Assembly: GCF_028416635.1 (NCBI RefSeq)
Contig: NZ_CP114013.1
Coordinates: 1,116,001-1,180,000, forward strand
Source of the DNA: Baekduia alba
GTDB taxonomy: Bacteria > Actinomycetota > Thermoleophilia > Solirubrobacterales > Solirubrobacteraceae
Direction: 5' to 3'
Length of the DNA: 64,000 bases
Part shown: positions 1-64,000 of the stretch, piece by piece
Position numbering within the stretch: position 1 is the first letter of the stretch
Layout: each line of letters starts with the position of its first letter
Program-made: the position numbers and the translations under genes
Notes under the pieces: generated by a model
Seen by the model: the letters and a program-made list of their open reading frames with translations, nothing else
What the model was told of the DNA's origin: nothing
Database searches by the model: none

Positions 1-420
1 AACCCGACGGCGACGACCGGCGAGCCCACCGGCGGCGGCGAGCCGACCGGTGCCGGGACCGGGACCACCACCGCGCCCGACACCGGCGGCGCGCCCGCCG
101 GCGGCGAGCAGGCCGAGGGCGGCGCCGGCGACGAGGAGGCCACGCGCGTCCCGGTCGCGCTGACGACCGACGGTGGCGCGCTCTCGCCGACCACCGTGAC
201 GGTTCCGGCGTTCCTGTCGGTCGAGGTCGCGGTGACCGCCAAGGGCGCTGCCGAGAAGGTCACGATCGACGCGCCGGGCGGCGGGACGCTGAGCGTGCCC
301 GCGGGCGGCAGGGCGACCAGGACGCTGTCGGGCCTGAAGCCCGGCGACTACGCCGTGACGACCGCGGGCGGCGGCAGGACCGTGCTGCACGTCGTCAACG
401 GCGGCGACCCCGGCCCCTAG
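1..420 (+). CDS. C-terminal part of a secreted or surface protein
   Basis: The reading frame is open from the first base of the window, so the true start lies upstream. The visible 139 residues begin with a Gly/Thr/Pro/Glu-rich low-complexity linker (about residues 1-48), followed by a compact beta-rich module of about 85 residues that ends in VVNGGDPGP. A linker followed by a small beta domain, with no catalytic motif, resembles an extracytoplasmic protein with a cupredoxin-like or Ig-like end domain. No conserved copper-ligand set (His/Cys/His/Met) is visible, so no metal function is claimed. The family is not recognised. It is followed 56 bp later by the R2lox gene on the same strand. Confidence 0.6.
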   Translation, partial: NPTATTGEPTGGGEPTGAGTGTTTAPDTGGAPAGGEQAEGGAGDEEATRVPVALTTDGGALSPTTVTVPAFLSVEVAVTAKGAAEKVTIDAPGGGTLSVPAGGRATRTLSGLKPGDYAVTTAGGGRTVLHVVNGGDPGP

Positions 421-476
421 CGCGGTCCGCGGGCTCGACTGGCCAGCCAGCCAGTTGCCGAGTAGGCTCGCCCGCC

Positions 477-1409
477 ATGACCGATCAGGCGGCTGGGCAG
501 CACCGGACGGAGCGCGACGATTTCCAGCAGACGAGCGACCCGGCGCTGGACGCGCGCGCGGACCGCGGGCTCGCCACGCTGCTGTCGCCGCGCGAGCTGT
601 ACTTGCTGTGGGAGCGCCAGCACTGGGCGACGCAGGACATCGACTTCACCCAGGACCGCATCGACTGGCACGAGCGGATCCCGGAGGAGGAGCGCTTCCA
701 GCGCATGTACGGGCTGTCGTCGTTCTTCATCGGCGAGCAGCGCGTGGAGGCCGAGCTCGCGCCGCTCATGCGCGCGGTGCCCGACGAGGACATGCGGATG
801 TTCCTCGCCACCCAGATCGCCGACGAGGCGCGCCACGTCGCGTTCTTCGACCGCTTCTACTCCGAGGTCGGCGTCCTAGAGTCCGACTCGCTGGCGGCCC
901 GCCTGGAGGAGACCGCGGCACACGTCAACCCCGAGTTCACCGTGCTCTTCGACGAGATCCTGAAGGGGAAGGCCGACCGGCTGGCGGTCGCGCCCGACGA
1001 CCTGGAGTGCGCCGTCGAGTTCGTGACGATCTACCACATGATCGTCGAGGGGATGCTGGCGCTTACCGGCCAGCACTTCATCATCGACTACAACGAGCAG
1101 CAGGGAACGCTGCCGGGCTTCGTCGAGGGCTTCACGAACGTCGCGCGCGACGAGCACCGCCACGTCGCGTTCGGCGCCTGGTTCCTGCGCCACATGGCAC
1201 AGCGCGATCCGAAGTACGGCGAGGCGGTCCAGCGGACGCTGGTCGAGGTCGGGCCGGTCGCCGACGGCGTGCTCAAGCCCAAGTTCATGGACGGCGTCGC
1301 CGACGACGACACCGAGACGCTGTTCGGCGTGTCGGTCGAGGAGACGCGCGCGTTCGCGATGCAGGCGCTCTCGCGCCGACTCAAGGTCATTGGGTTGATG
1401 GCCGCCTAA
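477..1409 (+). CDS. R2-like ligand-binding oxidase (R2lox), Mn/Fe ferritin-like protein
   Basis: A 310-residue ferritin-like protein with the six metal ligands of the R2 superfamily: Glu87, Glu117-x-x-His120, Glu191 and Glu226-x-x-His229. Two further residues point to R2lox rather than a ribonucleotide reductase small chain. Val90 lies three residues after the first Glu, and Tyr186 five residues before Glu191. These are the positions of the valine-tyrosine ether cross-link seen in Geobacillus R2lox and Mycobacterium Rv0233. Known R2lox proteins hold a Mn/Fe centre and a fatty-acid-like ligand; their physiological substrate is unsettled. There is no neighbouring ribonucleotide reductase large chain. 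The stop codon overlaps the end of the convergent IclR gene by 4 bp. The assignment rests on residue spacing and could be confused with class Ic R2. Confidence 0.85.
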   Translation: MTDQAAGQHRTERDDFQQTSDPALDARADRGLATLLSPRELYLLWERQHWATQDIDFTQDRIDWHERIPEEERFQRMYGLSSFFIGEQRVEAELAPLMRAVPDEDMRMFLATQIADEARHVAFFDRFYSEVGVLESDSLAARLEETAAHVNPEFTVLFDEILKGKADRLAVAPDDLECAVEFVTIYHMIVEGMLALTGQHFIIDYNEQQGTLPGFVEGFTNVARDEHRHVAFGAWFLRHMAQRDPKYGEAVQRTLVEVGPVADGVLKPKFMDGVADDDTETLFGVSVEETRAFAMQALSRRLKVIGLMAA

Positions 1410-2170
1410 TCTGGCCGGCCGTGGATGCGCCGGGCCACCTCGGCGGCCGCGGCGCGGACGGCGGCGGCCAGCGTCGCGCGCTGCGCGTCGTCCACGTCGC
1501 CGGTCCCGAACGTCAGCGCGATCGCCGCGACCGGATGGCCGGCGTGGTCGAGGACCGGCGCGGCGACCGAGGCGAAGCCGGGCGTGACGTAGCCGTCCTC
1601 GTCGGCGTGGCCTTGTTGTCGCACCTGCCCGAGCGTCCGGCGCAGCTCGGTCGGCGTCCGCGGGCCCGCGTCGTGGCGGCGGACGAGCGGCCCGCGCGCG
1701 CCGATCAGCGCCCTGACCTGCTCGGCCGGCAGCGCCGCGAGCATCGCCAGGCCGCTGGCGGTGAGGTGCGCGGGGAGGCGGACGCCGACCTCGGTGACGA
1801 GGCTCGGCCGGTCCGGTGCGCGCTCCTCGATCACGTAGAGCACGTCGGCGCCGTGGAGCATCGCGAAGTGGCCGTTGTGCGTGGTCTTGGCCACGAGGTC
1901 GGCGAGCGCGGTCTGCGCGATCCAGCGCAGCGGCTCCTGGCGCGTGTAGGCCGAGCCCAGCGCGAACGCCGCGACGCCCAGGCCCCAGCGGCGCTCGGCC
2001 GGCAGGTGCACGACGAAGCCGCGGTCGCGCAGCGCCGAGAGCAGATGGTAGGTCGTCGAGCGCGGAAGGCCGAGGTCGCGCGCGATGGCGGCGGCCGGCA
2101 GCGGGGAGACGTGGCGGGCGAGCAGCTCGAGGACGTCGAGCGCCTGCGTGGCGGCGGGCACGTTGGGCAT
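1406..2170 (-). CDS. IclR-family transcriptional regulator of the hut operon
   Basis: A 254-residue protein with an N-terminal winged helix (about residues 5-65; the recognition region includes [19 protein letters not shown]) and the IclR effector domain after residue 75. The open frame extends upstream to 2293, but that extension is arginine-rich and reads through the hutU promoter. The ATG at 2170 gives the normal IclR length, so I chose it. It is divergent from hutU with only 61 bp between starts, and a perfect 16-bp palindrome lies in that gap. This makes it the likely local repressor of histidine/urocanate degradation. The inducer is not visible; urocanate would be expected from hut systems generally. 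Confidence 0.85.
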
Positions 2171-2186
2171 GTCTGGGATCCCAGAC
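2171..2186. promoter_or_regulatory. Perfect 16-bp palindrome, candidate IclR operator
   Basis: The sequence GTCTGGGATCCCAGAC is its own reverse complement. It abuts the start codon of the IclR gene (2170) and ends 45 bp before the hutU start. IclR proteins bind short palindromes of this size between divergent genes, so it is probably the site of autoregulation and hut control. The binding assignment is inference. Confidence 0.6.
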
Positions 2187-2231
2187 GGTACGCGGTTGCG
2201 CACGTCGGCGCCCGCGCCGACACTGCGCGGC

Positions 2232-3860
2232 ATGTCGGAGCTTCGATGCCTGGGCTGGCAGCAGGAGGCGGCGCTGCGGATGTTGGAGAACAACCTCCAT
2301 CCGGACGTCGCCGAGAACCCGGACGAGCTGGTGGTCTACGGCGGGATCGGGAAGGCCGCGCGCGACCACCGGTCGCTCGCCGCGATCAAGGACGTGCTGT
2401 TGCGCCTGCGCGACGACGAGACGCTGCTGGTGCAGTCCGGGAAGCCCGTCGCGGTCTTCGAGACCCACGACCGCGCGCCGCGCGTGCTGATCGCGAACTC
2501 CAACCTCGTCGGCGACTGGGCCAACTGGGAGCACTTCCGCGAGCTCGACGCGGCCGGGCTCATGATGTACGGGCAGATGACCGCGGGGTCCTGGATCTAC
2601 ATCGGGTCCCAGGGGATCCTCCAGGGCACGTACGAGACGTTCGCGGCGGTCGCGCGCAAGCGCTTCGACGGCTCGCTGCGCGGTCGCCTGGTCGTCACGG
2701 CCGGGCTCGGTGGCATGGGCGGCGCCCAGCCGCTGGCGGTGACGATGAACGGCGGCGTCGCGCTGTGCGTCGAGATCGACCGGACGCGGATCGAGCGCCG
2801 GATCGAGACGGGGTACCTGGACGAGCGCGCGGGGTCGCTGGACGATGCCCTGGCGCGCTGCGCCGAGGCCGTCCGGGAGGGCCGCGCGTTGTCCATCGGG
2901 TTGCTCGGCAACGCGGCGGAGCTGCTGCCGGAGATCGCGGCGCGGACCGACGTCGTCGTGGACGTCGTCACCGACCAGACCTCCGCGCACGACCCGTTGA
3001 TCGGTTACATCCCGGCCGGGATGACGCTGGAGCAGGCGGCGGTGGTGCGCGCCGCCGACCCGGACGCCTACCTGCGGCGCGTGGGGGAGAGCGCGGTCGC
3101 GCACGTCGGCGCGCTGCGGGCGCTGGCGGCGCGCGGCGCCGAGGCCTTCGACTACGGCAACGCGCTGCGCGGGCTGGCGCGCGCGTCGGGCGACGTGGAC
3201 GCGTTCTCCTACCCCGGGTTCGTCCCGGCCTACATCCGGCCGCTGTTCTGCGAGGGCAAGGGCCCGTTCCGCTGGGTGGCGCTGAGCGGCGACCCGGCCG
3301 ACATCGCGGCGACCGACGCGGCGATCCTCGACCTCTTCGGCGACCAGCCGCACATCCGGCGCTGGATCGAGCTGGCCCAGGAGCGGGTCAGGTTCCAGGG
3401 CCTGCCGGCGCGGATCTGCTGGCTGGGCGCCGGCGAGCGCGACCGCGCCGGCCTGCGCTTCAACGCGATGGTGGCGTCGGGCGAGGTGCGCGCGCCGATC
3501 GTGATCGGCCGCGACCACCTGGACGCGGGCTCGGTCGCCTCGCCCGAGCGCGAGACCGAGGCGATGCGCGACGGGTCCGACGCGGTCGCCGACTGGCCCC
3601 TGCTCAACGCCATGATCAACGTCGCGGCGGGCGCGTCGTGGGTCTCGATCCACCACGGCGGCGGCGTCGGGATGGGCAAGTCGATCCACGCCGGGCAGGT
3701 CGTCGTCGCCGACGGGACCGCGCTGGGCGCCGAGCGCGTGCGCCGCGTGCTGACCGTCGATCCGGGGATGGGCGTCGTGCGCCACGTCGACGCCGGCTAC
3801 CCGGAGGCCGAGGCGGCGGCCGTGCGGCTCGGGCTCGACATCCCGATGATGGCCTCGTGA
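2232..3860 (+). CDS. hutU: Urocanate hydratase
   Basis: A 542-residue urocanase that hydrates urocanate to imidazolonepropionate, the second step of histidine degradation, using NAD+ as electrophile. Visible hallmarks are the N-terminal [15 protein letters not shown] block, the glycine-rich NAD-binding stretch [15 protein letters not shown], the [19 protein letters not shown] block, the ARICWLG segment with Cys396 matching the active-site cysteine of the Pseudomonas enzyme, and [13 protein letters not shown] near the end. The frame is open further upstream, but the family begins near [11 protein letters not shown], so the ATG at 2232 is used. Its TGA overlaps the GTG of hutI. No histidine ammonia-lyase (hutH) is seen in the window. 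Confidence 0.97.
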
Positions 3861-5080
3861 GCGCGCTCAGCATCGAGGACGCGGCGCAGGTCGTCCGGCC
3901 GCCGGCCGCCGGCCTGCCGTACCTGCGGCTGGACCGCGCGGGCGAGGTCGTGCTCGACGGCGGCGCGCTGGCGATCGACGGCGACCGCATCGCCGGCTTC
4001 GCGCCCGACGCGACCGCGCGGCGTATCGACGCGTCGGGCTGCGCCGTCGTCCCGGGGTTCGTCGACTGCCACACGCACCTGCCGTTCGCGGGCTGGCGCG
4101 CCGCGGAGTACGCGCTGAAGGTCGCCGGGCGGCCCTACGAGGAGATCGCGCGGGCGGGCGGCGGGATCGCGGCGTCGGCGCGCGCGTTCGCGGAGGCCGG
4201 CGACGAGCAGGTGCTGGCCCAGGCGGGCGCCCTGGCGGCGGAGATGCTGGCGCACGGCACGACCACGTTCGAGGGCAAGAGCGGCTACGGGCTGAGCGAG
4301 GCGGCGGAGCTGCGCGCCCTGGCGCTGGCGCAGGAGCTGGGCGCGCGCGTCGCGCAGACCACGGACTCCACCGCGCTGCTGGCCCACGCGGTGCCGCCGG
4401 GGCGCGAGGCCGGCGCCTGGCTGGACGCGGTCGCCGCGCTCGTGCCGCAGACCACGGCCACCGCCCTGGACATCTACGTCGAGTCGATGGCGTTCGGCCT
4501 CGACGACCTCGCGCGCATGGGCGCGCTCGCGGCCGCCAACGGGCGCGACCTCCGCGCGCACGTCGAGCAGTTCTCCACGATGCGGTCGGTGCCGGTGGCG
4601 CTGGAGGCGGGCGCGCGGTCGGTCGACCACCTCGCCTGCCTGCACCCTGATGATGTTGATGTCCTTGCTCGGGCCGAGTGCGCCGCGGTGCTGCTGCCCG
4701 GCGCGGAGGTGCTGGGCGACGAGCGCGTCGCGCCGGCGCGGGCGCTGGCGGACGCGGGCGCGATCGGCGTGCTGGCCACCGACCTGAACCCGGGCACGTC
4801 GCCGATCACGTCGCTGGCGCTGATCGTCGGGCTCGCGGTCCGGCGCTACGGCTGGTCGGCGCGCGAGGCGATCATGGCCATCACCTTGAACGCGGCGTGG
4901 GTGCTGCGGCGCTCGGGCGAGTTGGGGTCCTTGGAGGCCGGCAAGCGCGCTGACGTCGTGGTGCTCGACGCCCCGCTCGAGCACGTGCCCTACCGCTTCG
5001 GCCACAACCCCGCGGCGATCGTGATCGTCGGCGGCGAGATCGTGCACGTGCGGGCCGACCAGGCATGGCGGATCGCGTGA
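3857..5080 (+). CDS. hutI: Imidazolonepropionase
   Basis: A 407-residue amidohydrolase-superfamily enzyme that opens imidazolone-5-propionate to formiminoglutamate. It shows the metal-binding HTHLPFAG motif (about residues 71-78), the [12 protein letters not shown] block, a later histidine in the RAHVEQF segment, the DHLACL segment, and the catalytic aspartate in [10 protein letters not shown]. It starts at a GTG inside the hutU stop (GTGA overlap), which implies translational coupling. The open frame continues far upstream only because of GC bias. The 3' end overlaps the next gene by 16 bp. Length and motifs are normal for HutI. Confidence 0.96.
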
Positions 5081-6255
5081 TCGGCGCCGCCGACCTGGAG
5101 GCGCGGCTGGCCGGGCTGCGGCCGGTCGGCTTGAGCGAGCGCGGGACCAACCGGCTCGCGTGGACGGTCGAGGACGCGGCGGCGGGGGAGTGGTTCGCCA
5201 CGCAGGCGGCGTCCTGCGGGCTGCTCGTCGAGCGCGACGGCGCCGGCAACCGCTGGGCGCTGCCGGAGGGCGACGGGCCGTGGTGGGCGGTCGGCTCGCA
5301 CACCGACTCGGTCCGCGACGGTGGCGCGTTCGACGGCGCGCTGGGCGTGGCGGCGGCGTTCGCGATCGCCGCGGCCGCGCCGGAGCTGCCGCTGGCCGTG
5401 GTCTCGTTCGCCGACGAGGAGGGCGCGCGGTTCAACACGCCGACGTTCGGGAGCCGGGCGCTGACCGGCGTGCTCGACGTCGACGACGTCCTCGCCCGGC
5501 GCGACGACGACGGCGTCGCGCTGGCCGACGCGCTGCGGGGCGCGGGCGTCGCGCCGGAGGGGCTGCGCGAGGCGCCGGCGGCGCTGGGCCGGCTGCACGG
5601 GTTCGTCGAGCTGCACATCGACCAGAGCCGGGAGCTGGAGGTCGCGGGCGCGCCCGCCGGCGTCGTGTCGGCGCTGGCCGCGCGCCTGCGCGCGCGGGTG
5701 ACGCTGCGCGGCACCGCCGACCACGCCGGCACGACGCCGCCCGAGGACCGCCGCGACGCGCTCGCCGCCGCCGCGCGGCTGATCGTCGCCGCCGACGACC
5801 TGCGCGCCGCCGCCGGCGCGCCGCTGCGCACCACCGCCGGCCGCATCCTGGTCGAGCCCAACGCGCTGACGAGCATCGCCTCTGGCGCCACCGTCTGGCT
5901 CGACGCCCGCGCCGCCGCGCCGGACACGCTCGACACCTGGCTCGCCGGCCTCGAGGCCGCCGCCACCGCGCTGTCGGCGACGACCGGCGTCGCGATCGCC
6001 ATCGCCGTCGAGTCGCGCAGCGCGGGCGCCGTCTTCGACGCCGACCTCCGCGCGCGCCTGCGCGCCGGCGGCGCCCCCGCGCTCCTCTGCTGGGCCGGGC
6101 ACGACGCCGGCATCCTGGCGGCGCGGATCCCGGCGGCGATGGTGCTCGTCCGCAACGCGACCGGGGTCAGCCACTCGGCGGCCGAGCACGTCGAGCTGAC
6201 CGACGCGGCGCAGGCCGCGACGATGATCCTGCGCATGATGGAGGACTTGGCGTGA
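5065..6255 (+). CDS. M20-family amidohydrolase of the allantoate amidase/carbamoylase type
   Basis: A 396-residue M20 metalloenzyme of the hydantoinase/carbamoylase group. It has GSHTDSVRDGGAFDGALG (first metal histidine and bridging aspartate), the SFADEEGARF segment with the catalytic glutamate pair, HGFVELHIDQS, and a dimerisation-domain segment TADHAGTTPP. Family members cleave N-carbamoyl amino acids, allantoate or N-formimino/N-formyl type amides. It is embedded between hutI and hutF with overlapping ends, in the position where a HutG would be expected. I infer that it removes the formyl group of N-formylglutamate made by HutF, or acts on a related hut intermediate. This is not proven, and allantoate or ureidoglycolate activity remains possible. 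Confidence 0.85.
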   Translation: MADRVIGAADLEARLAGLRPVGLSERGTNRLAWTVEDAAAGEWFATQAASCGLLVERDGAGNRWALPEGDGPWWAVGSHTDSVRDGGAFDGALGVAAAFAIAAAAPELPLAVVSFADEEGARFNTPTFGSRALTGVLDVDDVLARRDDDGVALADALRGAGVAPEGLREAPAALGRLHGFVELHIDQSRELEVAGAPAGVVSALAARLRARVTLRGTADHAGTTPPEDRRDALAAAARLIVAADDLRAAAGAPLRTTAGRILVEPNALTSIASGATVWLDARAAAPDTLDTWLAGLEAAATALSATTGVAIAIAVESRSAGAVFDADLRARLRAGGAPALLCWAGHDAGILAARIPAAMVLVRNATGVSHSAAEHVELTDAAQAATMILRMMEDLA

Positions 6256-7361
6256 CCGACCGGTACGCGCTGCCGGCGATGCCCAACGTGCACAGCCACG
6301 CGTTCCAGCTCGGGCTACGCGGCGTGGGGGAGCGCCCGGCGCCCGAGGCCCACGCGCGGGACGACTTCTGGTCCTGGCGCACGGAGATGTTCCGGCTGGC
6401 GTGGAGCCTCGACCCCGACGGCATGCGCGCGGTCGCCGAGCGGCTGTACCGCGAGATGGCCGCGGCGGGCTACGGCGCGGTCGGCGAGTTCCACTACGTC
6501 CACCACCAGCCCGACGGCACGCCGTACGAGCAACCCAATGTGATGGCCTTCGCGCTCGCCGAGGCGGCGGCCGCGGCGGGCCTCGAGATCGTGCTCCTCC
6601 CCGCGGCCTACCACCGCAACGGCGACCGGCCGCTGCAGCCCGGCCAGCGGCGGTTCTGCGATCCGGACGTCGAGACGTTCCTCGCGCGGGTCGACGCGCT
6701 GCGCGCGTGGGCGCAGGGCCGCGCGGGAGTCCACGTCGGGGTCGCCGCGCACTCGGTCCGGGCGGTCCCGGCCGCCTGGCTCGCGGCGATCGCGCGCTAC
6801 GCCGACGCCCACGACCTCGTCCGCCACGTCCACGCCCACGAGCAGCGCCGCGAGCTGGCCGAGTGCGACGCCGAGCACGGCTGCACGCCGATCGAGCTGC
6901 TGCACCGCAGCGGCTTCCTCGGCCCGCGGACGTCGATCGTCCACGGCATCCACGTGACGCCCGCCGACGTCGCCCGGCTGGCGGCGGCCGACGCCTTCGT
7001 CGTCTCCTGCCCCACGACCGAGGGCAACCTCGGCGACGGCCACTTCCCGGCGCTGCGCTACCGCGACGCCGGCGTCCGTCTGGCGATCGGCTCCGACTCG
7101 CAGGTCCGCATCGACCCCTTCGAGGAGGCGCGCGAGCTGGAGACCGGCGCGCGCCGCGAGCGCCAGACGCGCTTCGGCCTGCTGTCGCACTACGGTGACC
7201 TGTGGGGCGAGCTCGTCGCCAACGGGCGCGCCAGCCTCGGCCTCGACGGCGGCGCGGAGATCCACGTCGACCGCGACCACCCCCAGCTGCGCGGCGTGCC
7301 GACCGACGACCTGCGCCGCGCGCTGGTCACGGGCGCGTCGGCGGCCGTCGTGCTCTCCTAG
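6252..7361 (+). CDS. hutF: Formimidoylglutamate deiminase, short form
   Basis: A 369-residue amidohydrolase that should convert N-formimino-L-glutamate to N-formyl-L-glutamate and ammonia. The zinc motif is HSH at residues 14-16 (MPNVHSHAFQLGLRG); later metal and catalytic residues lie in VGVAAHSVRAVP, VHAHEQRRE and IGSDSQVRIDPFEE. The family is normally about 450 residues, with a beta-sandwich half built from about 50 N-terminal residues and a C-terminal segment. Here the protein begins almost at the first zinc ligand, and the tail after TGASAAVVLS is missing. The GTG start overlaps the previous TGA (GTGA). The frame upstream of this point is unrelated to HutF, so the short N-terminus looks real. 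Confidence 0.88.
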   Translation: MTDRYALPAMPNVHSHAFQLGLRGVGERPAPEAHARDDFWSWRTEMFRLAWSLDPDGMRAVAERLYREMAAAGYGAVGEFHYVHHQPDGTPYEQPNVMAFALAEAAAAAGLEIVLLPAAYHRNGDRPLQPGQRRFCDPDVETFLARVDALRAWAQGRAGVHVGVAAHSVRAVPAAWLAAIARYADAHDLVRHVHAHEQRRELAECDAEHGCTPIELLHRSGFLGPRTSIVHGIHVTPADVARLAAADAFVVSCPTTEGNLGDGHFPALRYRDAGVRLAIGSDSQVRIDPFEEARELETGARRERQTRFGLLSHYGDLWGELVANGRASLGLDGGAEIHVDRDHPQLRGVPTDDLRRALVTGASAAVVLS

Positions 7362-7374
7362 ACTCCGACAGCGA

Positions 7375-8025
7375 ATGTCCGTCGTCCGCCCCGAGTTCGG
7401 CCCGACGCTGCCCGAGCTGCTGGGGCCGCGCATCCGGGCCCTCCCGCGCCCTGCGCGCCTCGCGCTCGCGGCCGTCGCCGCGCTGGTCGTGCTGGCGATC
7501 CTCTACGCGCTCTTCAAGCCCGAGGGCGCGACCCAGCGCAAGAACGCGGTGATCGTGCGCACGCCGATCGCGTTCAACTTCGTCTACCGCCAGCCGTTCG
7601 CCAAGGAGCAGCCGCAGCAGGGCGAGCTCGCGCGGGTCGGCAGCAAGGCGCAGGCGTTCTCGGTCCGCGCGCTCAACCTCCCGCCCTACAAGGGCGACGC
7701 TGCCGGCTTCCTGCCGCTGTACGCCGCCCAGCAGCAGGCGCAGATGGCCAAGGACCTGCCGGGCTTCGTCTGGCGCGCCGACGGCCGCGCGAACATCAAC
7801 AAGCAGCAGGGCTTCGAGATCGTCTTCCAGTTCCGCCGCTCGGACGGGACGCTGACCTACGGCCGCCGGATCTTCCTGCTGCCCGACGTCACCGCGCGCC
7901 AGGGCGCCGACATCTGGGCGACCGCGCCGCGGTCGCCGTCGATCGTGCGCGCCGACGACGTCGGCCACAACGGCGGCCTCAAGACCGCGCTGCGGTCGTT
8001 CCGGTTCGGCACGGAGCGCCCGTGA
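7375..8025 (+). CDS. Single-pass membrane-anchored protein of unknown function
   Basis: A 216-residue protein. Residues 1-28 are cytoplasmic, one hydrophobic helix follows (about 29-46, ALAAVAALVVLAILYALF), and the remainder is a polar extracytoplasmic domain containing FNFVYRQPF, a Gln-rich stretch (QQQAQ) and a beta-rich end. No enzyme motif is visible. It starts 13 bp after hutF and its stop overlaps the csaA start, so it is probably co-transcribed with both. It resembles the conserved hypothetical membrane proteins of Solirubrobacterales, but I cannot name a family. Confidence 0.8.
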   Translation: MSVVRPEFGPTLPELLGPRIRALPRPARLALAAVAALVVLAILYALFKPEGATQRKNAVIVRTPIAFNFVYRQPFAKEQPQQGELARVGSKAQAFSVRALNLPPYKGDAAGFLPLYAAQQQAQMAKDLPGFVWRADGRANINKQQGFEIVFQFRRSDGTLTYGRRIFLLPDVTARQGADIWATAPRSPSIVRADDVGHNGGLKTALRSFRFGTERP

Positions 8026-8375
8026 GCGGCGCCGACGCCGGCGCCGGCACCATCGGCTTCGACGACTTCGCCAAGGTCGACGTCCGCGTCGGCCGGATCG
8101 TCGCGGTCGAGGACTTCCCCGAGGCGCGCAAGCCCGCGTGGAAGCTGCGCATCGACTTCGGCCCGGAGCTCGGCGAGAAGCGCTCCTCGGCGCAGATCAC
8201 CAACTACTCGCGGGAAGAGCTCGAGGGCCGGCTCGTGCTGGCCGTCGTCAACTTCCCGCCGCGCCAGATCGGGCCGGTGCGGTCCGAGGTCCTGACGCTC
8301 GGAACCTACTCGGGCGACGTCGTGCTGCTGGTCGACCCGGGCGCCGAGGCGCAGCCGGGCGACAGGCTCGGCTGA
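8022..8375 (+). CDS. csaA: CsaA-type tRNA-binding-domain protein
   Basis: A 117-residue single-domain protein of the tRNA-binding OB-fold family. The pattern is FDDFAKVDVRVGRIVAVEDF, then ARKPAWKLRIDFGPELGEK, SSAQITNYSREEL and VVNFPPRQIGPVRSEVLTLG, as in Bacillus CsaA, a homodimeric export-related chaperone and RNA binder. The GTG start overlaps the preceding stop (GTGA). The gene ends at a strong hairpin shared with the convergent sigma-factor gene. The family is clear; the physiological role in actinobacteria is not established. Confidence 0.9.
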   Translation: MSGADAGAGTIGFDDFAKVDVRVGRIVAVEDFPEARKPAWKLRIDFGPELGEKRSSAQITNYSREELEGRLVLAVVNFPPRQIGPVRSEVLTLGTYSGDVVLLVDPGAEAQPGDRLG

Positions 8376-8397
8376 GGCCGGCTCGGCTCAGCCGGCC
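8376..8397. terminator. Bidirectional hairpin between csaA and the sigma-factor gene
   Basis: A perfect 8-bp stem (GGCCGGCT / AGCCGGCC) with a 6-nt loop begins one base after the csaA stop and contains the sigma-factor stop codon. There is no T-tract, which is common for terminators in such GC-rich genomes. Its convergent placement is the main support. Confidence 0.5.
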
Positions 8398-9992
8398 GGC
8401 GTGGCCGACGACGCGCCGCCGTCGGCCGTGTCCGGCTCGGCCGGCGTGGTGGACGTCGGCGGCGTGGTGCTGGTGTCCGGCGGCGTCACGCTCGAGGCCG
8501 GATCGTCGGCGGGCGGCGCCGGGTCGGCCGGCGCGGGCTCGGTCGTCGTGGTCGGCGTCGTCGAGGACTGCTCGGGCGGCGCCGAGGTCGACGCGCCGCC
8601 GTCGGCCGGCGTCGGCGTCGAGGACGTCGGCTGTGGATCGGCGGTCGGCGAGGGGGCCGGCACGACGGGCGGCACGGTGCTCGGCGCGGTCGGCTGGTCG
8701 GGCAGGCGCGAGTCGTCGTAGCCCTGCTGCGTGCCGCCGGCGGGCGCGGTGGTCGAGCCCGGCGCGGTGTCGGTCGCCGTGTTCGGCGCGGCGGTGGTGG
8801 TCGCGTCGGCGGGAACGGTGGTCGACGCCGCCGCGCGCTCGTGGCCGGAGCCGCCGGCCTTGCCGGACCCGGCGGAGCCCGCGTGGCCGGCCGTGCCCTG
8901 CGGTGCCGAGGTCACGGCGGTCGGCGCGGCGGCGACGGGCGCCGGCGCGGCCTTCGCGGTCGGCGTCGCGACCATCGCCGCGGCCGCCGGCTCCTGGGCC
9001 AGGCGATGCTTGTTGACGTGGTCGATCTCGGCGGCGCCCGTGGTGACGATCGCCACCGCGGCCAGGCCGGCCGCGGCCTTGGTCGCGACCGCGCCGACGC
9101 CCGCGCTCAGCGCGGAGCCGGTCGTCATGCCGCCCGCGGCCACGCCGCCGGTCGCGGCCGCACCGCCCGCGGCGGCGCCCGCGCTGCCGGCGCCTTGGGC
9201 CAGGAGGAACTTCTTGAACACCAACAACGGCCCGATCGGGAAGACCGCGGCCAAGGCCTTGTTGTTCTGCTTGAGCGCCTTCTTGAACGACCCGCAGCGC
9301 TGGCAGCCGCGCACGTGGCGGCGGACCGGCGCGCTGATCGACTCCAGGCCCTCGGCCCACATGCCCAGCTCGTCGCGGACCTCGACGCACGTCAGCTTGC
9401 GCGCCTCGGCCGCCTCGGCGAGCGCGACCCGCGCGCGCACCAGCAGCGACTTGACCGACGGGACCGTCGTCTCCATCGCCTCGGCGATCTGCTCGTAGGA
9501 GAGCGCGTCGATCTCGCGCAGCAGCAGCGCGGTGCGCTGCGTCTCGGCCAGCGTCTGGACGTCGGCGACGAGCTCGCGGAACTCCTCGCGGTCGTGGACC
9601 TTGTCGGCGGTGGTCGTCCCGTTCTCGGCCAGGTGGACGTCCATCGAGTCCACGCCGATCGCGGTCTGCTTGCGCAGGTGGTTCAGGCAGCGGTTGCGCG
9701 CGATCCGGTACAGCCACGGCCGCACGTTGATCGGGCGGTCGTCGGCCACCATCGCGTTGAACGCGGCGGCAAAGACCTCCTGGAGGACGTCCTCAGCGTC
9801 CTCGCGGGAGGCCAGCATGTGCCGGCAGAACGCGAGCAGGCGCGCCTGGTAGCGCGACACGAGCGCCTCGTAGGCCGCCTGGTTGCCGCGCCGGGTGAGC
9901 GCGACCAGGCGCTCATCGCCCTGCAGGCGCAGCAGCGGCGTCGGGCCCCGGAGACCGGAGGCCCCGTGGAGTTTGAGGGCGGAGACTTCCAC
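8388..9992 (-). CDS. ECF sigma factor fused to a zinc finger, a membrane segment and a Ser/Thr/Pro-rich tail
   Basis: A protein of about 534 residues. Sigma region 2 lies near residues 35-95 (AYEALVSRYQ, DAEDVLQEVF, RPWLYRIARNRCLNHLR), and region 4 at about 145-195 (LLLREIDALSYEQIAEAM, PSVKSLLVRARVALAEA). A zf-HC2-like finger follows with Cys202, His226, Cys230 and Cys233, then a hydrophobic segment near 298-323. The C-terminal stretch of about 200 residues is rich in Thr, Ser, Ala and Pro. Such fingers normally sit in separate anti-sigma factors, so this fusion would let the protein restrain itself and sense the membrane or exterior. The frame is open to 10160, but that runs into the tRNA gene. 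The GTG at 9992 is the first plausible start. Confidence 0.85.
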   Translation of the reverse strand: MEVSALKLHGASGLRGPTPLLRLQGDERLVALTRRGNQAAYEALVSRYQARLLAFCRHMLASREDAEDVLQEVFAAAFNAMVADDRPINVRPWLYRIARNRCLNHLRKQTAIGVDSMDVHLAENGTTTADKVHDREEFRELVADVQTLAETQRTALLLREIDALSYEQIAEAMETTVPSVKSLLVRARVALAEAAEARKLTCVEVRDELGMWAEGLESISAPVRRHVRGCQRCGSFKKALKQNNKALAAVFPIGPLLVFKKFLLAQGAGSAGAAAGGAAATGGVAAGGMTTGSALSAGVGAVATKAAAGLAAVAIVTTGAAEIDHVNKHRLAQEPAAAAMVATPTAKAAPAPVAAAPTAVTSAPQGTAGHAGSAGSGKAGGSGHERAAASTTVPADATTTAAPNTATDTAPGSTTAPAGGTQQGYDDSRLPDQPTAPSTVPPVVPAPSPTADPQPTSSTPTPADGGASTSAPPEQSSTTPTTTTEPAPADPAPPADDPASSVTPPDTSTTPPTSTTPAEPDTADGGASSATPAG

Positions 9993-10100
9993 GCGTGAAC
10001 GGGCCTTTCCGTGCCCGCAGTGGTCGAAACAGACCGCGGGACGGGAAGTTGCGGAACTGGTCAGTGTAGGAAGCCCGCAGCTAGGCTCTCGCAAGGTCCC

Positions 10101-10185
10101 GCCCGGGTGGTGGAACTGGTCAGACACGGCCGGCTTAAACCCGGCTGCCCGCAAGGGCATGGGGGTTCGAGTCCCTCCCCGGGCA
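10101..10185 (+). tRNA. tRNA-Leu (anticodon TAA)
   Basis: An 85-nt class II tRNA. The acceptor strands GCCCGGG and CCCGGGC pair fully and are followed by discriminator A. The anticodon stem GCCGG/CCGGC encloses the loop CTTAAAC with anticodon TAA. A long variable arm (TGCCCGCAAGGGCA) and the T-arm GGGGGTTCGAGTCCCTCC complete the structure. No CCA is encoded. Confidence 0.95.
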
Positions 10186-10200
10186 TATGCAGGGGTTTCG

Positions 10201-10674
10201 TCAGCCCTGGTAGGGCGGCGCGACGCCCCAGCCCCAGCGCGGAACCGGCGCGTGCGGCGCCGGCTGGGCGTCCGGCGCCGAGTTCTCGACGGCCAGCCGC
10301 GTGCCCCACTCGGCGTAGCCCATGATCGCGGCCCGGAACTCGGGGTCCGCGGGGAGGTCGACGTCGTCAGCCGCGCGCGACAGCAGCGTCACGAAGCGCA
10401 GCCGCCGCTCGGGGTCGATCGCCAGCGCGCGGTGCTTGGCGAGCATGTGCTCGTAGCCGCCGTGGCGCTCGGTGTAGAACGCTGGGCCGCCCATGACCTC
10501 CGACCACCAGTCCGTGACGTGCTCGCGGTGCTCGACGCTGACGGTGCCGCCGAAGAGCGGCGCCAGCAGCTCGTCGCCCTCGACCCGGTCGTAGAACGCG
10601 TTCAGCCAGCGGGCGAGTGCGTCGCGGCCGCCGGCCCACTCGTAGATCGTCGGGACGGGCTGGGGAGAGGCCAT
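10201..10674 (-). CDS. Group II truncated haemoglobin
   Basis: A 157-residue protein with a 2-on-2 globin core. It opens with TIYEWAGGRDALARWLNAFYDRV, continues through LLAPLFGG, HREHVTDWWSEVMGGPAFYTE and HMLAKHRALAI (proximal histidine region), and has WGTRLAV, whose tryptophan matches the conserved G8 Trp of group II (TrbO/GlbO-type) globins. The C-terminal 25 residues are Pro/Ala-rich. Known relatives bind O2 or NO and are linked to oxidative or nitrosative stress. It stands alone, with its 3' end 16 bp from tRNA-Leu in the opposite orientation. Confidence 0.92.
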   Translation of the reverse strand: MASPQPVPTIYEWAGGRDALARWLNAFYDRVEGDELLAPLFGGTVSVEHREHVTDWWSEVMGGPAFYTERHGGYEHMLAKHRALAIDPERRLRFVTLLSRAADDVDLPADPEFRAAIMGYAEWGTRLAVENSAPDAQPAPHAPVPRWGWGVAPPYQG

Positions 10675-10771
10675 GGCTCACCGTATCGTCACGCGCGCCC
10701 GATGCTCCGGCTTCGCGGTCGTCCGCATCGGGTGATGGCCGGTCACCCAAGCTGCGCGCACGATCAAGGGC

Positions 10772-13141
10772 ATGTGGAAGCTGATGGTCCTGGCCACCAC
10801 CGCGATCGCGATCGGCGCGCTGGCGCTCCCCGGCGTCGCCGCGGCCGCGACCTGCGGCGATCTCGGGCCGGCGAAGGACTACGACGTCTTCGTGGCCGGC
10901 GCCTACACCGTGGGCAACACGCAGATCCAAGGCCGCGTCGCGGTGGGCGGCGACGCGCGCGTCGCGATCAACGGCGGCTACGGCGTCGGGACGGCGCTGC
11001 CGAAGAACGCGGCGCGTGTCGACCTCGTCGTCGGCGGCTCGCTGACGGTCGGCAGCAGCGGCGCGCAGGCCTCCAACGGGAGCGTCACCTATGGCACGAC
11101 GCTGAGCGGCACGATCGCCACGCCCAACGGGACGCTGAGCCACCAGCCGCCGCCGTTCTCGTTCGCCGACTCGTTCACCGACCTGCGCGCGCTCTCGGGC
11201 CAGCTCTCCGGGCTGGCGGCCAACGGCACGTGGTCGATCACGCCGTGGGCGGCGCTGACGTTCACGGGCACGAGCACGTCACGCAACGTCTTCAAGATCA
11301 GCGCCGCCGCGCTGCAGGCCGCGCAGGAGATCGCGTTCGCCGTGCCCGCGGGGTCGACCGTCGTGGTCAACGTGACCGGCCAGACCTACAGCTCGGCGAC
11401 GAAGCCGACGACGCGGATCTCGGGCGCGCCGGCCGCCCGGCTGCTGTGGAACTACCAGCTCGCCACACGCGTGCAGATCGGCCCGAGCATCGAGTGGCAG
11501 GGCACGGTCCTGGCGCCGTCGGCCGCCGTGTCGTTCACCAACGGCCAGCTCCACGGGCAGGTCATCGCCGCGTCGTACTCCGGCGACGGGACGGTCCTGC
11601 ACGACTCGCCGTTCGGCGGCTGCCTGCCGCCGCCGCCGACGCGCGACCTCGTCCTGACGCCGCTGTGTCGCAACCCGCAGTCCAACGCCACCAACCTGCG
11701 CCTGACCAACACCGCCGACACCGCCGTCGACGTCACCTGGTCGGACCTCGACAGCGCGCAGGGCGGGGCGCTCACGCTTCCGGGCCGGACCGACACGTAC
11801 TTCGACGTCGCGGACGGCGAGACCCCGCATCGCGTCGTCGTCAGGTCGTCGACCGAGACCGCGCAGGCGACGACCGAGACGCGCGCGTGCGCTGGCCGGG
11901 TGCAGGTGAGCAAGGTCGTCACCGGCGACGGCACGCCGCCCGACGGCCCGTGGCAGATCACGCTCGATGGCGACAACGGCTACCACGGCGCCGCGAACGT
12001 CAACGCCGGCCAGACGGTGGGCTTCGACGTGCCCGGCGACTACGAGGCCGGGACGGTCCCGATCGGCGAAGTCGTCGGCGGCTTCCGCTACACGGTGTCC
12101 GAGCCGGACCCGCGCGGCGCAGTCGCGACCATCAGCGAGGAGCCCGTGACGATCCTGGACGGGATGATCGAGACCGTCGTGGTCGGCAACGCGTACGCCG
12201 CCACGGAGCCGCCGCCCGGCGGCGGGGGCGAAGGTGGCGTCGGCGGCGAAGGGGACCTGACGCCCCCGCCGCTCCCGGGACCCGGCGGTCCGGTCGTCCA
12301 GCCGCCGCAGCCGACGCTCCCGCCCGGCGCCCCCGCGCCGGTGGCCGGCCCGGGCCTGATCGCCGCGCGGTCGGCCGACGCCGCCGACCTGGCCGTGACG
12401 CAGGTGGTCGTGCCCGCGCGAACCCAGGTCGGCGGCCGCGCGCTGTCGCGGACGACGGTCCGGAACCTCGGCACGCGACCGGCCGAGGACGTCGTGCTCC
12501 GCGAGATCCCGCAGGCCGACCCCAAGCACCCCAACCGCATCGTCCGGCTCGTGTCGGAGTCCGCCGACAGCAACGTCACGTGCTCCTCGACGCGCCCGGT
12601 CATCTGCCACGTGGGCACGCTGGCCCCTGGCGCGAAGGTGACGGTGGTCGCGCGCGGGCGGATGCTCGTCGCCGGCTCCTACAAGAGCGTCGTCCAGGCC
12701 TCCAGCCCAACGCCCGAGAGCAACACCACCAACAACGTCGGGGTGGACGGCGTGGTCGTGACGAGCCGGTCGGCGCCGCTGCGGGTCGGGGTCCGTTCGC
12801 CCGCGGTCGCGGTCGCGGGCCAGCGTGTCACCTACCGCGTGTCCGTCCGTGCGTCGCTCCACGAGGTCAGCGCCGTGCAGCTCTGTCATCGCCCGGCTCG
12901 CGGGTTGTTGGTGCTGTCGGCGCCCGGGACCTACCAGTCGCACGGCCGGTTGTGCATGGACATCTCGCGGCTGCGCGCCGGCCACACGAGCGCGTTCCTC
13001 GTCCATGCGGTCGCGTCGGCGCAGTACGCGGGCCGTCGCGTGCTCCTGCCCGCGTCGGCCGACTCGCCCAACCGCGCCCGCCCCGCACGCGGCCTGTCCG
13101 CGACGCAGATCGTCGACGTCGAGCCCAGCGGGCTGGGGTGA
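10772..13141 (+). CDS. Secreted choice-of-anchor A family surface protein
   Basis: A 789-residue protein with a signal peptide (MWKLMVLATTAIAIGALALPG..., cleavage near AAA-TCG, residue 26). Residues 28-285 form a choice-of-anchor A domain, recognisable from LGPAKDYDVFVAGAYTV, QIQGRVAVGGDARV and the later WQGTVLAPSAAV. A Cys-containing beta domain follows, then an Ig-like module starting at VQVSKVVTGDG (SpaA/DUF5979 style), a Gly/Pro-rich linker (about 475-525) and two CARDB/DUF11-like beta modules. No LPXTG sorting motif or C-terminal membrane helix is seen, so the means of attachment is unclear. The role is probably adhesion or cell-surface structure. Confidence 0.85.
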   Translation: MWKLMVLATTAIAIGALALPGVAAAATCGDLGPAKDYDVFVAGAYTVGNTQIQGRVAVGGDARVAINGGYGVGTALPKNAARVDLVVGGSLTVGSSGAQASNGSVTYGTTLSGTIATPNGTLSHQPPPFSFADSFTDLRALSGQLSGLAANGTWSITPWAALTFTGTSTSRNVFKISAAALQAAQEIAFAVPAGSTVVVNVTGQTYSSATKPTTRISGAPAARLLWNYQLATRVQIGPSIEWQGTVLAPSAAVSFTNGQLHGQVIAASYSGDGTVLHDSPFGGCLPPPPTRDLVLTPLCRNPQSNATNLRLTNTADTAVDVTWSDLDSAQGGALTLPGRTDTYFDVADGETPHRVVVRSSTETAQATTETRACAGRVQVSKVVTGDGTPPDGPWQITLDGDNGYHGAANVNAGQTVGFDVPGDYEAGTVPIGEVVGGFRYTVSEPDPRGAVATISEEPVTILDGMIETVVVGNAYAATEPPPGGGGEGGVGGEGDLTPPPLPGPGGPVVQPPQPTLPPGAPAPVAGPGLIAARSADAADLAVTQVVVPARTQVGGRALSRTTVRNLGTRPAEDVVLREIPQADPKHPNRIVRLVSESADSNVTCSSTRPVICHVGTLAPGAKVTVVARGRMLVAGSYKSVVQASSPTPESNTTNNVGVDGVVVTSRSAPLRVGVRSPAVAVAGQRVTYRVSVRASLHEVSAVQLCHRPARGLLVLSAPGTYQSHGRLCMDISRLRAGHTSAFLVHAVASAQYAGRRVLLPASADSPNRARPARGLSATQIVDVEPSGLG

Positions 13142-13153
13142 TCGCGTGGCACG

Positions 13154-13273
13154 ATGACGCAGACGGTGCACGCCGACCCCGCCATCCGCCTCACCCCGCG
13201 CACCGCGCACGACAAGCTCGTGCGCGTCGACGGCCTCAGCACGGCCGACGCGCACGCTCGCCTCACGACCTGA
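13154..13273 (+). CDS. Possible 39-residue ORF, or remnant
   Basis: A short frame runs from ATG 13154 to TGA 13273 and starts with MTQTVHADPAIRLTPR. It lies 12 bp after the choice-of-anchor A gene and 19 bp before the convergent HxlR gene. No ribosome-binding site or family signature is visible. It may be a degraded gene end or chance coding in GC-rich DNA. Confidence 0.2.
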   Translation: MTQTVHADPAIRLTPRTAHDKLVRVDGLSTADAHARLTT

Positions 13274-13292
13274 GCGCGCTCCCCTGGGCGGG

Positions 13293-13973
13293 CTAGGCGA
13301 CCGGGGTCTCGCGCACCGCGCCGGGCGCCAGGGCGTCCAGCAGCGCGTCCGCGATCTCCTGATCGCCGGTGATCTCCAGCTCGGTTCGCGACGCGTCCGG
13401 GCCGAGGGCCTCGATCCACGCCCGCTCAGGGCCGGCGATGCGTGCATCCGCCTCCGGCGCCGAGCGCTCCGCCAGGTCGACGCGGCCTTGCCGCGCGGTC
13501 AGGACGTAGCGCTTCATGTCACCCGCTCGGCGCACGACCGTCATCTCGACCATGCCATCCACGCTGTCGGACAGCGTCAGGCCGGGGACGGTGCGCAGGA
13601 TCGCGCCGATGTCGACGGCTTCGTCGGGCCGTGGTGGAGACCAGGCCCAGCGCGCGCCCCAGCGGGCGAGCGCACCGACGACCGGGAGCAGGTCCCGAGC
13701 ACGCTCGGTCAGCTCGTAGTCGACCCGTGGCGGGACCTCGCGGTAGCGCTGACGCGTGAGCAGGCCGTCGGCGACCATGCGGTTCAGCCGCGAGCGGAGC
13801 TGCTCGGTCGAGATGCCGGGCAGGACCCGCTGCAGCTCGACGAAGCGTCGTGGACCGGCGACCAGGTCGCGGACGATCAACAGCGTCCACTTGTCGCCGA
13901 CGAGATCCAGGGCGCGAGCGTCAGGCGCCCACTGGTTATAGGGGTGCCGCTTGGGGGGTGGAACGGAGGGAAT
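13293..13973 (-). CDS. HxlR-family regulator with apparent ATT start
   Basis: A winged-helix protein of the HxlR family. The typical N-terminal block KRHPYNQWAPDARALDLVG precedes DKWTLLIVRDLVAGPRRF, then RVLPGISTEQLRSRLNRMV and a C-terminal SCP2-like extension. The first ATG, GTG or TTG in frame is the TTG at 13880, inside DKWTLL, and would cut off the first helix of the DNA-binding domain. Upstream the frame stays open to a TGA without any standard start. An ATT at 13973 is preceded by GGGAGG with 5-nt spacing and gives a normal 226-residue protein, so I use it. A degenerate or mutated start is the alternative. A 16-bp palindrome lies 63 bp upstream. Confidence 0.75.
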   Translation of the reverse strand: MPSVPPPKRHPYNQWAPDARALDLVGDKWTLLIVRDLVAGPRRFVELQRVLPGISTEQLRSRLNRMVADGLLTRQRYREVPPRVDYELTERARDLLPVVGALARWGARWAWSPPRPDEAVDIGAILRTVPGLTLSDSVDGMVEMTVVRRAGDMKRYVLTARQGRVDLAERSAPEADARIAGPERAWIEALGPDASRTELEITGDQEIADALLDALAPGAVRETPVA

Positions 13974-14035
13974 GGCTGCCTCCCTTGAGACCGCGTAGAT
14001 AGGACGGACCCCTCAGCCACGAACCAGGATACCCA

Positions 14036-14051
14036 CGTCCGTGCACGGACG
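14036..14051. promoter_or_regulatory. Perfect 16-bp palindrome upstream of the HxlR and cyclase genes
   Basis: CGTCCGTGCACGGACG is self-complementary and sits in the 271-bp gap between the divergent HxlR gene and the adenylate cyclase. A second short palindrome, GGACGTCC, follows at 14072-14079. It is a candidate operator for the HxlR protein or another dimeric regulator. No other feature is seen in this gap. Confidence 0.5.
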
Positions 14052-14244
14052 CGCTGTTTTTCGGCGGACCTGGACGTCCGTTGGAGCAGAAGTCGGAGAA
14101 TCCGGGAACCGCAACGTATCGCGACAACACCGGCAATCTGCACATTGCCCGAACATGCCAGACGCTGCACCGTCAGAAGGACCGATGTGACACTTGCACT
14201 CCGGCACGCTGGCGCACAGACGTTCGGTCCGTCACGATCAAGCG

Positions 14245-15798
14245 GTGCAGCGTGCGACGCTCACTTGGGCCTTCCATCGCTTCGGCGCCCGTTACCCACG
14301 TCTGATCATCGCGCTGCACTTCCAGGTCGCGCACCTCGTCGTCGCCGGCGGCGTCTGGCTGCTGGACCTCTACGTCGCGCTGTCCAGCGCGCAGTTCTGG
14401 CGGATCCTGGTCGTCTGCGAGGTCGCGGTCCTGGTCGAGAACGCCCTGGCGATCGGGATCGTCTGGCGCATGCTCAAGCCCGCCGACCCGTGGCTGCAGG
14501 GCGAGCGCGACGCGGGCACCGCGCTGGCGGCGTGGCGCGCGCTGGCCGGCACGCCGCTGGCGTTCGTGCGCTGGGGTCGCGCCGTCCCGTTCCTGGTCAA
14601 CGTCGTGCCGATCGCGGCGTTCCTGACCGTCGAGCTCGACGCGCCGTTCTGGCCGTCGTTCTTCATCCTCGCCGCGGGCGTCTCGGTGGTCCTGCTCTAC
14701 GGCGTCTTCCTGCGCTTCTTCGGCCTCGAGCTCGTGCTGCGCCCCGTGCTCGAGGAGGTCTCCGACGACCTGCCCGACGGGCCGGGCGTGGCGAGCGTGA
14801 GCGTGCCGTTGAAGTGGAAGCTGCTGATCGCGCTGCCGGCGATCAACATCGTCTCGGGCGTCACGGTGGTCGGCTTCGCGGCGCCCGACGGCGCCGGCCT
14901 GGACCAGCTCGGCTTCGGCGTGCTCGTCACGATCGGCGTCGCCTTCACGATCTCGCTCGAGTTGTCGTTGTTGCTCCTGCACTCGATCCTGAAGCCGATC
15001 GATCAGCTCCAGCGCGGCACGGCGCGGGTCGCGACCGGCGACTTCAGCGTCCGCGTCCCCGTGCTTGGGACCGACGAGACTGGGCGGCTGGCGGGCTCGT
15101 TCAACACGATGGTGTCGGGCCTGGAGGAGCGCGAGCGCCTGCGCGAGGCGTTCGGCGCGTTCGTGGATCCCGACGTGGCCGAGCGCGTCATGGTCGAGGG
15201 CACGGTGCTCGAGGGCCAGGAGGCCGACGTCACCGTCCTGTTCCTCGACATCCGCGGCTTCACGGCGTTCGCCGAGCGCGAGGGCGCGCGCGAGGCGGTC
15301 GCCCGGCTCAACGACCTGTACGAGTTGATCGTGCCGGTGCTGGTCCGCCACGGCGGACACGCCAACAAGTTCATCGGCGACGGGCTACTGGGCGTCTTCG
15401 GCGCGCCGGAGCGGTTGACCGACCACGCCGACCGCGCGGTCGCCGCGGCGCTGGACATCGTGCAGTGCGTGCGGGCGCGCTACGGCCAGCGGCTGCAGAT
15501 CGGGATCGGGCTGAACTCCGGGTCGGTCGTCGCGGGGACGATCGGCGGCGGCGGCCGCGTCGAGTTCACCGTCATCGGCGACGCGGTCAACACCGCGGCG
15601 CGGGTCGAGGAGGCCACGCGCGTCACCGGCGACGACATCCTGCTCACCGAGGCGACGCGCGCGCTGCTGCGCGCCGACCACGGCGGCTTCGTCGGCCGCG
15701 GCGACGCGGAGCTGAAGGGCAAGCAGGAGCGGGTGCTGCTGCATGCGCCGCTGGGCGGCGCGGCGCAAGGCCGCGCCGTTCAGCTGCGGGCCATCTGA
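14245..15798 (+). CDS. Membrane-bound class III adenylate cyclase with HAMP domain
   Basis: A protein of about 517 residues with six hydrophobic helices in the first 245 residues, a HAMP linker (about 247-298, ILKPIDQLQRGTARVATGD), and a class III cyclase domain from about 320. Metal-binding aspartates lie in VLFLDIRGFTAF and NKFIGDGLLGVF; the lysine of NKFIGDG and the aspartate of GDAVNTAARVEE match the ATP-selecting pair, and NTAAR supplies the transition-state Asn/Arg. It should make cAMP in the cytoplasm in response to a membrane signal. The frame is open back to a TTG at 14194; I prefer GTG 14245. This is the usual six-TM actinobacterial architecture. Confidence 0.88.
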   Translation: MQRATLTWAFHRFGARYPRLIIALHFQVAHLVVAGGVWLLDLYVALSSAQFWRILVVCEVAVLVENALAIGIVWRMLKPADPWLQGERDAGTALAAWRALAGTPLAFVRWGRAVPFLVNVVPIAAFLTVELDAPFWPSFFILAAGVSVVLLYGVFLRFFGLELVLRPVLEEVSDDLPDGPGVASVSVPLKWKLLIALPAINIVSGVTVVGFAAPDGAGLDQLGFGVLVTIGVAFTISLELSLLLLHSILKPIDQLQRGTARVATGDFSVRVPVLGTDETGRLAGSFNTMVSGLEERERLREAFGAFVDPDVAERVMVEGTVLEGQEADVTVLFLDIRGFTAFAEREGAREAVARLNDLYELIVPVLVRHGGHANKFIGDGLLGVFGAPERLTDHADRAVAAALDIVQCVRARYGQRLQIGIGLNSGSVVAGTIGGGGRVEFTVIGDAVNTAARVEEATRVTGDDILLTEATRALLRADHGGFVGRGDAELKGKQERVLLHAPLGGAAQGRAVQLRAI

Positions 15799-15807
15799 GG
15801 CCCGGAT

Positions 15808-15822
15808 CCCGCGATTCGCGGG
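15808..15822. terminator. Short hairpin after the cyclase gene
   Basis: A 6-bp stem (CCCGCG / CGCGGG) with a 3-nt loop lies between the cyclase stop and the convergent small gene. It is short but well placed; there is no T-tract on the plus side. Confidence 0.35.
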
Positions 15823-15825
15823 TGC

Positions 15826-16038
15826 TTAGACGTTGACCAGGCCGGCGAGGATCTGCTCGTCGAAAGCGTCTTCCTCATGGCCCAGATGCACCGACGCCGC
15901 GGGCGCCAGCATCGGGTAGGTCGCGTCCTGCTCAGCCGCGATGGCGGCGAAGCGACGGGTCGGCAGGCTCTCCTCCGGCCCGCGCGTGTCGGGCGCTGGT
16001 GCCGCGTGGGGCAGATCCTTCTCGAAGCGGGCGTCCAT
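15826..16038 (-). CDS. Small acidic protein of unknown function
   Basis: A 70-residue frame starts at MDARFEKDLPHAAPAPD and ends at DEQILAGLVNV. It has no cysteine and no membrane segment. It is transcribed away from the ThDP-enzyme gene, with 165 bp between starts. A purine-rich GAGAGAGGAG lies about 12 nt before the ATG, rather far for a ribosome-binding site. Codon use is like its neighbours. A leader-like N-terminus with a hydrophobic tail could suggest a peptide precursor, but no modification enzyme is nearby, so I leave it unassigned. Confidence 0.45.
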   Translation of the reverse strand: MDARFEKDLPHAAPAPDTRGPEESLPTRRFAAIAAEQDATYPMLAPAASVHLGHEEDAFDEQILAGLVNV

Positions 16039-16203
16039 GGTTGGGGACGACTCCTCTCTCTTCGGGTGCCTTCCTACTCCACCGGTTCTACTCCTTTGAG
16101 CCGAGATCGCAAGGAGGCTGTCGCGAGCGGACGCCCGGGTGGGGGTCGTTCATAGGAACCCTCTGAAGAACCCACGCCGCAGGCGCGCCATCATGGACGC
16201 TCT

Positions 16204-17850
16204 ATGAGCGTCGACACCGAACTGGAAACGCGCCTGCACGGCGGCCGGCTGATCGCCCGGCGGCTGAAGGCCCACGGCGTGACGAAGCTGTTCACGCTCT
16301 CGGGCGGCCACATCTTCTCGATCTACGACGGCTGCCGGGAGGAGGGGATCGAGATCGTCGACACCCGCCACGAGCAGGCCGCGACCTTCGCCGCCGAGGG
16401 CTGGGCCAAGGTCACGCGCACGCCGGGCGTCGCGGCGCTGACCGCGGGCCCGGGCGTCACCAACGGGATGAGCGCGATCGCGTCGGCTCAGCAGTCGGCG
16501 TCGCCCATCGTCGTGCTCGGCGGCCGCGCGCCGGCGATGCGGTGGGGGATGGGCTCGCTGCAGGAGATCGACCACGTCCCGTTCGTCGCGCCGCTGACGA
16601 AGCTGGCCGCGACGGCGGACTCGCCGGACGCGATCCCGGGCCTGGTCGACGACGCGTTCGCCGCCGCGATGGCGCCGCACTCCGGCCCGACGTTCCTGGA
16701 CTTCCCGATGGACCACGTGTTCAGCGAGGGCCTCGACGCCGGCGCGCCGTCCGGCGTCCTGCACGACGTGCTCGCCGAGCCGATCGCGCCGGGCGACATC
16801 GACAAGGTCATTGCCTTGCTCGACGCCGCGGAGCGTCCGGTCATCATGGCCGGCACGAACCTGTACTGGGGGCGCGGCGAGCACGCGCTGCGCGAGCTCG
16901 CCGAGGCTCGCGGCATTCCGGTGTACTTGAACGGCCAGGCGCGCGGCTGCCTGCCGGCCGACCACGACCTCTTCTTCTCGCGCGCGCGAGGAGACGGGCT
17001 GAAGGGCGCGGACCTCGCGCTGGTCATCGGCGTCCCGATGGACTTCCGCCTCGGCTTCGGCGGCTCGTTCGGCGAGGACACCAAGTTGGTGGTCATCGAC
17101 CGCGCCGAGCCGGCGCGCGCGCATCCGCGGCCGGTCGCGGTGTCGCTGTACGGCGGGATCGACGCGACGCTGCGCGCGCTCGTAGGGGAGGCGACGCCGG
17201 AGCGCACGCGCGACTGGGTGGCGCACCTGCGCGGCAAGGAGACCGAGAAGCGCGAGGCCGAGCGGGTCGAGCTCGACGACGGCCGCGCACCGCTGCACCC
17301 GATGCGCCTGTACCGCGAGCTCGGCGACGTCCTGGACCGCAACGCGATCGTCATCGGCGACGGCGGCGACTTCGTCTCCTACGCCGGCCGCGTGATCGAC
17401 ACCTACGAGCCGGGCTGCTGGCTGGACCCGGGTCCGTTCGGCTGCCTCGGGACCGGTCCGGGCTACGCGCTGGCCGCCAAGCTCGCGCATCCCGACCGCC
17501 AGGTCGTCCTGCTCGTCGGCGACGGCGCGTTCGGCTTCTCGGGCATGGAGTTCGACACGCTCGCGCGCCACGGCGTCAACGTCGTCGCGGTCATGGGCAA
17601 CAACGGCATCTGGGCGCTGGAGAAGCACCCGATGGAGTTCTTGTACGGGTACTCGGTCGCGGCGGAGCTGACGCCCGAGACGCGCTACGACGAAATGGTC
17701 GTCGCGCTGGGTGGGCACGGCGAGCTGGTGCGGACGCCGGAGGACCTCAAGCCGGCGCTCGCGCGGGCGTTCGAGAGCGGCAAGCCGGCGCTCGTGAACG
17801 TCCTCACGGACCCCGACGTCGTCTACCCGCGCAAGTCCAACCTGGCGTAG
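16204..17850 (+). CDS. Thiamine-diphosphate enzyme of the acetolactate synthase/oxalyl-CoA decarboxylase group
   Basis: A 548-residue three-domain ThDP enzyme. The catalytic glutamate is Glu57 in [17 protein letters not shown]. The central domain spans about 190-325, and the ThDP/Mg2+ motif starts at [13 protein letters not shown] and ends at VVAVMGNNG, preceded by [13 protein letters not shown]. The overall pattern ([20 protein letters not shown] and similar) fits the benzaldehyde-lyase/oxalyl-CoA-decarboxylase-like branch rather than biosynthetic IlvB. No small regulatory subunit or CoA transferase is adjacent, so the substrate cannot be named. The gene appears monocistronic and is followed by a good intrinsic terminator. 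Confidence 0.88.
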
Positions 17851-17902
17851 CGGCGCGCGCGCGTGCCTAGGCACGCGGGCGAAGTCCGCGTTCTACCGGA
17901 CT

Positions 17903-17928
17903 CCGGCAAGAAGGTTGCCGGCAGTTTT
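17903..17928 (+). terminator. Rho-independent terminator of the ThDP-enzyme gene
   Basis: A 7-bp perfect stem (CCGGCAA / TTGCCGG) with a 5-nt loop is followed by CAGTTTT. It lies 53 bp after the stop codon at 17850. Confidence 0.6.
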
Positions 17929-18404
17929 CGGTGCGACGAAGGCCCGGAAAGTCGGAAGCCGCCTCGAAGGGCGGCTTCCAAACTCGGCCCCGACAGGACG
18001 GGCAGGGGTACGTGCCATGCGGGGGCCTGATTGTCTGGTCCGAGCGGCGGGAGGCGCCGATTCGATGCGGCTTCGCCCGGACCTATGCGTCGGGACGGCA
18101 GATGAACGAGCCTGTTCGGCACGTACACCCGTTGACCCGACAGCGGGAGTATCTGACCCCCGCAGATGGCCCACAATCAGACACCCGTCCAGGCGCGTTC
18201 CGAGAAGTGGGGATGCCGGTACAACCGACCTGCGGCATATACGGGAGGTGGGGCTCCGGCCTTGCTCGACCCAAGTCCGCTGGAGCGGTCGGGGCGGGCG
18301 TGTTCCTCAGCCCTCGCCCGTCCCGTCGCACCAGGATCAGGACGCGTGTTCGGGGACGCGAGCTCGGAGGCTCGTGCGAGCAGGCCGGTGGTGTCGCAGG
18401 TCGA
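17929..18404. other. Intergenic region with a 10-bp hairpin
   Basis: This stretch has no gene I can support. It holds one strong hairpin at 17954-17979 (GGAAGCCGCC / GGCGGCTTCC, loop TCGAAG) without a T-tract. I looked for RNase P, tmRNA and riboswitch signatures and found none. Overlapping ORFs here look like GC-bias artefacts. Confidence 0.4.
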
Positions 18405-19331
18405 TCACGCGGTGGCGGCGGGCCGGTCCAGCGCCGCCCCGCGGAGGATGTCGTGCTCGGAGACCTCGACCTCGTCGAGGCCGAAGGTGCGCATCGCTGT
18501 GATCAGCAGGATGACGCCGGCGACGATCGCCTCGGCGCGGTCGGGATGCAGGCCCTTGACACGCCGGCGCTCCGCGACCGTGAGCTGCGCGAGGCGGGCC
18601 AGCAGCATCTCGGCCTGGGCGCGCAGCAGCCGGAAGCCGTGGACCTTCGCCGGGTCGTAGGGGTCGAGCTCCTGCAGGATCGACGCGCAGGACGTGGCGG
18701 TGCCGGCGACGGCGATGCCGGCCTGGACCGCTGCGCGCTCGGGCGGCGGGACCGCCTGGGCGAAGATCTCGCTCGCCTCCTGCTGGAGGAGCTGCAGCTC
18801 CTCGGGGCGCGGCGGATCGGACCGCAGGAAGCGCTCGGTCTGGCGCACCACGCCGGCCTGGGTGGAGACGTGGAAGTCGACGGTCGGGCCGTGGCCGACG
18901 ACCAGCTCGGTCGAGCCGCCGCCGATGTCGACCACCACGCGCGGCCGCGACGAGTCCGGGCGGTCGCTGGTCGCGCCGAGGTAGGTGAGGCGCGCCTCCT
19001 CGTCGCCGGTGATCGTGCGCGCGCCGATGTTGTAGGTGTCGTTCAGGCGCTGGGTGAAGGCGGCGCCGTTGCGGGCGTCGCGGACCGCCGAGGTCAGGAC
19101 ACCGGTGACGGCGTCGACGGCGTTGGCGTCGATGATCCGGCGGTACTCGGCGATGGCGTGCTCGACCCGTGCCATGGCCTCGGGCGCCAGCTCGCCGGTC
19201 CGGTCGACGCCCTGGCCGAGGCGGGTGACCGTCGTGCGGCGGTCGATGTCGTCGGCGATCCTGCCGTCGACGACGTCCGCGATGTACAGGCGCGTGGAGT
19301 TGGTCCCGACGTCGACGACGGCGATCCGCAT
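18405..19331 (-). CDS. Ppx/GppA-family phosphatase (exopolyphosphatase)
   Basis: A 308-residue protein with the actin-like ATPase fold of the Ppx/GppA family. The phosphate-1 loop is VVDVGTNSTRLYIADV at the N-terminus and the phosphate-2 loop is VVDIGGGSTELVVGHGP. A TSAVRDARNG segment and GDEEARLTYLGAT agree with actinobacterial Ppx proteins, and AGTATSCASI and DRAEAIVAGV fit the family C-terminal half. It hydrolyses polyphosphate ends or pppGpp in known relatives. The length matches the short two-domain actinobacterial form without a C-terminal HD domain. The next gene on the same strand starts upstream, with 16 bp between them. Confidence 0.92.
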   Translation of the reverse strand: MRIAVVDVGTNSTRLYIADVVDGRIADDIDRRTTVTRLGQGVDRTGELAPEAMARVEHAIAEYRRIIDANAVDAVTGVLTSAVRDARNGAAFTQRLNDTYNIGARTITGDEEARLTYLGATSDRPDSSRPRVVVDIGGGSTELVVGHGPTVDFHVSTQAGVVRQTERFLRSDPPRPEELQLLQQEASEIFAQAVPPPERAAVQAGIAVAGTATSCASILQELDPYDPAKVHGFRLLRAQAEMLLARLAQLTVAERRRVKGLHPDRAEAIVAGVILLITAMRTFGLDEVEVSEHDILRGAALDRPAATA

Positions 19332-19347
19332 GGGCTGGGCGGCGAGC

Positions 19348-20283
19348 CTACTTCTTGGACGCCGCCGCGGGATGCGGCAGCGGGCGGCCGTCGAGGCCGG
19401 CGAGCAGGTTGTCGACCGTGAGGTGGGCCATCTTCGCGCGCGTCGTGTGCGTGGCCGAGCCGATGTGGGGCAGGACCAGGACGTTCGGCGCGGCGAGCAG
19501 CGGGTCGTCGACGGGCAGCGGCTCGGGGTCGGTGACGTCCAGCGCGGCGGCGGCGAGGCGGCCGTCGTGCAGCGCCCGGGCGAGGGCGACCTGGTCGACC
19601 AGCCCGCCGCGGCCGGTGTTGACGAGGATCGCGCCGCGCTTGACGGCGTGCAGCGCGGCGTCGTCGATCAGGTGATGGGTGGCGGGCGTGAGCGGCGCGT
19701 GGAGCGAGACGAAGTCGGCCTGGGCGAGCGCCTCGTGCAAGTTGTCGTTCCTGCCCACGATGATGGTGGTCATGGAGAAGCCGCGGGCCCGGCGGGCGAC
19801 GGCGCCGCCGATCCGCCCGGCGCCGCCGACGATCGCGATCGTCTGGCCCGTGACGTCGGCGCCGAGCCAGGCCTGCGTCTCGAACGAGCGCCAGCGGCCT
19901 TCGGTGACCGCGGCGGCCGCCTCGGGCAGGCGGCGCGCGGCGGCGAGCAGGAGCGCGAACGTGAGGTCGGCGGTCGCGTCGGTCAGGACGTCCGGCGTGA
20001 CGCCGACGGCGACGCCGCGCGCCTCGGCGGCGGCGATGTCGATGTTGTCGAAGCCGACGGCGTAGTTGGCGATGACCTGGAGTTGCGGCGCCGCGTCGAG
20101 GAGCTGCTCGTCCACCCGCTCGGTCAGCGTGGTCAGCAGGCCGTGCGCGGCGGCCACGTGATCGCGCAGCTCGGTGGGGTGGGGCGGCAGGTTGCCGGTC
20201 CAGAGGTCGACGTCGTGCCCGGCCTCGGTCAGGCGATCGAGCGCGTCGCCGGCCAGCCCGCGTGAGACGAAGACATGCGCCAT
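19348..20283 (-). CDS. D-2-hydroxyacid dehydrogenase (glyoxylate/hydroxypyruvate reductase type)
   Basis: A 311-residue NAD(P)-dependent dehydrogenase. The substrate-binding half has ANYAVGFDNIDIAAAEARG. The Rossmann motif is IVGGAGRIGGAVARRARGF, and the catalytic triad is visible as Arg in NTGRGGLVD, Glu in DPEPLPVD and His in LPHIGSATH. It reduces 2-keto acids such as glyoxylate or hydroxypyruvate, or oxidises the D-hydroxy acid. The frame is open 51 bp upstream; the ATG at 20283 (MAHVFVSRGLAG) fits the family start. It is probably co-transcribed with the Ppx gene downstream. Confidence 0.93.
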   Translation of the reverse strand: MAHVFVSRGLAGDALDRLTEAGHDVDLWTGNLPPHPTELRDHVAAAHGLLTTLTERVDEQLLDAAPQLQVIANYAVGFDNIDIAAAEARGVAVGVTPDVLTDATADLTFALLLAAARRLPEAAAAVTEGRWRSFETQAWLGADVTGQTIAIVGGAGRIGGAVARRARGFSMTTIIVGRNDNLHEALAQADFVSLHAPLTPATHHLIDDAALHAVKRGAILVNTGRGGLVDQVALARALHDGRLAAAALDVTDPEPLPVDDPLLAAPNVLVLPHIGSATHTTRAKMAHLTVDNLLAGLDGRPLPHPAAASKK

Positions 20284-20311
20284 GGTCAGCGGGACCCTAC
20301 GCTTCGCGGCC

Positions 20312-20620
20312 ATGTTCGTGGCAACGGCGCGCACCGGCGACCCACAGGCGCCGGAGATCGTGCCGAGCGACCACTGCGTCGCGCGCTACCGCGAGCGGAT
20401 GCCGATTCGGAGCCCGGGCCTCGACGAGGTCGTGCACGGGTTGATCGCGGTCCTGGAGGACGCGGCGATCATGCGCTGGCCACCCGGCTGGGCCGTCACC
20501 GACCGGCCCCCCGAGCTCTGGGCGATCGCCGGCGACCTCGCCTTCCCGCTGGCACGGACACCGGTCCCTGGCCGCTGGCTCGCGATCACCTGCCTCCGCC
20601 GCGGCCGCGACCGGGCGTAA
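20312..20620 (+). CDS. Small hypothetical protein
   Basis: A frame of about 102 residues, MFVATARTGDPQAPEIV... , containing SDHCVARYRERMP, a pattern like the 'His-x-x-x-Arg-Tyr-x-Glu-Arg' segments of small phage and DUF4258-like proteins. It begins near the start of the divergent dehydrogenase. An upstream ATG at 20282 would overlap that gene. It ends 62 bp before tRNA-fMet. Function is unknown. It is chromosomal, outside the island. Confidence 0.5.
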   Translation: MFVATARTGDPQAPEIVPSDHCVARYRERMPIRSPGLDEVVHGLIAVLEDAAIMRWPPGWAVTDRPPELWAIAGDLAFPLARTPVPGRWLAITCLRRGRDRA

Positions 20621-20681
20621 GCCTCCAGACCCTCGACGAGGTCGTTCGGGAACGGCCGATCCGCTACACTTCTACGTCCGC

Positions 20682-20755
<74 letters not shown>

Positions 20756-20758
20756 CTC

Positions 20759-20794
20759 ACGAAAGTCCCTGCTTGCGGGGGCTTTCGTCGTTTA
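20759..20794 (+). terminator. Terminator after tRNA-fMet
   Basis: A hairpin with outer stem ACGAAAG / CTTTCGT and a GC-rich inner stem is followed by CGTTT. A similar hairpin with different sequence follows attR at 40585-40612. Confidence 0.6.
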
Positions 20795-20817
20795 AGCGTC
20801 CGCGTTCATCTGGTCCC

Positions 20818-20838
20818 GTGGTTCCAATATGGTTCCAA
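20818..20838. repeat. Left copy of an integrase arm-type repeat
   Basis: A 21-bp unit consisting of two GGTTCCAA motifs 11 bp apart. The same unit occurs at the other end of the island (40432-40452) with one substitution. It lies 46 bp upstream of the integrase start, where arm-type sites are expected. Confidence 0.65.
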
Positions 20839-20883
20839 TTGGGGCGAGGGTGGACGCGGTTGTCGCGCGACATAGTGGTGGTG

Positions 20884-22065
20884 ATGGCGCGGCGTTCGTA
20901 CGGAACTGGGCAGCTCTTCGTCCGGGCCGACAGCAACGGTCGGGAGACCTGGTACGGCTCCTGGCGGGTCGGCGGCCGGCGGGTCAAGCGGCGCGTCGGT
21001 TTGAAGCGCCGGCCGTCGACTTCTGATGGTCTGACGCGCACGCAGGCCGAGGCCGAGCTGCGGCGGCTGATGGGGACCGAGGTGGTGCTCGCCGGGCCGG
21101 CGCGCAAGACGATCGAGGAGGCGGGCGCGTTGTATGTGGAGCACCTCGAGCACGTCATGGAGCGCAAGCGCACGACGATCCACGACTACCGCGGATACCT
21201 CCGTCGACATCTTGTGCCGTTCTTCGGCTCGCGGCCGATGGACAAGATTGACCGGGCGTTCGTCGAGAACTACCTGTTGACGAAAAAGCGCGAGGGGCTG
21301 TCGTCCAAGACGGTGTGCAACCACCTCAACTTCCTTCACGGGCTGTGGTCGTTCGCCATCAAGCGCGAGTGGGCGCTGAAGAATCCGGTCGCTTTGGTCG
21401 ACCGTCCGCGGATGCCGCGCTTCAAGGAGCGGCGGATCCAGTTCCTGACGCGCGAGGAGCTCGACGCGGTGGTGCGCGCAGTGCCGGATGACGTGTTGGG
21501 CTCGGTCGAGACGCCGCTGTATCTGACCGCCGCGATGACCGGTCTGCGTCAAGGCGAGTTGATTGCCTTGCGTTGGATCGACGTCGACTGGAGCGCGTCG
21601 CGGATCCGGGTGGCCGACTCGTATGTACGCAGAGCGTTCGATTCGCCCAAGAGCCATCGCGGCCGGTCGGTGCCGATGGCGGACCGGCTGGCAGGGGAGT
21701 TGGAGCGTCACTTCCAGGCCTCGCGCTGGCGGGCGGAGAACGACCTCGTCTTCGCCCATCCGGTCACGGGGCACGTTTTGGACTCCTCCAAGCTGCGCAA
21801 ACGCTTCTACGTGGCTTTGGACCGCGCCGGCGTACACCACATCACCTTCCACGGCCTGCGCCACACGTTCGGCACCCAGATGGCCGCAGCCGGCGCGCCG
21901 ATGCGTGCGATCCAAGAGTGGATGGGCCACGCCGACATCTCGACGACCGAGATCTACTCGCACTACGCGCCGGACCCGACAGGCGGGGCGGCGTTCGCGC
22001 AGAAGGCGTTTGGGGATGCGGCGGGGGCACTGCCGGGCGAGACGGCGCCGTTGCCTGGCTTCTGA
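20884..22065 (+). CDS. int: Tyrosine recombinase (island integrase)
   Basis: A 393-residue phage-type integrase. The N-terminal AP2-like arm-binding segment (about 6-60, GTGQLFVRADSNGRETWYGS) is followed by a SAM-like core-binding domain (75-170) and the catalytic domain. The catalytic residues are Arg222 (TGLRQGEL), Lys256, His323 and Arg326 (HGLRH), His349 (WMGHADIS) and the nucleophile Tyr358 (TTEIYSHY). All are intact, so it should still recombine at the tRNA-fMet sites. The frame is open upstream through the tRNA; the ATG at 20884 precedes the conserved start. It reads away from attL, as usual for such islands. Confidence 0.95.
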   Translation: MARRSYGTGQLFVRADSNGRETWYGSWRVGGRRVKRRVGLKRRPSTSDGLTRTQAEAELRRLMGTEVVLAGPARKTIEEAGALYVEHLEHVMERKRTTIHDYRGYLRRHLVPFFGSRPMDKIDRAFVENYLLTKKREGLSSKTVCNHLNFLHGLWSFAIKREWALKNPVALVDRPRMPRFKERRIQFLTREELDAVVRAVPDDVLGSVETPLYLTAAMTGLRQGELIALRWIDVDWSASRIRVADSYVRRAFDSPKSHRGRSVPMADRLAGELERHFQASRWRAENDLVFAHPVTGHVLDSSKLRKRFYVALDRAGVHHITFHGLRHTFGTQMAAAGAPMRAIQEWMGHADISTTEIYSHYAPDPTGGAAFAQKAFGDAAGALPGETAPLPGF

Positions 22066-22151
22066 GCGCGGTTTGCGAGCGCTCGGCCTAGAGCGCGTCA
22101 CCTTGCTGGCCGCGATGCCTTCGACCATGGACGCGTCGGCACTGGGCGGGG

Positions 22152-22358
22152 CTACTGCCCGAGGCGGTCGAAGGTCGCCTGATGGACGGCGACGAAGCGC
22201 TCAGCGAACGCGAGGTTCTCGGTGCGACGGTCGCCACGCGCCGGCCCCGCGAGCTTGGCCCCGAGGGCACGGACGTCGTCCTCGTCGAGGGCGTAGCGCG
22301 TGTGGAGGTCGGCGACGACGCGCGCGACGAGTTCCTCGGTGATCTCGCGGCTGGCCAC
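22152..22358 (-). CDS. Small hypothetical protein of the island
   Basis: A 68-residue frame with a GTG start that begins ASREITEELVARVVADLHTR and is rich in charged helices. There are no cysteines and no recognised domain. It is convergent with the integrase and lies 48 bp downstream of the excisionase-like gene on the same strand, so the two may be co-transcribed. Confidence is limited by the weak ribosome-binding site. Confidence 0.5.
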   Translation of the reverse strand: MASREITEELVARVVADLHTRYALDEDDVRALGAKLAGPARGDRRTENLAFAERFVAVHQATFDRLGQ

Positions 22359-22406
22359 GGGACCAGCCTAGTGGCGATCCGTAACGCCCTCTCGGTGATC
22401 TTGCGC

Positions 22407-22667
22407 TCAGGATCGTCCGCGCTGCTCGCCCACCCAGCGCTCGAGGTCGGAGCGCAGGAAGCGGACGTGCTTGCCGATCCGCACGCACGGAAGGTGGCCG
22501 CTGCGGGCGGCGTCGGCGACCCATGAAGGACGGACCGAGAGCATCTTGGCGGCCTCGGCGCCGTTCAGCAGCGGCTCGCGCAGATCGATGGGGTTGACGT
22601 CGAGGCTGAGTTGCTTGGCCATCGTGGGCTCCGGTTCGGTGGACTTCTCCTTAGTCGACCGAGCCAT
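22407..22667 (-). CDS. Excisionase-like helix-turn-helix protein
   Basis: An 86-residue protein whose C-terminal half is a MerR-like winged helix of the excisionase/HTH_17 type: LLNGAEAAKMLSVRPSWVAD, then AARSGHLPCVRIGKHVRFL and RSDLERWV. These proteins usually assist excision or regulate island genes. The longer open frame upstream is not family-like. The ATG at 22667 has a strong GGAAGGGGG upstream; a second ATG 45 nt later (MAKQLSLD) is possible. It is divergent from the toxin-antitoxin pair across an inverted-repeat operator. Confidence 0.82.
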   Translation of the reverse strand: MARSTKEKSTEPEPTMAKQLSLDVNPIDLREPLLNGAEAAKMLSVRPSWVADAARSGHLPCVRIGKHVRFLRSDLERWVGEQRGRS

Positions 22668-22736
22668 CGAAACCCCCTTCCCCGAATCCCTGATGCTGGT
22701 CGGCGCTCTGGCTAGGTTTCGCGCCCGTCCCGGCCT

Positions 22737-22772
22737 GGACAAAACGGTTTCTCCAGCGCTACCATTTTGTCC
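22737..22772. promoter_or_regulatory. Inverted repeat between the excisionase-like and antitoxin genes
   Basis: The arms GGACAAAACGG and CCATTTTGTCC match 10 of 11 positions and are separated by 14 bp. The site lies just before the antitoxin start and 69 bp upstream of the divergent HTH gene. It is a good candidate operator for the antitoxin, since such pairs autoregulate. Confidence 0.55.
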
Positions 22773-22790
22773 GTGCCTGAATCCTCGCTC

Positions 22791-23456
22791 ATGAGCGTGC
22801 AGGAGGCAGCCGACGTTCTCGGCGTCGGCCCGGCGGCCGTCCGCAAGAGCATCGCCGCCGGCTCGCTGCCGGCGATCAAGCGCGGCCGAGCCTGGTGGGT
22901 GGACGCCGGCGAGATCGATCGCGTCCGGCGCCAGCCGCCCGGCCACGGGCGCCCACTGTCGGCCGAGATGGCCTGGGCCGTGTTGTTGCTCGCCTCAGGG
23001 GACGACGCGTCTGCCGCGGCGGCCGCGGGGCGACAGCGGTACGTCTCGCGCGCACGCGCCTGGCTCGTCGAACATCCATTGGCCGAGCACGCCGCCCGAC
23101 TTCGCGCCCGGGCCCAGATCGAGGATTTCGACGCCCATCCCTCCGAGCTGGGCAGGATCCTCTCTAGGTCTGACGCGCTGGCCACGGGTCTGTCCGCGGG
23201 GTCGCTGGTGGGACTCGTCGGCGGTGACCAGAGCATCGAGCTCTACGCGCCGGCCGACCGTCGACTGGCACTCATCGCCGACCACGGCCTCGAATCGCGC
23301 TCCGGCTCCGTCCACATCCGCTGGGTACCCGAGGCGCTCTGGCCACTGCTGTCGGACGGCGACGGCCACGCTCCACGAGCGGCGGTCCTCGTCGACCTGC
23401 TCGAGAGCGCCGACCCACGCGCACGCCGTGAGGCGGCTCGCGCGTTGAGTGCGTGA
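22791..23456 (+). CDS. HTH antitoxin-like protein paired with a nucleotidyltransferase
   Basis: A protein of about 221 residues with an N-terminal excisionase-type HTH (SVQEAADVLGVGPAAVRKSI, then AIKRGRAWWVD) and a longer C-terminal region without named domain (ELYAPADRRLALIADHGLES and following). A GTG at 22773 is an alternative start, but it abuts the putative operator; ATG 22791 also precedes the conserved HTH. Its TGA overlaps the GTG of the AbiEii-type gene, the usual order for AbiEi/AbiEii-like type IV toxin-antitoxin pairs, in which the DNA-binding antitoxin represses the operon. Sequence similarity to AbiEi proper is not obvious by eye. Confidence 0.75.
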   Translation: MSVQEAADVLGVGPAAVRKSIAAGSLPAIKRGRAWWVDAGEIDRVRRQPPGHGRPLSAEMAWAVLLLASGDDASAAAAAGRQRYVSRARAWLVEHPLAEHAARLRARAQIEDFDAHPSELGRILSRSDALATGLSAGSLVGLVGGDQSIELYAPADRRLALIADHGLESRSGSVHIRWVPEALWPLLSDGDGHAPRAAVLVDLLESADPRARREAARALSA

Positions 23457-24163
23457 CTCGGATCGACATCGACGTCGATGACCGCGAGACCTTGGCGCTG
23501 TGGGAGGCGCTGGGCGGACTCGCCGCGGAGCTGCCGGGCGACTGGATCCTGATCGGTGGTCTGATGGTCCAGCTGCATGCGCTGGAGCGCGGCGCGCGTG
23601 ATGTTCGCGTGACCGCCGACATCGATGTGCTCGGCCAGGCGCGCCCACCGGGAGCGCTCGACGCCATCGACGAGGCGCTCCTAGCCGAGGGCTTCGAGGT
23701 GGCGGGCCCAGACGTCGACGGCTATGCCCATCGCTACCGGCGCGCCGGGCTCGTGGTCGACGTCCTCAGCCCCGATGGCATTCGACCGCCGGCGTCCATC
23801 GGGGGACTCAAGGCCGTTGGCGTGCCGGGCGGGACACAGGCGCTCGCACGCGCCGAGAGCGTCACCGTCTCGGTCGGCGGCCGCGAGTTCTCGCTGCGGC
23901 GCCCCACGTTGTTGGGGGCCATTCTCATCAAGGCCAGGTCCTTGATGACGCACGCAGACCCGGAGGCACAGCGCGAAGATCTCCTGCGCCTGCTGGCGAT
24001 GGTCGAAGATCCGCGAGCGCTGGCCGCCGACCTGAGGACCACCGAGCGCCGATGGCTTCGCGACGCTGAGGCACGCCTCGCCTTCGACTCCTACACCACG
24101 CTCGACGAACCCACGGTTCGTCTGGCGGCTCAGGCCTTCCGCCTGCTCGTGATTCGCCGGTGA
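23453..24163 (+). CDS. AbiEii-like nucleotidyltransferase toxin
   Basis: A 236-residue protein of the nucleotidyltransferase superfamily. The GG signature lies in WILIGGLMVQLHALERG and the metal-binding Asp-x-Asp in VTADIDVLG, which is the AbiEii/MNT-type arrangement; a third acidic residue is present in VVDVLSPDG. Such toxins transfer nucleotides to tRNA or other targets and cause abortive infection when freed from the antitoxin. It is translationally coupled to the upstream HTH gene (GTGA) and ends 46 bp before the convergent relaxase remnant. Confidence 0.78.
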   Translation: MTRIDIDVDDRETLALWEALGGLAAELPGDWILIGGLMVQLHALERGARDVRVTADIDVLGQARPPGALDAIDEALLAEGFEVAGPDVDGYAHRYRRAGLVVDVLSPDGIRPPASIGGLKAVGVPGGTQALARAESVTVSVGGREFSLRRPTLLGAILIKARSLMTHADPEAQREDLLRLLAMVEDPRALAADLRTTERRWLRDAEARLAFDSYTTLDEPTVRLAAQAFRLLVIRR

Positions 24164-24209
24164 CCTGACCCGTCCCCCCGGACGCCGGTCGCGCCACGTC
24201 GAGATGCGC

Positions 24210-26499
24210 TCAGAGCTCGGGCCCGAGATCGTCCATCGAGAAAGCTGCCGGCGTCGCGGGCTCGAGCGGAGCGTCGCGGGCGACGAGCACGGCCACCTCG
24301 CGCAACCACTCCTCTCTCGCCGCAAAGCCGGCTGGACGATCGCCCAGCCAGTCGGTGAGCCTGCTGCTGGGGTCAAGCATCGCCGTACGTGTTCGGTGAC
24401 GTTCGGCGAAGTCAGGTGCCTCGGAGTGAGGTTCTCGTGGGCGCACCGGCTCGACGGGGACGGTGTCCGCAGCCTGGGCTGACCACCTCTCGATCGCGGC
24501 ACACTGTGCGTCGATCTCGCGCTCGATCGCCGCCCGTCGCGAGCGGCGCAGCCGGCTCAAGGCGTCGCGCTCAGCCTGCATGCGGGCGATGCGCTGTTCG
24601 GCCCGAGCCACCTCATCGAGGGCGCCCACCGTCCGTGCTGCTCCGCCCCGCACGAGCACGTCCAAGGCCATGTCCTTGGTCCGGCTGGCCGAGAGTGTTG
24701 TCACGACGTCCTCATGAAGGTCGTCGGACTCCGCCTCGAGCCCTGGCAGCGGGCGCTCGACCGAGCCGGGGGAGACGACGTAGAACCGGGCCTGGTCGCG
24801 GTGGCGGCTGAGCGCCGCATAGCCCCACTCGCGATAGAGCTCATCGGAGCCCAGCACGAAGGAGCGGTCGACGGTCGCGCCCTGGGCCGCGTGGGCGGTG
24901 AGGGCGTAGCCGTGCTCGAGCCACCCTTCGTCGAGGTAGCTGCCCTCAAGGCGCAGCTCCGCGTCGCGTGCGGTCCGCACCGTGAGGGTCCGCTGCTCCA
25001 GGTCGATGCCTACAACTTCACCGCGGGTGCCGTTGACGACGCCGGCGCGCCGGTCGTTGCGTCGTGCGATCACCCGGTCGCCGACCAAGAACGAGCGCTC
25101 GCGGGCCACCAGTTCGTCTTCGCCGAGTCGGCCGTCGCGCTGCATCCGCGCGTGCGCCAGGACGTTGAGCTCCGCGACGTCGCGGCGTCGGTGGGCGATC
25201 ATCACGGCGTCCTGGTCGCCGGTTCGTGCGGCCTCCCACCAGTCATCGACGAGCGCGGCCCGGAGTTCGTGGGCGGTGGGGCGGGCGACGATGCGTCCGT
25301 GGTCGCGGTAGGCGTCCGCCCACGCACGGACGTCGCCGTCGCGCAGCTCGGCGAGCGCCTCGCGGTCCCAGTCGGCATGTTGTCGTCGAACCTCGTGCAG
25401 CTCGATCGCGCCGAGGTGCTCGGCCAGGCCGCGGAACGCGCCGCCGGCGTCGATCTCGGGCAGCTGGCGGTCATCTCCGACCAGGACGAGCTTCGCGTCG
25501 CTCTCAGCGGCGTGGCGGGCGAGTCGGTCGATCGTGCGCGAGCCGACCATGCCGGCCTCGTCGACGATCAGCACCGAGCCCTCAGCAAGGTCATGTCCTT
25601 GGTCGATGTCGCGAAGAACCGAGGCGATCGTGGCGCTGTCGATCCCGGCCAGGTTCTCGAGCTCCAGCGCAGCGCGCGCCGAAAGCGCGGTGCCGAAGAC
25701 GCGGACGTCGTGGGCCTCCCAGAGCTCGCGTGCGGCGGCGAGGGCGTGGGTCTTGCCGGTGCCCGCCGCCGCGCGGACGACCTCGCTGGGAGAACTGCTT
25801 GAGAACCCGGTCGTCAATGCCGCGGATCTCGGCGATGCCCTTTGCAGCTGGCTCCCACTCGACGCCCAGCGCCTCGGTGAGCCGGCGCCGCAGCGCCGCC
25901 TCATAGAGGTAGCCGGCCGTCCGCGCATGCGCGTACAACGCGCGGCCGTCGAGCGTGGTGGCGCGCCCCTCGGCGGTCGTGGCGTTGGCGATCACCGCGT
26001 GGGTGTGCAGCTGGGGATCGCCGGCGCGCGAGCTGCGATGCCGAAACGCCGCGACCTTCAAGCCGTCGCCGCGCAGCACGCGATGTCCGCCGCTGCCGCG
26101 ACGCGTCCACGTCGCGTGCCGCTCGATATAGCCCAACGCCTCCTCGACCGCCAGGTCGTGCGCATCGCGGACGACCGGCGCCAAAGCCCGATCACCTACG
26201 CCGAACAGGACCGAAACGGACTTGGGCGCGGAGAACGTCAAGTCATAGGCCAACACTTTCCGCGGGTTTGCGGTCTGCGACGACAGCAAGGCCAGGAACT
26301 GCTCGTCGTCGACGGTCCCGTTCAGGCCCGCCGCGGCGGCGCCACTGCCCAGCCAGCGACCGGGTGATTCGCCGCGGCCGGAGTAGTAGTCCTCCTTGCC
26401 CTGGGCGACGTTGTCGATGTAGTAGCGCGGATCGCCGTTCCCGCCCCCGCCCTTGCCGATGGAGAGCACGTCCCGTAGTCGACGAACGGGGCGGATCAC
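24210..26499 (-). pseudogene. Broken MobF/TraA conjugative relaxase-helicase
   Basis: The N-terminal part (26499 down to about 25800) encodes a TrwC-type relaxase: DVLSIGKGGGGNGDPRYYID, LTFSAPKSVSVLFGVGD and the metal-binding PQLHTHAVIAN. It should continue through roughly 200 residues into a RecD2-like helicase. Instead, after VLKQFSQ the reading frame changes near 25800 and jumps directly to the helicase Walker A RAAAGTGKTHALAAAR. The rest of the helicase follows in a different frame (VLIVDEAGMVGS, LVGDDRQLPEID, GYALTAHAAQGATVD) to 24210. This is an internal deletion plus frameshift at one junction. Neither part would be a working relaxase. Two separately expressed fragments are possible but unlikely. 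Confidence 0.82.
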
Positions 26500-26780
26500 C
26501 CTCGCCTGATCGCACGGCCGTGCAACTGCGTGCCGGTCTGGTGGTTGGGGCCATCGGAACCGTGGAGCGACGTGTCAGTCGATGGACGTGCCGGAGGCGG
26601 CGTCGGGCACGACGAGCGTCGTGTTGATGGAGTCAGCGTTGACGGAGCGGAGATTGGGAATCTCGTCGTAGGGAGTGGCCGGTGCCGGACACTGGAGGAC
26701 GGCTCGCTGGTGGGGGCTGGGCGCACGATGGCGTCGGTGAGCTCGCGTAACTGGAGGGCCGGCGAAGCTTCGGACGGTCG
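26500..26780. other. Intergenic gap with no supported gene
   Basis: Short opposing ORFs cover this 281-bp gap but have no start context or domain. Nothing else is recognised here; it separates the relaxase remnant from the defence block. Confidence 0.35.
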
Positions 26781-29156
26781 CTACGTCGTCGGCTTAACCG
26801 CCCGTCGTCCAGCGCGTTGCGATCGTTGGAGCCGGGCGAGCCGGGGCTTACGCCCGATCTCCTGACGCCAGTCGAAGAAGTCGCCGAGCCCGAGGTGGCG
26901 CTTCTGACTCCACTCCGCCAGCGTGGGTAATAGGGCGCGCCGAAAGCCCGCCTGGGCGAACGGTGCATCGGACAGGTCCGCTGCGACCATCGCTCGGAGG
27001 TCGTCGCTGTAGAGCTCGTCAGGCGTAAGCAAGATCAGCTGCGCACGCATCGGATAGAGGCCATCGACCAACGACGCCGGGCGCGCCAGTCGGCTGAGCT
27101 CGTCTCGTTCTGCGGCGGTGAACCCCTCCTCGTCGAGGGTGGCGAACACGAGGATGGCGCGCGGGAACCGTCGTTGGATCGCCTGTGCTCGTTCGAAGTC
27201 TCGAGGTTGGAGGGGGTGGCGTGTCTTGACCTCGCCGAACACCATCTCGTGCGGCTGGTTGGTCGGTTCCAGGTTCCGGGCTCGGTGGAGGGCGATGAAG
27301 TCGACCTCGCCGATGTCGCCGACGTTCAGGCTCGTCGACCAATCGAGCTCGGAGTCGGTGAGACGATAGAGCGCGTGCAGGGCGAGCATGACCGGGTAGC
27401 GCCCCACAGCGCTCTGCCGTCGCGCTCGGAAGCCGCCGGTGGTCTGGTATGCCCACCGGCCAGGAGGACGTTCCTGAGGGAACGGGAACGTTTGGAGGCA
27501 CTCGGCACAGCGTTGGATATCGCTCAAATCTTCAGGCGAATACCAGTTCCCGAACTGGCAGTGAGGACAACGGATCGTGAGGCCGGCGCGCAGGATGCCG
27601 CGGTCAGTGAGCGCTCGGCGGACTCGGTCGGCATCAAGCCCGTCGCGTCCTTTGTTGTCCGTCTTGAGCGCTTGATCGAGTCGTTGGGGCGGGATTTGCA
27701 TCACCTCGGATCTGGCCACGTCCTGGAACAAGTTGATGAGGCTGCGATTGCGTAAGAAGCGGACGTCGGCGAGCCCACCCACGCGGCGGATCATCTCCAA
27801 CGTCATGCGACCAGGCTCCGATAGAGACGTCTGAAAGCCCTCGTCGGAGAGCAGTTGCTCAATTACCTGCTGACCGGTCGGGAGGCGTGCGAAGAACGAG
27901 TCATCGCGTTGTCGTGCCGGCACGACGATGCCCTCCCAGTTCGTACGGATGTTCGGCGTCAAGAACGCGTCCATGACGGCCCGGACCGATTGCAACTCCC
28001 GGGGGAAGATGCTCGCCCCTTCATCCCACAGGTACGACTTGCGAACAGTGAGGACGTTGATCCACCAGCCGCCGAAGGCGATGGAGTCCGCAAAGGTCGG
28101 TGACGCAAGCTGGAAGGTCGCCCGTTCGGAGGTCGCCGCGATCTCGACCGGAGCGTCTCCTGCGCTCACCGGTCTGAACGCGTCGAATGCGACCGAGTCG
28201 TGATGCCAATGAGCGGCTATCTGCCCGAAGGACCCCTTGACACCGTGTGCCAGGACGTCGTCGACCACCTGCTTGCTTTCGGCCAGGGTCCACCGTCGAC
28301 TCGGGACCAGATCCACGTGGAAGCGCTGAGCGTCGGTCAGATGGGCGGTGAGCGCGGCCAGCCTCGGAGCGAGCGTAGGGACCGCATGCCGCGGAAGCGG
28401 GAGGACCTCGTCGCCAGTCGCGCGCAGGTTCCACAGGTCGAGGAGATCCCAAGGTGAATCTGCGTCGAAGATGTAGATGATGGTTCGAGCCATCGGGGAC
28501 GGCGTCACCTCGATGCCGTAAGACCCGACACTTAGAGGACCGCGAAAGCTGCCAGGGCCGCCAAGGGTGCCGTTCCAGAGCTGCTCGTCATGGATCTCAT
28601 GTCGTTCGGCTTCTAGCAGCGACATGTAGGCCTGCTCGGTCTCCGCGTGGTCGAAGTGGCCGTACCAGACCTTGACGAGGTCATCGAGGCGGGCGGGACC
28701 GGCGGTGGGGAGAACGAGATCGTCTGGCCGGCGAAGGACGAACCGTCGTTCATGCTGGTGTAGATGGGCGTAGACGTCGACGCAATCGACGCCCATGTGA
28801 CGTCGGATATCCCGCGCGTCCGAACTCAGGTCAGTGGCGCTGACCTCGCGGTCGGCGAATGCGTCAGGCACGACGTAGCCCGGCACCATGTTGACGAGGA
28901 CGTCGGGGTCCCATGCCTCGAGGTAGCTACGAGTGAGTTGCGGCCCCGTGAGGTCTGGCCACGGCACGTCTCTCCACCAGGCAGGGCGACGCGCCAGCAC
29001 GGGAACGATCGGGTTGTACTTGCCGCCCCACAGCGAGGTGTTGATCGCGGCCGCACGCGCCAGGGCGCCGTGGGAGGTCATGTCCACGAGGATCGCTGTT
29101 CTCACAGGGCGCACTCGCCGGTCGACTCGAACCGATCGCGATCGTGCGTCCGTCAC
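26781..29156 (-). CDS. Large zinc-ribbon PD-(D/E)XK nuclease-like protein, unknown family
   Basis: A 791-residue protein with a GTG start. I do not recognise residues 1-520 as a family: an N-terminal motif TAILVDMTSHGALARAAAIN with SLWGGKYNPIVPV, a long mixed alpha/beta middle, and the WNGTLGGPGSF region. A four-cysteine zinc ribbon follows (Cys530, Cys533, Cys550, Cys553). The C-terminal domain (about 580-720) has the restriction-endonuclease-like core: VGDIGEVDFIAL supplies Asp619 and VFGEVKTRHPLQ supplies Glu642-x-Lys644. I infer a DNA- or RNA-cleaving effector directed by the N-terminal region. It lies 80 bp downstream of the HTH/pentapeptide gene on the same strand, beside a restriction operon, which suggests anti-phage defence. 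Confidence 0.85.
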   Translation of the reverse strand: MTDARSRSVRVDRRVRPVRTAILVDMTSHGALARAAAINTSLWGGKYNPIVPVLARRPAWWRDVPWPDLTGPQLTRSYLEAWDPDVLVNMVPGYVVPDAFADREVSATDLSSDARDIRRHMGVDCVDVYAHLHQHERRFVLRRPDDLVLPTAGPARLDDLVKVWYGHFDHAETEQAYMSLLEAERHEIHDEQLWNGTLGGPGSFRGPLSVGSYGIEVTPSPMARTIIYIFDADSPWDLLDLWNLRATGDEVLPLPRHAVPTLAPRLAALTAHLTDAQRFHVDLVPSRRWTLAESKQVVDDVLAHGVKGSFGQIAAHWHHDSVAFDAFRPVSAGDAPVEIAATSERATFQLASPTFADSIAFGGWWINVLTVRKSYLWDEGASIFPRELQSVRAVMDAFLTPNIRTNWEGIVVPARQRDDSFFARLPTGQQVIEQLLSDEGFQTSLSEPGRMTLEMIRRVGGLADVRFLRNRSLINLFQDVARSEVMQIPPQRLDQALKTDNKGRDGLDADRVRRALTDRGILRAGLTIRCPHCQFGNWYSPEDLSDIQRCAECLQTFPFPQERPPGRWAYQTTGGFRARRQSAVGRYPVMLALHALYRLTDSELDWSTSLNVGDIGEVDFIALHRARNLEPTNQPHEMVFGEVKTRHPLQPRDFERAQAIQRRFPRAILVFATLDEEGFTAAERDELSRLARPASLVDGLYPMRAQLILLTPDELYSDDLRAMVAADLSDAPFAQAGFRRALLPTLAEWSQKRHLGLGDFFDWRQEIGRKPRLARLQRSQRAGRRAVKPTT

Positions 29157-29236
29157 GCGGGCCCGGTCAGAAGACGTCGATGCTCAGCCACAGTCGAACC
29201 ATCCCACAGACGCTCGCAGGGAGGGCGCGTGCGGAG

Positions 29237-30634
29237 TCAGTCGTCGATCAGGATGCCGTCGTGGTCGGCCGCGACGAACCCGGCGGGCCACTTAGTCTCT
29301 GAGTCGGCCTGCGTCTCTACAAACTTCGCGGCGCGCAGATCCGCATCGGTCAGGTCAGCGCCGGAGAGCGTGACGTCGGTCAGGTCGGCCTTAATCAGGT
29401 CGACATGGCGCAGGTCAGTCGCGCTGAGATTGGCCTGCGTCATGTTCGCGCCCCTCATAACGGCCTCGGCGGCGAACGCGCGCTCGAGGCTCGCGCCTCG
29501 GCAGTCCGAGTCGACGAATCGCGCGTGTCCTAGCCGGGCGCCTTCCAGTGAGGCGTGGAAGAGACGCGCGTCTTCGAAGTCGCTGGCGATGAGGTCGGCG
29601 TGATGGAGTTCGGCGTACGCCATTCGTGCTCCAACGAAGCGCGCACCCGACAACCCGGCACCGATCAGGCTGGCCTGGTCGAGCACTGCGTGAGAGAAGT
29701 CGGCGTCGGAGAAGTCGAGACCGGCAAGGCGCGCGCGTGGCAGGTAGGTCGCGGCGAGGTCCAGGCGCCAGGGCAGCGGAGGGTCGAAGTCCTTGCGCCG
29801 CGCTCCCAGGACGGCGAGGGCAGCATGCACGTCGGCTGGTGGCGGCTCTGGGTAGCGACTGGGATCGTGGTCGAGCAGAAGCGCGTAGATGCCGCCGATT
29901 CGCACGTCCTGGCTGCCGCTGCCGAGCTGGTCGATGGCCCGCGTGTAGCGGTCGGTGATCTGTCCTTCGCGGTTGAGAAGAAAGCCGCGGTGGGTGTAGA
30001 ACGCCCCAAAGACGGCGATCGCACCCGCGAGTATGCCGAGCACGGTTGTGCGCGCACGACCCACATCTTCCGCGTGCTCGGCGGCCGTCATGTCGGTTTT
30101 CGGCGCGGCGAGTTGATCAGCCGCGATCTTCACGAGGAGGACGACGAACGCGAACACGACGACGAACAAGGTGATGGCCACAACGGCGCCAGCCGTCCGA
30201 CGAGCCCTCGGATGGGTGACGAATCGCGTCTTGAGTCTCTCTAGCCGGGCCGGCACGCGCCCATCATCTGAGCGGCCGCGGACGGAGTCGTAGAGTGCGG
30301 CTAGCCGCGACCACGAACTCGAGGCCGACGTTGGTGGCTGTGCGACGCTGCTCGTCGGGCCATCATCTTCTACATCTTGATCGGACGTGAGCGGCTCGCT
30401 TTGGCGGATGAGGCCACGATGGGATCCTGACGCGAACAGCTGTTCGCCCATCAAGGGAACCGCAATCTGTATCGCGCAGGAGATGCGGTACCGGGCCGGC
30501 GGGTTCTTGTTCTCGCCGCTTTTCAGACGCTGCAGCGTCCGCGTGAAGATGGCGGTCGCGTCGGCGAGCTGGTCCTGGTTGAAGCCGGCCTTACGGCGGT
30601 AGTGGTTCAGCGAGGTCTCCGGCGGCGGGTTCAG
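29237..30634 (-). CDS. XRE-HTH, two-TM, pentapeptide-repeat protein with non-standard start
   Basis: The frame encodes in order: an XRE-like helix-turn-helix (YRRKAGFNQDQLADATAIF, TLQRLKSGENKNPPARY, AIQIAVPL), a polar linker, two hydrophobic helices (AGAVVAITLFVVVFAFVVLL; TVLGILAGAIAVFGAFY), a DRYTRAIDQLGS/VRIGGIYALLLD motif typical of membrane pentapeptide proteins, and about 30 pentapeptide repeats (such as ADFSHAVLDQ, ANLSATDLRH, ADLTDADLRA). The first standard start (TTG 30454, then ATG) would discard the HTH. Upstream the frame is open to a stop near 30788 without ATG, GTG or TTG. A CTG at 30634 after GAAGG is used here. Length is then about 465 residues. Fusion of HTH, membrane and pentapeptide parts is unusual. 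Confidence 0.7.
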   Translation of the reverse strand: MNPPPETSLNHYRRKAGFNQDQLADATAIFTRTLQRLKSGENKNPPARYRISCAIQIAVPLMGEQLFASGSHRGLIRQSEPLTSDQDVEDDGPTSSVAQPPTSASSSWSRLAALYDSVRGRSDDGRVPARLERLKTRFVTHPRARRTAGAVVAITLFVVVFAFVVLLVKIAADQLAAPKTDMTAAEHAEDVGRARTTVLGILAGAIAVFGAFYTHRGFLLNREGQITDRYTRAIDQLGSGSQDVRIGGIYALLLDHDPSRYPEPPPADVHAALAVLGARRKDFDPPLPWRLDLAATYLPRARLAGLDFSDADFSHAVLDQASLIGAGLSGARFVGARMAYAELHHADLIASDFEDARLFHASLEGARLGHARFVDSDCRGASLERAFAAEAVMRGANMTQANLSATDLRHVDLIKADLTDVTLSGADLTDADLRAAKFVETQADSETKWPAGFVAADHDGILIDD

Positions 30635-30797
30635 CTTGCTGCCCTTCTTGGCTGAGCCGCGCTTGGCAACGCGGCACGCAATCGGCCCAGTCGCCGAATG
30701 TGGCGGCTGCCTCCGATTGCTAATGAGCCCAGGTGGCAGACCCGAGCCTGCGCAGAGCGGAGCGTCGGTGCCCTGCCCGGTCTAGGGTGGATGCGCC

Positions 30798-32345
30798 ATG
30801 GCTGATGCTGAAAATCAGCAATTCACTTCGACCGAGCTACGAGACCGCCTTGTAGCGATAGCCGACGAGTTCGGCACGCTCATGTCGCCACGCGCGCGGC
30901 TGGAGCACCTCGCCGCTGCTCTGTTTCTGAAGCGAGCGAGCGACGTCTTCATCGAAGAGCATGCGGCCGCAGTAGCCGAGCTGGGAGGCGCTAGCGGCGC
31001 GGAGGCCATCATCGCCGCTAACCCGAACGCGTACCACCTCCTCCGACTGCCCGCGGGCACAACCTGGAAGGACGTCGGGGAGGTGGACCGCAACCGTTTC
31101 GGAGCCAAGTTCGACGAGGCCCTCCGCGCCGTGGCATCAGCGAACCCGCGTTACCTGAAGAACGTCTTCAACACCACGGATTTCAACAACCGCCAGGTCC
31201 TCCCCGTCGACAACCTCGCGGGCGTTGTACGCAAAGCCCAGCAACTCGGCACCCTGACGACTGCCCGGGTCAGTGCCGAGCTGCTAGGCGAGGCGTTCCT
31301 CCAGGTGGTCGATCACTTCTCCCGGCAGGAGAAGCCCGCCAAAGGCGAGGTCTTCACGCCGAGCGCAGTCGCGCGTCTTGGAGCGCGCCTCCTCGCACCA
31401 GGGGCGGACGCGCAGGTGCACGACCCCGCATGCGGTTCGGCTGGCCTTCTTGTACGCGTGAGAGATGAGGCGCGACGCCTGCACGGCGATGCTTCGAGCG
31501 GTGTCGGCCTGTTCGGCCAGGAGCGCAAGCCCAGCATCTGGCTCGTCGCGCGGATGAACACCCTCTTCCACGGGGCCGCGGCCGCGTCGCGGATCGAGCC
31601 TGGCGACTCCGTGCTGACTCCGGCCTTCTTCGAGGATCAGAACTTCGACCTCGTCATCAGCAACCCGCCGTTCGAGCTGGAGGTCAACGACTGGCACGAC
31701 TCGTTGCGCAAGGGAGACCCGTTCGGGCGAGTCGACCATCTGCCGGGCAAGAGTCACCCGGAAATGGTCTTCGTCCAGCACATGGTCGCCTCGCTCAGCA
31801 ACCACGGCCGCATGGCAGTTCTTCTCCCCAACGGGGCGCTCTTCCGGGCGCGACAACAGCAGGCGGTTCGGCGGGACCTCATCGAAGCCGACATCGTCGA
31901 AGCGGTAATTGGGCTGCCCAAGGGCATGTTCTACGGCTCCGGTATCCCGGTCAGTTGGGTGCTCGTGAACAAGGCGAAGCCCGCCGAGAGGCACGACCGG
32001 GTCCTCTTCGTCGACGCATCGGAGTGTTTCGAGCGGGTTGAGACGACCAACGTGCTCCGTGAGTCAGACGTGGAGCGGGTCCTCGCTGCCTTCGCCGGCG
32101 CCCCCGAGGAACCCGGCTTCTCCGCCTGGGCGACGCGTGACGCCATTCGCGAGCGCCGGTATAACTGGACCGTCCGCCGGTACGTGCGCCCTGCGGAAGC
32201 TGGTGGAGACCTGGTTCCGCTTCCCGAGGCCCTAGCTGAGCTCGACGCGGCTCGGAGCGCGGCCGGGTTGGCCGACGACCTCCTAGAGCCGATACTCAGT
32301 GACCTTCGACGCGCCGTGCCAGACGCGTCTCCCGGCTCAACCTAG
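30798..32345 (+). CDS. hsdM: Type I restriction-modification methylase subunit, first copy (HsdM1)
   Basis: A 515-residue adenine-N6 methyltransferase of the HsdM family. The N-terminal helical domain (about 10-150, ALFLKRASDVF) is followed by GEVFTPSAVARLGARLL, AdoMet motif I DPACGSAGLLVRVRDEA, and catalytic motif IV DLVISNPPFELEVNDW. HPEMVFVQHMVASLSNHGRMAV and PNGALFRARQQQAVRR are also typical. Both catalytic motifs are intact. It starts an operon divergent from the HTH/pentapeptide gene, with 163 bp between starts. A second, clearly paralogous full-length HsdM follows after 54 bp. Motif I has SAG where the second copy has SGG. Confidence 0.93.
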   Translation: MADAENQQFTSTELRDRLVAIADEFGTLMSPRARLEHLAAALFLKRASDVFIEEHAAAVAELGGASGAEAIIAANPNAYHLLRLPAGTTWKDVGEVDRNRFGAKFDEALRAVASANPRYLKNVFNTTDFNNRQVLPVDNLAGVVRKAQQLGTLTTARVSAELLGEAFLQVVDHFSRQEKPAKGEVFTPSAVARLGARLLAPGADAQVHDPACGSAGLLVRVRDEARRLHGDASSGVGLFGQERKPSIWLVARMNTLFHGAAAASRIEPGDSVLTPAFFEDQNFDLVISNPPFELEVNDWHDSLRKGDPFGRVDHLPGKSHPEMVFVQHMVASLSNHGRMAVLLPNGALFRARQQQAVRRDLIEADIVEAVIGLPKGMFYGSGIPVSWVLVNKAKPAERHDRVLFVDASECFERVETTNVLRESDVERVLAAFAGAPEEPGFSAWATRDAIRERRYNWTVRRYVRPAEAGGDLVPLPEALAELDAARSAAGLADDLLEPILSDLRRAVPDASPGST

Positions 32346-32399
32346 ACACAGAAAGAAATTTGGTACGCCCTCCGGTGCGGCCCTTACCATCGCGACCTC

Positions 32400-33935
32400 A
32401 TGCCTATCGACGTTGCCGCGCCTCTGCACCTGCGCACGCTGGAGGACCACCTTTGGGCCTCGGCCGACCTTTTCCGCGGCCTCACCGATGTGGAGGTCCA
32501 GCGCGACTACGTCCTGGCGTTGCTCTTCTTCAAGCGTGCGAGCGACATCCACAAGGAGGAGACCGCCGCTGCGTTTCAGGAGCTTGGAGACGCTCCGGAC
32601 GTCGAAGCCATCATCGCCGCGAACGCGGACGCCTTCTACTCGCTGCGGGTTCCGGAAGACGCCGCTTGGGCGGATGTAGTCGCAACGGACCGCCATGAGC
32701 TTGGCACCGCACTGAACGACGCGCTTGCCGCAATCGCGGCAGCTAACCCGCGCCAGCTCGCGAGCGTCTTCGAGTACACGGACTTCAACAACCGAAAGGC
32801 ACTGCCGCCGGAGCACCTCGCCGCGGTCGTCCGGCACTTCGACGAACTGGGGCCCCTCACGCGCGAGCGCGTCCCCCCAGACATGCTCGGGCAGGCGTAC
32901 GAGTGGCTGATCGCGAAGTTCGCCGCCGAGGCGGGTAAGGCTGGCGGCGAGTTCTACACGCCGGCTCCCGTCGGCTTGCTCGGCGCACGACTTCTGCAGC
33001 CGCCAGCGGCTGCCACGGCATACGACCCCACGTGTGGCTCTGGCGGCCTGCTGCTCGAGCTGCGCGACGAAGCATTCCGACTCCACGGCGACGAGGCCCA
33101 GGGCCTCACGCTCTACGGCCAGGAGTTGAAGCCGACCACGTGGGCCATCGGGCGCATGAACATGCTGCTGCATGGAGCAAACGCCGCCGCGACCATCGAA
33201 CAGGGAGACACCTTGTTCAAGCCGGCGTTTGTCCAAAACGGACGGGTGCGGCAGTTCGACCTGATCATCGCCAATCCCCCGTTCTCATCCAAGAACTGGG
33301 GACACGACAAGCTCAAGTCAGGAGGTGACCCGTTCGGTCGGATGCGGCACCTGCCTCCGAAGCGCCACGGCGAGATGGCCTTCGTCCAACACATGGTTGC
33401 CTCGCTCAAAGACCATGGCCGGATGGCGGTCGTTCTGCCGAATGGGGCACTGTTCCGCGCAGGCAACGAGCAGGCCGTCCGGCGAGACCTCGTCGAAGCC
33501 GACCTCGTCGAGGCTGTCATTCAGCTCCCGAAGGACATGTTCTACGGCGCAGGCATCCCGGCTTGTTACCTCCTACTGAACAAGGCTAAGCGACCCGAGC
33601 GCGTCGGACGTGTGCTGTTCATCGACGGCGCCGAGGGCTTCGCGCGAGCCAACACGAAGAACGTCCTCCAGCCCGAGGACATCGACAGGCTCGTCGCTGC
33701 CTTCAACGACGACAACCCGCAGCCAGGTATCTCGTCCTGGGTCTCTCCCAAGGACATCGCCGCACGACGCTTCAACCTGACCGTGCGCCGATACGTCCAA
33801 GGCACAGAGGACGACGAACAGGCGGTGACCCTCCCGCAGGCCATCGCGGAGCTTCGTGAAGCGCAGGCCGCAGCTCGCGCGACCGACGCTTCCGTAGAGC
33901 AACTGCTCTCCTCCCTTGAGAGCTCCGATGGTTGA
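32400..33935 (+). CDS. hsdM: Type I restriction-modification methylase subunit, second copy (HsdM2)
   Basis: A 511-residue HsdM paralogue of the preceding gene, alignable end to end by eye and very similar in the C-terminal half. It has LLFFKRASDIHKEE, GGEFYTPAPVGLLGARLL, motif I DPTCGSGGLLLELRDEA, motif IV DLIIANPPFSSKNWG and the same PNGALFRAGNEQAVRRDL segment. Both copies look catalytically complete, so they may form a heterodimeric methylase on the single HsdS, methylating one half-site each. Its TGA lies inside the start of hsdS (8-bp overlap). Confidence 0.93.
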   Translation: MPIDVAAPLHLRTLEDHLWASADLFRGLTDVEVQRDYVLALLFFKRASDIHKEETAAAFQELGDAPDVEAIIAANADAFYSLRVPEDAAWADVVATDRHELGTALNDALAAIAAANPRQLASVFEYTDFNNRKALPPEHLAAVVRHFDELGPLTRERVPPDMLGQAYEWLIAKFAAEAGKAGGEFYTPAPVGLLGARLLQPPAAATAYDPTCGSGGLLLELRDEAFRLHGDEAQGLTLYGQELKPTTWAIGRMNMLLHGANAAATIEQGDTLFKPAFVQNGRVRQFDLIIANPPFSSKNWGHDKLKSGGDPFGRMRHLPPKRHGEMAFVQHMVASLKDHGRMAVVLPNGALFRAGNEQAVRRDLVEADLVEAVIQLPKDMFYGAGIPACYLLLNKAKRPERVGRVLFIDGAEGFARANTKNVLQPEDIDRLVAAFNDDNPQPGISSWVSPKDIAARRFNLTVRRYVQGTEDDEQAVTLPQAIAELREAQAAARATDASVEQLLSSLESSDG

Positions 33936-35106
33936 GGCCAACGCGTGGCGAGCGGTCCCGCTAGGGGAGTTCCTCACCGTCGCGCGGCGCATCGTCACAG
34001 TCGAAGACGACGAGAACTACGAGCAGGTCACCGTGCGCATCAAGGGACGCGGCCTCACGAGCCGCGGCGTCGTCCAGGGCACCGCCATCGCAACGAAGAA
34101 GCAGTATGAGGTCCGCGCCGGAGACCTACTCGTCTCGAAGATTGATGCGCGCAACGGTGGCCTCGGCCTCGTCCCGCCGGAGCTCGACAACGCTATCGTG
34201 TCGAGCGACTTCCCGGCCTACGTGATCGACGAGGACGTCTGCCTCCCGGCCTACCTCGACATCTACGTGAAGCGGCCTGTCTTCTGGGAGGAGTGTCTGC
34301 TGGTCAGCGAGGGCTCGACGAACCGCGTTCGGCTGGTCCCGGAGCAGTTCCTGGAGCTGGAGGTGGAACTGCCTTCGCTCGAAGAGCAGCTGGCCATCGT
34401 CGACGCGGTGGACCTCGCGGACCAGGCGGCCGCACGAGCTCGCGAGCAGCGTGCGTCACTGGAGCAGTTCTTCGAGTCGTATCGCCGGGACCTCTTCTCC
34501 GGCCTGGCAGAGGCCCACGAAGCAGTTCCCATCGCGGAGTTCGCGGACCTCGGCTCAGGAGGCACGCCTTCTCGCCGAGAGCCCACATACTTCGGTGGCG
34601 GCGTCCCCTGGGTCAAGACGGGCGAAGTCGCGTTCGGACCCATCAGTGAGACTGAGGAGACCATCAGCGACGAGGGCTTGAAGCGCTCGTCGGCGAAGCT
34701 CTACCCGTCTGGAACCGTGCTCGTGGCCATGTACGGACGGGGTACCGTCGGGCGGTCGGCCTACATCACCGAGCCGATGGCCACCAATCAGGCGTGCGCC
34801 GCAATCAAGCCAGGAAGCCGGCATGTCCCGCTCTTCCTCTTCCACTTCCTGTGGAGCGCGTATGACGAACTTGTCGAGGAGGCGGAGGGAACGACGAACC
34901 TGACGAACATTTCCCTTGGCGTCGTCAGCGACTTCGAGGTACCCCTCCCAGACCTCGACACCCAGGGTGATGTTGCGGTTCGTCTCGAACAGCTCGTTGC
35001 AGCGCGGAAGGCGTACGACAGGCTGTCGGCCGCTCACGTCGGGTTCCGGACGGCGCTCCTGGAGGATTTCGTGACCGGAGTTCGGCAGCCGCCGGAGAGT
35101 AGCTAG
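33928..35106 (+). CDS. hsdS: Type I restriction-modification specificity subunit
   Basis: A 392-residue HsdS with two target-recognition domains. The first TRD (about 10-150) includes EVRAGDLLVSKIDARNGGLG and the central conserved helix region contains LPSLEEQLAIVDAVDLADQA. The second TRD begins at EFADLGSGGTPSRREP, continues with GVPWVKTGEVAF, and ends with another conserved region (VPLPDLDTQGDVAVRLEQL). The order TRD1-helix-TRD2-helix is standard and implies a bipartite DNA target. ATG 33928 overlaps the hsdM2 stop; a TTG four codons upstream is possible. The first TRD resembles those of the simplified, ATP-independent type of specificity subunits. Confidence 0.92.
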   Translation: MVEANAWRAVPLGEFLTVARRIVTVEDDENYEQVTVRIKGRGLTSRGVVQGTAIATKKQYEVRAGDLLVSKIDARNGGLGLVPPELDNAIVSSDFPAYVIDEDVCLPAYLDIYVKRPVFWEECLLVSEGSTNRVRLVPEQFLELEVELPSLEEQLAIVDAVDLADQAAARAREQRASLEQFFESYRRDLFSGLAEAHEAVPIAEFADLGSGGTPSRREPTYFGGGVPWVKTGEVAFGPISETEETISDEGLKRSSAKLYPSGTVLVAMYGRGTVGRSAYITEPMATNQACAAIKPGSRHVPLFLFHFLWSAYDELVEEAEGTTNLTNISLGVVSDFEVPLPDLDTQGDVAVRLEQLVAARKAYDRLSAAHVGFRTALLEDFVTGVRQPPESS

Positions 35107-35117
35107 CGGGCACGAGC

Positions 35118-38100
35118 ATGTCGGCGACGTTTCACACCACAGAGGCAGACATCCAAGCTGAGCAGCTGGACGTGCTGCAGCGACTGGAGTGGGACTTCAT
35201 CAATCGGTGTGACATGAACGCGCTCCGGGGCAAAGCGCGCATGAACGAGGCGATTGTCGAGCCCCTGCTCATCCAGGCCCTCTGCAAGCTCAACGCAGGA
35301 CTCAACGAGGACGCCGCGCGGGAAATCGCCGCCAAGGTACGGCGCATTAGCAGCGACCGAGAGATGCTTGAGGTGTTGCGAAACGGTTACCAGTACAAGC
35401 CGACGCCGGCGAGCCCGACTCTCGACATCACGGTCGTCGACAGCCAGCAGCCAAGCCGAAATGACTACGTGGTGACGGAAGAGTTCGTCATCCGCACTGG
35501 AGGGCAGCGCGAGCCGCGTCTCGATGTCGTGTGCCTCGTGAACGGCATCCCGCTCGGCGTCATCGAGAACAAGGACACAGACGAGCCCATCAGCGGCGCC
35601 GCAGATGACTGGAGGGGCTACTGGCTCGACGCCCCCCAGCTCATCACCCAGACCAGCGTGGTCGGGTGCTGCAACGGCCTGTCGTTCCGCCTGGGCCCCT
35701 CCGGCCTCGAAGACGAACGGTCCTATCTCCAGTGGACCGACGCTTGGCCGCGCGAGGTTGAGGACCCGGACGACGAAATGCTCGTGGCCCTGACAGGCGC
35801 GTATCACCCGCACAACCTCGTCGACCTCGCGACCAACTTCGTCGTCTTCGAGACTCGTGAAGGTGTCACAACGAAGAAGCTCGCGCGGGCGCACCAGTTC
35901 CGTGCGGCGAACAAGCTAGTCGACCGCGTCATCGCCAAGCAGTTCGACCGGGGCATCATCTGGCATGCCACCGGTTCCGGCAAGTCGCTGACCATGGTCT
36001 TCGCCGCCGGCAAGTTGCTCCGCGTCGGGCTCGGCAATCCGTCGGTCGTGCTCGTCATCGACCGTGTCGACCTAGACGAGCAAATCAACGAGACGCTGGT
36101 CGCGTGCGAGTTCGATGGCGTCCAGCAGGCCACCTCTGGTGAGAGGCTGGCGACGCTGCTCGTCGGTGGCGGCGGCGTCATCGTGACCACCGTCCAGAAG
36201 TTCCGTCAGTCGATGAACGCCGCCCTCAAGGACCGAGACGTCATCGTGTTCGTCGACGAAGCGCACCGGTCCCAGTTCGGCAAGTTCGGCATCTGGATGC
36301 AGGACGCGCTACCCACCGCCCGGATGTTCGGCTTCACGGGAACGCCCATCGAGGTCGACTCCCATCGCTCCACCCGCAAGGTCTTCAGTCCTGAACTCGG
36401 AGACGGCAAGCGAGAGGCGTACCTGGACCGTTTCGGCTTTGACCAGGCAATTGCCGACGGCGCCACTGTCCCGGTGGTCTACGAGCCCCGGCTCGCCGAG
36501 TGGCGCATCACCAAGACCGATCTTGACGCCAAGGTCGACGTGCTCGCGGCCGACCTCGACGAAGAAGCCCGAGACGAGTTGCGCGCGCAGGCGAGCAAGG
36601 AGTCCGTCGTCGCGAAAGCGCCGGCACGCGTGGCCGCCATCGCAGCAGACGTCGCCGACCAGCTAGCTACTCGCTTCGCCTCAAATGGCTTCTGCGGCCA
36701 GCTCGTAGGCGTCGACCGTGAGGCCTGTGCGCTTCTCGCCGCGGAGCTCGCCAAGTACCTCCAGCCGCAGGAGTTCGCGGTCATCATGTCGCGTAACAAG
36801 AAGGACAGCGCACGCCGCGTCGGCCAGATTGACCTGCGCTACTGGTACCCGGGCGAGCACTGGGTGCGAGTCCACGGAGCGCCGACGCTCGGCGGCGCCG
36901 ACGAGGGCGACACATCCGAAGCTGCCGACGAGGCAGACGGCTTCATTACGGCGACCGACCGGAAGGCCATCAAGGACTTCATCCGCCGCTTCAAGAGCGA
37001 CAGTGACCCTCTCAAACTGCTCGTCGTCAACGGGATGCTCCTTACAGGCTTCGATGCGCCCAGCGAGCAGGTGATGTTCTTGGACCGCGGGCTTCGCGAA
37101 CACACGCTCATGCAGGCCATCGCCCGGACCAACCGGCGTTACCGGGACAAGGACTACGGCGTCATCCTGGACTACTGGGGCGTCTTCGACGAACTCAAGG
37201 ACGCCCTGTCTGAGTTCGCTTCCGACGACCTCAAAGGGCTCGTTGAGCCGACGGAGGCGCTCATCGAGCGGTTCCCCCGCATCATCGACGAAGCCCTCAC
37301 GGTCGTCGAGCCGGCCGCGAACGGGTCCGCCCGCAAGCGCATGCTGCGTGTAGTGCGGCTGCTGACTGATCACACCGACAAGGCGGAGGACTTCGAGCGG
37401 CTGTTCCGCGAAGCCCAAGGCATTTACGAAACGCTCACCCCGGACAGGCGCCTCGCGCCGCATCTCGGCCGCTACGGCGAGCTGCTCGAAATCTGGGCTG
37501 CCTGGCGACGCGGCACCCGCCGCGACCGCCGCACCGGCGACGACCTGCGCCACAAGACCCGCCAGCTAGTGCAAGCGGCTGTCGGCATGGACCGCATCGG
37601 TGACGACCTGCCCGCCTTCACTATCGACGCCGACTTCCTACAGGCCTTGATCGAGGACAAAGAGCTCACGCCGGAGGAAAAGGCGACCGACATCGAGGCG
37701 GCCATCGTCCACGAAATCAAGGTGCGCGGCCAGGACGACCCCCTGGCTAAGACTCTCGCCGAGCGACTGGCCGAGCTTCGCGCGAAGCGGCTTCGAGCGG
37801 CCCAAATGACCCTCGACGACCTGCGCGGGTGGGAGCAGCTCGTCGCGGATTACAAGCGCGAGCAGGAGCGCGGCGCCGACCTTGGTCTGGATGAGGCCGG
37901 CGTCCTCGTTCATGCGGTGTTGCTGCGGTCCGCGCCAAGCGCCGACGAACAGGACACCGTTGATGTCGCCAAGGCGATGAGCAAGCACTACGACGACGCC
38001 TCTCGCATTCCCGACTGGAAGAACCGGCCCGACGTTGCCCAGCGCCTCCGGCGTGCCGCTGTCAAGGAACTCGTCGTCCGCGACAGCACAAGTCAGCTGC

Positions 38101-38156
38101 CGCAGAACGCCGAGTTGATGGATGAGTTGATGGCCGCTCTTGCGACGCTCCGGTGA
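35118..38156 (+). CDS. hsdR: Type I restriction-modification endonuclease/translocase subunit
   Basis: A 1012-residue HsdR. The N-terminal nuclease domain shows Asp136 (RLDVVCLVNGIP) and Glu150-x-Lys152 (GVIENKDT). The SF2 translocase follows with Walker A WHATGSGKS (Lys289), DEAH box VFVDEAHRSQFG (Asp380), motif III GFTGTPIE, and motifs V/VI LLTGFDAPSEQVMFLDR and QAIARTNRRYRDKDYG. The C-terminal helical region contacts the methylase. All catalytic residues are present. It starts 11 bp after hsdS and its TGA overlaps the GTG of the metalloprotease gene. It should translocate and cut DNA lacking the modification. Confidence 0.95.
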   Translation: MSATFHTTEADIQAEQLDVLQRLEWDFINRCDMNALRGKARMNEAIVEPLLIQALCKLNAGLNEDAAREIAAKVRRISSDREMLEVLRNGYQYKPTPASPTLDITVVDSQQPSRNDYVVTEEFVIRTGGQREPRLDVVCLVNGIPLGVIENKDTDEPISGAADDWRGYWLDAPQLITQTSVVGCCNGLSFRLGPSGLEDERSYLQWTDAWPREVEDPDDEMLVALTGAYHPHNLVDLATNFVVFETREGVTTKKLARAHQFRAANKLVDRVIAKQFDRGIIWHATGSGKSLTMVFAAGKLLRVGLGNPSVVLVIDRVDLDEQINETLVACEFDGVQQATSGERLATLLVGGGGVIVTTVQKFRQSMNAALKDRDVIVFVDEAHRSQFGKFGIWMQDALPTARMFGFTGTPIEVDSHRSTRKVFSPELGDGKREAYLDRFGFDQAIADGATVPVVYEPRLAEWRITKTDLDAKVDVLAADLDEEARDELRAQASKESVVAKAPARVAAIAADVADQLATRFASNGFCGQLVGVDREACALLAAELAKYLQPQEFAVIMSRNKKDSARRVGQIDLRYWYPGEHWVRVHGAPTLGGADEGDTSEAADEADGFITATDRKAIKDFIRRFKSDSDPLKLLVVNGMLLTGFDAPSEQVMFLDRGLREHTLMQAIARTNRRYRDKDYGVILDYWGVFDELKDALSEFASDDLKGLVEPTEALIERFPRIIDEALTVVEPAANGSARKRMLRVVRLLTDHTDKAEDFERLFREAQGIYETLTPDRRLAPHLGRYGELLEIWAAWRRGTRRDRRTGDDLRHKTRQLVQAAVGMDRIGDDLPAFTIDADFLQALIEDKELTPEEKATDIEAAIVHEIKVRGQDDPLAKTLAERLAELRAKRLRAAQMTLDDLRGWEQLVADYKREQERGADLGLDEAGVLVHAVLLRSAPSADEQDTVDVAKAMSKHYDDASRIPDWKNRPDVAQRLRRAAVKELVVRDSTSQLPQNAELMDELMAALATLR

Positions 38157-38896
38157 GCGCCATGGCCGCCCCACCCGCAGCGGAGACGCTCACCGTCGAC
38201 CTTGGGGAGCGCGTCGTCGAGGTCGAGGTGCGTCGTTCTGACCGTGCGCGTACCACTCGCATTCAACTCGGGCGCGACGTCCCGCTGCGCATCATCGTGC
38301 CAGCGGGCGCGTCCGATGAGTACGCGGCGCAGGCCCTGCGGAACAAAGCAGCCTGGGTCCTGTCGAAACTGAGCTCGGTCGAGGAGGAGCGGCACCGCCT
38401 CGCCGAGCTCGGTCTGGCCACGGACACGCAGGTGTGGTTGCACGGTGCCCGGGTGACCGTTGAGTCCACGTCCCGTATCGCTCACGCACGCCTTCAGGAC
38501 GGGCGTCTGCTCGTCCCCGCGGAAGACGCCTCGCGAGCCGTACAGCGGTGGTATCGGCGCACCGCCCGTACATGGCTTCGGCAATTGGTCGCGGCGGAAG
38601 CGGAGAGGCTCGGCGTCGAAGTGTCGGGCGTGGGCGTCCGTGACCAGCGGACGCGTTGGGGGTCGTGTTCGCGCCACGGACACATTTCCTTGAACTGGCG
38701 TCTCGTGGTCATGCCGGAGCACGTGGCGCGGTATGTCGTCGTCCACGAGCTCGTGCACCTCCGGGTTGCGAATCACTCGAAGTCGTTCTGGCGCGCGCTG
38801 TCGGCGGCGCTGCCGGACTGGCAAGAGGCCTCCGACTGGCTCGGTCGCCACGGCAACGAGCTGCGCAATTACCAGCCGGGAGCGGAACTCTCGTGA
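38153..38896 (+). CDS. YgjP/DUF45-type M48-like metallopeptidase associated with the restriction operon
   Basis: A 247-residue protein of the YgjP (DUF45, SprT-like) family. The zinc site is HELVHL (His198, Glu199, His202) with the downstream NHSKSFW segment supplying the third ligand, preceded by RWGSCSRHGHISLNWRLV, the family signature. Its N-terminal half holds LRIIVPAGASDEYAAQALRN. Such genes are often found within type I restriction loci, but their role is not established; one idea is controlled proteolysis of the restriction complex. It is coupled by GTGA overlaps to both hsdR upstream and the HARE-HTH gene downstream. Confidence 0.88.
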   Translation: MSAMAAPPAAETLTVDLGERVVEVEVRRSDRARTTRIQLGRDVPLRIIVPAGASDEYAAQALRNKAAWVLSKLSSVEEERHRLAELGLATDTQVWLHGARVTVESTSRIAHARLQDGRLLVPAEDASRAVQRWYRRTARTWLRQLVAAEAERLGVEVSGVGVRDQRTRWGSCSRHGHISLNWRLVVMPEHVARYVVVHELVHLRVANHSKSFWRALSAALPDWQEASDWLGRHGNELRNYQPGAELS

Positions 38897-38969
38897 ACTT
38901 CTGGAAAGCCATCGTGACGGTGCTTGCCGATGAGGGAGGACCGCTTCACTCCAAGGTCATTACAGAGCG
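38893..38969 (+). pseudogene. Frameshifted 5' part of the HARE-HTH/Mrr gene
   Basis: A GTG at 38893, overlapping the metalloprotease stop (GTGA), opens the first HARE-HTH domain: NFWKAIVTVLADEGGPLHSK followed by VITER. At about 38968 the frame is lost. The rest of the same domain (MLDQQLWESEGKTPDATVAA) continues in the next frame, one base short of alignment. In its own frame this fragment continues without domain sense to 39105. No slippery heptamer is visible, so a deletion mutation or a sequence error is more likely than programmed frameshifting. Confidence 0.7.
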
Positions 38970-39974
38970 ATGCTCGACCAACAACTTTGGGAGAGCGAAG
39001 GCAAGACTCCGGACGCGACGGTTGCGGCTCGCCTCTACACGGACATCAAGAAAAAGGGTGCCGGCTCTCGGTTCGTTCAGGTCGCGAAGGGAACATTCGC
39101 GCTGAACCCAGACGTCGAGGACCAGCAGGCTCAGCTGGCGGGCGAGGCGGAGGCAGTGCCCTCGAACGAAGCGACTCCTTTGAGCGCAGACATGCCTGTC
39201 GGCGCGCCGTTGAAAAAGCGGCTGTCGTTCACCGACGCGGCGGAGGACGTTCTACAGCGTCACGGCAACGGGCACCCGATGCACTACCGCGACATCACCA
39301 AGGTGGTGCTCGACGAGGACCTCGTGAAGACCAGTGGCAAGACGCCGGAGGCCACCCTCTACGCGCAAATCATCACGGAGAACGCGCGCGCAGAGATGCG
39401 CAGCAAGCCAGTGCGGTTCGTCCGCCACGGCAAGGGCATGGTCGGCCTGGCGGCCTGGCTGGAACCTGGCGTACAGCAGGAGATTGCCAAACACAACGCA
39501 GATGCCGAAGAGCAGATGCTCGAACAGCTCCGCGAGCTTGACCCCGCGGACTTCGAGCAGCTCGCCGGCGAACTGCTGAGGGAGCTCGGCATCCGCGAGG
39601 TCGAAGTCACCGCCTACCACGGCGACAAGGGCATTGACGCGACCGGCGTGTACGAGCTCGCCGAGGGTCTCGATGTCCGCATCGCAGTTCAGGCCAAGCG
39701 CCAGCAGCAGAACGTGCAGCGACCGACCGTGCAGGCACTCAACGGGAGCCTCAAGCCGCACCAGCAGGGCCTCATCATCACGACCAGCGACTTCGGGAAG
39801 GGCGCCCGCGAGGAAGCCGCCCGCGACGACAAGCCGCTCATCTGGCTCATCAACGGCAAGCAGCTCGTCAAGCTGCTCATCGCCAACGACATCGGCGCTC
39901 GGCGGGTCGCCGTCGAACTCGTCGAGCCCACAGGGTTCGAGCTCGGCGACGCAGACCGCAACGCCGCAACCTGA
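38970..39974 (+). CDS. HARE-HTH and Mrr-type restriction endonuclease
   Basis: A 334-residue frame from ATG 38970. It contains the second half of a HARE-HTH domain (GKTPDATVAARLYTDIKKKG), a complete second HARE-HTH (about 85-165, DVLQRHGNGHPMHYRDITK to MVGLAAWL) and a C-terminal Mrr catalytic domain (about 185-310): DPADFEQLAGELLRELGI, the HGDKGIDATG aspartate segment and the IAVQAKR Gln-x-Lys motif. Mrr enzymes cut modified DNA, and HARE-HTH domains are predicted to sense modified bases. The intact ancestor would have started at 38893. Whether this start is used is doubtful, as no ribosome-binding site precedes it. Confidence 0.8.
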   Translation: MLDQQLWESEGKTPDATVAARLYTDIKKKGAGSRFVQVAKGTFALNPDVEDQQAQLAGEAEAVPSNEATPLSADMPVGAPLKKRLSFTDAAEDVLQRHGNGHPMHYRDITKVVLDEDLVKTSGKTPEATLYAQIITENARAEMRSKPVRFVRHGKGMVGLAAWLEPGVQQEIAKHNADAEEQMLEQLRELDPADFEQLAGELLRELGIREVEVTAYHGDKGIDATGVYELAEGLDVRIAVQAKRQQQNVQRPTVQALNGSLKPHQQGLIITTSDFGKGAREEAARDDKPLIWLINGKQLVKLLIANDIGARRVAVELVEPTGFELGDADRNAAT

Positions 39975-40431
39975 GTTCCATACCGTGAGCAGCTTGACGT
40001 ACGGCGAGGGCTTGCTGGCGTAGTTCCAGCGGTGATGAGCGAGCGCCCCCGCGTCGGCTGGCCTGTGCAACTGGGCTCCGACGACGGTCGCCGTCTGCCC
40101 AACAGCGAGGCGAGTACGTGCCCGGGACTCGGTCGTGATCGCCTTTTTCTATGAGCGTGCTCTGGACCGGCAGCGGTTAGCCCGCCGGCCGCGACGGCCG
40201 CACGAAACAACGAAGGTCGCATCGTCTTTCGACATTCGGCGAGGCCGAGCGAAACAAGCACCGCTACCGCGCCCGACTGCGTAACTCGGGCGACGCGCAA
40301 AGGCGTCGCGCTGGCCGAGTAGCCAGGAGTCGAAATAGGACAACCGTCACGCATGGTGAACTAGGGCATCCACCGCTCGCCGAAGCGACGCCGCGGCCGC
40401 TGACGCGCTCGGCATCCTCGCCGCACTCTTG

Positions 40432-40452
40432 GTGGTTCCAATGTGGTTCCAA
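40432..40452. repeat. Right copy of the integrase arm-type repeat
   Basis: Same orientation and 20 of 21 positions identical to 20818-20838, again with two GGTTCCAA motifs. It lies 85 bp inside attR. Presence at both ends of the island near the attachment sites fits arm-type integrase sites. Confidence 0.65.
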
Positions 40453-40516
40453 GGCACCCAAAAACAACCCAAGCCAACCAAAGAAACTTCTCGCAAATAG
40501 CGGCCAAATCATCTAA

Positions 40517-40532
40517 CCGGACTGCAGTCCGG
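40517..40532. promoter_or_regulatory. Perfect 16-bp palindrome next to attR
   Basis: CCGGACTGCAGTCCGG is self-complementary and ends 4 bp before the attR core. It could be a binding site for the integrase, for a directionality factor, or a remnant of the element's own att structure. Function is inferred from position only. Confidence 0.45.
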
Positions 40533-40536
40533 GCAC

Positions 40537-40575
40537 CTCATAACCCGAAGGTCGCAGGTTCGTATCCTGCCCCCG
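40537..40575 (+). other. Right attachment site (attR), 3' half of tRNA-fMet
   Basis: A direct repeat of 20714-20752 with one mismatch in the T-loop. No 5' tRNA half precedes it, so it is not a gene. It marks the right boundary of the island. Confidence 0.85.
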
Positions 40576-40584
40576 GGTACTCAT

Positions 40585-40612
40585 CAAAAGGTCCGCTTTT
40601 GCGGGCCTTTTG
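40585..40612 (+). terminator. Hairpin after attR
   Basis: A 12-bp stem with one mismatch (CAAAAGGtCCGC / GCGGgCCTTTTG) and a TTTT loop. It is in the same position relative to attR as the terminator after tRNA-fMet, so it was probably the original terminator of the tRNA gene before integration. Confidence 0.6.
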
Positions 40613-40796
40613 TCGTCCCGCAGCGACTGCTTAAGTCGCCAAAAATGGGCTGTGCGGCAACGAATCGGGCAATAACCGTGTTGCCCCACACGGCCGCACC
40701 GGCCGCCGCCGCCGCTTCCTTCTTCGAAACCGCGGCGCTAGCGTCGCCGAGCCCATCGGACCAGGCGCACCACCGCTCGGCTCGGCCGGCCTATCT

Positions 40797-40882
40797 GAAA
40801 AGCGCCCCCGCGCCGCTGAAGACGGCCGGGGGCATGGCCAAGGAGCATCAACTCCATGGACATCTCGGACCGTATCGAGTCC
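40797..40882 (+). repeat. Leader repeat, copy A
   Basis: About 85 bp with a GCCCCCG...CGGGGGC hairpin followed by AAGGAG and the ATG of the decayed gene at 40856. A similar segment, roughly 80-85% identical by eye, occurs at 47850-47934, where the ATG has become ACG. Confidence 0.5.
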
Positions 40883-41240
40883 CGTGACTTGCTCGCGATC
40901 CCCGAGCATCTCGTCTTTGCCTTCGAGAAATGGATCGCGGAGCGGATCAGGCGGGCGTGCGAGCACGCCGAGGACGAGATCCGCGAGGCCGTCCAAGGCG
41001 GTGCACCTCCAGGATGCGTTTGCGGCGAGGTCGCTGACGCCGGCACAGCTCGGGGAGTTGGCCGAGGATGCCTTGAAGCGGCTGGAGCGTCGGTGGCGGA
41101 CCGATCCTGGCTATGAGGATGAGGCCGAGCGGCGGCTCCGCGAGCTGCTCGAGTTGCGCGACGGAGCCTTCGCCGCGGCGATCAACGACGACAACAACCT
41201 GCGCGTCCTGACGATCGAGCCGGCTCTCCGGCGAGCTGGC
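40856..41240 (+). pseudogene. Frameshifted small gene of unknown function
   Basis: ATG 40856 has an AAGGAG upstream and opens MDISDRIESRDLLAIPEHLV, then FAFEKWIAERIRRACEHAED. Near 41000, after EIREAV, the sensible helical coding moves to another frame (AVHLQDAFAARSLTPAQLG, RLERRWRTDPGYEDEAERRL) and fades after about 41240. Both parts are charged and helical and read as one broken protein. The family is not recognised. It lies just outside the island. Confidence 0.45.
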
Positions 41241-41337
41241 CGAGCCCACAGACGCGGTAGGCGGTCCAGTGCTCGAGGTCGGCGAGTCTTCGGCCTGAGG
41301 CGAGGTCCATGCCGGCAACGTCGGCGCGGCGGGCGCC

Positions 41338-41370
41338 GCGCGCCTCCGCCCGGACGGGGCGGAGGCGCGC
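41338..41370 (-). terminator. Strong hairpin after the small secreted-protein gene
   Basis: A perfect 14-bp stem (GCGCGCCTCCGCCC / GGGCGGAGGCGCGC) with a 5-nt loop begins 5 bp beyond the stop of the minus-strand gene at 41376. Confidence 0.6.
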
Positions 41371-41375
41371 GGGTG

Positions 41376-41987
41376 TCAGTACACCTGGATGGCCACCAGC
41401 GGGACGACCGTGTAGGCGAGCGCGCCGCCGGTCGGGTTCGTTGTCGTCGCGGTCCCGTCGGGGATCAGACCGCAGACGCTGTTGCTGACCGCGGTCGACT
41501 GGCCGGTGGTCAGGACGGTCAGCTGGCTGTGGCCGCTGTTGTACGACGCCGGGACCGTGCCGCTGAGCGTCGCGGTGCCGCAGCCGCTGACCGAGGCCGT
41601 GCAATTCAGCCCCGACAGAGTGAATGGGGTCACGCCATTGACGGAGAGGCCCACGGCCGCGAGCTTGGCCGTGTTCTTGCAGTCGATCGTCGTCGAGACG
41701 CCCGCGGTCGTGCAACCACTGTATGTCGGCTTGTAGTCGGTTGACACCGCCAGCGGAAGCGGGCCGGTCCCGCCGGCCAGCGTGGCGTTGAAACCGGAGG
41801 CCGTGCAGCTGATGGTCGCCGTAGTGCCGGAGCCTTGGACGACGAGCTGGGCGCCGGTGGTCCCGACGCCGCCCTTCGCTCCGGGCGACGAGACGACCAT
41901 GGTGGCGGCCGACGCGGACGCAGATGCGGCGAGGCCGAACGCGGCGACGAGGACGAGCAGGCTAATGCTCTTACTAAGCGAGCGCAT
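41376..41987 (-). CDS. Small secreted protein
   Basis: A 203-residue protein with a clear signal peptide (MRSLSKSISLLVLVAAFGLA, cleavage near ASA-ATM, residue 29) and a Ser/Thr/Gly-rich beta-type mature part with six cysteines, including segments SCTASGF, SGCTTAG and ASVSGCG. The ribosome-binding site AAAGGAAG precedes the ATG at 41987. It resembles the many small exported beta proteins of Solirubrobacterales. No enzyme or binding motif is visible, and no function is assigned. Confidence 0.82.
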   Translation of the reverse strand: MRSLSKSISLLVLVAAFGLAASASASAATMVVSSPGAKGGVGTTGAQLVVQGSGTTATISCTASGFNATLAGGTGPLPLAVSTDYKPTYSGCTTAGVSTTIDCKNTAKLAAVGLSVNGVTPFTLSGLNCTASVSGCGTATLSGTVPASYNSGHSQLTVLTTGQSTAVSNSVCGLIPDGTATTTNPTGGALAYTVVPLVAIQVY

Positions 41988-42485
41988 GTGAGCAACTTCC
42001 TTTCGGACAGTGGGACGGGCGGCACCCTATAAACTCCGCGGTACACGTTCAATGCTCTGAGTGCCTTGAGGACAAACATCTGATGGAGATTCTTGTGCGT
42101 TCCTTGCCATCGCCGACGATCGGGATGCTGGGCTTGGAGAACATGCATTGACGCCGCGCTCGCGGGGGCGAACCGGCCAAAGCGAGGTCGTGAGCCGAGC
42201 GATTGGCGTGGCGATCGACGCGTCGGCGATCCGCTGTCGGGAGCGGGATCTCGGGCGCGCGCTGATGCTGATCACGCGCGAGGCGATCCGCGAAACGAGA
42301 TCAACGAGACTCCGGGCCCGATAGGAACGGGGAATGCGCCTCGTGCTTGCAAGAACATGAAGGGCCTCGATTGATGGAGGCCGGGGATCTGCTCTTGCAT
42401 TCTAGGTACGGACCAGTTTATGATCCGCGCCGCCGCCTGTCCCCGCTGTCTTGGGCGGCTACATCTACGAGAAGGGTCATCTGCT
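41988..42485. other. Intergenic region upstream of the beta-propeller gene
   Basis: Nothing firm is seen. A frame near 42150-42325 encodes a short charged helix (VAIDASAIRCRERDLGRAL) before a stop and may be a gene fragment. Other frames are GC-bias artefacts. Confidence 0.3.
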
Positions 42486-44666
42486 GTGCTTGCACGAATC
42501 GCCGTCGCCAGCTCGCTGCTGGCTGCGTCGGTGACGGCCGTCGCGGTCGACGCGGCCGTCGCCGACGCACCACCGCCGCGCGCCTACGAGCTGGTGTCGC
42601 CGCCCGTCAAGGGTGCCGCCGACATCGCGAGCGGCATGGTCTCGTCCCCAGACGGCAACGTCGTCGACTTCGCGAGCTTCGGCACCATGCCGGGCTCGCC
42701 GAGCGCGGACTTCGACACGATCTACACCGCCGCACGCTCGAACACCGGCTGGACCACGGACCTCCTGTCCCCGCGCCAGGACCTGCCGGACCACACGTCG
42801 CTCGCGACGTCGATCAACCCCCAGGACTTCTCGGCCGACGCGCGGACGTTCTTCGCCACGCCGTTGGACGGGACCCAGCCGCTCATGGCCGGTGACGTGG
42901 ACCGGTCCAATGACGTCTACGCGAGCGCGGCCGGCGGCGTGACGCGCTGGCTGACGCCCGGCGCGCACCCGAACGACCCGGTGGCGCCCGCGGACGCCAA
43001 CACCGTCGACTCGGACTACGCCGGCCGTTCCGACGACGGCCGCGCGGTTGTCTTCGAGTCCACCAAGCAGATCCTCCCCGACGTGCCCGGCGGCACGAGG
43101 GAGGTCTACGAGATCGTCGACGGCGTGACCCACATCGTCTCGCTGGTCGACGATGGCAGCGGCCACGAGATCCCGGCGCCGACCGACGCGCTGTTCGCCG
43201 GCGGCCGGGTCAGCCCCTACAACTACTTGCCGGGCGACCGCAGCGGCGTGTCGTCCGACGGCTCGCGCGTGTTCTTCACGACCGGCAGCCAGCTCTACGT
43301 CCGCGACGGCCAGCGCACGGTGCTCGTCTCGGCGTCGCAGGCCAGCGGCTCGGTCGGCCAGCCCGCGCCGAGCGGCGCCCGGTTCCAGGGTGCGTCCGAC
43401 GACGGCGACTGGGTGACGTTCACCAGCTCTGACCCGCTGACCGACGACGCGACCGCCGGCGGCCTGTACGGCTATGACATCGGCAGCGGGGTGCTGCGGC
43501 TGCTGGCCGATGCCAGCTCCAGCTCTGCCGTCGCGACGGTGCACACCGCTCCCGACGCCTCACGCGTGTACTTCACGACGACCGACGCGCTCGACGGCGA
43601 CGGCACCGCCGGCTCCCCGAACCTTTGGGTCGCCCACGCCGACGGCACCCACCACTTCATCGCGACGCTCGACCCCGGCGACTCCTCGTTGCTGATGAAC
43701 CTTGGCGAGAACCAGAACACCGCGCCGATCACCGCCGACGGCGGCAAGCTGGCGTTCCAGAGCCTCGCCAAGCTGACGCGGTACGACAGCGGCGGCGTCA
43801 CGGAGGTGTACGTCTACGACGACACCACCCAACAGCTCTCGTGCGCGTCGTGCCCGCCGGGCGCCGCCGACCCAGGCGCCGGCGCGACGCTGCGCGACCC
43901 GCGCAACGTGCTCGGCACCCAGACGCGCAACTTCGCGAGCGACGGGGACCTGTTCTTCGAGACGGCCGTGCCGCTCACCCAGGACGACACCGAGGACAAG
44001 GTCGACGTGTACGAGTACGCCGACGGGCGCACGCGGCTGATCTCGCCCGGGACGAGCACCGACACGTACTACGTGGACAACTCGGTCGACGGCAGCTCCG
44101 TGTTCATGCTGTCGCGCGACAGCCTGGTCCCGGCCGACGACGACCACGGCTACCAGGACGTCTACGTCGCCCGCGTCGGCGGCGGGTTCCCGGCGAGCGC
44201 GCCGAGCCCAGCCTGCACGGGTGAGGCGTGCCGGCCGGCGCCGACGCCGGCCACCGCGCCGCCGGCGGCGCCCGACACCGCGCCGGCGTTCGACGTCGCG
44301 CCCGGCGTCGGCTCCAGCGTGCGCCCGACGTTCTCGGTGACGTCGGTCACGGCGGGGCAGCGGCGCGCGTTCGCCCGCACCGGCAAGTTGTCGTTGAAGG
44401 TCAAGGTGAGTGCGGCCGCCGTGTTCACGGCGACCGGGCGCGGGCAGATCGGGCACAAGCGCGTCACGGTCGCCACCGGGTCCACCAGCAAGCTCGCGGC
44501 GGGCCGGACGACGCTCACCGTGAAGCTGACGACCAAGGCGCGGCGCGCGCTGGCGCGCAACGGGCGGTTGACCGTCCGGCTGACGATCACGTGCAGCGAC
44601 ACGACGCGGAGCGCGCACGCGACGCTCGTGCTCCAGCACGCCAAGACCACCAAGAAGGGGCGCTAG
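42486..44666 (+). CDS. Secreted beta-propeller (TolB/PD40-like) protein
   Basis: A 726-residue exported protein. The signal peptide spans about residues 1-26 (RIAVASSLLAASVTAVAV). It is followed by PPPRAYELVSPPVKG, a start common in a large Solirubrobacterales family. Repeated blades follow with SPDGN, SDDGRAVVFEST, SSDGSRVFFTTGS, APDASRVYFTTTDAL and DGSSVFMLSRDSL, as in WD40-like PD40 propellers. A Pro/Ala linker near 575-600 leads to a basic, Ala/Thr-rich C-terminal domain. The GTG at 42486 after GAGAAGG is preferred to the upstream ATG at 42420. The next gene follows after 3 bp, so both are probably one operon. Confidence 0.85.
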   Translation: MLARIAVASSLLAASVTAVAVDAAVADAPPPRAYELVSPPVKGAADIASGMVSSPDGNVVDFASFGTMPGSPSADFDTIYTAARSNTGWTTDLLSPRQDLPDHTSLATSINPQDFSADARTFFATPLDGTQPLMAGDVDRSNDVYASAAGGVTRWLTPGAHPNDPVAPADANTVDSDYAGRSDDGRAVVFESTKQILPDVPGGTREVYEIVDGVTHIVSLVDDGSGHEIPAPTDALFAGGRVSPYNYLPGDRSGVSSDGSRVFFTTGSQLYVRDGQRTVLVSASQASGSVGQPAPSGARFQGASDDGDWVTFTSSDPLTDDATAGGLYGYDIGSGVLRLLADASSSSAVATVHTAPDASRVYFTTTDALDGDGTAGSPNLWVAHADGTHHFIATLDPGDSSLLMNLGENQNTAPITADGGKLAFQSLAKLTRYDSGGVTEVYVYDDTTQQLSCASCPPGAADPGAGATLRDPRNVLGTQTRNFASDGDLFFETAVPLTQDDTEDKVDVYEYADGRTRLISPGTSTDTYYVDNSVDGSSVFMLSRDSLVPADDDHGYQDVYVARVGGGFPASAPSPACTGEACRPAPTPATAPPAAPDTAPAFDVAPGVGSSVRPTFSVTSVTAGQRRAFARTGKLSLKVKVSAAAVFTATGRGQIGHKRVTVATGSTSKLAAGRTTLTVKLTTKARRALARNGRLTVRLTITCSDTTRSAHATLVLQHAKTTKKGR

Positions 44667-44669
44667 GAC

Positions 44670-47402
<2,733 letters not shown>

Positions 47403-47413
47403 GCATTGCGCCT

Positions 47414-47452
47414 GGAGCGCCGGTTCGGGCCAGCGGGCCCGGCCGGCGCTCC
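47414..47452 (+). terminator. Hairpin after the large secreted-protein gene
   Basis: A 10-bp stem (GGAGCGCCGG / CCGGCGCTCC) closes an inner GGCC/GGCC stem, starting 12 bp after the stop codon. Confidence 0.5.
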
Positions 47453-47849
47453 GGGGTCTTCGACGGCCGGACGACCAGACCAGCTCGGCAATAGGTCACT
47501 CAGATCGTCACCAACAAGATCGATCAGCCGCTGCCGATCAGGGTCGAGCGGCGGGATCGACAGGAAGCCCATTCTGGTCGTGCATGTCCGCGCCTCGCGG
47601 GCGGTGTGTCGCCGGCACCTCGTTGACGGCCGTGTCCTCGTTCGGGCCGGGGCTACCAATCGCCGGCCGCGCCTCGGGAGGTCGCCGCGCGCTCTCGCCA
47701 TGCTCGTCCTCGGCTTCGTCGTGATGGCTCCCGCCGCGCGCTTGGTCGCTCGTTCGAGCGCTCAGCTCGGGCTTCGGGTGGCGGCCACCCGGGCGCTCCA
47801 GTCGCTCGCGCGCCGCGCCGCGCCGCCCGCCCCGGCCAGCCCCCGAGAT

Positions 47850-47934
47850 CAAAGCGCCCCCGCGCCGTGCGACCGGCCGGGGGCATGGCCCAGGAGCAGT
47901 GACTCCACGGACGCATCGGACCGTACCGGCCCAG
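47850..47934 (+). repeat. Leader repeat, copy B
   Basis: Related to 40797-40882: same CCCCCG/CGGGGG hairpin, AGGAG and following sequence, but the start codon position reads ACG. Similarity fades downstream, so only the leader is shared. Confidence 0.5.
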
Positions 47935-48278
47935 GCTTGGTCGAACTCGCGGACGAGCTCTTGCCGCTGCCGTGTGAGGCGGCGGAGGAGGACAGCCGTG
48001 AGCCAGCGTGCGTCGCCGGGGTCGTGCGACGTCACCAGCGTGTTTGGTGCGACCTGCTCGCGGCGCAGGTCGCGCAAGCCGGCGGGTCGCCCAACCTCGC
48101 TGGTCAGCTCGCCCCGTTGCTCAACCGCGCGATGACGACCGCCCCGCCGCGCCGCGGCGCAGCGCGGCGCGCCGGAGACGCTGCTGCCCCACACGATCTC
48201 CGGTCCGTGAGTCACGTCATCGCTCTTGGCCGCCGTAGCACACAGCGACACCAACGCGCCGACCCCGCGGCCGCGGCC

Positions 48279-48303
48279 GCGGGTTCGACTCCCGCCCCCG
48301 GCT
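48279..48303 (+). other. Solitary tRNA 3'-end fragment
   Basis: GCGGG-TTCGACT-CCCGC forms a perfect T-arm followed by CCCCGGCT, like the end of a tRNA, but no matching 5' half is present upstream. It may be an old attachment site left by another element. Confidence 0.45.
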
Positions 48304-48368
48304 GCTGCGCAAAGGCCCGGAGATCCGGCCGTTCGTCGTTGTTGGGGTGGTCGGTAGCCGTCCGCCGG

Positions 48369-49316
48369 TCAGCGGACGGTGAACCGCACGAGCGCGCGGT
48401 GGCCGTGGTCGCCGGTCGCGGTCACCGTGGTCAGGCTGACGCGGTAGTGGCCGTGGCGGAGGCGATGCTTGCCGCGGAGCACGAGCGCGTCGCGACCGGC
48501 GTGCGCCGAGCGCGAGAGGGAGAGCACCCGGTGGTAGCGCCCGTGAGCGTCGCGACGCTCGACCGTCGCGGTGACCTTGGCCGCGACGTTCAGGGCGTAG
48601 CTGAGGCGGGTGCCGTGGACCTCCACGCTGCGCAGCACCGGCGCGACGTGGCTCACCGGAGCGGGTGCGGGCGCGGGTGCGGGGGCCGGGGCGGGCGCCG
48701 GGGCCGGCGCGGGCGCCGGGCACGGACCGTGCGTCGAGGCGTCGGTCGGGCATCCGTCCTGGGTGTCGTCGCCGTAGCCGTCGTGGTCGGCGTCGGGCTG
48801 GATCCACGCCTCGTACAGCGTCCCGACCGGCTGGTCGACCTGGCCGTCGGCCGGCGTCGCCTGCCCGACGGCCGGCTGCGTGTACCAGTTGTCGACGTCG
48901 GCGCCCGCCACCGGCGAGAGCACCGGGATCTGCGCGTTGGGGGAGAGGAGCAGCCCGAAGCTCTGCCCGGCGCTGACCGCGATGCCGGGCTCGACCGCGA
49001 AGTAGCTCTCCTGCGTGTTCGAGGACGACGACTGGACCGGTGTGGCCGGGCCGCGGACGACGGTGTTCGTCGCGGTGTAGGTGACCGGCGCGATGGCGAA
49101 GCGGCCGGTTCCGACGACGCCCCACCGGACGATGACGCCGTCGCTCGGCGCCTGCGCGACGTGCCCGGGCAACGTGTGCTGCACGACCATGCAGCCGGCG
49201 TTGCTCTTGCAGATGCCGATGTGGTTGGCGGCCTGGGCCGGGACCGCGGCGGCGAGGGGGAGCGCCGACGCCGCCAGCGCAGCGGCGGAGAGGAAGGACA
49301 GGGAGGGGCGTGACAT
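48369..49316 (-). CDS. Secreted protein with Ala-Pro linker
   Basis: A 315-residue protein. The signal peptide is at residues 1-29 (SRPSLSFLSAAALAASALPL, cleavage at AQA-ANH). An N-terminal beta domain with a CKSNAGCMVVQ disulfide-like pair is followed by a DADHDGYGDDTQDGC segment, a thrombospondin type 3-like calcium-binding motif. A run of nine Ala-Pro pairs follows (about 202-221), then a C-terminal beta domain rich in His and Arg (HVAPVLRSVEVHGTRLSY and following). ATG 49316 is chosen; the frame is open upstream without signal-peptide sense. It is probably anchored to or crossing the cell wall. Confidence 0.82.
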   Translation of the reverse strand: MSRPSLSFLSAAALAASALPLAAAVPAQAANHIGICKSNAGCMVVQHTLPGHVAQAPSDGVIVRWGVVGTGRFAIAPVTYTATNTVVRGPATPVQSSSSNTQESYFAVEPGIAVSAGQSFGLLLSPNAQIPVLSPVAGADVDNWYTQPAVGQATPADGQVDQPVGTLYEAWIQPDADHDGYGDDTQDGCPTDASTHGPCPAPAPAPAPAPAPAPAPAPAPVSHVAPVLRSVEVHGTRLSYALNVAAKVTATVERRDAHGRYHRVLSLSRSAHAGRDALVLRGKHRLRHGHYRVSLTTVTATGDHGHRALVRFTVR

Positions 49317-49411
49317 GTCGTCGAGTATCGAGCGATCCCGCGTGAGCCTCAACGCAGGATGCTGATCGCCTACACCAAGAGCCTTCACCTTGGACGGTCT
49401 CCAGGTGCCGC

Positions 49412-49452
49412 GGGCGCGCGGCGCGGCCAATCGGCTGGCGCGCCGCGCGCCC
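49412..49452 (-). terminator. Strong hairpin after the 129-residue secreted-protein gene
   Basis: A perfect 14-bp stem (GGGCGCGCGGCGCG / CGCGCCGCGCGCCC) lies 25 bp beyond the stop of the minus-strand gene at 49478 and upstream of the next minus-strand gene. Confidence 0.55.
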
Positions 49453-49477
49453 GGCTAGAGGCGTTCTGCCTTCTCGG

Positions 49478-49867
49478 TCAAGCGGTGCCGTGCGTCCAGC
49501 CGCTGTTGCAGCTCAGCAGGGTGCGCGTGCCCCATTCTCCGATGCAGGGCCGGTAGTAGACCGTGGTGCCTTCGGGGACCGCGGTGCCGTAGCTGTAGGT
49601 GCGGATCGTGCCGCAGCCGTCGCTGTTCCACAGGTTGTCGTAGATCCCCAACGACGCGATCTGGACCTGGGCGACGGCGGAATGCCCGTCGCAGGCGACG
49701 TCCTGGACATGGATGACGTCGCCGTCGTTCGTGAACCAGACGCAGGCGGTGTTCCCGGGGGCGCACAGCTTGGGGCCGTCGGCGCTGGCCTGCGCCGACG
49801 CGGCGCCGACCAGGCAGAGGAGAGCGGCAAGGAGGCCGACGAGGCCGCGACGTGATGACGTACTCAT
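49478..49867 (-). CDS. Small secreted protein, unknown function
   Basis: A 129-residue exported protein with signal peptide (RRGLVGLLAALLCLVGAASA, cleavage near ASA-DGP) and six cysteines in the mature part (PKLCAPGNTACVWF, VACDGHSA, SDGCGTIR, RPCIGEWG, LLSCNSG), which probably form disulfides. A GAAGGA ribosome-binding site precedes the ATG. No family is recognised. It sits alone between a strong terminator and the MFS gene. Confidence 0.8.
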   Translation of the reverse strand: MSTSSRRGLVGLLAALLCLVGAASAQASADGPKLCAPGNTACVWFTNDGDVIHVQDVACDGHSAVAQVQIASLGIYDNLWNSDGCGTIRTYSYGTAVPEGTTVYYRPCIGEWGTRTLLSCNSGWTHGTA

Positions 49868-50003
49868 AGAAAAGAGTCCTTCAGTAGTAATGGGGAGAAG
49901 TGCTTCGGGGAGTTTTAGTAAGCCGCGTCTCGGCGGCGCGCAAAGCTTACGCGACGGGCGTTTTGGGCGGTCTCCGAGTCGCCGGCGTCCGTGCCGGGCC
50001 CCG

Positions 50004-51566
50004 TCACGCCAGCGCTTCTACGGAGCCTGAGGGCTCGACGTCTGGGAGGCGCATCATGCGGAAGGCGTCGAACAGCCCGAGGGCGCCGGCGAGGATCGGC
50101 ACGAGCAGCGCCACCTGAAGGGCGAGGTTGGTCGCGTCGGTGTTGATGCTGAGGACCTCGTCCCGGACCGCCGGCGGCTCGCGGGCGACGAGCTCGTCGA
50201 GCTGCGTGTTGCTCACGACCTGCGCGTCGTCTTCCAGGGTCTGCGCGATCTGCTGCTGCTGTGAGGACGGGATGATCGGGCTCGCGTTGCTCATGTTGGT
50301 GAACGCGAGGGCGAGGGTGGCGAGCAGGACGCCACCGGCGACCGCCAGGCCGAACGACAGGCCGAACGATCCCGCCGCGGAGTTCACGCCGGCGGCCTCG
50401 CTGATGCGCTCGTCGTCGATCGGGGCGAGCGTGTAGTTGTTGAGCTGCGACACCAGAAGTCCGAGGCCCGCTCCCGCGATGGCCAGCGGCACGAGCAGGT
50501 ACCAGCCGGAATCCGCTCTGGGAACGATCGGGAGGATCAGCGCGATGCCGAGCGTGCTCAGCGCGAACCCGTTCCGGATGATCGCGGCGGGCCGCCGGCC
50601 GCCGGACTTGCGACCGGCGAGGATCGCGACGGCGAACATGGTCAAGGACAGCGGCGCGAGCGACAAGCCCGTCTGGAGGGCGTCGTATTCGAGCTTGATC
50701 TGGAGGAAGATCGGCAGGGCGATCATCGCGCCGCCGAGGGTGACGTTCTGCAACATCTGCCCGGTGATCCCGACCCGGAAATGCGGGAGCCGGAACAGGT
50801 CCGGATCGAGCAGCGTCACGTTGCCCTCGCGGTGGCGCCGCACGAGCCAGCGAGCAAGCCCCCAGAGCGCAAGGGCTCCGATAGCGATCAGCAACACGAC
50901 GTAGTCGCCGCCCTCCTGCCACACCAGGATGCCCAACACGACGCCGCCCATCCCCAGGACGGACAGGACCGCGCCGAACACGTCGACCTGCCGCGGGCCC
51001 GTGTACGGGACGTCCTCGAGCAGCCCGACCTGCGACAGCACCACGGCGATGACGACGGCCTCCAACAGGAACCCGACGCGCCATGACAGGTAGGTGGTGA
51101 CGAACCCGCCGAGCAGCGGCCCGACCGCCGCGGCGATCGCGGCCGCCGCACCGATCAGCGCGTAGGTCTGCTTCTGGGCCGCTCCCTCGAAGTTGCCGTG
51201 GATCAACGACTGCATCGCCGGCAGCAGAAGCGAAGCGCCGAGGCCGCCGATGAGCGCCCAGAAGACGATGATCGCCGTCAGGCTCTGGGCGAGCGTCATC
51301 GCCAGCGCGCCGATCGCATACGCCAGCAGACCCACGACGTACGCGCGCTTGCGGCCGAAGAGGTCGCCGATCTTGCTGCTGATCAGGATGAAGGCAGCGG
51401 AGACCAGGGCCTCCAGCGCGATCGCGCCCTGCACCGCGCTGACCGTCGTGTCGAGATCCTTGACGACCGCGGAGATCGACACGTTCATCAACGACGTGTC
51501 GACGACGAGCACGAACATCGCCGCCGCCAGCACGAGCGACAGCCGTCGGTTGCGGGCGAGCGCCAC
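50004..51566 (-). CDS. MFS drug:H+ antiporter, DHA2 (14-TM) family
   Basis: A 520-residue integral membrane protein. The first helix contains LAAAMFVLVVDTSLMNVSI, the DHA2 signature around VVDTSLMNV. GDLFGRKRAYVVGLL is motif A, and AIAAAVGPLLGGFVTTYLSWR is motif C with its GPLLGG. Fourteen hydrophobic stretches can be followed. The extracytoplasmic loop before the last helix is long (SQQQQIAQTLEDDAQVVSNT), as in many actinobacterial members. It probably exports a drug or lipophilic metabolite. The frame is open to 51692 over the neighbouring gene's end; GTG 51566 gives a normal N-terminus. It lies 19 bp after the amidotransferase stop. Confidence 0.9.
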   Translation of the reverse strand: MALARNRRLSLVLAAAMFVLVVDTSLMNVSISAVVKDLDTTVSAVQGAIALEALVSAAFILISSKIGDLFGRKRAYVVGLLAYAIGALAMTLAQSLTAIIVFWALIGGLGASLLLPAMQSLIHGNFEGAAQKQTYALIGAAAAIAAAVGPLLGGFVTTYLSWRVGFLLEAVVIAVVLSQVGLLEDVPYTGPRQVDVFGAVLSVLGMGGVVLGILVWQEGGDYVVLLIAIGALALWGLARWLVRRHREGNVTLLDPDLFRLPHFRVGITGQMLQNVTLGGAMIALPIFLQIKLEYDALQTGLSLAPLSLTMFAVAILAGRKSGGRRPAAIIRNGFALSTLGIALILPIVPRADSGWYLLVPLAIAGAGLGLLVSQLNNYTLAPIDDERISEAAGVNSAAGSFGLSFGLAVAGGVLLATLALAFTNMSNASPIIPSSQQQQIAQTLEDDAQVVSNTQLDELVAREPPAVRDEVLSINTDATNLALQVALLVPILAGALGLFDAFRMMRLPDVEPSGSVEALA

Positions 51567-51585
51567 GGGGCCAGCCGCGCGGGCG

Positions 51586-52434
51586 TTAGACCGGCACCGC
51601 GATCGTCGGCGCCTTCGGGCTGAACGGCCGCAGCTCGTCCTGGCCGCCGGTGACGACGCCGCACGTCGACTCGGGGACGGCGTTCCAGACACCGGGCAGG
51701 TCGCCGAGCGGTTCGGAGACGATCATGCGCATGTCGTCGGAGAACTGGTGGGCTCGGGGGTCGTCCGGGTAGAGCTCGCGGAGCTTCGGCACGGCGGTCG
51801 TGAAGTACAGCGAGCGCGACTTGCCCTCGGTGGAGTACCGGACCGCCCAGGTGCGCTGTCCGTCGGTGGTCGCGACGGTGCCCTGGAAGGGGTTCGGGAC
51901 CCCGAGCCGCGCGCCGTGGGCCTCGACGAGGCCGATCGCCTGCTCGATCGCCGAGAGCGGGTCGTCCTGCAGCCCGAACGTCAACGCCAGGTGGAACAGC
52001 ATCTCGGTGTCGGTCTGGCCCTGGATGTCCGCGTACAGCGAGGGATCGACGGCGAGCGCGAGGTCACGCTTGAGGGTCGCGAACTCGTTGATGTAGCCGT
52101 TGTGCATGAAGAGCCAGTTGTCGTGGCGGAACGGATGGCAGTTGGTCTGCTGCACCGCGCTGCCGATCGCCGCTCGGATGTGCGTGAAGAAGCGGCCCGA
52201 GCGGAGGTGGGCGGCGAGCTCGTGCAGGTTGTGGTCGTTCCACGCCGGCTCGGTGCTGTAGAAGACGCCGGGGGTCGGCGTGTCGTCGTACCAGCCGACG
52301 CCGAACCCGTCCCCGTTGGTGGTCTCCGCGCCCAGCCGGGAGTGCAGGCTCTGGTCGATGAGCGAATGAGCGGGTGTGTAGAGGGCCTCCGTGAGGAGGA
52401 TCGGGGACCCTGAGTAGGCAAGCCAGCGGCACAT
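51586..52434 (-). CDS. Class II glutamine amidotransferase, YafJ/EgtC-like
   Basis: A 282-residue Ntn-hydrolase. The nucleophile is Cys2 directly after the start (MCRWLAYSGSPILL), followed by TNGDGFGVGWYD, FFTHIRAAIGS, NCHPFRHDNWLFMHNGYINE and QGQTDTEMLFHLAL, all typical of YafJ/EgtC-type amidotransferases. EgtC cleaves the gamma-glutamyl bond in ergothioneine synthesis; YafJ's substrate is unclear. GAAAGGAG lies 6 nt before ATG 52434. The next gene upstream on the same strand, 98 bp away, is a glutamate-cysteine ligase-like enzyme, so a gamma-glutamyl substrate is plausible. The remaining ergothioneine genes (egtB, egtD, egtE) are not in the window. Confidence 0.88.
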   Translation of the reverse strand: MCRWLAYSGSPILLTEALYTPAHSLIDQSLHSRLGAETTNGDGFGVGWYDDTPTPGVFYSTEPAWNDHNLHELAAHLRSGRFFTHIRAAIGSAVQQTNCHPFRHDNWLFMHNGYINEFATLKRDLALAVDPSLYADIQGQTDTEMLFHLALTFGLQDDPLSAIEQAIGLVEAHGARLGVPNPFQGTVATTDGQRTWAVRYSTEGKSRSLYFTTAVPKLRELYPDDPRAHQFSDDMRMIVSEPLGDLPGVWNAVPESTCGVVTGGQDELRPFSPKAPTIAVPV

Positions 52435-52532
52435 CAGCCGCTCCTTTCGGTCATCGGCGACACGATGCACCGACGCTAGTTCTCGGTGACGGGCGCGATC
52501 TCATCCGGTTGGGGTGATGCGGCGTCGCGCCG

Positions 52533-53690
52533 TCATCGGCGGTTGGCGGCCGGGGCGAACCGCGCGGCGAGGTCGGCCACGAGCTGCGGGACCCCGCAGC
52601 GCTCGGCCAAGCGCGCCTGTCGCGATGCCTCGGGGGACGCGACGAGCGAGAAGGCGGACGTCAGCTCGTCGACGGCCCCCAAGGCGAGCGCGTGGGGCAT
52701 CGCCGCGCTGACGAGGTCGGCGAGCAGGTCGGGGAACGGGACGCGTCGCGCCCGCACCGGGTCGATGAGCTCGGCCGTCGGGCCGTCGCGCGCCGCCAGG
52801 AAGCGGTTCTCCGCGAGGACTTCCTGCGCATGCATGGCCTTCGGCACCGCGAAGCCCTCTTCGAGCTCGAGCCGCGCCAGAGCCTGCACGAGCGCGGCGA
52901 GCGCGGCCGTGGCTTCGGAGCGCGGCTGAGCATCCATGACGCGCACCTCGACCGTGCCGAGCCGGGGCTGCGGGCGCACGTCCCACCACAGGAAGGTCGG
53001 TTCCGGGATGGCGCCGGAGCGCAGCAGCAGGTCGACGGTGCGGACCCAGTCTCCGTAGCTGTCGAAGTGGCGCGGCAGCCCCGTTCGCGGGAAGGCTTGG
53101 AACATGATCGTGCGATTCGACGCCAGGCCCGTGTCCCGGCCGCGCCACAGGGGCGAGCTCGCCGACAGGGCGAGCAGCACCGGGGCATGGACACGTAGGC
53201 GGTTGAGGAGCCGGATCGCGCTCTCGGCGTCGGGCACGCCGACGTGGACGTGGAGGGCGAACGTCGGCTCCCGCCGGGCCAGGCCGCGCATGGTCTGGTG
53301 GATCAGCTCGTAACGGCCGCCCGGCGTGACCTCGCCGTCGCCACAGGCATCGCCGGGGTGCATGCCCGCCACCGCGACGGCGAGGCCGAGTCCTCGCGCC
53401 TGGTCGGCCAGCCGCGCTCGCAGGCGGTCCAGCTCGGCGACCGCTCCACCGGCCGTCGCGTGGGGGCCGGTGGTGAGCTCGACCGCGGCGGCGTGCGTCT
53501 CGGCCCAGCAGTGCTCGGCGAGATCGTCGCTCAGCGACGCGAGCAGGCGGTCGGCCCGCGGCGCCAGGGACCACGTCTGCGGGTCGAGGAGCATGACCTC
53601 CTCCTCGAGGCCGATGGAGTACGGGGTCGACGGCCGCCACGTCGCCCATGGGATCGCGGACGCCTTCAGGTCCATGGCGCGTATGGCCAT
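52533..53690 (-). CDS. YbdK-type carboxylate-amine ligase (glutamate-cysteine ligase 2 family)
   Basis: A 385-residue GCS2-family ligase. It has the N-terminal PYSIGLEEEVMLLDP (ATP/metal-binding glutamates), AVELTTGPH, AGMHPGD, GRYELIHQTMRGLARREPTF with ALHVHVGVPD, and FLWWDVRPQPRLGTVEVRVMD, all of which are family landmarks. Members join glutamate to cysteine or a related amine using ATP. In actinobacteria they may feed mycothiol- or ergothioneine-related pathways, but the true substrate is often unknown. ATG 53690 is chosen over the non-conserved upstream frame; ATG 53675 is an alternative. Confidence 0.9.
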   Translation of the reverse strand: MAIRAMDLKASAIPWATWRPSTPYSIGLEEEVMLLDPQTWSLAPRADRLLASLSDDLAEHCWAETHAAAVELTTGPHATAGGAVAELDRLRARLADQARGLGLAVAVAGMHPGDACGDGEVTPGGRYELIHQTMRGLARREPTFALHVHVGVPDAESAIRLLNRLRVHAPVLLALSASSPLWRGRDTGLASNRTIMFQAFPRTGLPRHFDSYGDWVRTVDLLLRSGAIPEPTFLWWDVRPQPRLGTVEVRVMDAQPRSEATAALAALVQALARLELEEGFAVPKAMHAQEVLAENRFLAARDGPTAELIDPVRARRVPFPDLLADLVSAAMPHALALGAVDELTSAFSLVASPEASRQARLAERCGVPQLVADLAARFAPAANRR

Positions 53691-54032
53691 CGTCGTGCCG
53701 GCTCGCCCGTCAGGCCGAGGCGCGCGGTTGCTTGGCGAACGCAGGAGGCATGAGTGTGAAGGAGGTGTCCAAGAATGGGTGATCCGCCGCGAGCGCCATG
53801 TCTGCCTCCGGTCGTTGGCGACGACGTCAGCGTCTCCTCGGCGGTCGGCCCCGGCAATCGGGCACACACCACACTTGACGAGGTGCGGACTTGCGTGCCT
53901 CGGCGGAGGCGCAGGTCGGGCGGCGAGCCGCCGGCTGCCGACTGGCCGATGTATAACTGCCTATGTCGATCGATTTAGTGTAGTTTGCCGCGCCTACGCG
54001 ACAAGCATCGGTCCCCGAAGGATGAACGCACT
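53691..54032. other. Divergent promoter region between the ligase and the symporter
   Basis: No gene is seen in these 342 bp. A distinctly AT-richer patch lies at about 53950-53990 (GTATAACTGCC ... GATTTAGTGTAG) before the symporter gene and is the likely promoter. No riboswitch fold was recognised. Confidence 0.4.
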
Positions 54033-55628
54033 GTGAACCTGAACTGGTCGGCATTGGCGCCACTCGCTGCGGTGGTGCTCAGCTGGGCCGCCATCTGGTG
54101 GCTGCGCAAGCGTCAGCTCAACTTCAGCCTGATCGCGCTGTTCGCCCTGGCGGTGGGCGTTCCGATCGGGTTGCTCGCAGGCAAGCACGTCGAGGCGATC
54201 AACCCGATCGGCCACATCTACATCAACGTGCTGCTCGCCACGGTGGCGCCGCTGATCCTCGTGGCGATCGTCTCGTCGATCACGTCGCTCGGCAGCCTCG
54301 CGAAGTTGCGCAGCATCGGTGTGCGCTCGATCTTCTGGCTGATGCTGAGCAACGCGCTGGCCGTCGTGCTCGCGCTGGGTCTCGCTCTGGCCTTCCAGCC
54401 CGGCCAGGGCCTGCACCACAAGCTCGGCGAGCTGTCGACCGACACCATCCAGGGCCAGGTGCAGGACTTCGGGCAGGTCGTCGTCGGCTTCTTCCCGACG
54501 AACGTCGTCCAGAACTTCAGCGCGAACGACGTCATCCCGATCATCCTGATCGCCGTCACGCTCTCGGTCGCCTACCTGGCGCTGGCCGAGAAGGAGCCCG
54601 AGAAGGTCCGGCCGTTCGGCGCCGGCGCCGAGGCGCTCAAGCTCGTGATCTTCAAGGCCGTCGGCTACGTCATCCGGCTCACGCCCTACGCGATCGTCGC
54701 GCTCACGGCCGACATGGTCGGCAGCAGCACGAACCTCGGGAGCGACTTCCGCTCGCTCGTAGGGCTGTTGGCGCTCGTCTGGGCCGCCTGCTTCGTGCAT
54801 GCCTACGTCCTCAACGGCGCGATCCTCACGGCCTTCGCGGACGTGCCGGTGGTCGCGTTCTTCCGCAAGATCTTCCCGGCGCAGCTCACCGCGTTCAGCA
54901 CGCAGAGCAGCATCGGCACGCTGCCGGTGACGACGGCGCAGCTCACCCGCAAGGTCGGCGTCCACACGGAGATCGCGCACTTCACGGCGCCGCTGGGCAC
55001 GACGATCGGCATGCCGGGCTGCGCCGGCATCTGGCCGATCATGGTCGCCGTCTGGGGCATCAACGCGTACGGCATCTCCTACTCGGTGAGCGACTACGTC
55101 GTCCTCGCGGTCCTCGGCGTCGTCGTCTCGGTGGGCACGGCCGGCGTGCCCGGCGCGGCGACGGTGGCCGCCGCCACCGTGCTGTCCGCGGCCCACCTGC
55201 CGCTCGAGTTCGTCGCGGCGACCATCCCGATCGGCGTGATCGCGGACATGGCGCGCACGGCGACCAACGTGACCGCGGCGGCGGTGAGCGCCACCGTGGT
55301 CGCGCGGCAGACCGGGCTGCTCGACGACGAGATCTTCGCGGGGCGGGCCGAGTTCGTCGACGCGGACGAGCTCGCGGAGTCCGAGCGCGTCACCGGCCCG
55401 GTGCCGGTCCGCCTGCCCGCCGCGCGGCCGCAGGTCGTCACCGGCGCGGTGCCGGCCCCCGTGCCCGTCGCGGCGGCGCAGGGCGTCGCGAGCCCGACGC
55501 CGTTCCCGGTGTCCGCGGCCGGCCCGTACGGCGGCCTCAGACCGGCGGAGATCTACCCGCAGGTCTATTGGGGGTCAACGGAGCTGAGCGCAGTCGCCGG
55601 CTCCACGAACGGGACGGAGCGGACATGA
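54033..55628 (+). CDS. TcyP-like cystine:cation symporter (DAACS family)
   Basis: A 531-residue membrane protein of the dicarboxylate/amino acid:cation symporter family. About nine hydrophobic stretches are visible. The re-entrant hairpin 1 motif is QSSIGTLPVTTAQLTRKVGV, and the TM7 motif is GTTIGMPGCAGIWPIM. That sequence resembles TcyP (GTTIGxxGCAGIYPAM) rather than the NMDGT motif of glutamate or dicarboxylate carriers, so cystine is the likely substrate. The C-terminal 90 residues are a Pro/Ala/Val-rich cytoplasmic extension not present in TcyP. GTG 54033 with GAAGGA upstream is chosen. Its TGA overlaps the next start (ATGA). Confidence 0.85.
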   Translation: MNLNWSALAPLAAVVLSWAAIWWLRKRQLNFSLIALFALAVGVPIGLLAGKHVEAINPIGHIYINVLLATVAPLILVAIVSSITSLGSLAKLRSIGVRSIFWLMLSNALAVVLALGLALAFQPGQGLHHKLGELSTDTIQGQVQDFGQVVVGFFPTNVVQNFSANDVIPIILIAVTLSVAYLALAEKEPEKVRPFGAGAEALKLVIFKAVGYVIRLTPYAIVALTADMVGSSTNLGSDFRSLVGLLALVWAACFVHAYVLNGAILTAFADVPVVAFFRKIFPAQLTAFSTQSSIGTLPVTTAQLTRKVGVHTEIAHFTAPLGTTIGMPGCAGIWPIMVAVWGINAYGISYSVSDYVVLAVLGVVVSVGTAGVPGAATVAAATVLSAAHLPLEFVAATIPIGVIADMARTATNVTAAAVSATVVARQTGLLDDEIFAGRAEFVDADELAESERVTGPVPVRLPAARPQVVTGAVPAPVPVAAAQGVASPTPFPVSAAGPYGGLRPAEIYPQVYWGSTELSAVAGSTNGTERT

Positions 55629-56683
55629 CGACGGAACGACCAGGAACAGCGGCGATGCGTCGCTCCCGGTGGCTCGCGCTCGGCGCGGTCGCGCTGCTCG
55701 CGGCGGCTCCGGCTGCGCAGGCCACCGACATCACGAACCCGGCCGAGCATCCCGCCCCGATCACCTTGACGATCGACGGCCAGACGTACCGCGACGGGGC
55801 GGACACCCTGCCCGGCTACGACGACTACGCCTGCACGCCGATCCCCAACGTCCAGTACGACTTCGGCAACGACCAGATCCAGTACTACGACGGGCAGGGC
55901 GACCTGGTCAAGACCGCGCAGTGGACCGAGTGGTCGCGGATCAGCTCCCACGACACCTGGGTCGCGCAGCAGCAGCAGGGCACGCCGCCGCCGACCACCC
56001 CGACCACGCCCAGCTCCGCCGGCACGGCGCCCGCGGCCGTGAGCCCGACCACCACGGGCGCGGGCTCGGCCCCGGCCGCCACGAGCCCCGCCACCACCGG
56101 TCCCGCGGCCGTGAGCCCGGCGACGAAGACCACGAGCTCCGCGACGAAGGCGAGGACCAAGGGCTCGGCGACGAAGACCACGAGCTCGGCGACGAAGACG
56201 ACCGAGAGCCCGGCGACGAAGACCACGAGCTCGGGTGCGAAGAGCAAGCGCTCGACCGCCTCCTCGCCGAGCACGACGTCGCCGGCGCGGACGACGGCCG
56301 CCTCGACGCACGCCGGCAAGGGCGGCACGTCGACGGCCGCGTCTCCGAAGCACCGCGCCGCGACGCACCCCGCCGCGGGCGCCGCTGCGACGGACGCCGC
56401 CGCCTCGACGGACCCCGCCGCCCCGGCGAGCGGCACGGCCGCGGCGCCGTCCACCGCGTCCGGCGCGGCCGTCGCGACGACCGCGAACGGCACCGCCGCT
56501 CCCGCGTCGACTCAGAGCCCGGCCAGCACGCCCGAGTACAAGCTGGTCAGCGACAAGAGCGCCGGCGGCGGGGGCGACACCCGCCCGGTCGGCATCGGGA
56601 TCCTGGTGGCGGTGTTCGCAGCGGCCGGGCTCGCCTTCGTCTTCGGCCTCGGCCGACGTGGCGTCAGAGCGTCGTCCTCATGA
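55625..56683 (+). CDS. Surface-anchored Ser/Thr/Ala-rich protein
   Basis: A 352-residue protein with signal peptide (RRSRWLALGAVALLAAAPAA, cleavage at AQA-TDI). A short folded domain of about 90 residues follows (PITLTIDGQTYRDGADTLPG, with one Cys in YACTPIPNVQYD), then about 190 residues of Thr/Ser/Ala/Pro/Lys low complexity (repeated SPATKTTSSATK units). A C-terminal membrane helix, VGIGILVAVFAAAGLAFVFG, ends in a basic RRGVRASSS tail. It is thus a stalk-like envelope protein. It overlaps the symporter gene by 4 bp (ATGA) and is followed after 110 bp by the thioredoxin-motif protein, suggesting a shared task. A later ATG at 55659 is possible. Confidence 0.85.
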   Translation: MTTERPGTAAMRRSRWLALGAVALLAAAPAAQATDITNPAEHPAPITLTIDGQTYRDGADTLPGYDDYACTPIPNVQYDFGNDQIQYYDGQGDLVKTAQWTEWSRISSHDTWVAQQQQGTPPPTTPTTPSSAGTAPAAVSPTTTGAGSAPAATSPATTGPAAVSPATKTTSSATKARTKGSATKTTSSATKTTESPATKTTSSGAKSKRSTASSPSTTSPARTTAASTHAGKGGTSTAASPKHRAATHPAAGAAATDAAASTDPAAPASGTAAAPSTASGAAVATTANGTAAPASTQSPASTPEYKLVSDKSAGGGGDTRPVGIGILVAVFAAAGLAFVFGLGRRGVRASSS

Positions 56684-56793
56684 CCTCGTGACCCCGCGAC
56701 CGCGTCCGTGCGATCGCACGGGCGAGGTCTGCCGTCCCCATCGCACTTCAGCTCAACATTCACTGATCCTTAACACAGAGAGACAGCAAGACC

Positions 56794-59532
56794 ATGCACA
56801 TCCCCAAGGTCCGGACGCGATCGGCCGGAGCGCTCGCCGCGGCCGCCGCGATCGTCTCGCTCGCTGCGGCCCAAGCCGCCGGCGCGGCGCCTGCGCGCAC
56901 CGCCACCACGACCAGCTACACCGACGCGACCTACCTGCAGCACGCTCTCGGCCTGCCGGCCGGCGACACCGACCCGGCGATCGAGCCGGTCACCTACGAC
57001 CGCTTCCAGTGGCTGCTTCAGCAGTCGGGGAACTTCGCCGTCCTGATCGGCGATCCCGCCGAGGACGCGAGCTTCGCCGCACGCGCCCAGGACGTCGAGG
57101 CGTCGGCCAAGGCCGCCGGCGTCAAGGCGGTCTACTGGTTCGACCCGAACCTCTCGGGCAACGCCCAGGTCGGCGCCACCACCGAGCCCAACCTCGACAT
57201 CCGCAACCCGGCCGGCATCACGTCGATCGCCGCGGAGTCGCGCGCCAAGTACGGCGACGCATGGTCGAACCTCGTCGGCCTGTACCTCGGCAACGGCCTG
57301 CACGTCGTCCAGAACGACCTCAACTCAGAGGAGGCGACCGTCACGGTGACGCCGGACCCGAGCGTGGCCAACGACAGCGGCTCCGCCGCCGGCCACAGCA
57401 CCAAGGTCGGCAACGCCTCCGGCGGCGCGCTCTACGACTACGCGGGCGGCTCGGCGCCGGCCAACGCCCAGCACAGCTTCTTCTTCATCTACAACAAGGC
57501 CACCACCGACGGTGGCCAGCCGGCGAAGATCGTCTCGTGGACCGACCTCACCACGCAGCCGGACGCGGGGTCGGCCAAGGCCGACGTGACCACGGCGATC
57601 GGCAAGGTGGGCCCTGCGAGCAACCTCGCCGCGGTCGACCAGTTCGCCTGGTGGAAGGACGAGGTCAACGCCAAGCAGGTCGCCCAGGCGTCGACCGACG
57701 CCCGTGGCGCGAACGTGCCGGTCCTCACCGACGCCGCCAACGCCACGGCCGACGGCGGCTGGCGGATCAACCAGGTCACCTACCCCGAGCTGGTCGACCT
57801 GCTCAAGAACGCCAACACGGCGAACGCGGTGATCCTCTTCGGCGGCACCTGGTGCCCGAACACCCGGCCGGTGCTGCCGTCCGTCAACAGGTACGCCCAG
57901 CAGAACGACGTCAAGGTCTACAACTTCGACACCGTCCTCGACGGCGGCCTCGTCGGCGACGCGACGACGAGCACGGTCAACCCGCTCCAGACGCGCAACA
58001 AGGCCGCGTACGCGCCGAGCGGCGGCGGCGCGACGATCACGAACGCCAACCCAAGCTTCCTCTACGGCGACCTCGTGAGCCAGTACCTCAACAACGTCAA
58101 GACGCAGTACGACCCGGCGACCAGCTCGGTGGTCGAGTACTACGCCAACGGTGGCAGCGGGGGCGCGCTGAGCAAGGCGCGCAAGCTCCAGGTGCCGTTC
58201 CTGGTCGGCTACCAGGGCACGGCGGGCAGCGCCGCCAACGGCGGCGTCACCCGGCAGTGGCTCATCGACAAGGGCAACGGCACGTACACGGAGTACATGT
58301 CGCAATGGTGGTTCACCAACCCCCAGCCGAACCAGCTCGGCATCACGGCGATCCCGCTCGGCGCGCCCATCTGGTCGACGATCAACGCCCAGTTGGCGGA
58401 CTTCACCTGGAAGACGGACCCGACCACGGTGATCCCGAACACCGGCGTCGACACCGACGACGCGCCGTACCTCGTCGACGCCGACACCGCGACGGTGACG
58501 CCCAACGCCGGTGGCACGAACGTGACCGTCGCCAACGGCGGCTCGGTCGGCATCAGCCCGGCGGCGCTCTCGGCGGCCTTGGCTGCTCTGGGCACGTCGG
58601 CTCCGGCGAAGCTCGCCGCGGCGAAGACCGCCCTGCTCGACGCCCGGGCCGCGACGCCGCAGGACGCGACGCTGGTCTCCAACCTGACCACGGTCGTCGG
58701 TGCCTGGGGTGTCGCGCAGAGCCGCAAGACCACGCTGCTCAACGCCTGGGGCAGCGCGACCAGCCCCAACAGCATCGCCGGGGGCCTGGCCGCCGTCCAC
58801 GCGGTCGACGCCTTCTTCGGCGGCCTGCCGGGTGGCGTGCTGTCGCGGCGGACCGTGACCGCCGACCCGGTGGCGCACGGCACCGCGCCGAAGATCACCA
58901 TCGCGATCGCCAACGACTACGGGCGCGTCCCGACGGGCAACGTCTCTCTGGTCGTCAAGAAGGGCGGCGCGACGGTCGCGTCGGCGTCGGCGGCGGTCGC
59001 GCAGGACGCGGCCGCCTTCACGCTCCCGGTCCTGGACGCGGGCACGTACGACTACACGTTGTCCTACCCGGGTGACGACCAGATCGCCGCCTTCACCGAG
59101 ACCGGCTCCCTGACGGTCTCGCCGGCCGGGGCGACCCCGGTCGTGGTGCCGCCCACCCCGACGCCGGGCGCGACCCCCACGCCCGCGCCGGTCGTGACGC
59201 CCGCGTCCCTGAAGCCGTCCAAGGTCTCGCGCGGCAAGGCGGGCAAGGTCAAGGGCGTCGTCGCCAAGGCGCCGAGCAGCAGGAAGGGCGGCAAGTACAA
59301 GGTGACGATCGCCACGGCGAAGGACGCCTCGGCGGCGAGCGGCAAGGTGACGATCAAGCTCAAGAAGGGCAAGGTCACCAAGACGATCACCGGCAAGCTC
59401 GTGCGCGGCGTGGTGACGGTCTCGCTGCCGAAGCTCGCGCGCGGCACCTGGAAGGTCACGATCTCGTGGCCCGGAGACTCGCACTACGTGACCGCCTCGG
59501 CGACCGGGGCCTCGATCAAGGTCATCAAGTAG
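56794..59532 (+). CDS. Large secreted protein with a thioredoxin-like WCPNT motif and Ig-like repeats
   Basis: A 912-residue exported protein with signal peptide (residues 1-31, cleavage near AGA-APA). The middle part has NAVILFGGTWCPNTRPVLPS with Cys354, which matches the strand-turn-CxxT of thioredoxin folds (Trp-Cys-Pro), followed by VKVYNFDTVLDGG. An earlier segment near residues 75-115 (NFAVLIGDPAEDASFAARAQ) looks like a related half. After about 640 come Ig-like Big_3 domains, a Pro/Thr linker (PPTPTPGATPTPAPVV) and a Lys-rich Ig-like end domain. It follows the cystine symporter and anchored protein, so extracellular thiol or disulfide handling is a reasonable inference. Ribosome-binding site is weak. 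Confidence 0.82.
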   Translation: MHIPKVRTRSAGALAAAAAIVSLAAAQAAGAAPARTATTTSYTDATYLQHALGLPAGDTDPAIEPVTYDRFQWLLQQSGNFAVLIGDPAEDASFAARAQDVEASAKAAGVKAVYWFDPNLSGNAQVGATTEPNLDIRNPAGITSIAAESRAKYGDAWSNLVGLYLGNGLHVVQNDLNSEEATVTVTPDPSVANDSGSAAGHSTKVGNASGGALYDYAGGSAPANAQHSFFFIYNKATTDGGQPAKIVSWTDLTTQPDAGSAKADVTTAIGKVGPASNLAAVDQFAWWKDEVNAKQVAQASTDARGANVPVLTDAANATADGGWRINQVTYPELVDLLKNANTANAVILFGGTWCPNTRPVLPSVNRYAQQNDVKVYNFDTVLDGGLVGDATTSTVNPLQTRNKAAYAPSGGGATITNANPSFLYGDLVSQYLNNVKTQYDPATSSVVEYYANGGSGGALSKARKLQVPFLVGYQGTAGSAANGGVTRQWLIDKGNGTYTEYMSQWWFTNPQPNQLGITAIPLGAPIWSTINAQLADFTWKTDPTTVIPNTGVDTDDAPYLVDADTATVTPNAGGTNVTVANGGSVGISPAALSAALAALGTSAPAKLAAAKTALLDARAATPQDATLVSNLTTVVGAWGVAQSRKTTLLNAWGSATSPNSIAGGLAAVHAVDAFFGGLPGGVLSRRTVTADPVAHGTAPKITIAIANDYGRVPTGNVSLVVKKGGATVASASAAVAQDAAAFTLPVLDAGTYDYTLSYPGDDQIAAFTETGSLTVSPAGATPVVVPPTPTPGATPTPAPVVTPASLKPSKVSRGKAGKVKGVVAKAPSSRKGGKYKVTIATAKDASAASGKVTIKLKKGKVTKTITGKLVRGVVTVSLPKLARGTWKVTISWPGDSHYVTASATGASIKVIK

Positions 59533-59584
59533 GACCGACACACAGTCGAAGTTAGTACTCAGCATTTGCGTCAAAAAGAGGAGG

Positions 59585-59616
59585 GCCGGGGCCGCCGCTT
59601 CCGCGGCGGCCCCGGC
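59585..59616. terminator. Bidirectional terminator, 14-bp perfect stem
   Basis: GCCGGGGCCGCCGC / GCGGCGGCCCCGGC with a TTCC loop lies between convergent genes. On the minus strand it is followed by CCTCCTCTTTTT, a proper T-tract for the small membrane-protein gene. Confidence 0.75.
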
Positions 59617-59624
59617 GGGCAGGG

Positions 59625-59816
59625 TCAGTCCTCCTCCAGCTCCAGGCGCTCCAGCGCGCTCGGCTCCAGCCCGCCGAGCGCGGTCAGGGTGATCTTCGTG
59701 GCCAGCCACGTGGCGCCGACGATCGCGATGCCGCTGAGGATCGCGACGAGCATCTCCACGCTGAGATCCCGCCCGCCCGCCTTGAGCACGGCCGGGCCGA
59801 GGATCGCCAGGCCCAT
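59625..59816 (-). CDS. Small membrane protein
   Basis: A 63-residue protein, MGLAILGPAVLKAGGRDLSV and following, with two hydrophobic stretches (residues 2-12 and 22-45) and an acidic end. AGGA lies 8 nt before the ATG. The frame remains open upstream (SLEIGGNHLVSRIHT) without a standard start, so the N-terminus may be longer or lost. Two helices with a short polar tail recall fragments of small mechanosensitive or transport proteins, but I assign no function. Confidence 0.5.
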   Translation of the reverse strand: MGLAILGPAVLKAGGRDLSVEMLVAILSGIAIVGATWLATKITLTALGGLEPSALERLELEED

Positions 59817-60333
59817 CGTGTGGATCCTGCTGACCAGGTGGTTGCCCCCGATCTCCAGGCTGTAAGCGGAGAAGAGAGAGGAGTGGGGAGGTCGACCTTA
59901 CAACTCTTCAAAGGGCAGCCAGGCTCGCCGCCACAGGATGCGCCACATCGGAGGACCAGCGAAGCCCGGAGCACCCGATCGGGGGTTCGCCGAAGTCTCG
60001 GCCGCCTCGCGCTAGCGCGCGAGGACGTAGGCGCGCACGTCGCCGAGCCGGACCCGCGCGGTGCGACCCGCGAACCGCCCGCGAGACCTTGGGCGTCTTG
60101 ACCGTGACGGCCCTGGTGGACTTGGTCTGCTTGCCGGCCTTGTTGACCGCGACCAGCTCGAGCTCGTAGCGGGTGCGTCGCCGGCTGTGAGGACGAAAGC
60201 TTCGAGGTCGATGATCAAACAGACGTCCGCGGTCGTTCCTCGACGCATACAACTCGATCGAGGCTGGTCGAGGACAGAGGTGGAGTGGGTCTCCCGCCCG
60301 CTTCCCCTCACCTCCCCCGAACACCACTTGGAC
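59817..60333. other. Intergenic region upstream of the chemotaxis gene
   Basis: Apart from the fibronectin-type fragment at 60012-60186 on the minus strand, no gene is supported in these 517 bp. An AT-richer stretch near 60190-60260 is the likely promoter area of the chemotaxis gene. Confidence 0.4.
60012..60186 (-). pseudogene. Fragment of a fibronectin type III-like domain
   Basis: The minus strand reads [20 protein letters not shown] then [14 protein letters not shown], a typical end of an Fn3 repeat. Near 60085 it changes frame to [20 protein letters not shown] and stops at 60012. No start or upstream domain remains, so it is the broken 3' end of a surface-protein gene. Confidence 0.5.
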
Positions 60334-62166
60334 GTGACCACCCTGCGCCTCTCCATCCGCGGCAAGCTGCTCGGCGGCTCGCTGCTCACCATCGCCGTCT
60401 GCGCCGTCGGCTTCCTGCTCGCCCTCGGTCAGCTCGGCAGCGTCAAGCGCTCCAGCACCGAGATGCACGATCGCGCGTACGTGCCCACGGTCGCGGCCGA
60501 CGCGGTCCGGTACCACGTCGAGGACCTCGCCCTCCAGAACGCCAACTTCGCCACCCTCGTCGCGACCTACGGCATCGCCGGGGCCAACGCGCACAAGGGC
60601 AAGGTCGCGGTGCTCACCCGCGCCGTCGGGCAGGACCAGAAGGCCATCAAGAAGGCCCTGCCGAAGCTGGCCGCCGGCCCGCCGGAGCTGGCGCCGCTGG
60701 CCCGACGCGTGACCACGGCCGCGCGCGAGTACGACGCGGCGTTCGCCGTCGCGTCGGTCGCCAGCGACGCGGACACCGCGTCCTCGATCAAGGCCCTCAT
60801 CGCCGCGACCGCCAAGCTGGACGGCGCCGCCGCGCAGTACGTGACCGCCAGCGGCAAGTACGCGGAGCGCGCCGTCGCCAACGTGTCCGCCGCCTACGAG
60901 CACGGGCGCACGGTGGTGCTCGTGGCGCTGCTCACCGCCGTCCTCGTCGGGCTGCTCGTCGGGCTGCGGATGGCGGCCTCGGTGCGTCGCAGCGTCGACG
61001 ACATCACCCGGACGCTCCGCTCGCTGCGCGAGAACGACACCGTCGCCTTGCGCCGCGGCCTCGACGCCGTGGCCGCCGGCGACCTCACCCAGCCCGCCGA
61101 GCCGGTGACCGCGCCGATCGTGGCGCGGACGAGCGACGAGATCGGCGACGTGGCGACGCTCGTCGACGAGATCCGCGAGGACACGGCGACGTCGATGGCG
61201 AGCTACAACGCGTCGATCGGAAGCCTCGGCTCGCTGATCGGGCACGTCTCGCGCAGCGCGACGACGCTCGCCGGCGCCTCCGAGCAGATGGCGACGATGT
61301 CGCGCGAGTCCGGCCGCGCCGTCGACGAGATCGCCTCGGCGGTCGAGAACGTGGCCGCCGGCGCCGAGCGCCAGGCGCGCGCCGTCTCCGGCGCGCGGGA
61401 GCTGACGACCCGGATGGCGACCGCCATCGACCGGTCGGCGCGCACCACGGCCGACACCGGTCAGGCGGCCGGCGTGGCACGCGACATGGCGCTGCAGGGC
61501 GGCGCCGCCGTCGCCGAGGCGACCGACGCCATGGCGTCGGTGCGCGCGGCGTCGACGGAGGCCACGGAGGCGATCCGCCAGCTCGGCACCAAGTCCGAGC
61601 AGATCGGCGGCATCGTCGACGCGATCACCGGCATCGCCGAGCAGACCAACCTGTTGGCCTTGAACGCCGCGATCGAGGCCGCCCGGGCCGGCGACCAGGG
61701 TCGCGGGTTCGCGGTGGTGGCCGACGAGGTCCGCAAGCTCGCGGAGGAGTCGCAGACCGCGGCGGGCTCGATCGCGGAGCTGATCCGGGAGATCCAGGCC
61801 GAGACGGCCCGCGCGGTCAAGGTCGTCGAGACGGGCGCGGATCGGACCGACCAGGGCACCGCGACGGTCGAGCAGGCGCGCGCGGTCTTCGAGCAGATCA
61901 ACGACAAGGTCGAGGAGATGACGGCCCGGGTCGAGGAGATCTCCGCGTCGGTGAGCGAGCTGTCGCGCACCTCAGGCGACATGGACGGCGAGATCGGCGA
62001 GGTCGCGATCGTCTCGGAGGAGACGTCGGCCGCGACCGAGCAGGTCGCTGCTTCCGCCGAGCAGACCGCCGCCGCGACGCAGGAGATCGTGTCCGCGGCG
62101 GACACGCTGGCGGGCACCGCCGAGGAGCTCTCGCGGCTGGTCGGGCGCTTCACGCTGACGGCGTGA
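60334..62166 (+). CDS. Methyl-accepting chemotaxis protein
   Basis: A protein of about 610 residues. TM1 is at about 14-33 ([20 protein letters not shown]), followed by a four-helix-bundle type sensor of about 150 residues, TM2 near 192-212 ([18 protein letters not shown]), a HAMP domain, and a long signalling coiled coil. The hairpin tip is [20 protein letters not shown], then [17 protein letters not shown], which contacts CheA/CheW. Ala/Glu/Gln methylation-type stretches flank it. No C-terminal CheR-binding pentapeptide is visible. No ligand can be named. The start is uncertain: GTG 60334, with TTG 60328 and GTG 60280 as options. Its 3' end overlaps the convergent UPF0104 gene by 17 bp. Confidence 0.9.
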
Positions 62167-63136
62167 CCTGCGACGCGCCATCCGCCTCGCCGGCGGGTCG
62201 CGCGACGTCCAGGTTGGGTTGACCGCGCCGCAGGCGCACCCGCGCCCAGACGTGGTCGCCGCCCGCCCAGGTCGCGAAGCACAGGCCGCCGACCGTGCCC
62301 GTGACGGTCATCAGCACGCCGGCGGCCGCGGCGGCCGCGGGCCCCTCGCTGCCGAGGATCAGCACCGCCGCCGCGGCGCCCACGCCCGGGCCGAGCGGCA
62401 GCTGGCCGAGCGTGACCACGGCGATGAGCACCGCGATCGCGTCGAAGAACGACGCGTCGACGCCCACCGCGTGCAGCAGCATCCAGTTGCGGAAGATCTG
62501 CGCGAAGACGGCAGCCAGGACGAGGGCGACCACGCGACCGCCGCCGCTGAGGCTGCGCAGCACGGCGAGCCCGCGCCAGACCTTGCGGCCCTCGCGCGCG
62601 GCCAGGTGGCGCAGGCCGGCGCTCACGGTGCCGATCACGGCCACGACGATGACCGGCAGCCACCACGGCAGGCCCAGCGGGCCGATCAGGGTGAACGACG
62701 TCAGCGCCGCCAGGCTCGCCTCGACCGCGAGGATCGGGAACTCGGCCGCGATCAGCGTCGGGACCTGCGGGCTGACCGTCGGCGACGAGCGGCGCAGCGC
62801 AGCGATCCGCGCGGCGACGCCGAGCTGGCCGTTGAGCACGCTCCCGACCACCTGCATGCTCGACGCGCGGTAGAGGATCCGGCGCGCGACGGTCCCGCCC
62901 GCGGCCTCGATCGACAGGTGCCACGCCTCGGTGCGCGAGAGCAGCGCGACGACCTGGAGCAGCGCCGCGACGAGGAGGATCGTCAGCGGCGCGCTGGAGA
63001 GGGCGGTGGTGAACTCGTCGCGCCGCCCCGCGAGGGCGGCGACGAGCGCGCCCGCAGTGAGCACGGAGCCGAGGATCGTGATCACCGCCCGGTGACGACG
63101 ACCGAACGCGCGCAGTGAGGATCGCTCCGCGCTCAC
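62150..63136 (-). CDS. UPF0104/LPG-synthase-TM-like integral membrane protein
   Basis: A 328-residue protein with about eight hydrophobic helices. The pattern [20 protein letters not shown], then a helix pair around [20 protein letters not shown], and [15 protein letters not shown] near the end, fits the lysylphosphatidylglycerol synthase TM-region (UPF0104/AglD-like) family. Such proteins are lipid flippases or parts of lipid-modifying systems. There is no cytoplasmic synthetase domain. The GTG start lies in the STAS gene's stop (GTGA). It is the last gene of a three-gene operon with STAS and SPFH proteins, which suggests a membrane-related role. Confidence 0.82.
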
Positions 63137-63528
63137 CGGCCCGAGTAGCACGTCGGCGGCGCGAGGTCCTGCGGATCGTCGACGAGGACGAGCTGCTGGT
63201 CGACGCCGGTGAGCGCGAGCAGGCGGTCGATCGCCGGCGTGCCGCGCACGACGGCCAGGTTGTGGTTGCTGGTGCGCGCGTTCTCGTGCTGCTTGATCAG
63301 CTCGCGCAGGCCCGGCAGGTCCATGAACGTCAGGCCGCGCAGATCGAGGACCACGTGCCGCACGCCGGTCGCGCCCGGGTCGAGGGCGCCGATGACCTCG
63401 GCGACCTTCGAGATCGTGACCAGCTCGAGCTCGCCGCGCAGGGCGACGAGCGCGGTCCGGCCGCTGTGGAGGATCTCGACGGCCAGCGGATCGGCGGGGT
63501 GCGGCGGGAGACGGTCTCGATCGGCCAT
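63133..63528 (-). CDS. STAS-domain protein (anti-anti-sigma fold), atypical
   Basis: A 131-residue protein dominated by a STAS domain: ALVALRGELELVTISKVAEV, VVLDLRGLTFMDLPGLREL and VDQQLVLVDDP. In SpoIIAA-type antagonists the segment after LTFxD carries the phosphorylated serine (D-S-x-G-L). Here it is D-L-P-G-L, so phospho-control by an anti-sigma kinase is unlikely. It may be a structural adaptor. It starts 9 bp after the SPFH gene and overlaps the UPF0104 gene, so all three should be co-expressed. Confidence 0.88.
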   Translation of the reverse strand: MADRDRLPPHPADPLAVEILHSGRTALVALRGELELVTISKVAEVIGALDPGATGVRHVVLDLRGLTFMDLPGLRELIKQHENARTSNHNLAVVRGTPAIDRLLALTGVDQQLVLVDDPQDLAPPTCYSGR

Positions 63529-63537
63529 GGCAGGGGT

Positions 63538-64000
63538 TCAGACCGGCTGCGCCGCGCCGTTGGGCGCCGGCGCGGGCGCCGGCGGGGCGGACGGCGTTCC
63601 GGCCTGCTCGCCGACGGCAGCGGTCTCGCGGGCCAGGAACGCGCCGAGCTCCTGGATGGTGCTCATGAGCGGCGCCGGGAACACGACCGTGGAGTTCTTG
63701 TCGACCGAGATCTCGACGAGCGTCTGCAGGTTGCGCAGCTGGAGTGCCAGCGGGTGGGCCATCATCACGTCGGACGCGTTGGCCAGCTCGCCCGCGGCGA
63801 GCGCCTCGCCCTCGGCCGCGATGATCTTCGCGCGCTTCTCGCGCTCGGCCTCGGCCTGCCGCGCCATCGCGCGCTTCATGCTGTCGGGCAACTGGATGTC
63901 CTTGAGCTCGACGACCGTGACCTCGATGCCCCACTCCTCGGTCTGGACGTCGAGGATCTCGCGGATGTTCTGGTTGATGGCGTCGGTCTGCGACAGGGTC
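63538..64000 (-). CDS. SPFH/Band 7 (slipin-like) protein, N-terminus outside the window
   Basis: The last 153 residues or so of a slipin. The visible part starts with the C-terminal half of the SPFH domain ([20 protein letters not shown], then [20 protein letters not shown]), followed by the coiled-coil [20 protein letters not shown] with [15 protein letters not shown], the [20 protein letters not shown] segment typical of prokaryotic slipins, and an Ala/Pro-rich end. Slipins form membrane-bound oligomers and organise membrane domains. The gene continues beyond 64000 on the minus strand, so the membrane anchor and any nfeD partner are not visible. Confidence 0.9.

What the first reader, a model, noticed from the sequence alone, without database searches (positions are those of the whole stretch)
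30798..39974. Six-gene overlapping operon joins type I restriction, a metalloprotease and an Mrr-type enzyme
HsdM1, HsdM2, HsdS, HsdR, YgjP-like peptidase and HARE-HTH/Mrr follow with gaps of 54 bp or less and several stop-start overlaps. A modification-blocked enzyme and a modification-dependent enzyme in one transcript would attack both unmodified and foreign-modified DNA; the peptidase could police the complex.
Basis: partly seen in the sequence, partly recalled or inferred. Interest (0 to 1): 0.6.

Follow-up and report, generated by a model that had tools for sequence, protein, structure and literature searches.

The report
Type I restriction operon with extras
A mobile DNA island in a high-GC actinobacterium carries an ordinary four-gene DNA-restriction operon to which a second, altered methylase gene and a damaged modification-sensing nuclease gene have been added; it is mostly a known kind of system, with the twin methylase as the one part worth testing.

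Summary
The six-gene block is real. Pfam and PDB matches identify HsdM1, HsdM2, HsdS, HsdR, YgjP-type zincin and HARE-HTH/Mrr nuclease, all on the + strand. Its parts have different histories. HsdM-HsdS-HsdR-YgjP is a widespread conserved operon, found here in five bacterial phyla plus a haloarchaeal plasmid, so the peptidase is a regular partner of this HsdR type. HARE/Mrr is a local addition. It sits beside hsd genes in none of about 90 related hsd loci and in neither of two good HARE-nuclease relatives. As sequenced, its first HARE domain is broken by a frame change at about 38967. A type I system next to an Mrr gene is already known from the E. coli immigration control region. Type I enzymes with two different M subunits are known (PacII, m6A/m4C), but this pair fails the PacII signature (both NPPF, no NPPY) and arose separately. 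HsdM1 has changed at positions matching PacII R29, F171 and S280, which suggests an independently evolved asymmetric M1M2S methylase. The operon lies at the end of a ~20 kb tRNA-Met island. New variant of a known kind, modest interest.

The parts
30798..32345 (+). hsdM1: second HsdM, 515 aa; NPPF kept, pocket GEVFTP (F185V), R26G, S293E, motif I DPACGSAG
   Evidence: Pfam HsdM_N + N6_Mtase; closest solved chain PacII M1, 7vru_A; tree places it with HsdM2 on a long branch; motifs
32400..33935 (+). hsdM2: canonical HsdM, 511 aa; 74% identical to the single HsdM of a related operon (L013)
33928..35106 (+). hsdS: specificity subunit, two TRD regions
   Evidence: Pfam Methylase_S; PADLOC Specificity_I over 16-371
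35118..38156 (+). hsdR: translocase-nuclease, 1012 aa, motifs intact
   Evidence: 65% identical to L013 HsdR
38153..38896 (+). ygjP-type zinc metallopeptidase, HELVH at residues 198-202
   Evidence: Pfam YgjP-like 7.7e-52; conserved partner of hsdR
38893..38969 (+). probable original GTG start and N-terminal part of the first HARE domain, now out of frame with the rest (this frame ends at stop 39103)
38970..39974 (+). HARE-HTH (truncated) + HARE-HTH + Mrr_cat nuclease, 334 aa
   Evidence: Pfam HARE-HTH 2.9e-27, Mrr_cat 5.9e-28; PADLOC PDC-S02 and type IV models
20682..20756 (+). tRNA-Met, left attachment site of the island
   Evidence: ARAGORN
20884..22065 (+). tyrosine integrase of the island, ATG 20884, 393 aa
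   Evidence: Pfam Phage_integrase 8.5e-30; start
40537..40575 (+). right attachment repeat: copy of the tRNA-Met 3' part (26 nt exact; 97% over 39 nt)

Best explanation
The block is a type I restriction-modification operon carried on a tRNA-Met-integrated island. SHOWN: its core, HsdM2-HsdS-HsdR-YgjP, is a conserved operon. HsdM1 is a lineage-specific, strongly diverged duplicate of HsdM2. HARE/Mrr is a separate addition whose first HARE domain is frameshifted in this sequence. INFERRED: HsdS carries HsdM1 and HsdM2 as a heterotrimer (M1M2S) that methylates a bipartite site. HsdM2 is an ordinary m6A subunit. HsdM1 has an altered pocket (F to V at the base-pocket residue, S to E at the pocket entrance, loss of the N-terminal arginine), making one half-site different in rate or target. 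HsdR joins to translocate and cut DNA unmethylated at both half-sites. YgjP acts on the HsdR complex, probably as a built-in brake like ClpXP restriction alleviation. HARE/Mrr, if it works at all from the internal start at 38970, is an independent back-up nuclease for foreign modified DNA whose specificity must spare the operon's own marks.
For: Gene identities. Conservation of M-S-R-YgjP: L013, L014, L015, L016, L017, L018, L019, L026, L140, L143, plasmids of Klebsiella, Hoyosella, Haloplanus (archaeon), Pseudomonas and, convergent, Priestia. HsdM1 as a duplicate: tree 100/99 for {M1, M2, L013 M}, branch 1.08 against 0.26 and 0.17. Of 234 residues invariant in four single-M relatives, 81 are changed in M1 and 11 in M2. 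M1 is still an intact gene: full-length frame, third-position GC 0.79 against 0.80 in M2, NPPF kept. Two-M enzymes are real biochemistry: PacII M1M2S, PMC9613975, and both window M proteins match its chains best of all solved structures. HARE/Mrr is not a constant partner. Frame change. Island.
Against: No methylome, expression or binding data. M1 could be a decaying duplicate or sit in an M1-only or M2-only complex. V at the pocket position also occurs in another HsdM family (with NPPW), so it does not prove loss of activity. No test of any YgjP activity on HsdR. The HARE frame change could be an assembly error, since reads were not available.
Confidence: 0.6

Rival explanations
1. PacII-type non-canonical type I system: HsdM1 and HsdM2 make m6A on one strand and m4C on the other.
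For: Two adjacent, different hsdM genes before hsdS; both best match PacII chains. As in PacII, one M carries the N-terminal arginine (M2 R26, equivalent of PacII M2 R29) and the other does not (M1 G26).
Against: The defining motif pair is absent: both have NPPF, neither NPPY, and M2 has GGEF rather than AAEF. In the tree the window pair lies apart from the NPPF/NPPY pairs of L137-L139, which form their own clade. Those loci also lack YgjP.
Confidence: 0.08
2. HsdM1 is a degenerating or dispensable duplicate: the working enzyme is ordinary M2(2)S plus HsdR, with HsdM1 and the broken HARE gene as passengers of a decaying island.
For: Long branch of HsdM1, pocket change F185V at a residue whose alanine mutant lost activity in PacII, frameshifted HARE gene, relaxase split in two frames on the same island.
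Against: HsdM1 keeps a full frame, the NPPF motif, most SAM motif residues and coding GC pattern; random decay would not be expected to keep these.
Confidence: 0.27
3. One reading: an integrated double-edged system in which type I restriction and an Mrr-type enzyme are co-evolved partners.
For: Tight spacing; in the ancestral frame the HARE gene starts 4 nt inside the ygjP stop. HARE-REases are described as auxiliary effectors in Dnd and BREX loci (PMC10853773, PMC12839542).
Against: No relative has the pairing; the gene is frameshifted in its first HARE domain; PADLOC's best match is PDC-S02, a candidate family that by its name is single-gene; modification dependence is not shown.
Confidence: 0.05

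Closest known systems
Type I R-M operon hsdM-hsdS-hsdR-ygjP (SprT/YgjP-linked), e.g. Klebsiella plasmid p1856-1, Hoyosella pAS9A-2, Haloplanus pJCM16430-01
   Same: Same gene order, with the peptidase start at or overlapping the hsdR end
   Different: One hsdM gene only; no HARE/Mrr
PacII non-canonical m6A/m4C type I MTase (M1M2S; PDB 7VRU; PMC9613975)
   Same: Two different HsdM subunits with one HsdS; best solved-structure match of both window M proteins
   Different: Window pair is NPPF/NPPF, independently duplicated, and sits in a YgjP-bearing operon
E. coli immigration control region (hsdRMS with mrr and mcrBC)
   Same: Type I system beside an Mrr-family nuclease (PMC3874165; CP054241 locus L124)
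   Different: In E. coli K-12 Mrr has a winged-helix N-terminus (PMC12707154), not HARE domains; here the nuclease gene follows directly in the same tandem block
HARE-HTH/REase proteins in Dnd and BREX neighbourhoods; PADLOC PDC-S02
   Same: HARE-HTH joined to an Mrr-type PD-(D/E)XK nuclease (for PDC-S02 the match covers the nuclease part only)
   Different: Two HARE domains, the first broken; hsd neighbourhood

Membership tests
Type I restriction-modification system | HsdM with gamma N6-MTase fold, SAM motif I and NPP(F/Y/W) | tested here: met
   (both M)
Type I restriction-modification system | HsdS with two target recognition regions | tested here: met
Type I restriction-modification system | HsdR with nuclease ExK and SF2 motor motifs | tested here: met
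Type I restriction-modification system | ATP-dependent cleavage blocked by methylation of a bipartite site | not testable with these tools
   needs biochemistry or a methylome
PacII-type m6A/m4C type I system | Two different hsdM genes with one hsdS | tested here: met
PacII-type m6A/m4C type I system | M1 AGEF/NPPF and M2 AAEF/NPPY motif pair (PMC9613975) | tested here: not met
   window: M1 KGEV/NPPF, M2 GGEF/NPPF
PacII-type m6A/m4C type I system | Common ancestry with NPPF/NPPY pairs | tested here: not met
   separate clades; PDB chains themselves were not in the tree
YgjP-linked type I operon | YgjP gene directly downstream of hsdR, conserved in relatives | tested here: met
Type IV (modification-dependent) Mrr-family enzyme | Mrr_cat PD-(D/E)XK domain with GxD and QxK | tested here: met
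Type IV (modification-dependent) Mrr-family enzyme | Intact reader domain and cleavage only of modified DNA | tested here: inconclusive
   second HARE intact, first broken by a frame change; activity not testable here

The most novel reading that the evidence does not exclude
HsdM1 and HsdM2 form an obligate asymmetric M1M2S methylase that evolved independently of PacII within the YgjP-linked type I clade: HsdM1 lost the arginine equivalent to PacII M2 R29, gained a glutamate at the pocket entrance (S293E) that could pair with the arginine kept in HsdM2 (R26), and gained an altered base pocket, so the two half-sites are marked differently (rate, strand or base).
Probability: 0.3. Interest if true: 0.55.

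Novelty: new variant of a known kind. Interest (0 to 1): 0.3.

Why it matters
If HsdM1 and HsdM2 form one enzyme, asymmetric type I methylases arose at least twice, and the residues that changed point to where asymmetry is set. The near-constant hsdR-ygjP pairing in this clade makes an open question directly testable: whether many type I systems carry their own protease to control restriction, as ClpXP does for EcoKI. The HARE/Mrr part lowers interest, being a known kind of neighbour and damaged here.

Tried and rejected
(1) Genome-contig scan with an HsdR alignment found no confirmed relatives; replaced by an HsdM alignment. (2) HARE/Mrr in viral contigs: none; phages: two weak hits; plasmids: matches almost only over the nuclease domain. 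(3) PacII membership considered and rejected on motifs and tree. (4) Programmed frameshifting at ~38967 considered: no slippery run is visible and frame A runs past the join to 39103, so a lesion or assembly error is simpler; not proven. (6) Promoter scan uninformative. (7) Literature searches for YgjP/COG1451 with restriction gave nothing relevant in the held library, so no claim is made that the hsdR-ygjP link is unreported; it is visible in routine annotation ('SprT family zinc-dependent metalloprotease').

Full report
OBSERVATION. The six-gene block is present. Spacing is 54 nt, -8, 11, -4, then either -4 (GTG 38893) or 73 nt (ATG 38970). Catalytic motifs are intact in HsdM1, HsdM2, HsdR, YgjP and the Mrr domain. 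No sigma-70-like promoter or plausible intergenic terminator was found. Co-transcription is therefore inferred from spacing, not shown.

CONTEXT. The operon is the last cargo of an island. tRNA-Met 20682-20756 is followed by a tyrosine integrase (20884-22065), a split MobF relaxase (TrwC domain in 25591-26499, helicase in 24210-25928, different frames), and, on the - strand, an unclassified 791-aa protein and a pentapeptide protein. A copy of the tRNA 3' part lies at 40537-40575 (26 nt exact, 97% over 39 nt). GC falls from 0.70-0.78 in most of the window to about 0.64-0.67 between 26 and 42 kb. The same tRNA bears a different ~5 kb element with a similar integrase in one congener, and a second tRNA copy about 7.2 kb away in another.

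THE CONSERVED CORE. A relative in the same order (L013) has hsdM-hsdS-hsdR-ygjP, with one hsdM and no HARE/Mrr. Among loci found through HsdM, all with an HsdR scoring above 200 bits against the window HsdR, L013-L019, L026, L140 and L143 have ygjP next to hsdR on the same strand, and L145 has it convergent. L137-L139 do not have it, and L144 could not be judged. The roughly 70 loci with more distant HsdR have none. Plasmids of Klebsiella, Hoyosella, Pseudomonas and the archaeon Haloplanus show the same order, but those were found through YgjP and so are not an unbiased sample. The peptidase is thus a regular partner of one HsdR lineage. Its substrate is unknown. A brake on HsdR is my inference from ClpXP-dependent restriction alleviation (PMC12707154).

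THE SECOND HsdM. HsdM1 and HsdM2 are 51-53% identical. A maximum-likelihood tree groups HsdM1, HsdM2 and L013 HsdM with 100/99 support, with HsdM1 on a branch of 1.08 against 0.26 and 0.17. The order inside this group is unresolved, and HsdM1's composition departs from the alignment's. Of 234 positions invariant in four single-M relatives, HsdM1 has changed 81 and HsdM2 11. The best solved relatives are the two M chains of PacII, 7VRU. PacII is a type I enzyme with two M subunits giving m6A and m4C, marked by AGEF/NPPF and AAEF/NPPY (PMC9613975). The window pair has KGEV/NPPF and GGEF/NPPF, so it is not a member. True NPPF/NPPY-type pairs were found in three other actinobacterial genomes (L137-L139), each paralogue forming its own clade. 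Two-M type I operons therefore arose at least twice. In PacII, R29 of M2 sits at the mouth of the M1 pocket near E170, F279 and S280 of M1, and F171 forms the M1 pocket. By alignment HsdM2 keeps the arginine (R26) while HsdM1 has G26; HsdM1 has V185 for F171 and E293 for S280, and keeps E184 and F292. This looks like one subunit specialising against the other. That reading is inference, and decay of HsdM1 remains possible (V at this position also occurs in an NPPW family).

THE HARE/MRR GENE. Pfam finds HARE-HTH and Mrr_cat. The first 24-26 residues of the first HARE domain lie in another frame starting at GTG 38893: they align to an independent HARE domain (G242) with 0 of 2000 shuffles as good, and joining the frames raises the score from 76 to 119. 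The frame from 38893 continues to a stop at 39103. The 38970 frame has a stop at 38931 upstream, so the nuclease can only start inside the damaged domain. Close relatives are rare: among 60 relatives the best match was E 5.7e-17, over the nuclease part only, and one of 345 other phylum genomes (G242) passed 1e-20. Twelve HARE neighbourhoods were fetched, several short and most not HARE-nucleases, and none showed hsd genes by phmmer. Type I plus Mrr adjacency itself is classical: the E. coli immigration control region (PMC3874165; L124). HARE-REases are reported as auxiliary nucleases in Dnd and BREX loci (PMC10853773, PMC12839542).

VERDICT. An ordinary YgjP-linked type I system with two local additions. 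Its joint-system idea is supported for the peptidase and unsupported for the nuclease. The twin HsdM is the part worth an experiment.

Noticed in passing
20682-20756, 20884-22065, 40537-40575; L178, L179: tRNA-Met is an integration hotspot in this genus: this ~20 kb island, a ~5 kb element with a similar integrase in G005, and a second tRNA 3' copy ~7.2 kb away in G006.
   Followed up: partly
24210-26499 (-): MobF relaxase broken into two frames (TrwC domain and helicase), so the island is probably no longer self-mobilising.
   Followed up: partly
26781-29156 (-): 791-aa island protein with a Cys-rich, zinc-ribbon-like segment and an EVKTRH segment (nuclease-like); no match in Pfam, NCBIfam or PADLOC.
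   Followed up: partly
L137 729-7859, L138 9914-17050, L139 9189-16423: Tandem hsdM-hsdM-hsdS-hsdR operons with NPPF and NPPY motifs, PacII-like, in three other actinobacterial genomes.
   Followed up: partly
23453-24163 (+): 236-aa island protein that reads by eye like a nucleotidyltransferase-type protein, beside an HTH_17 protein; no Pfam or PADLOC match.
   Followed up: no
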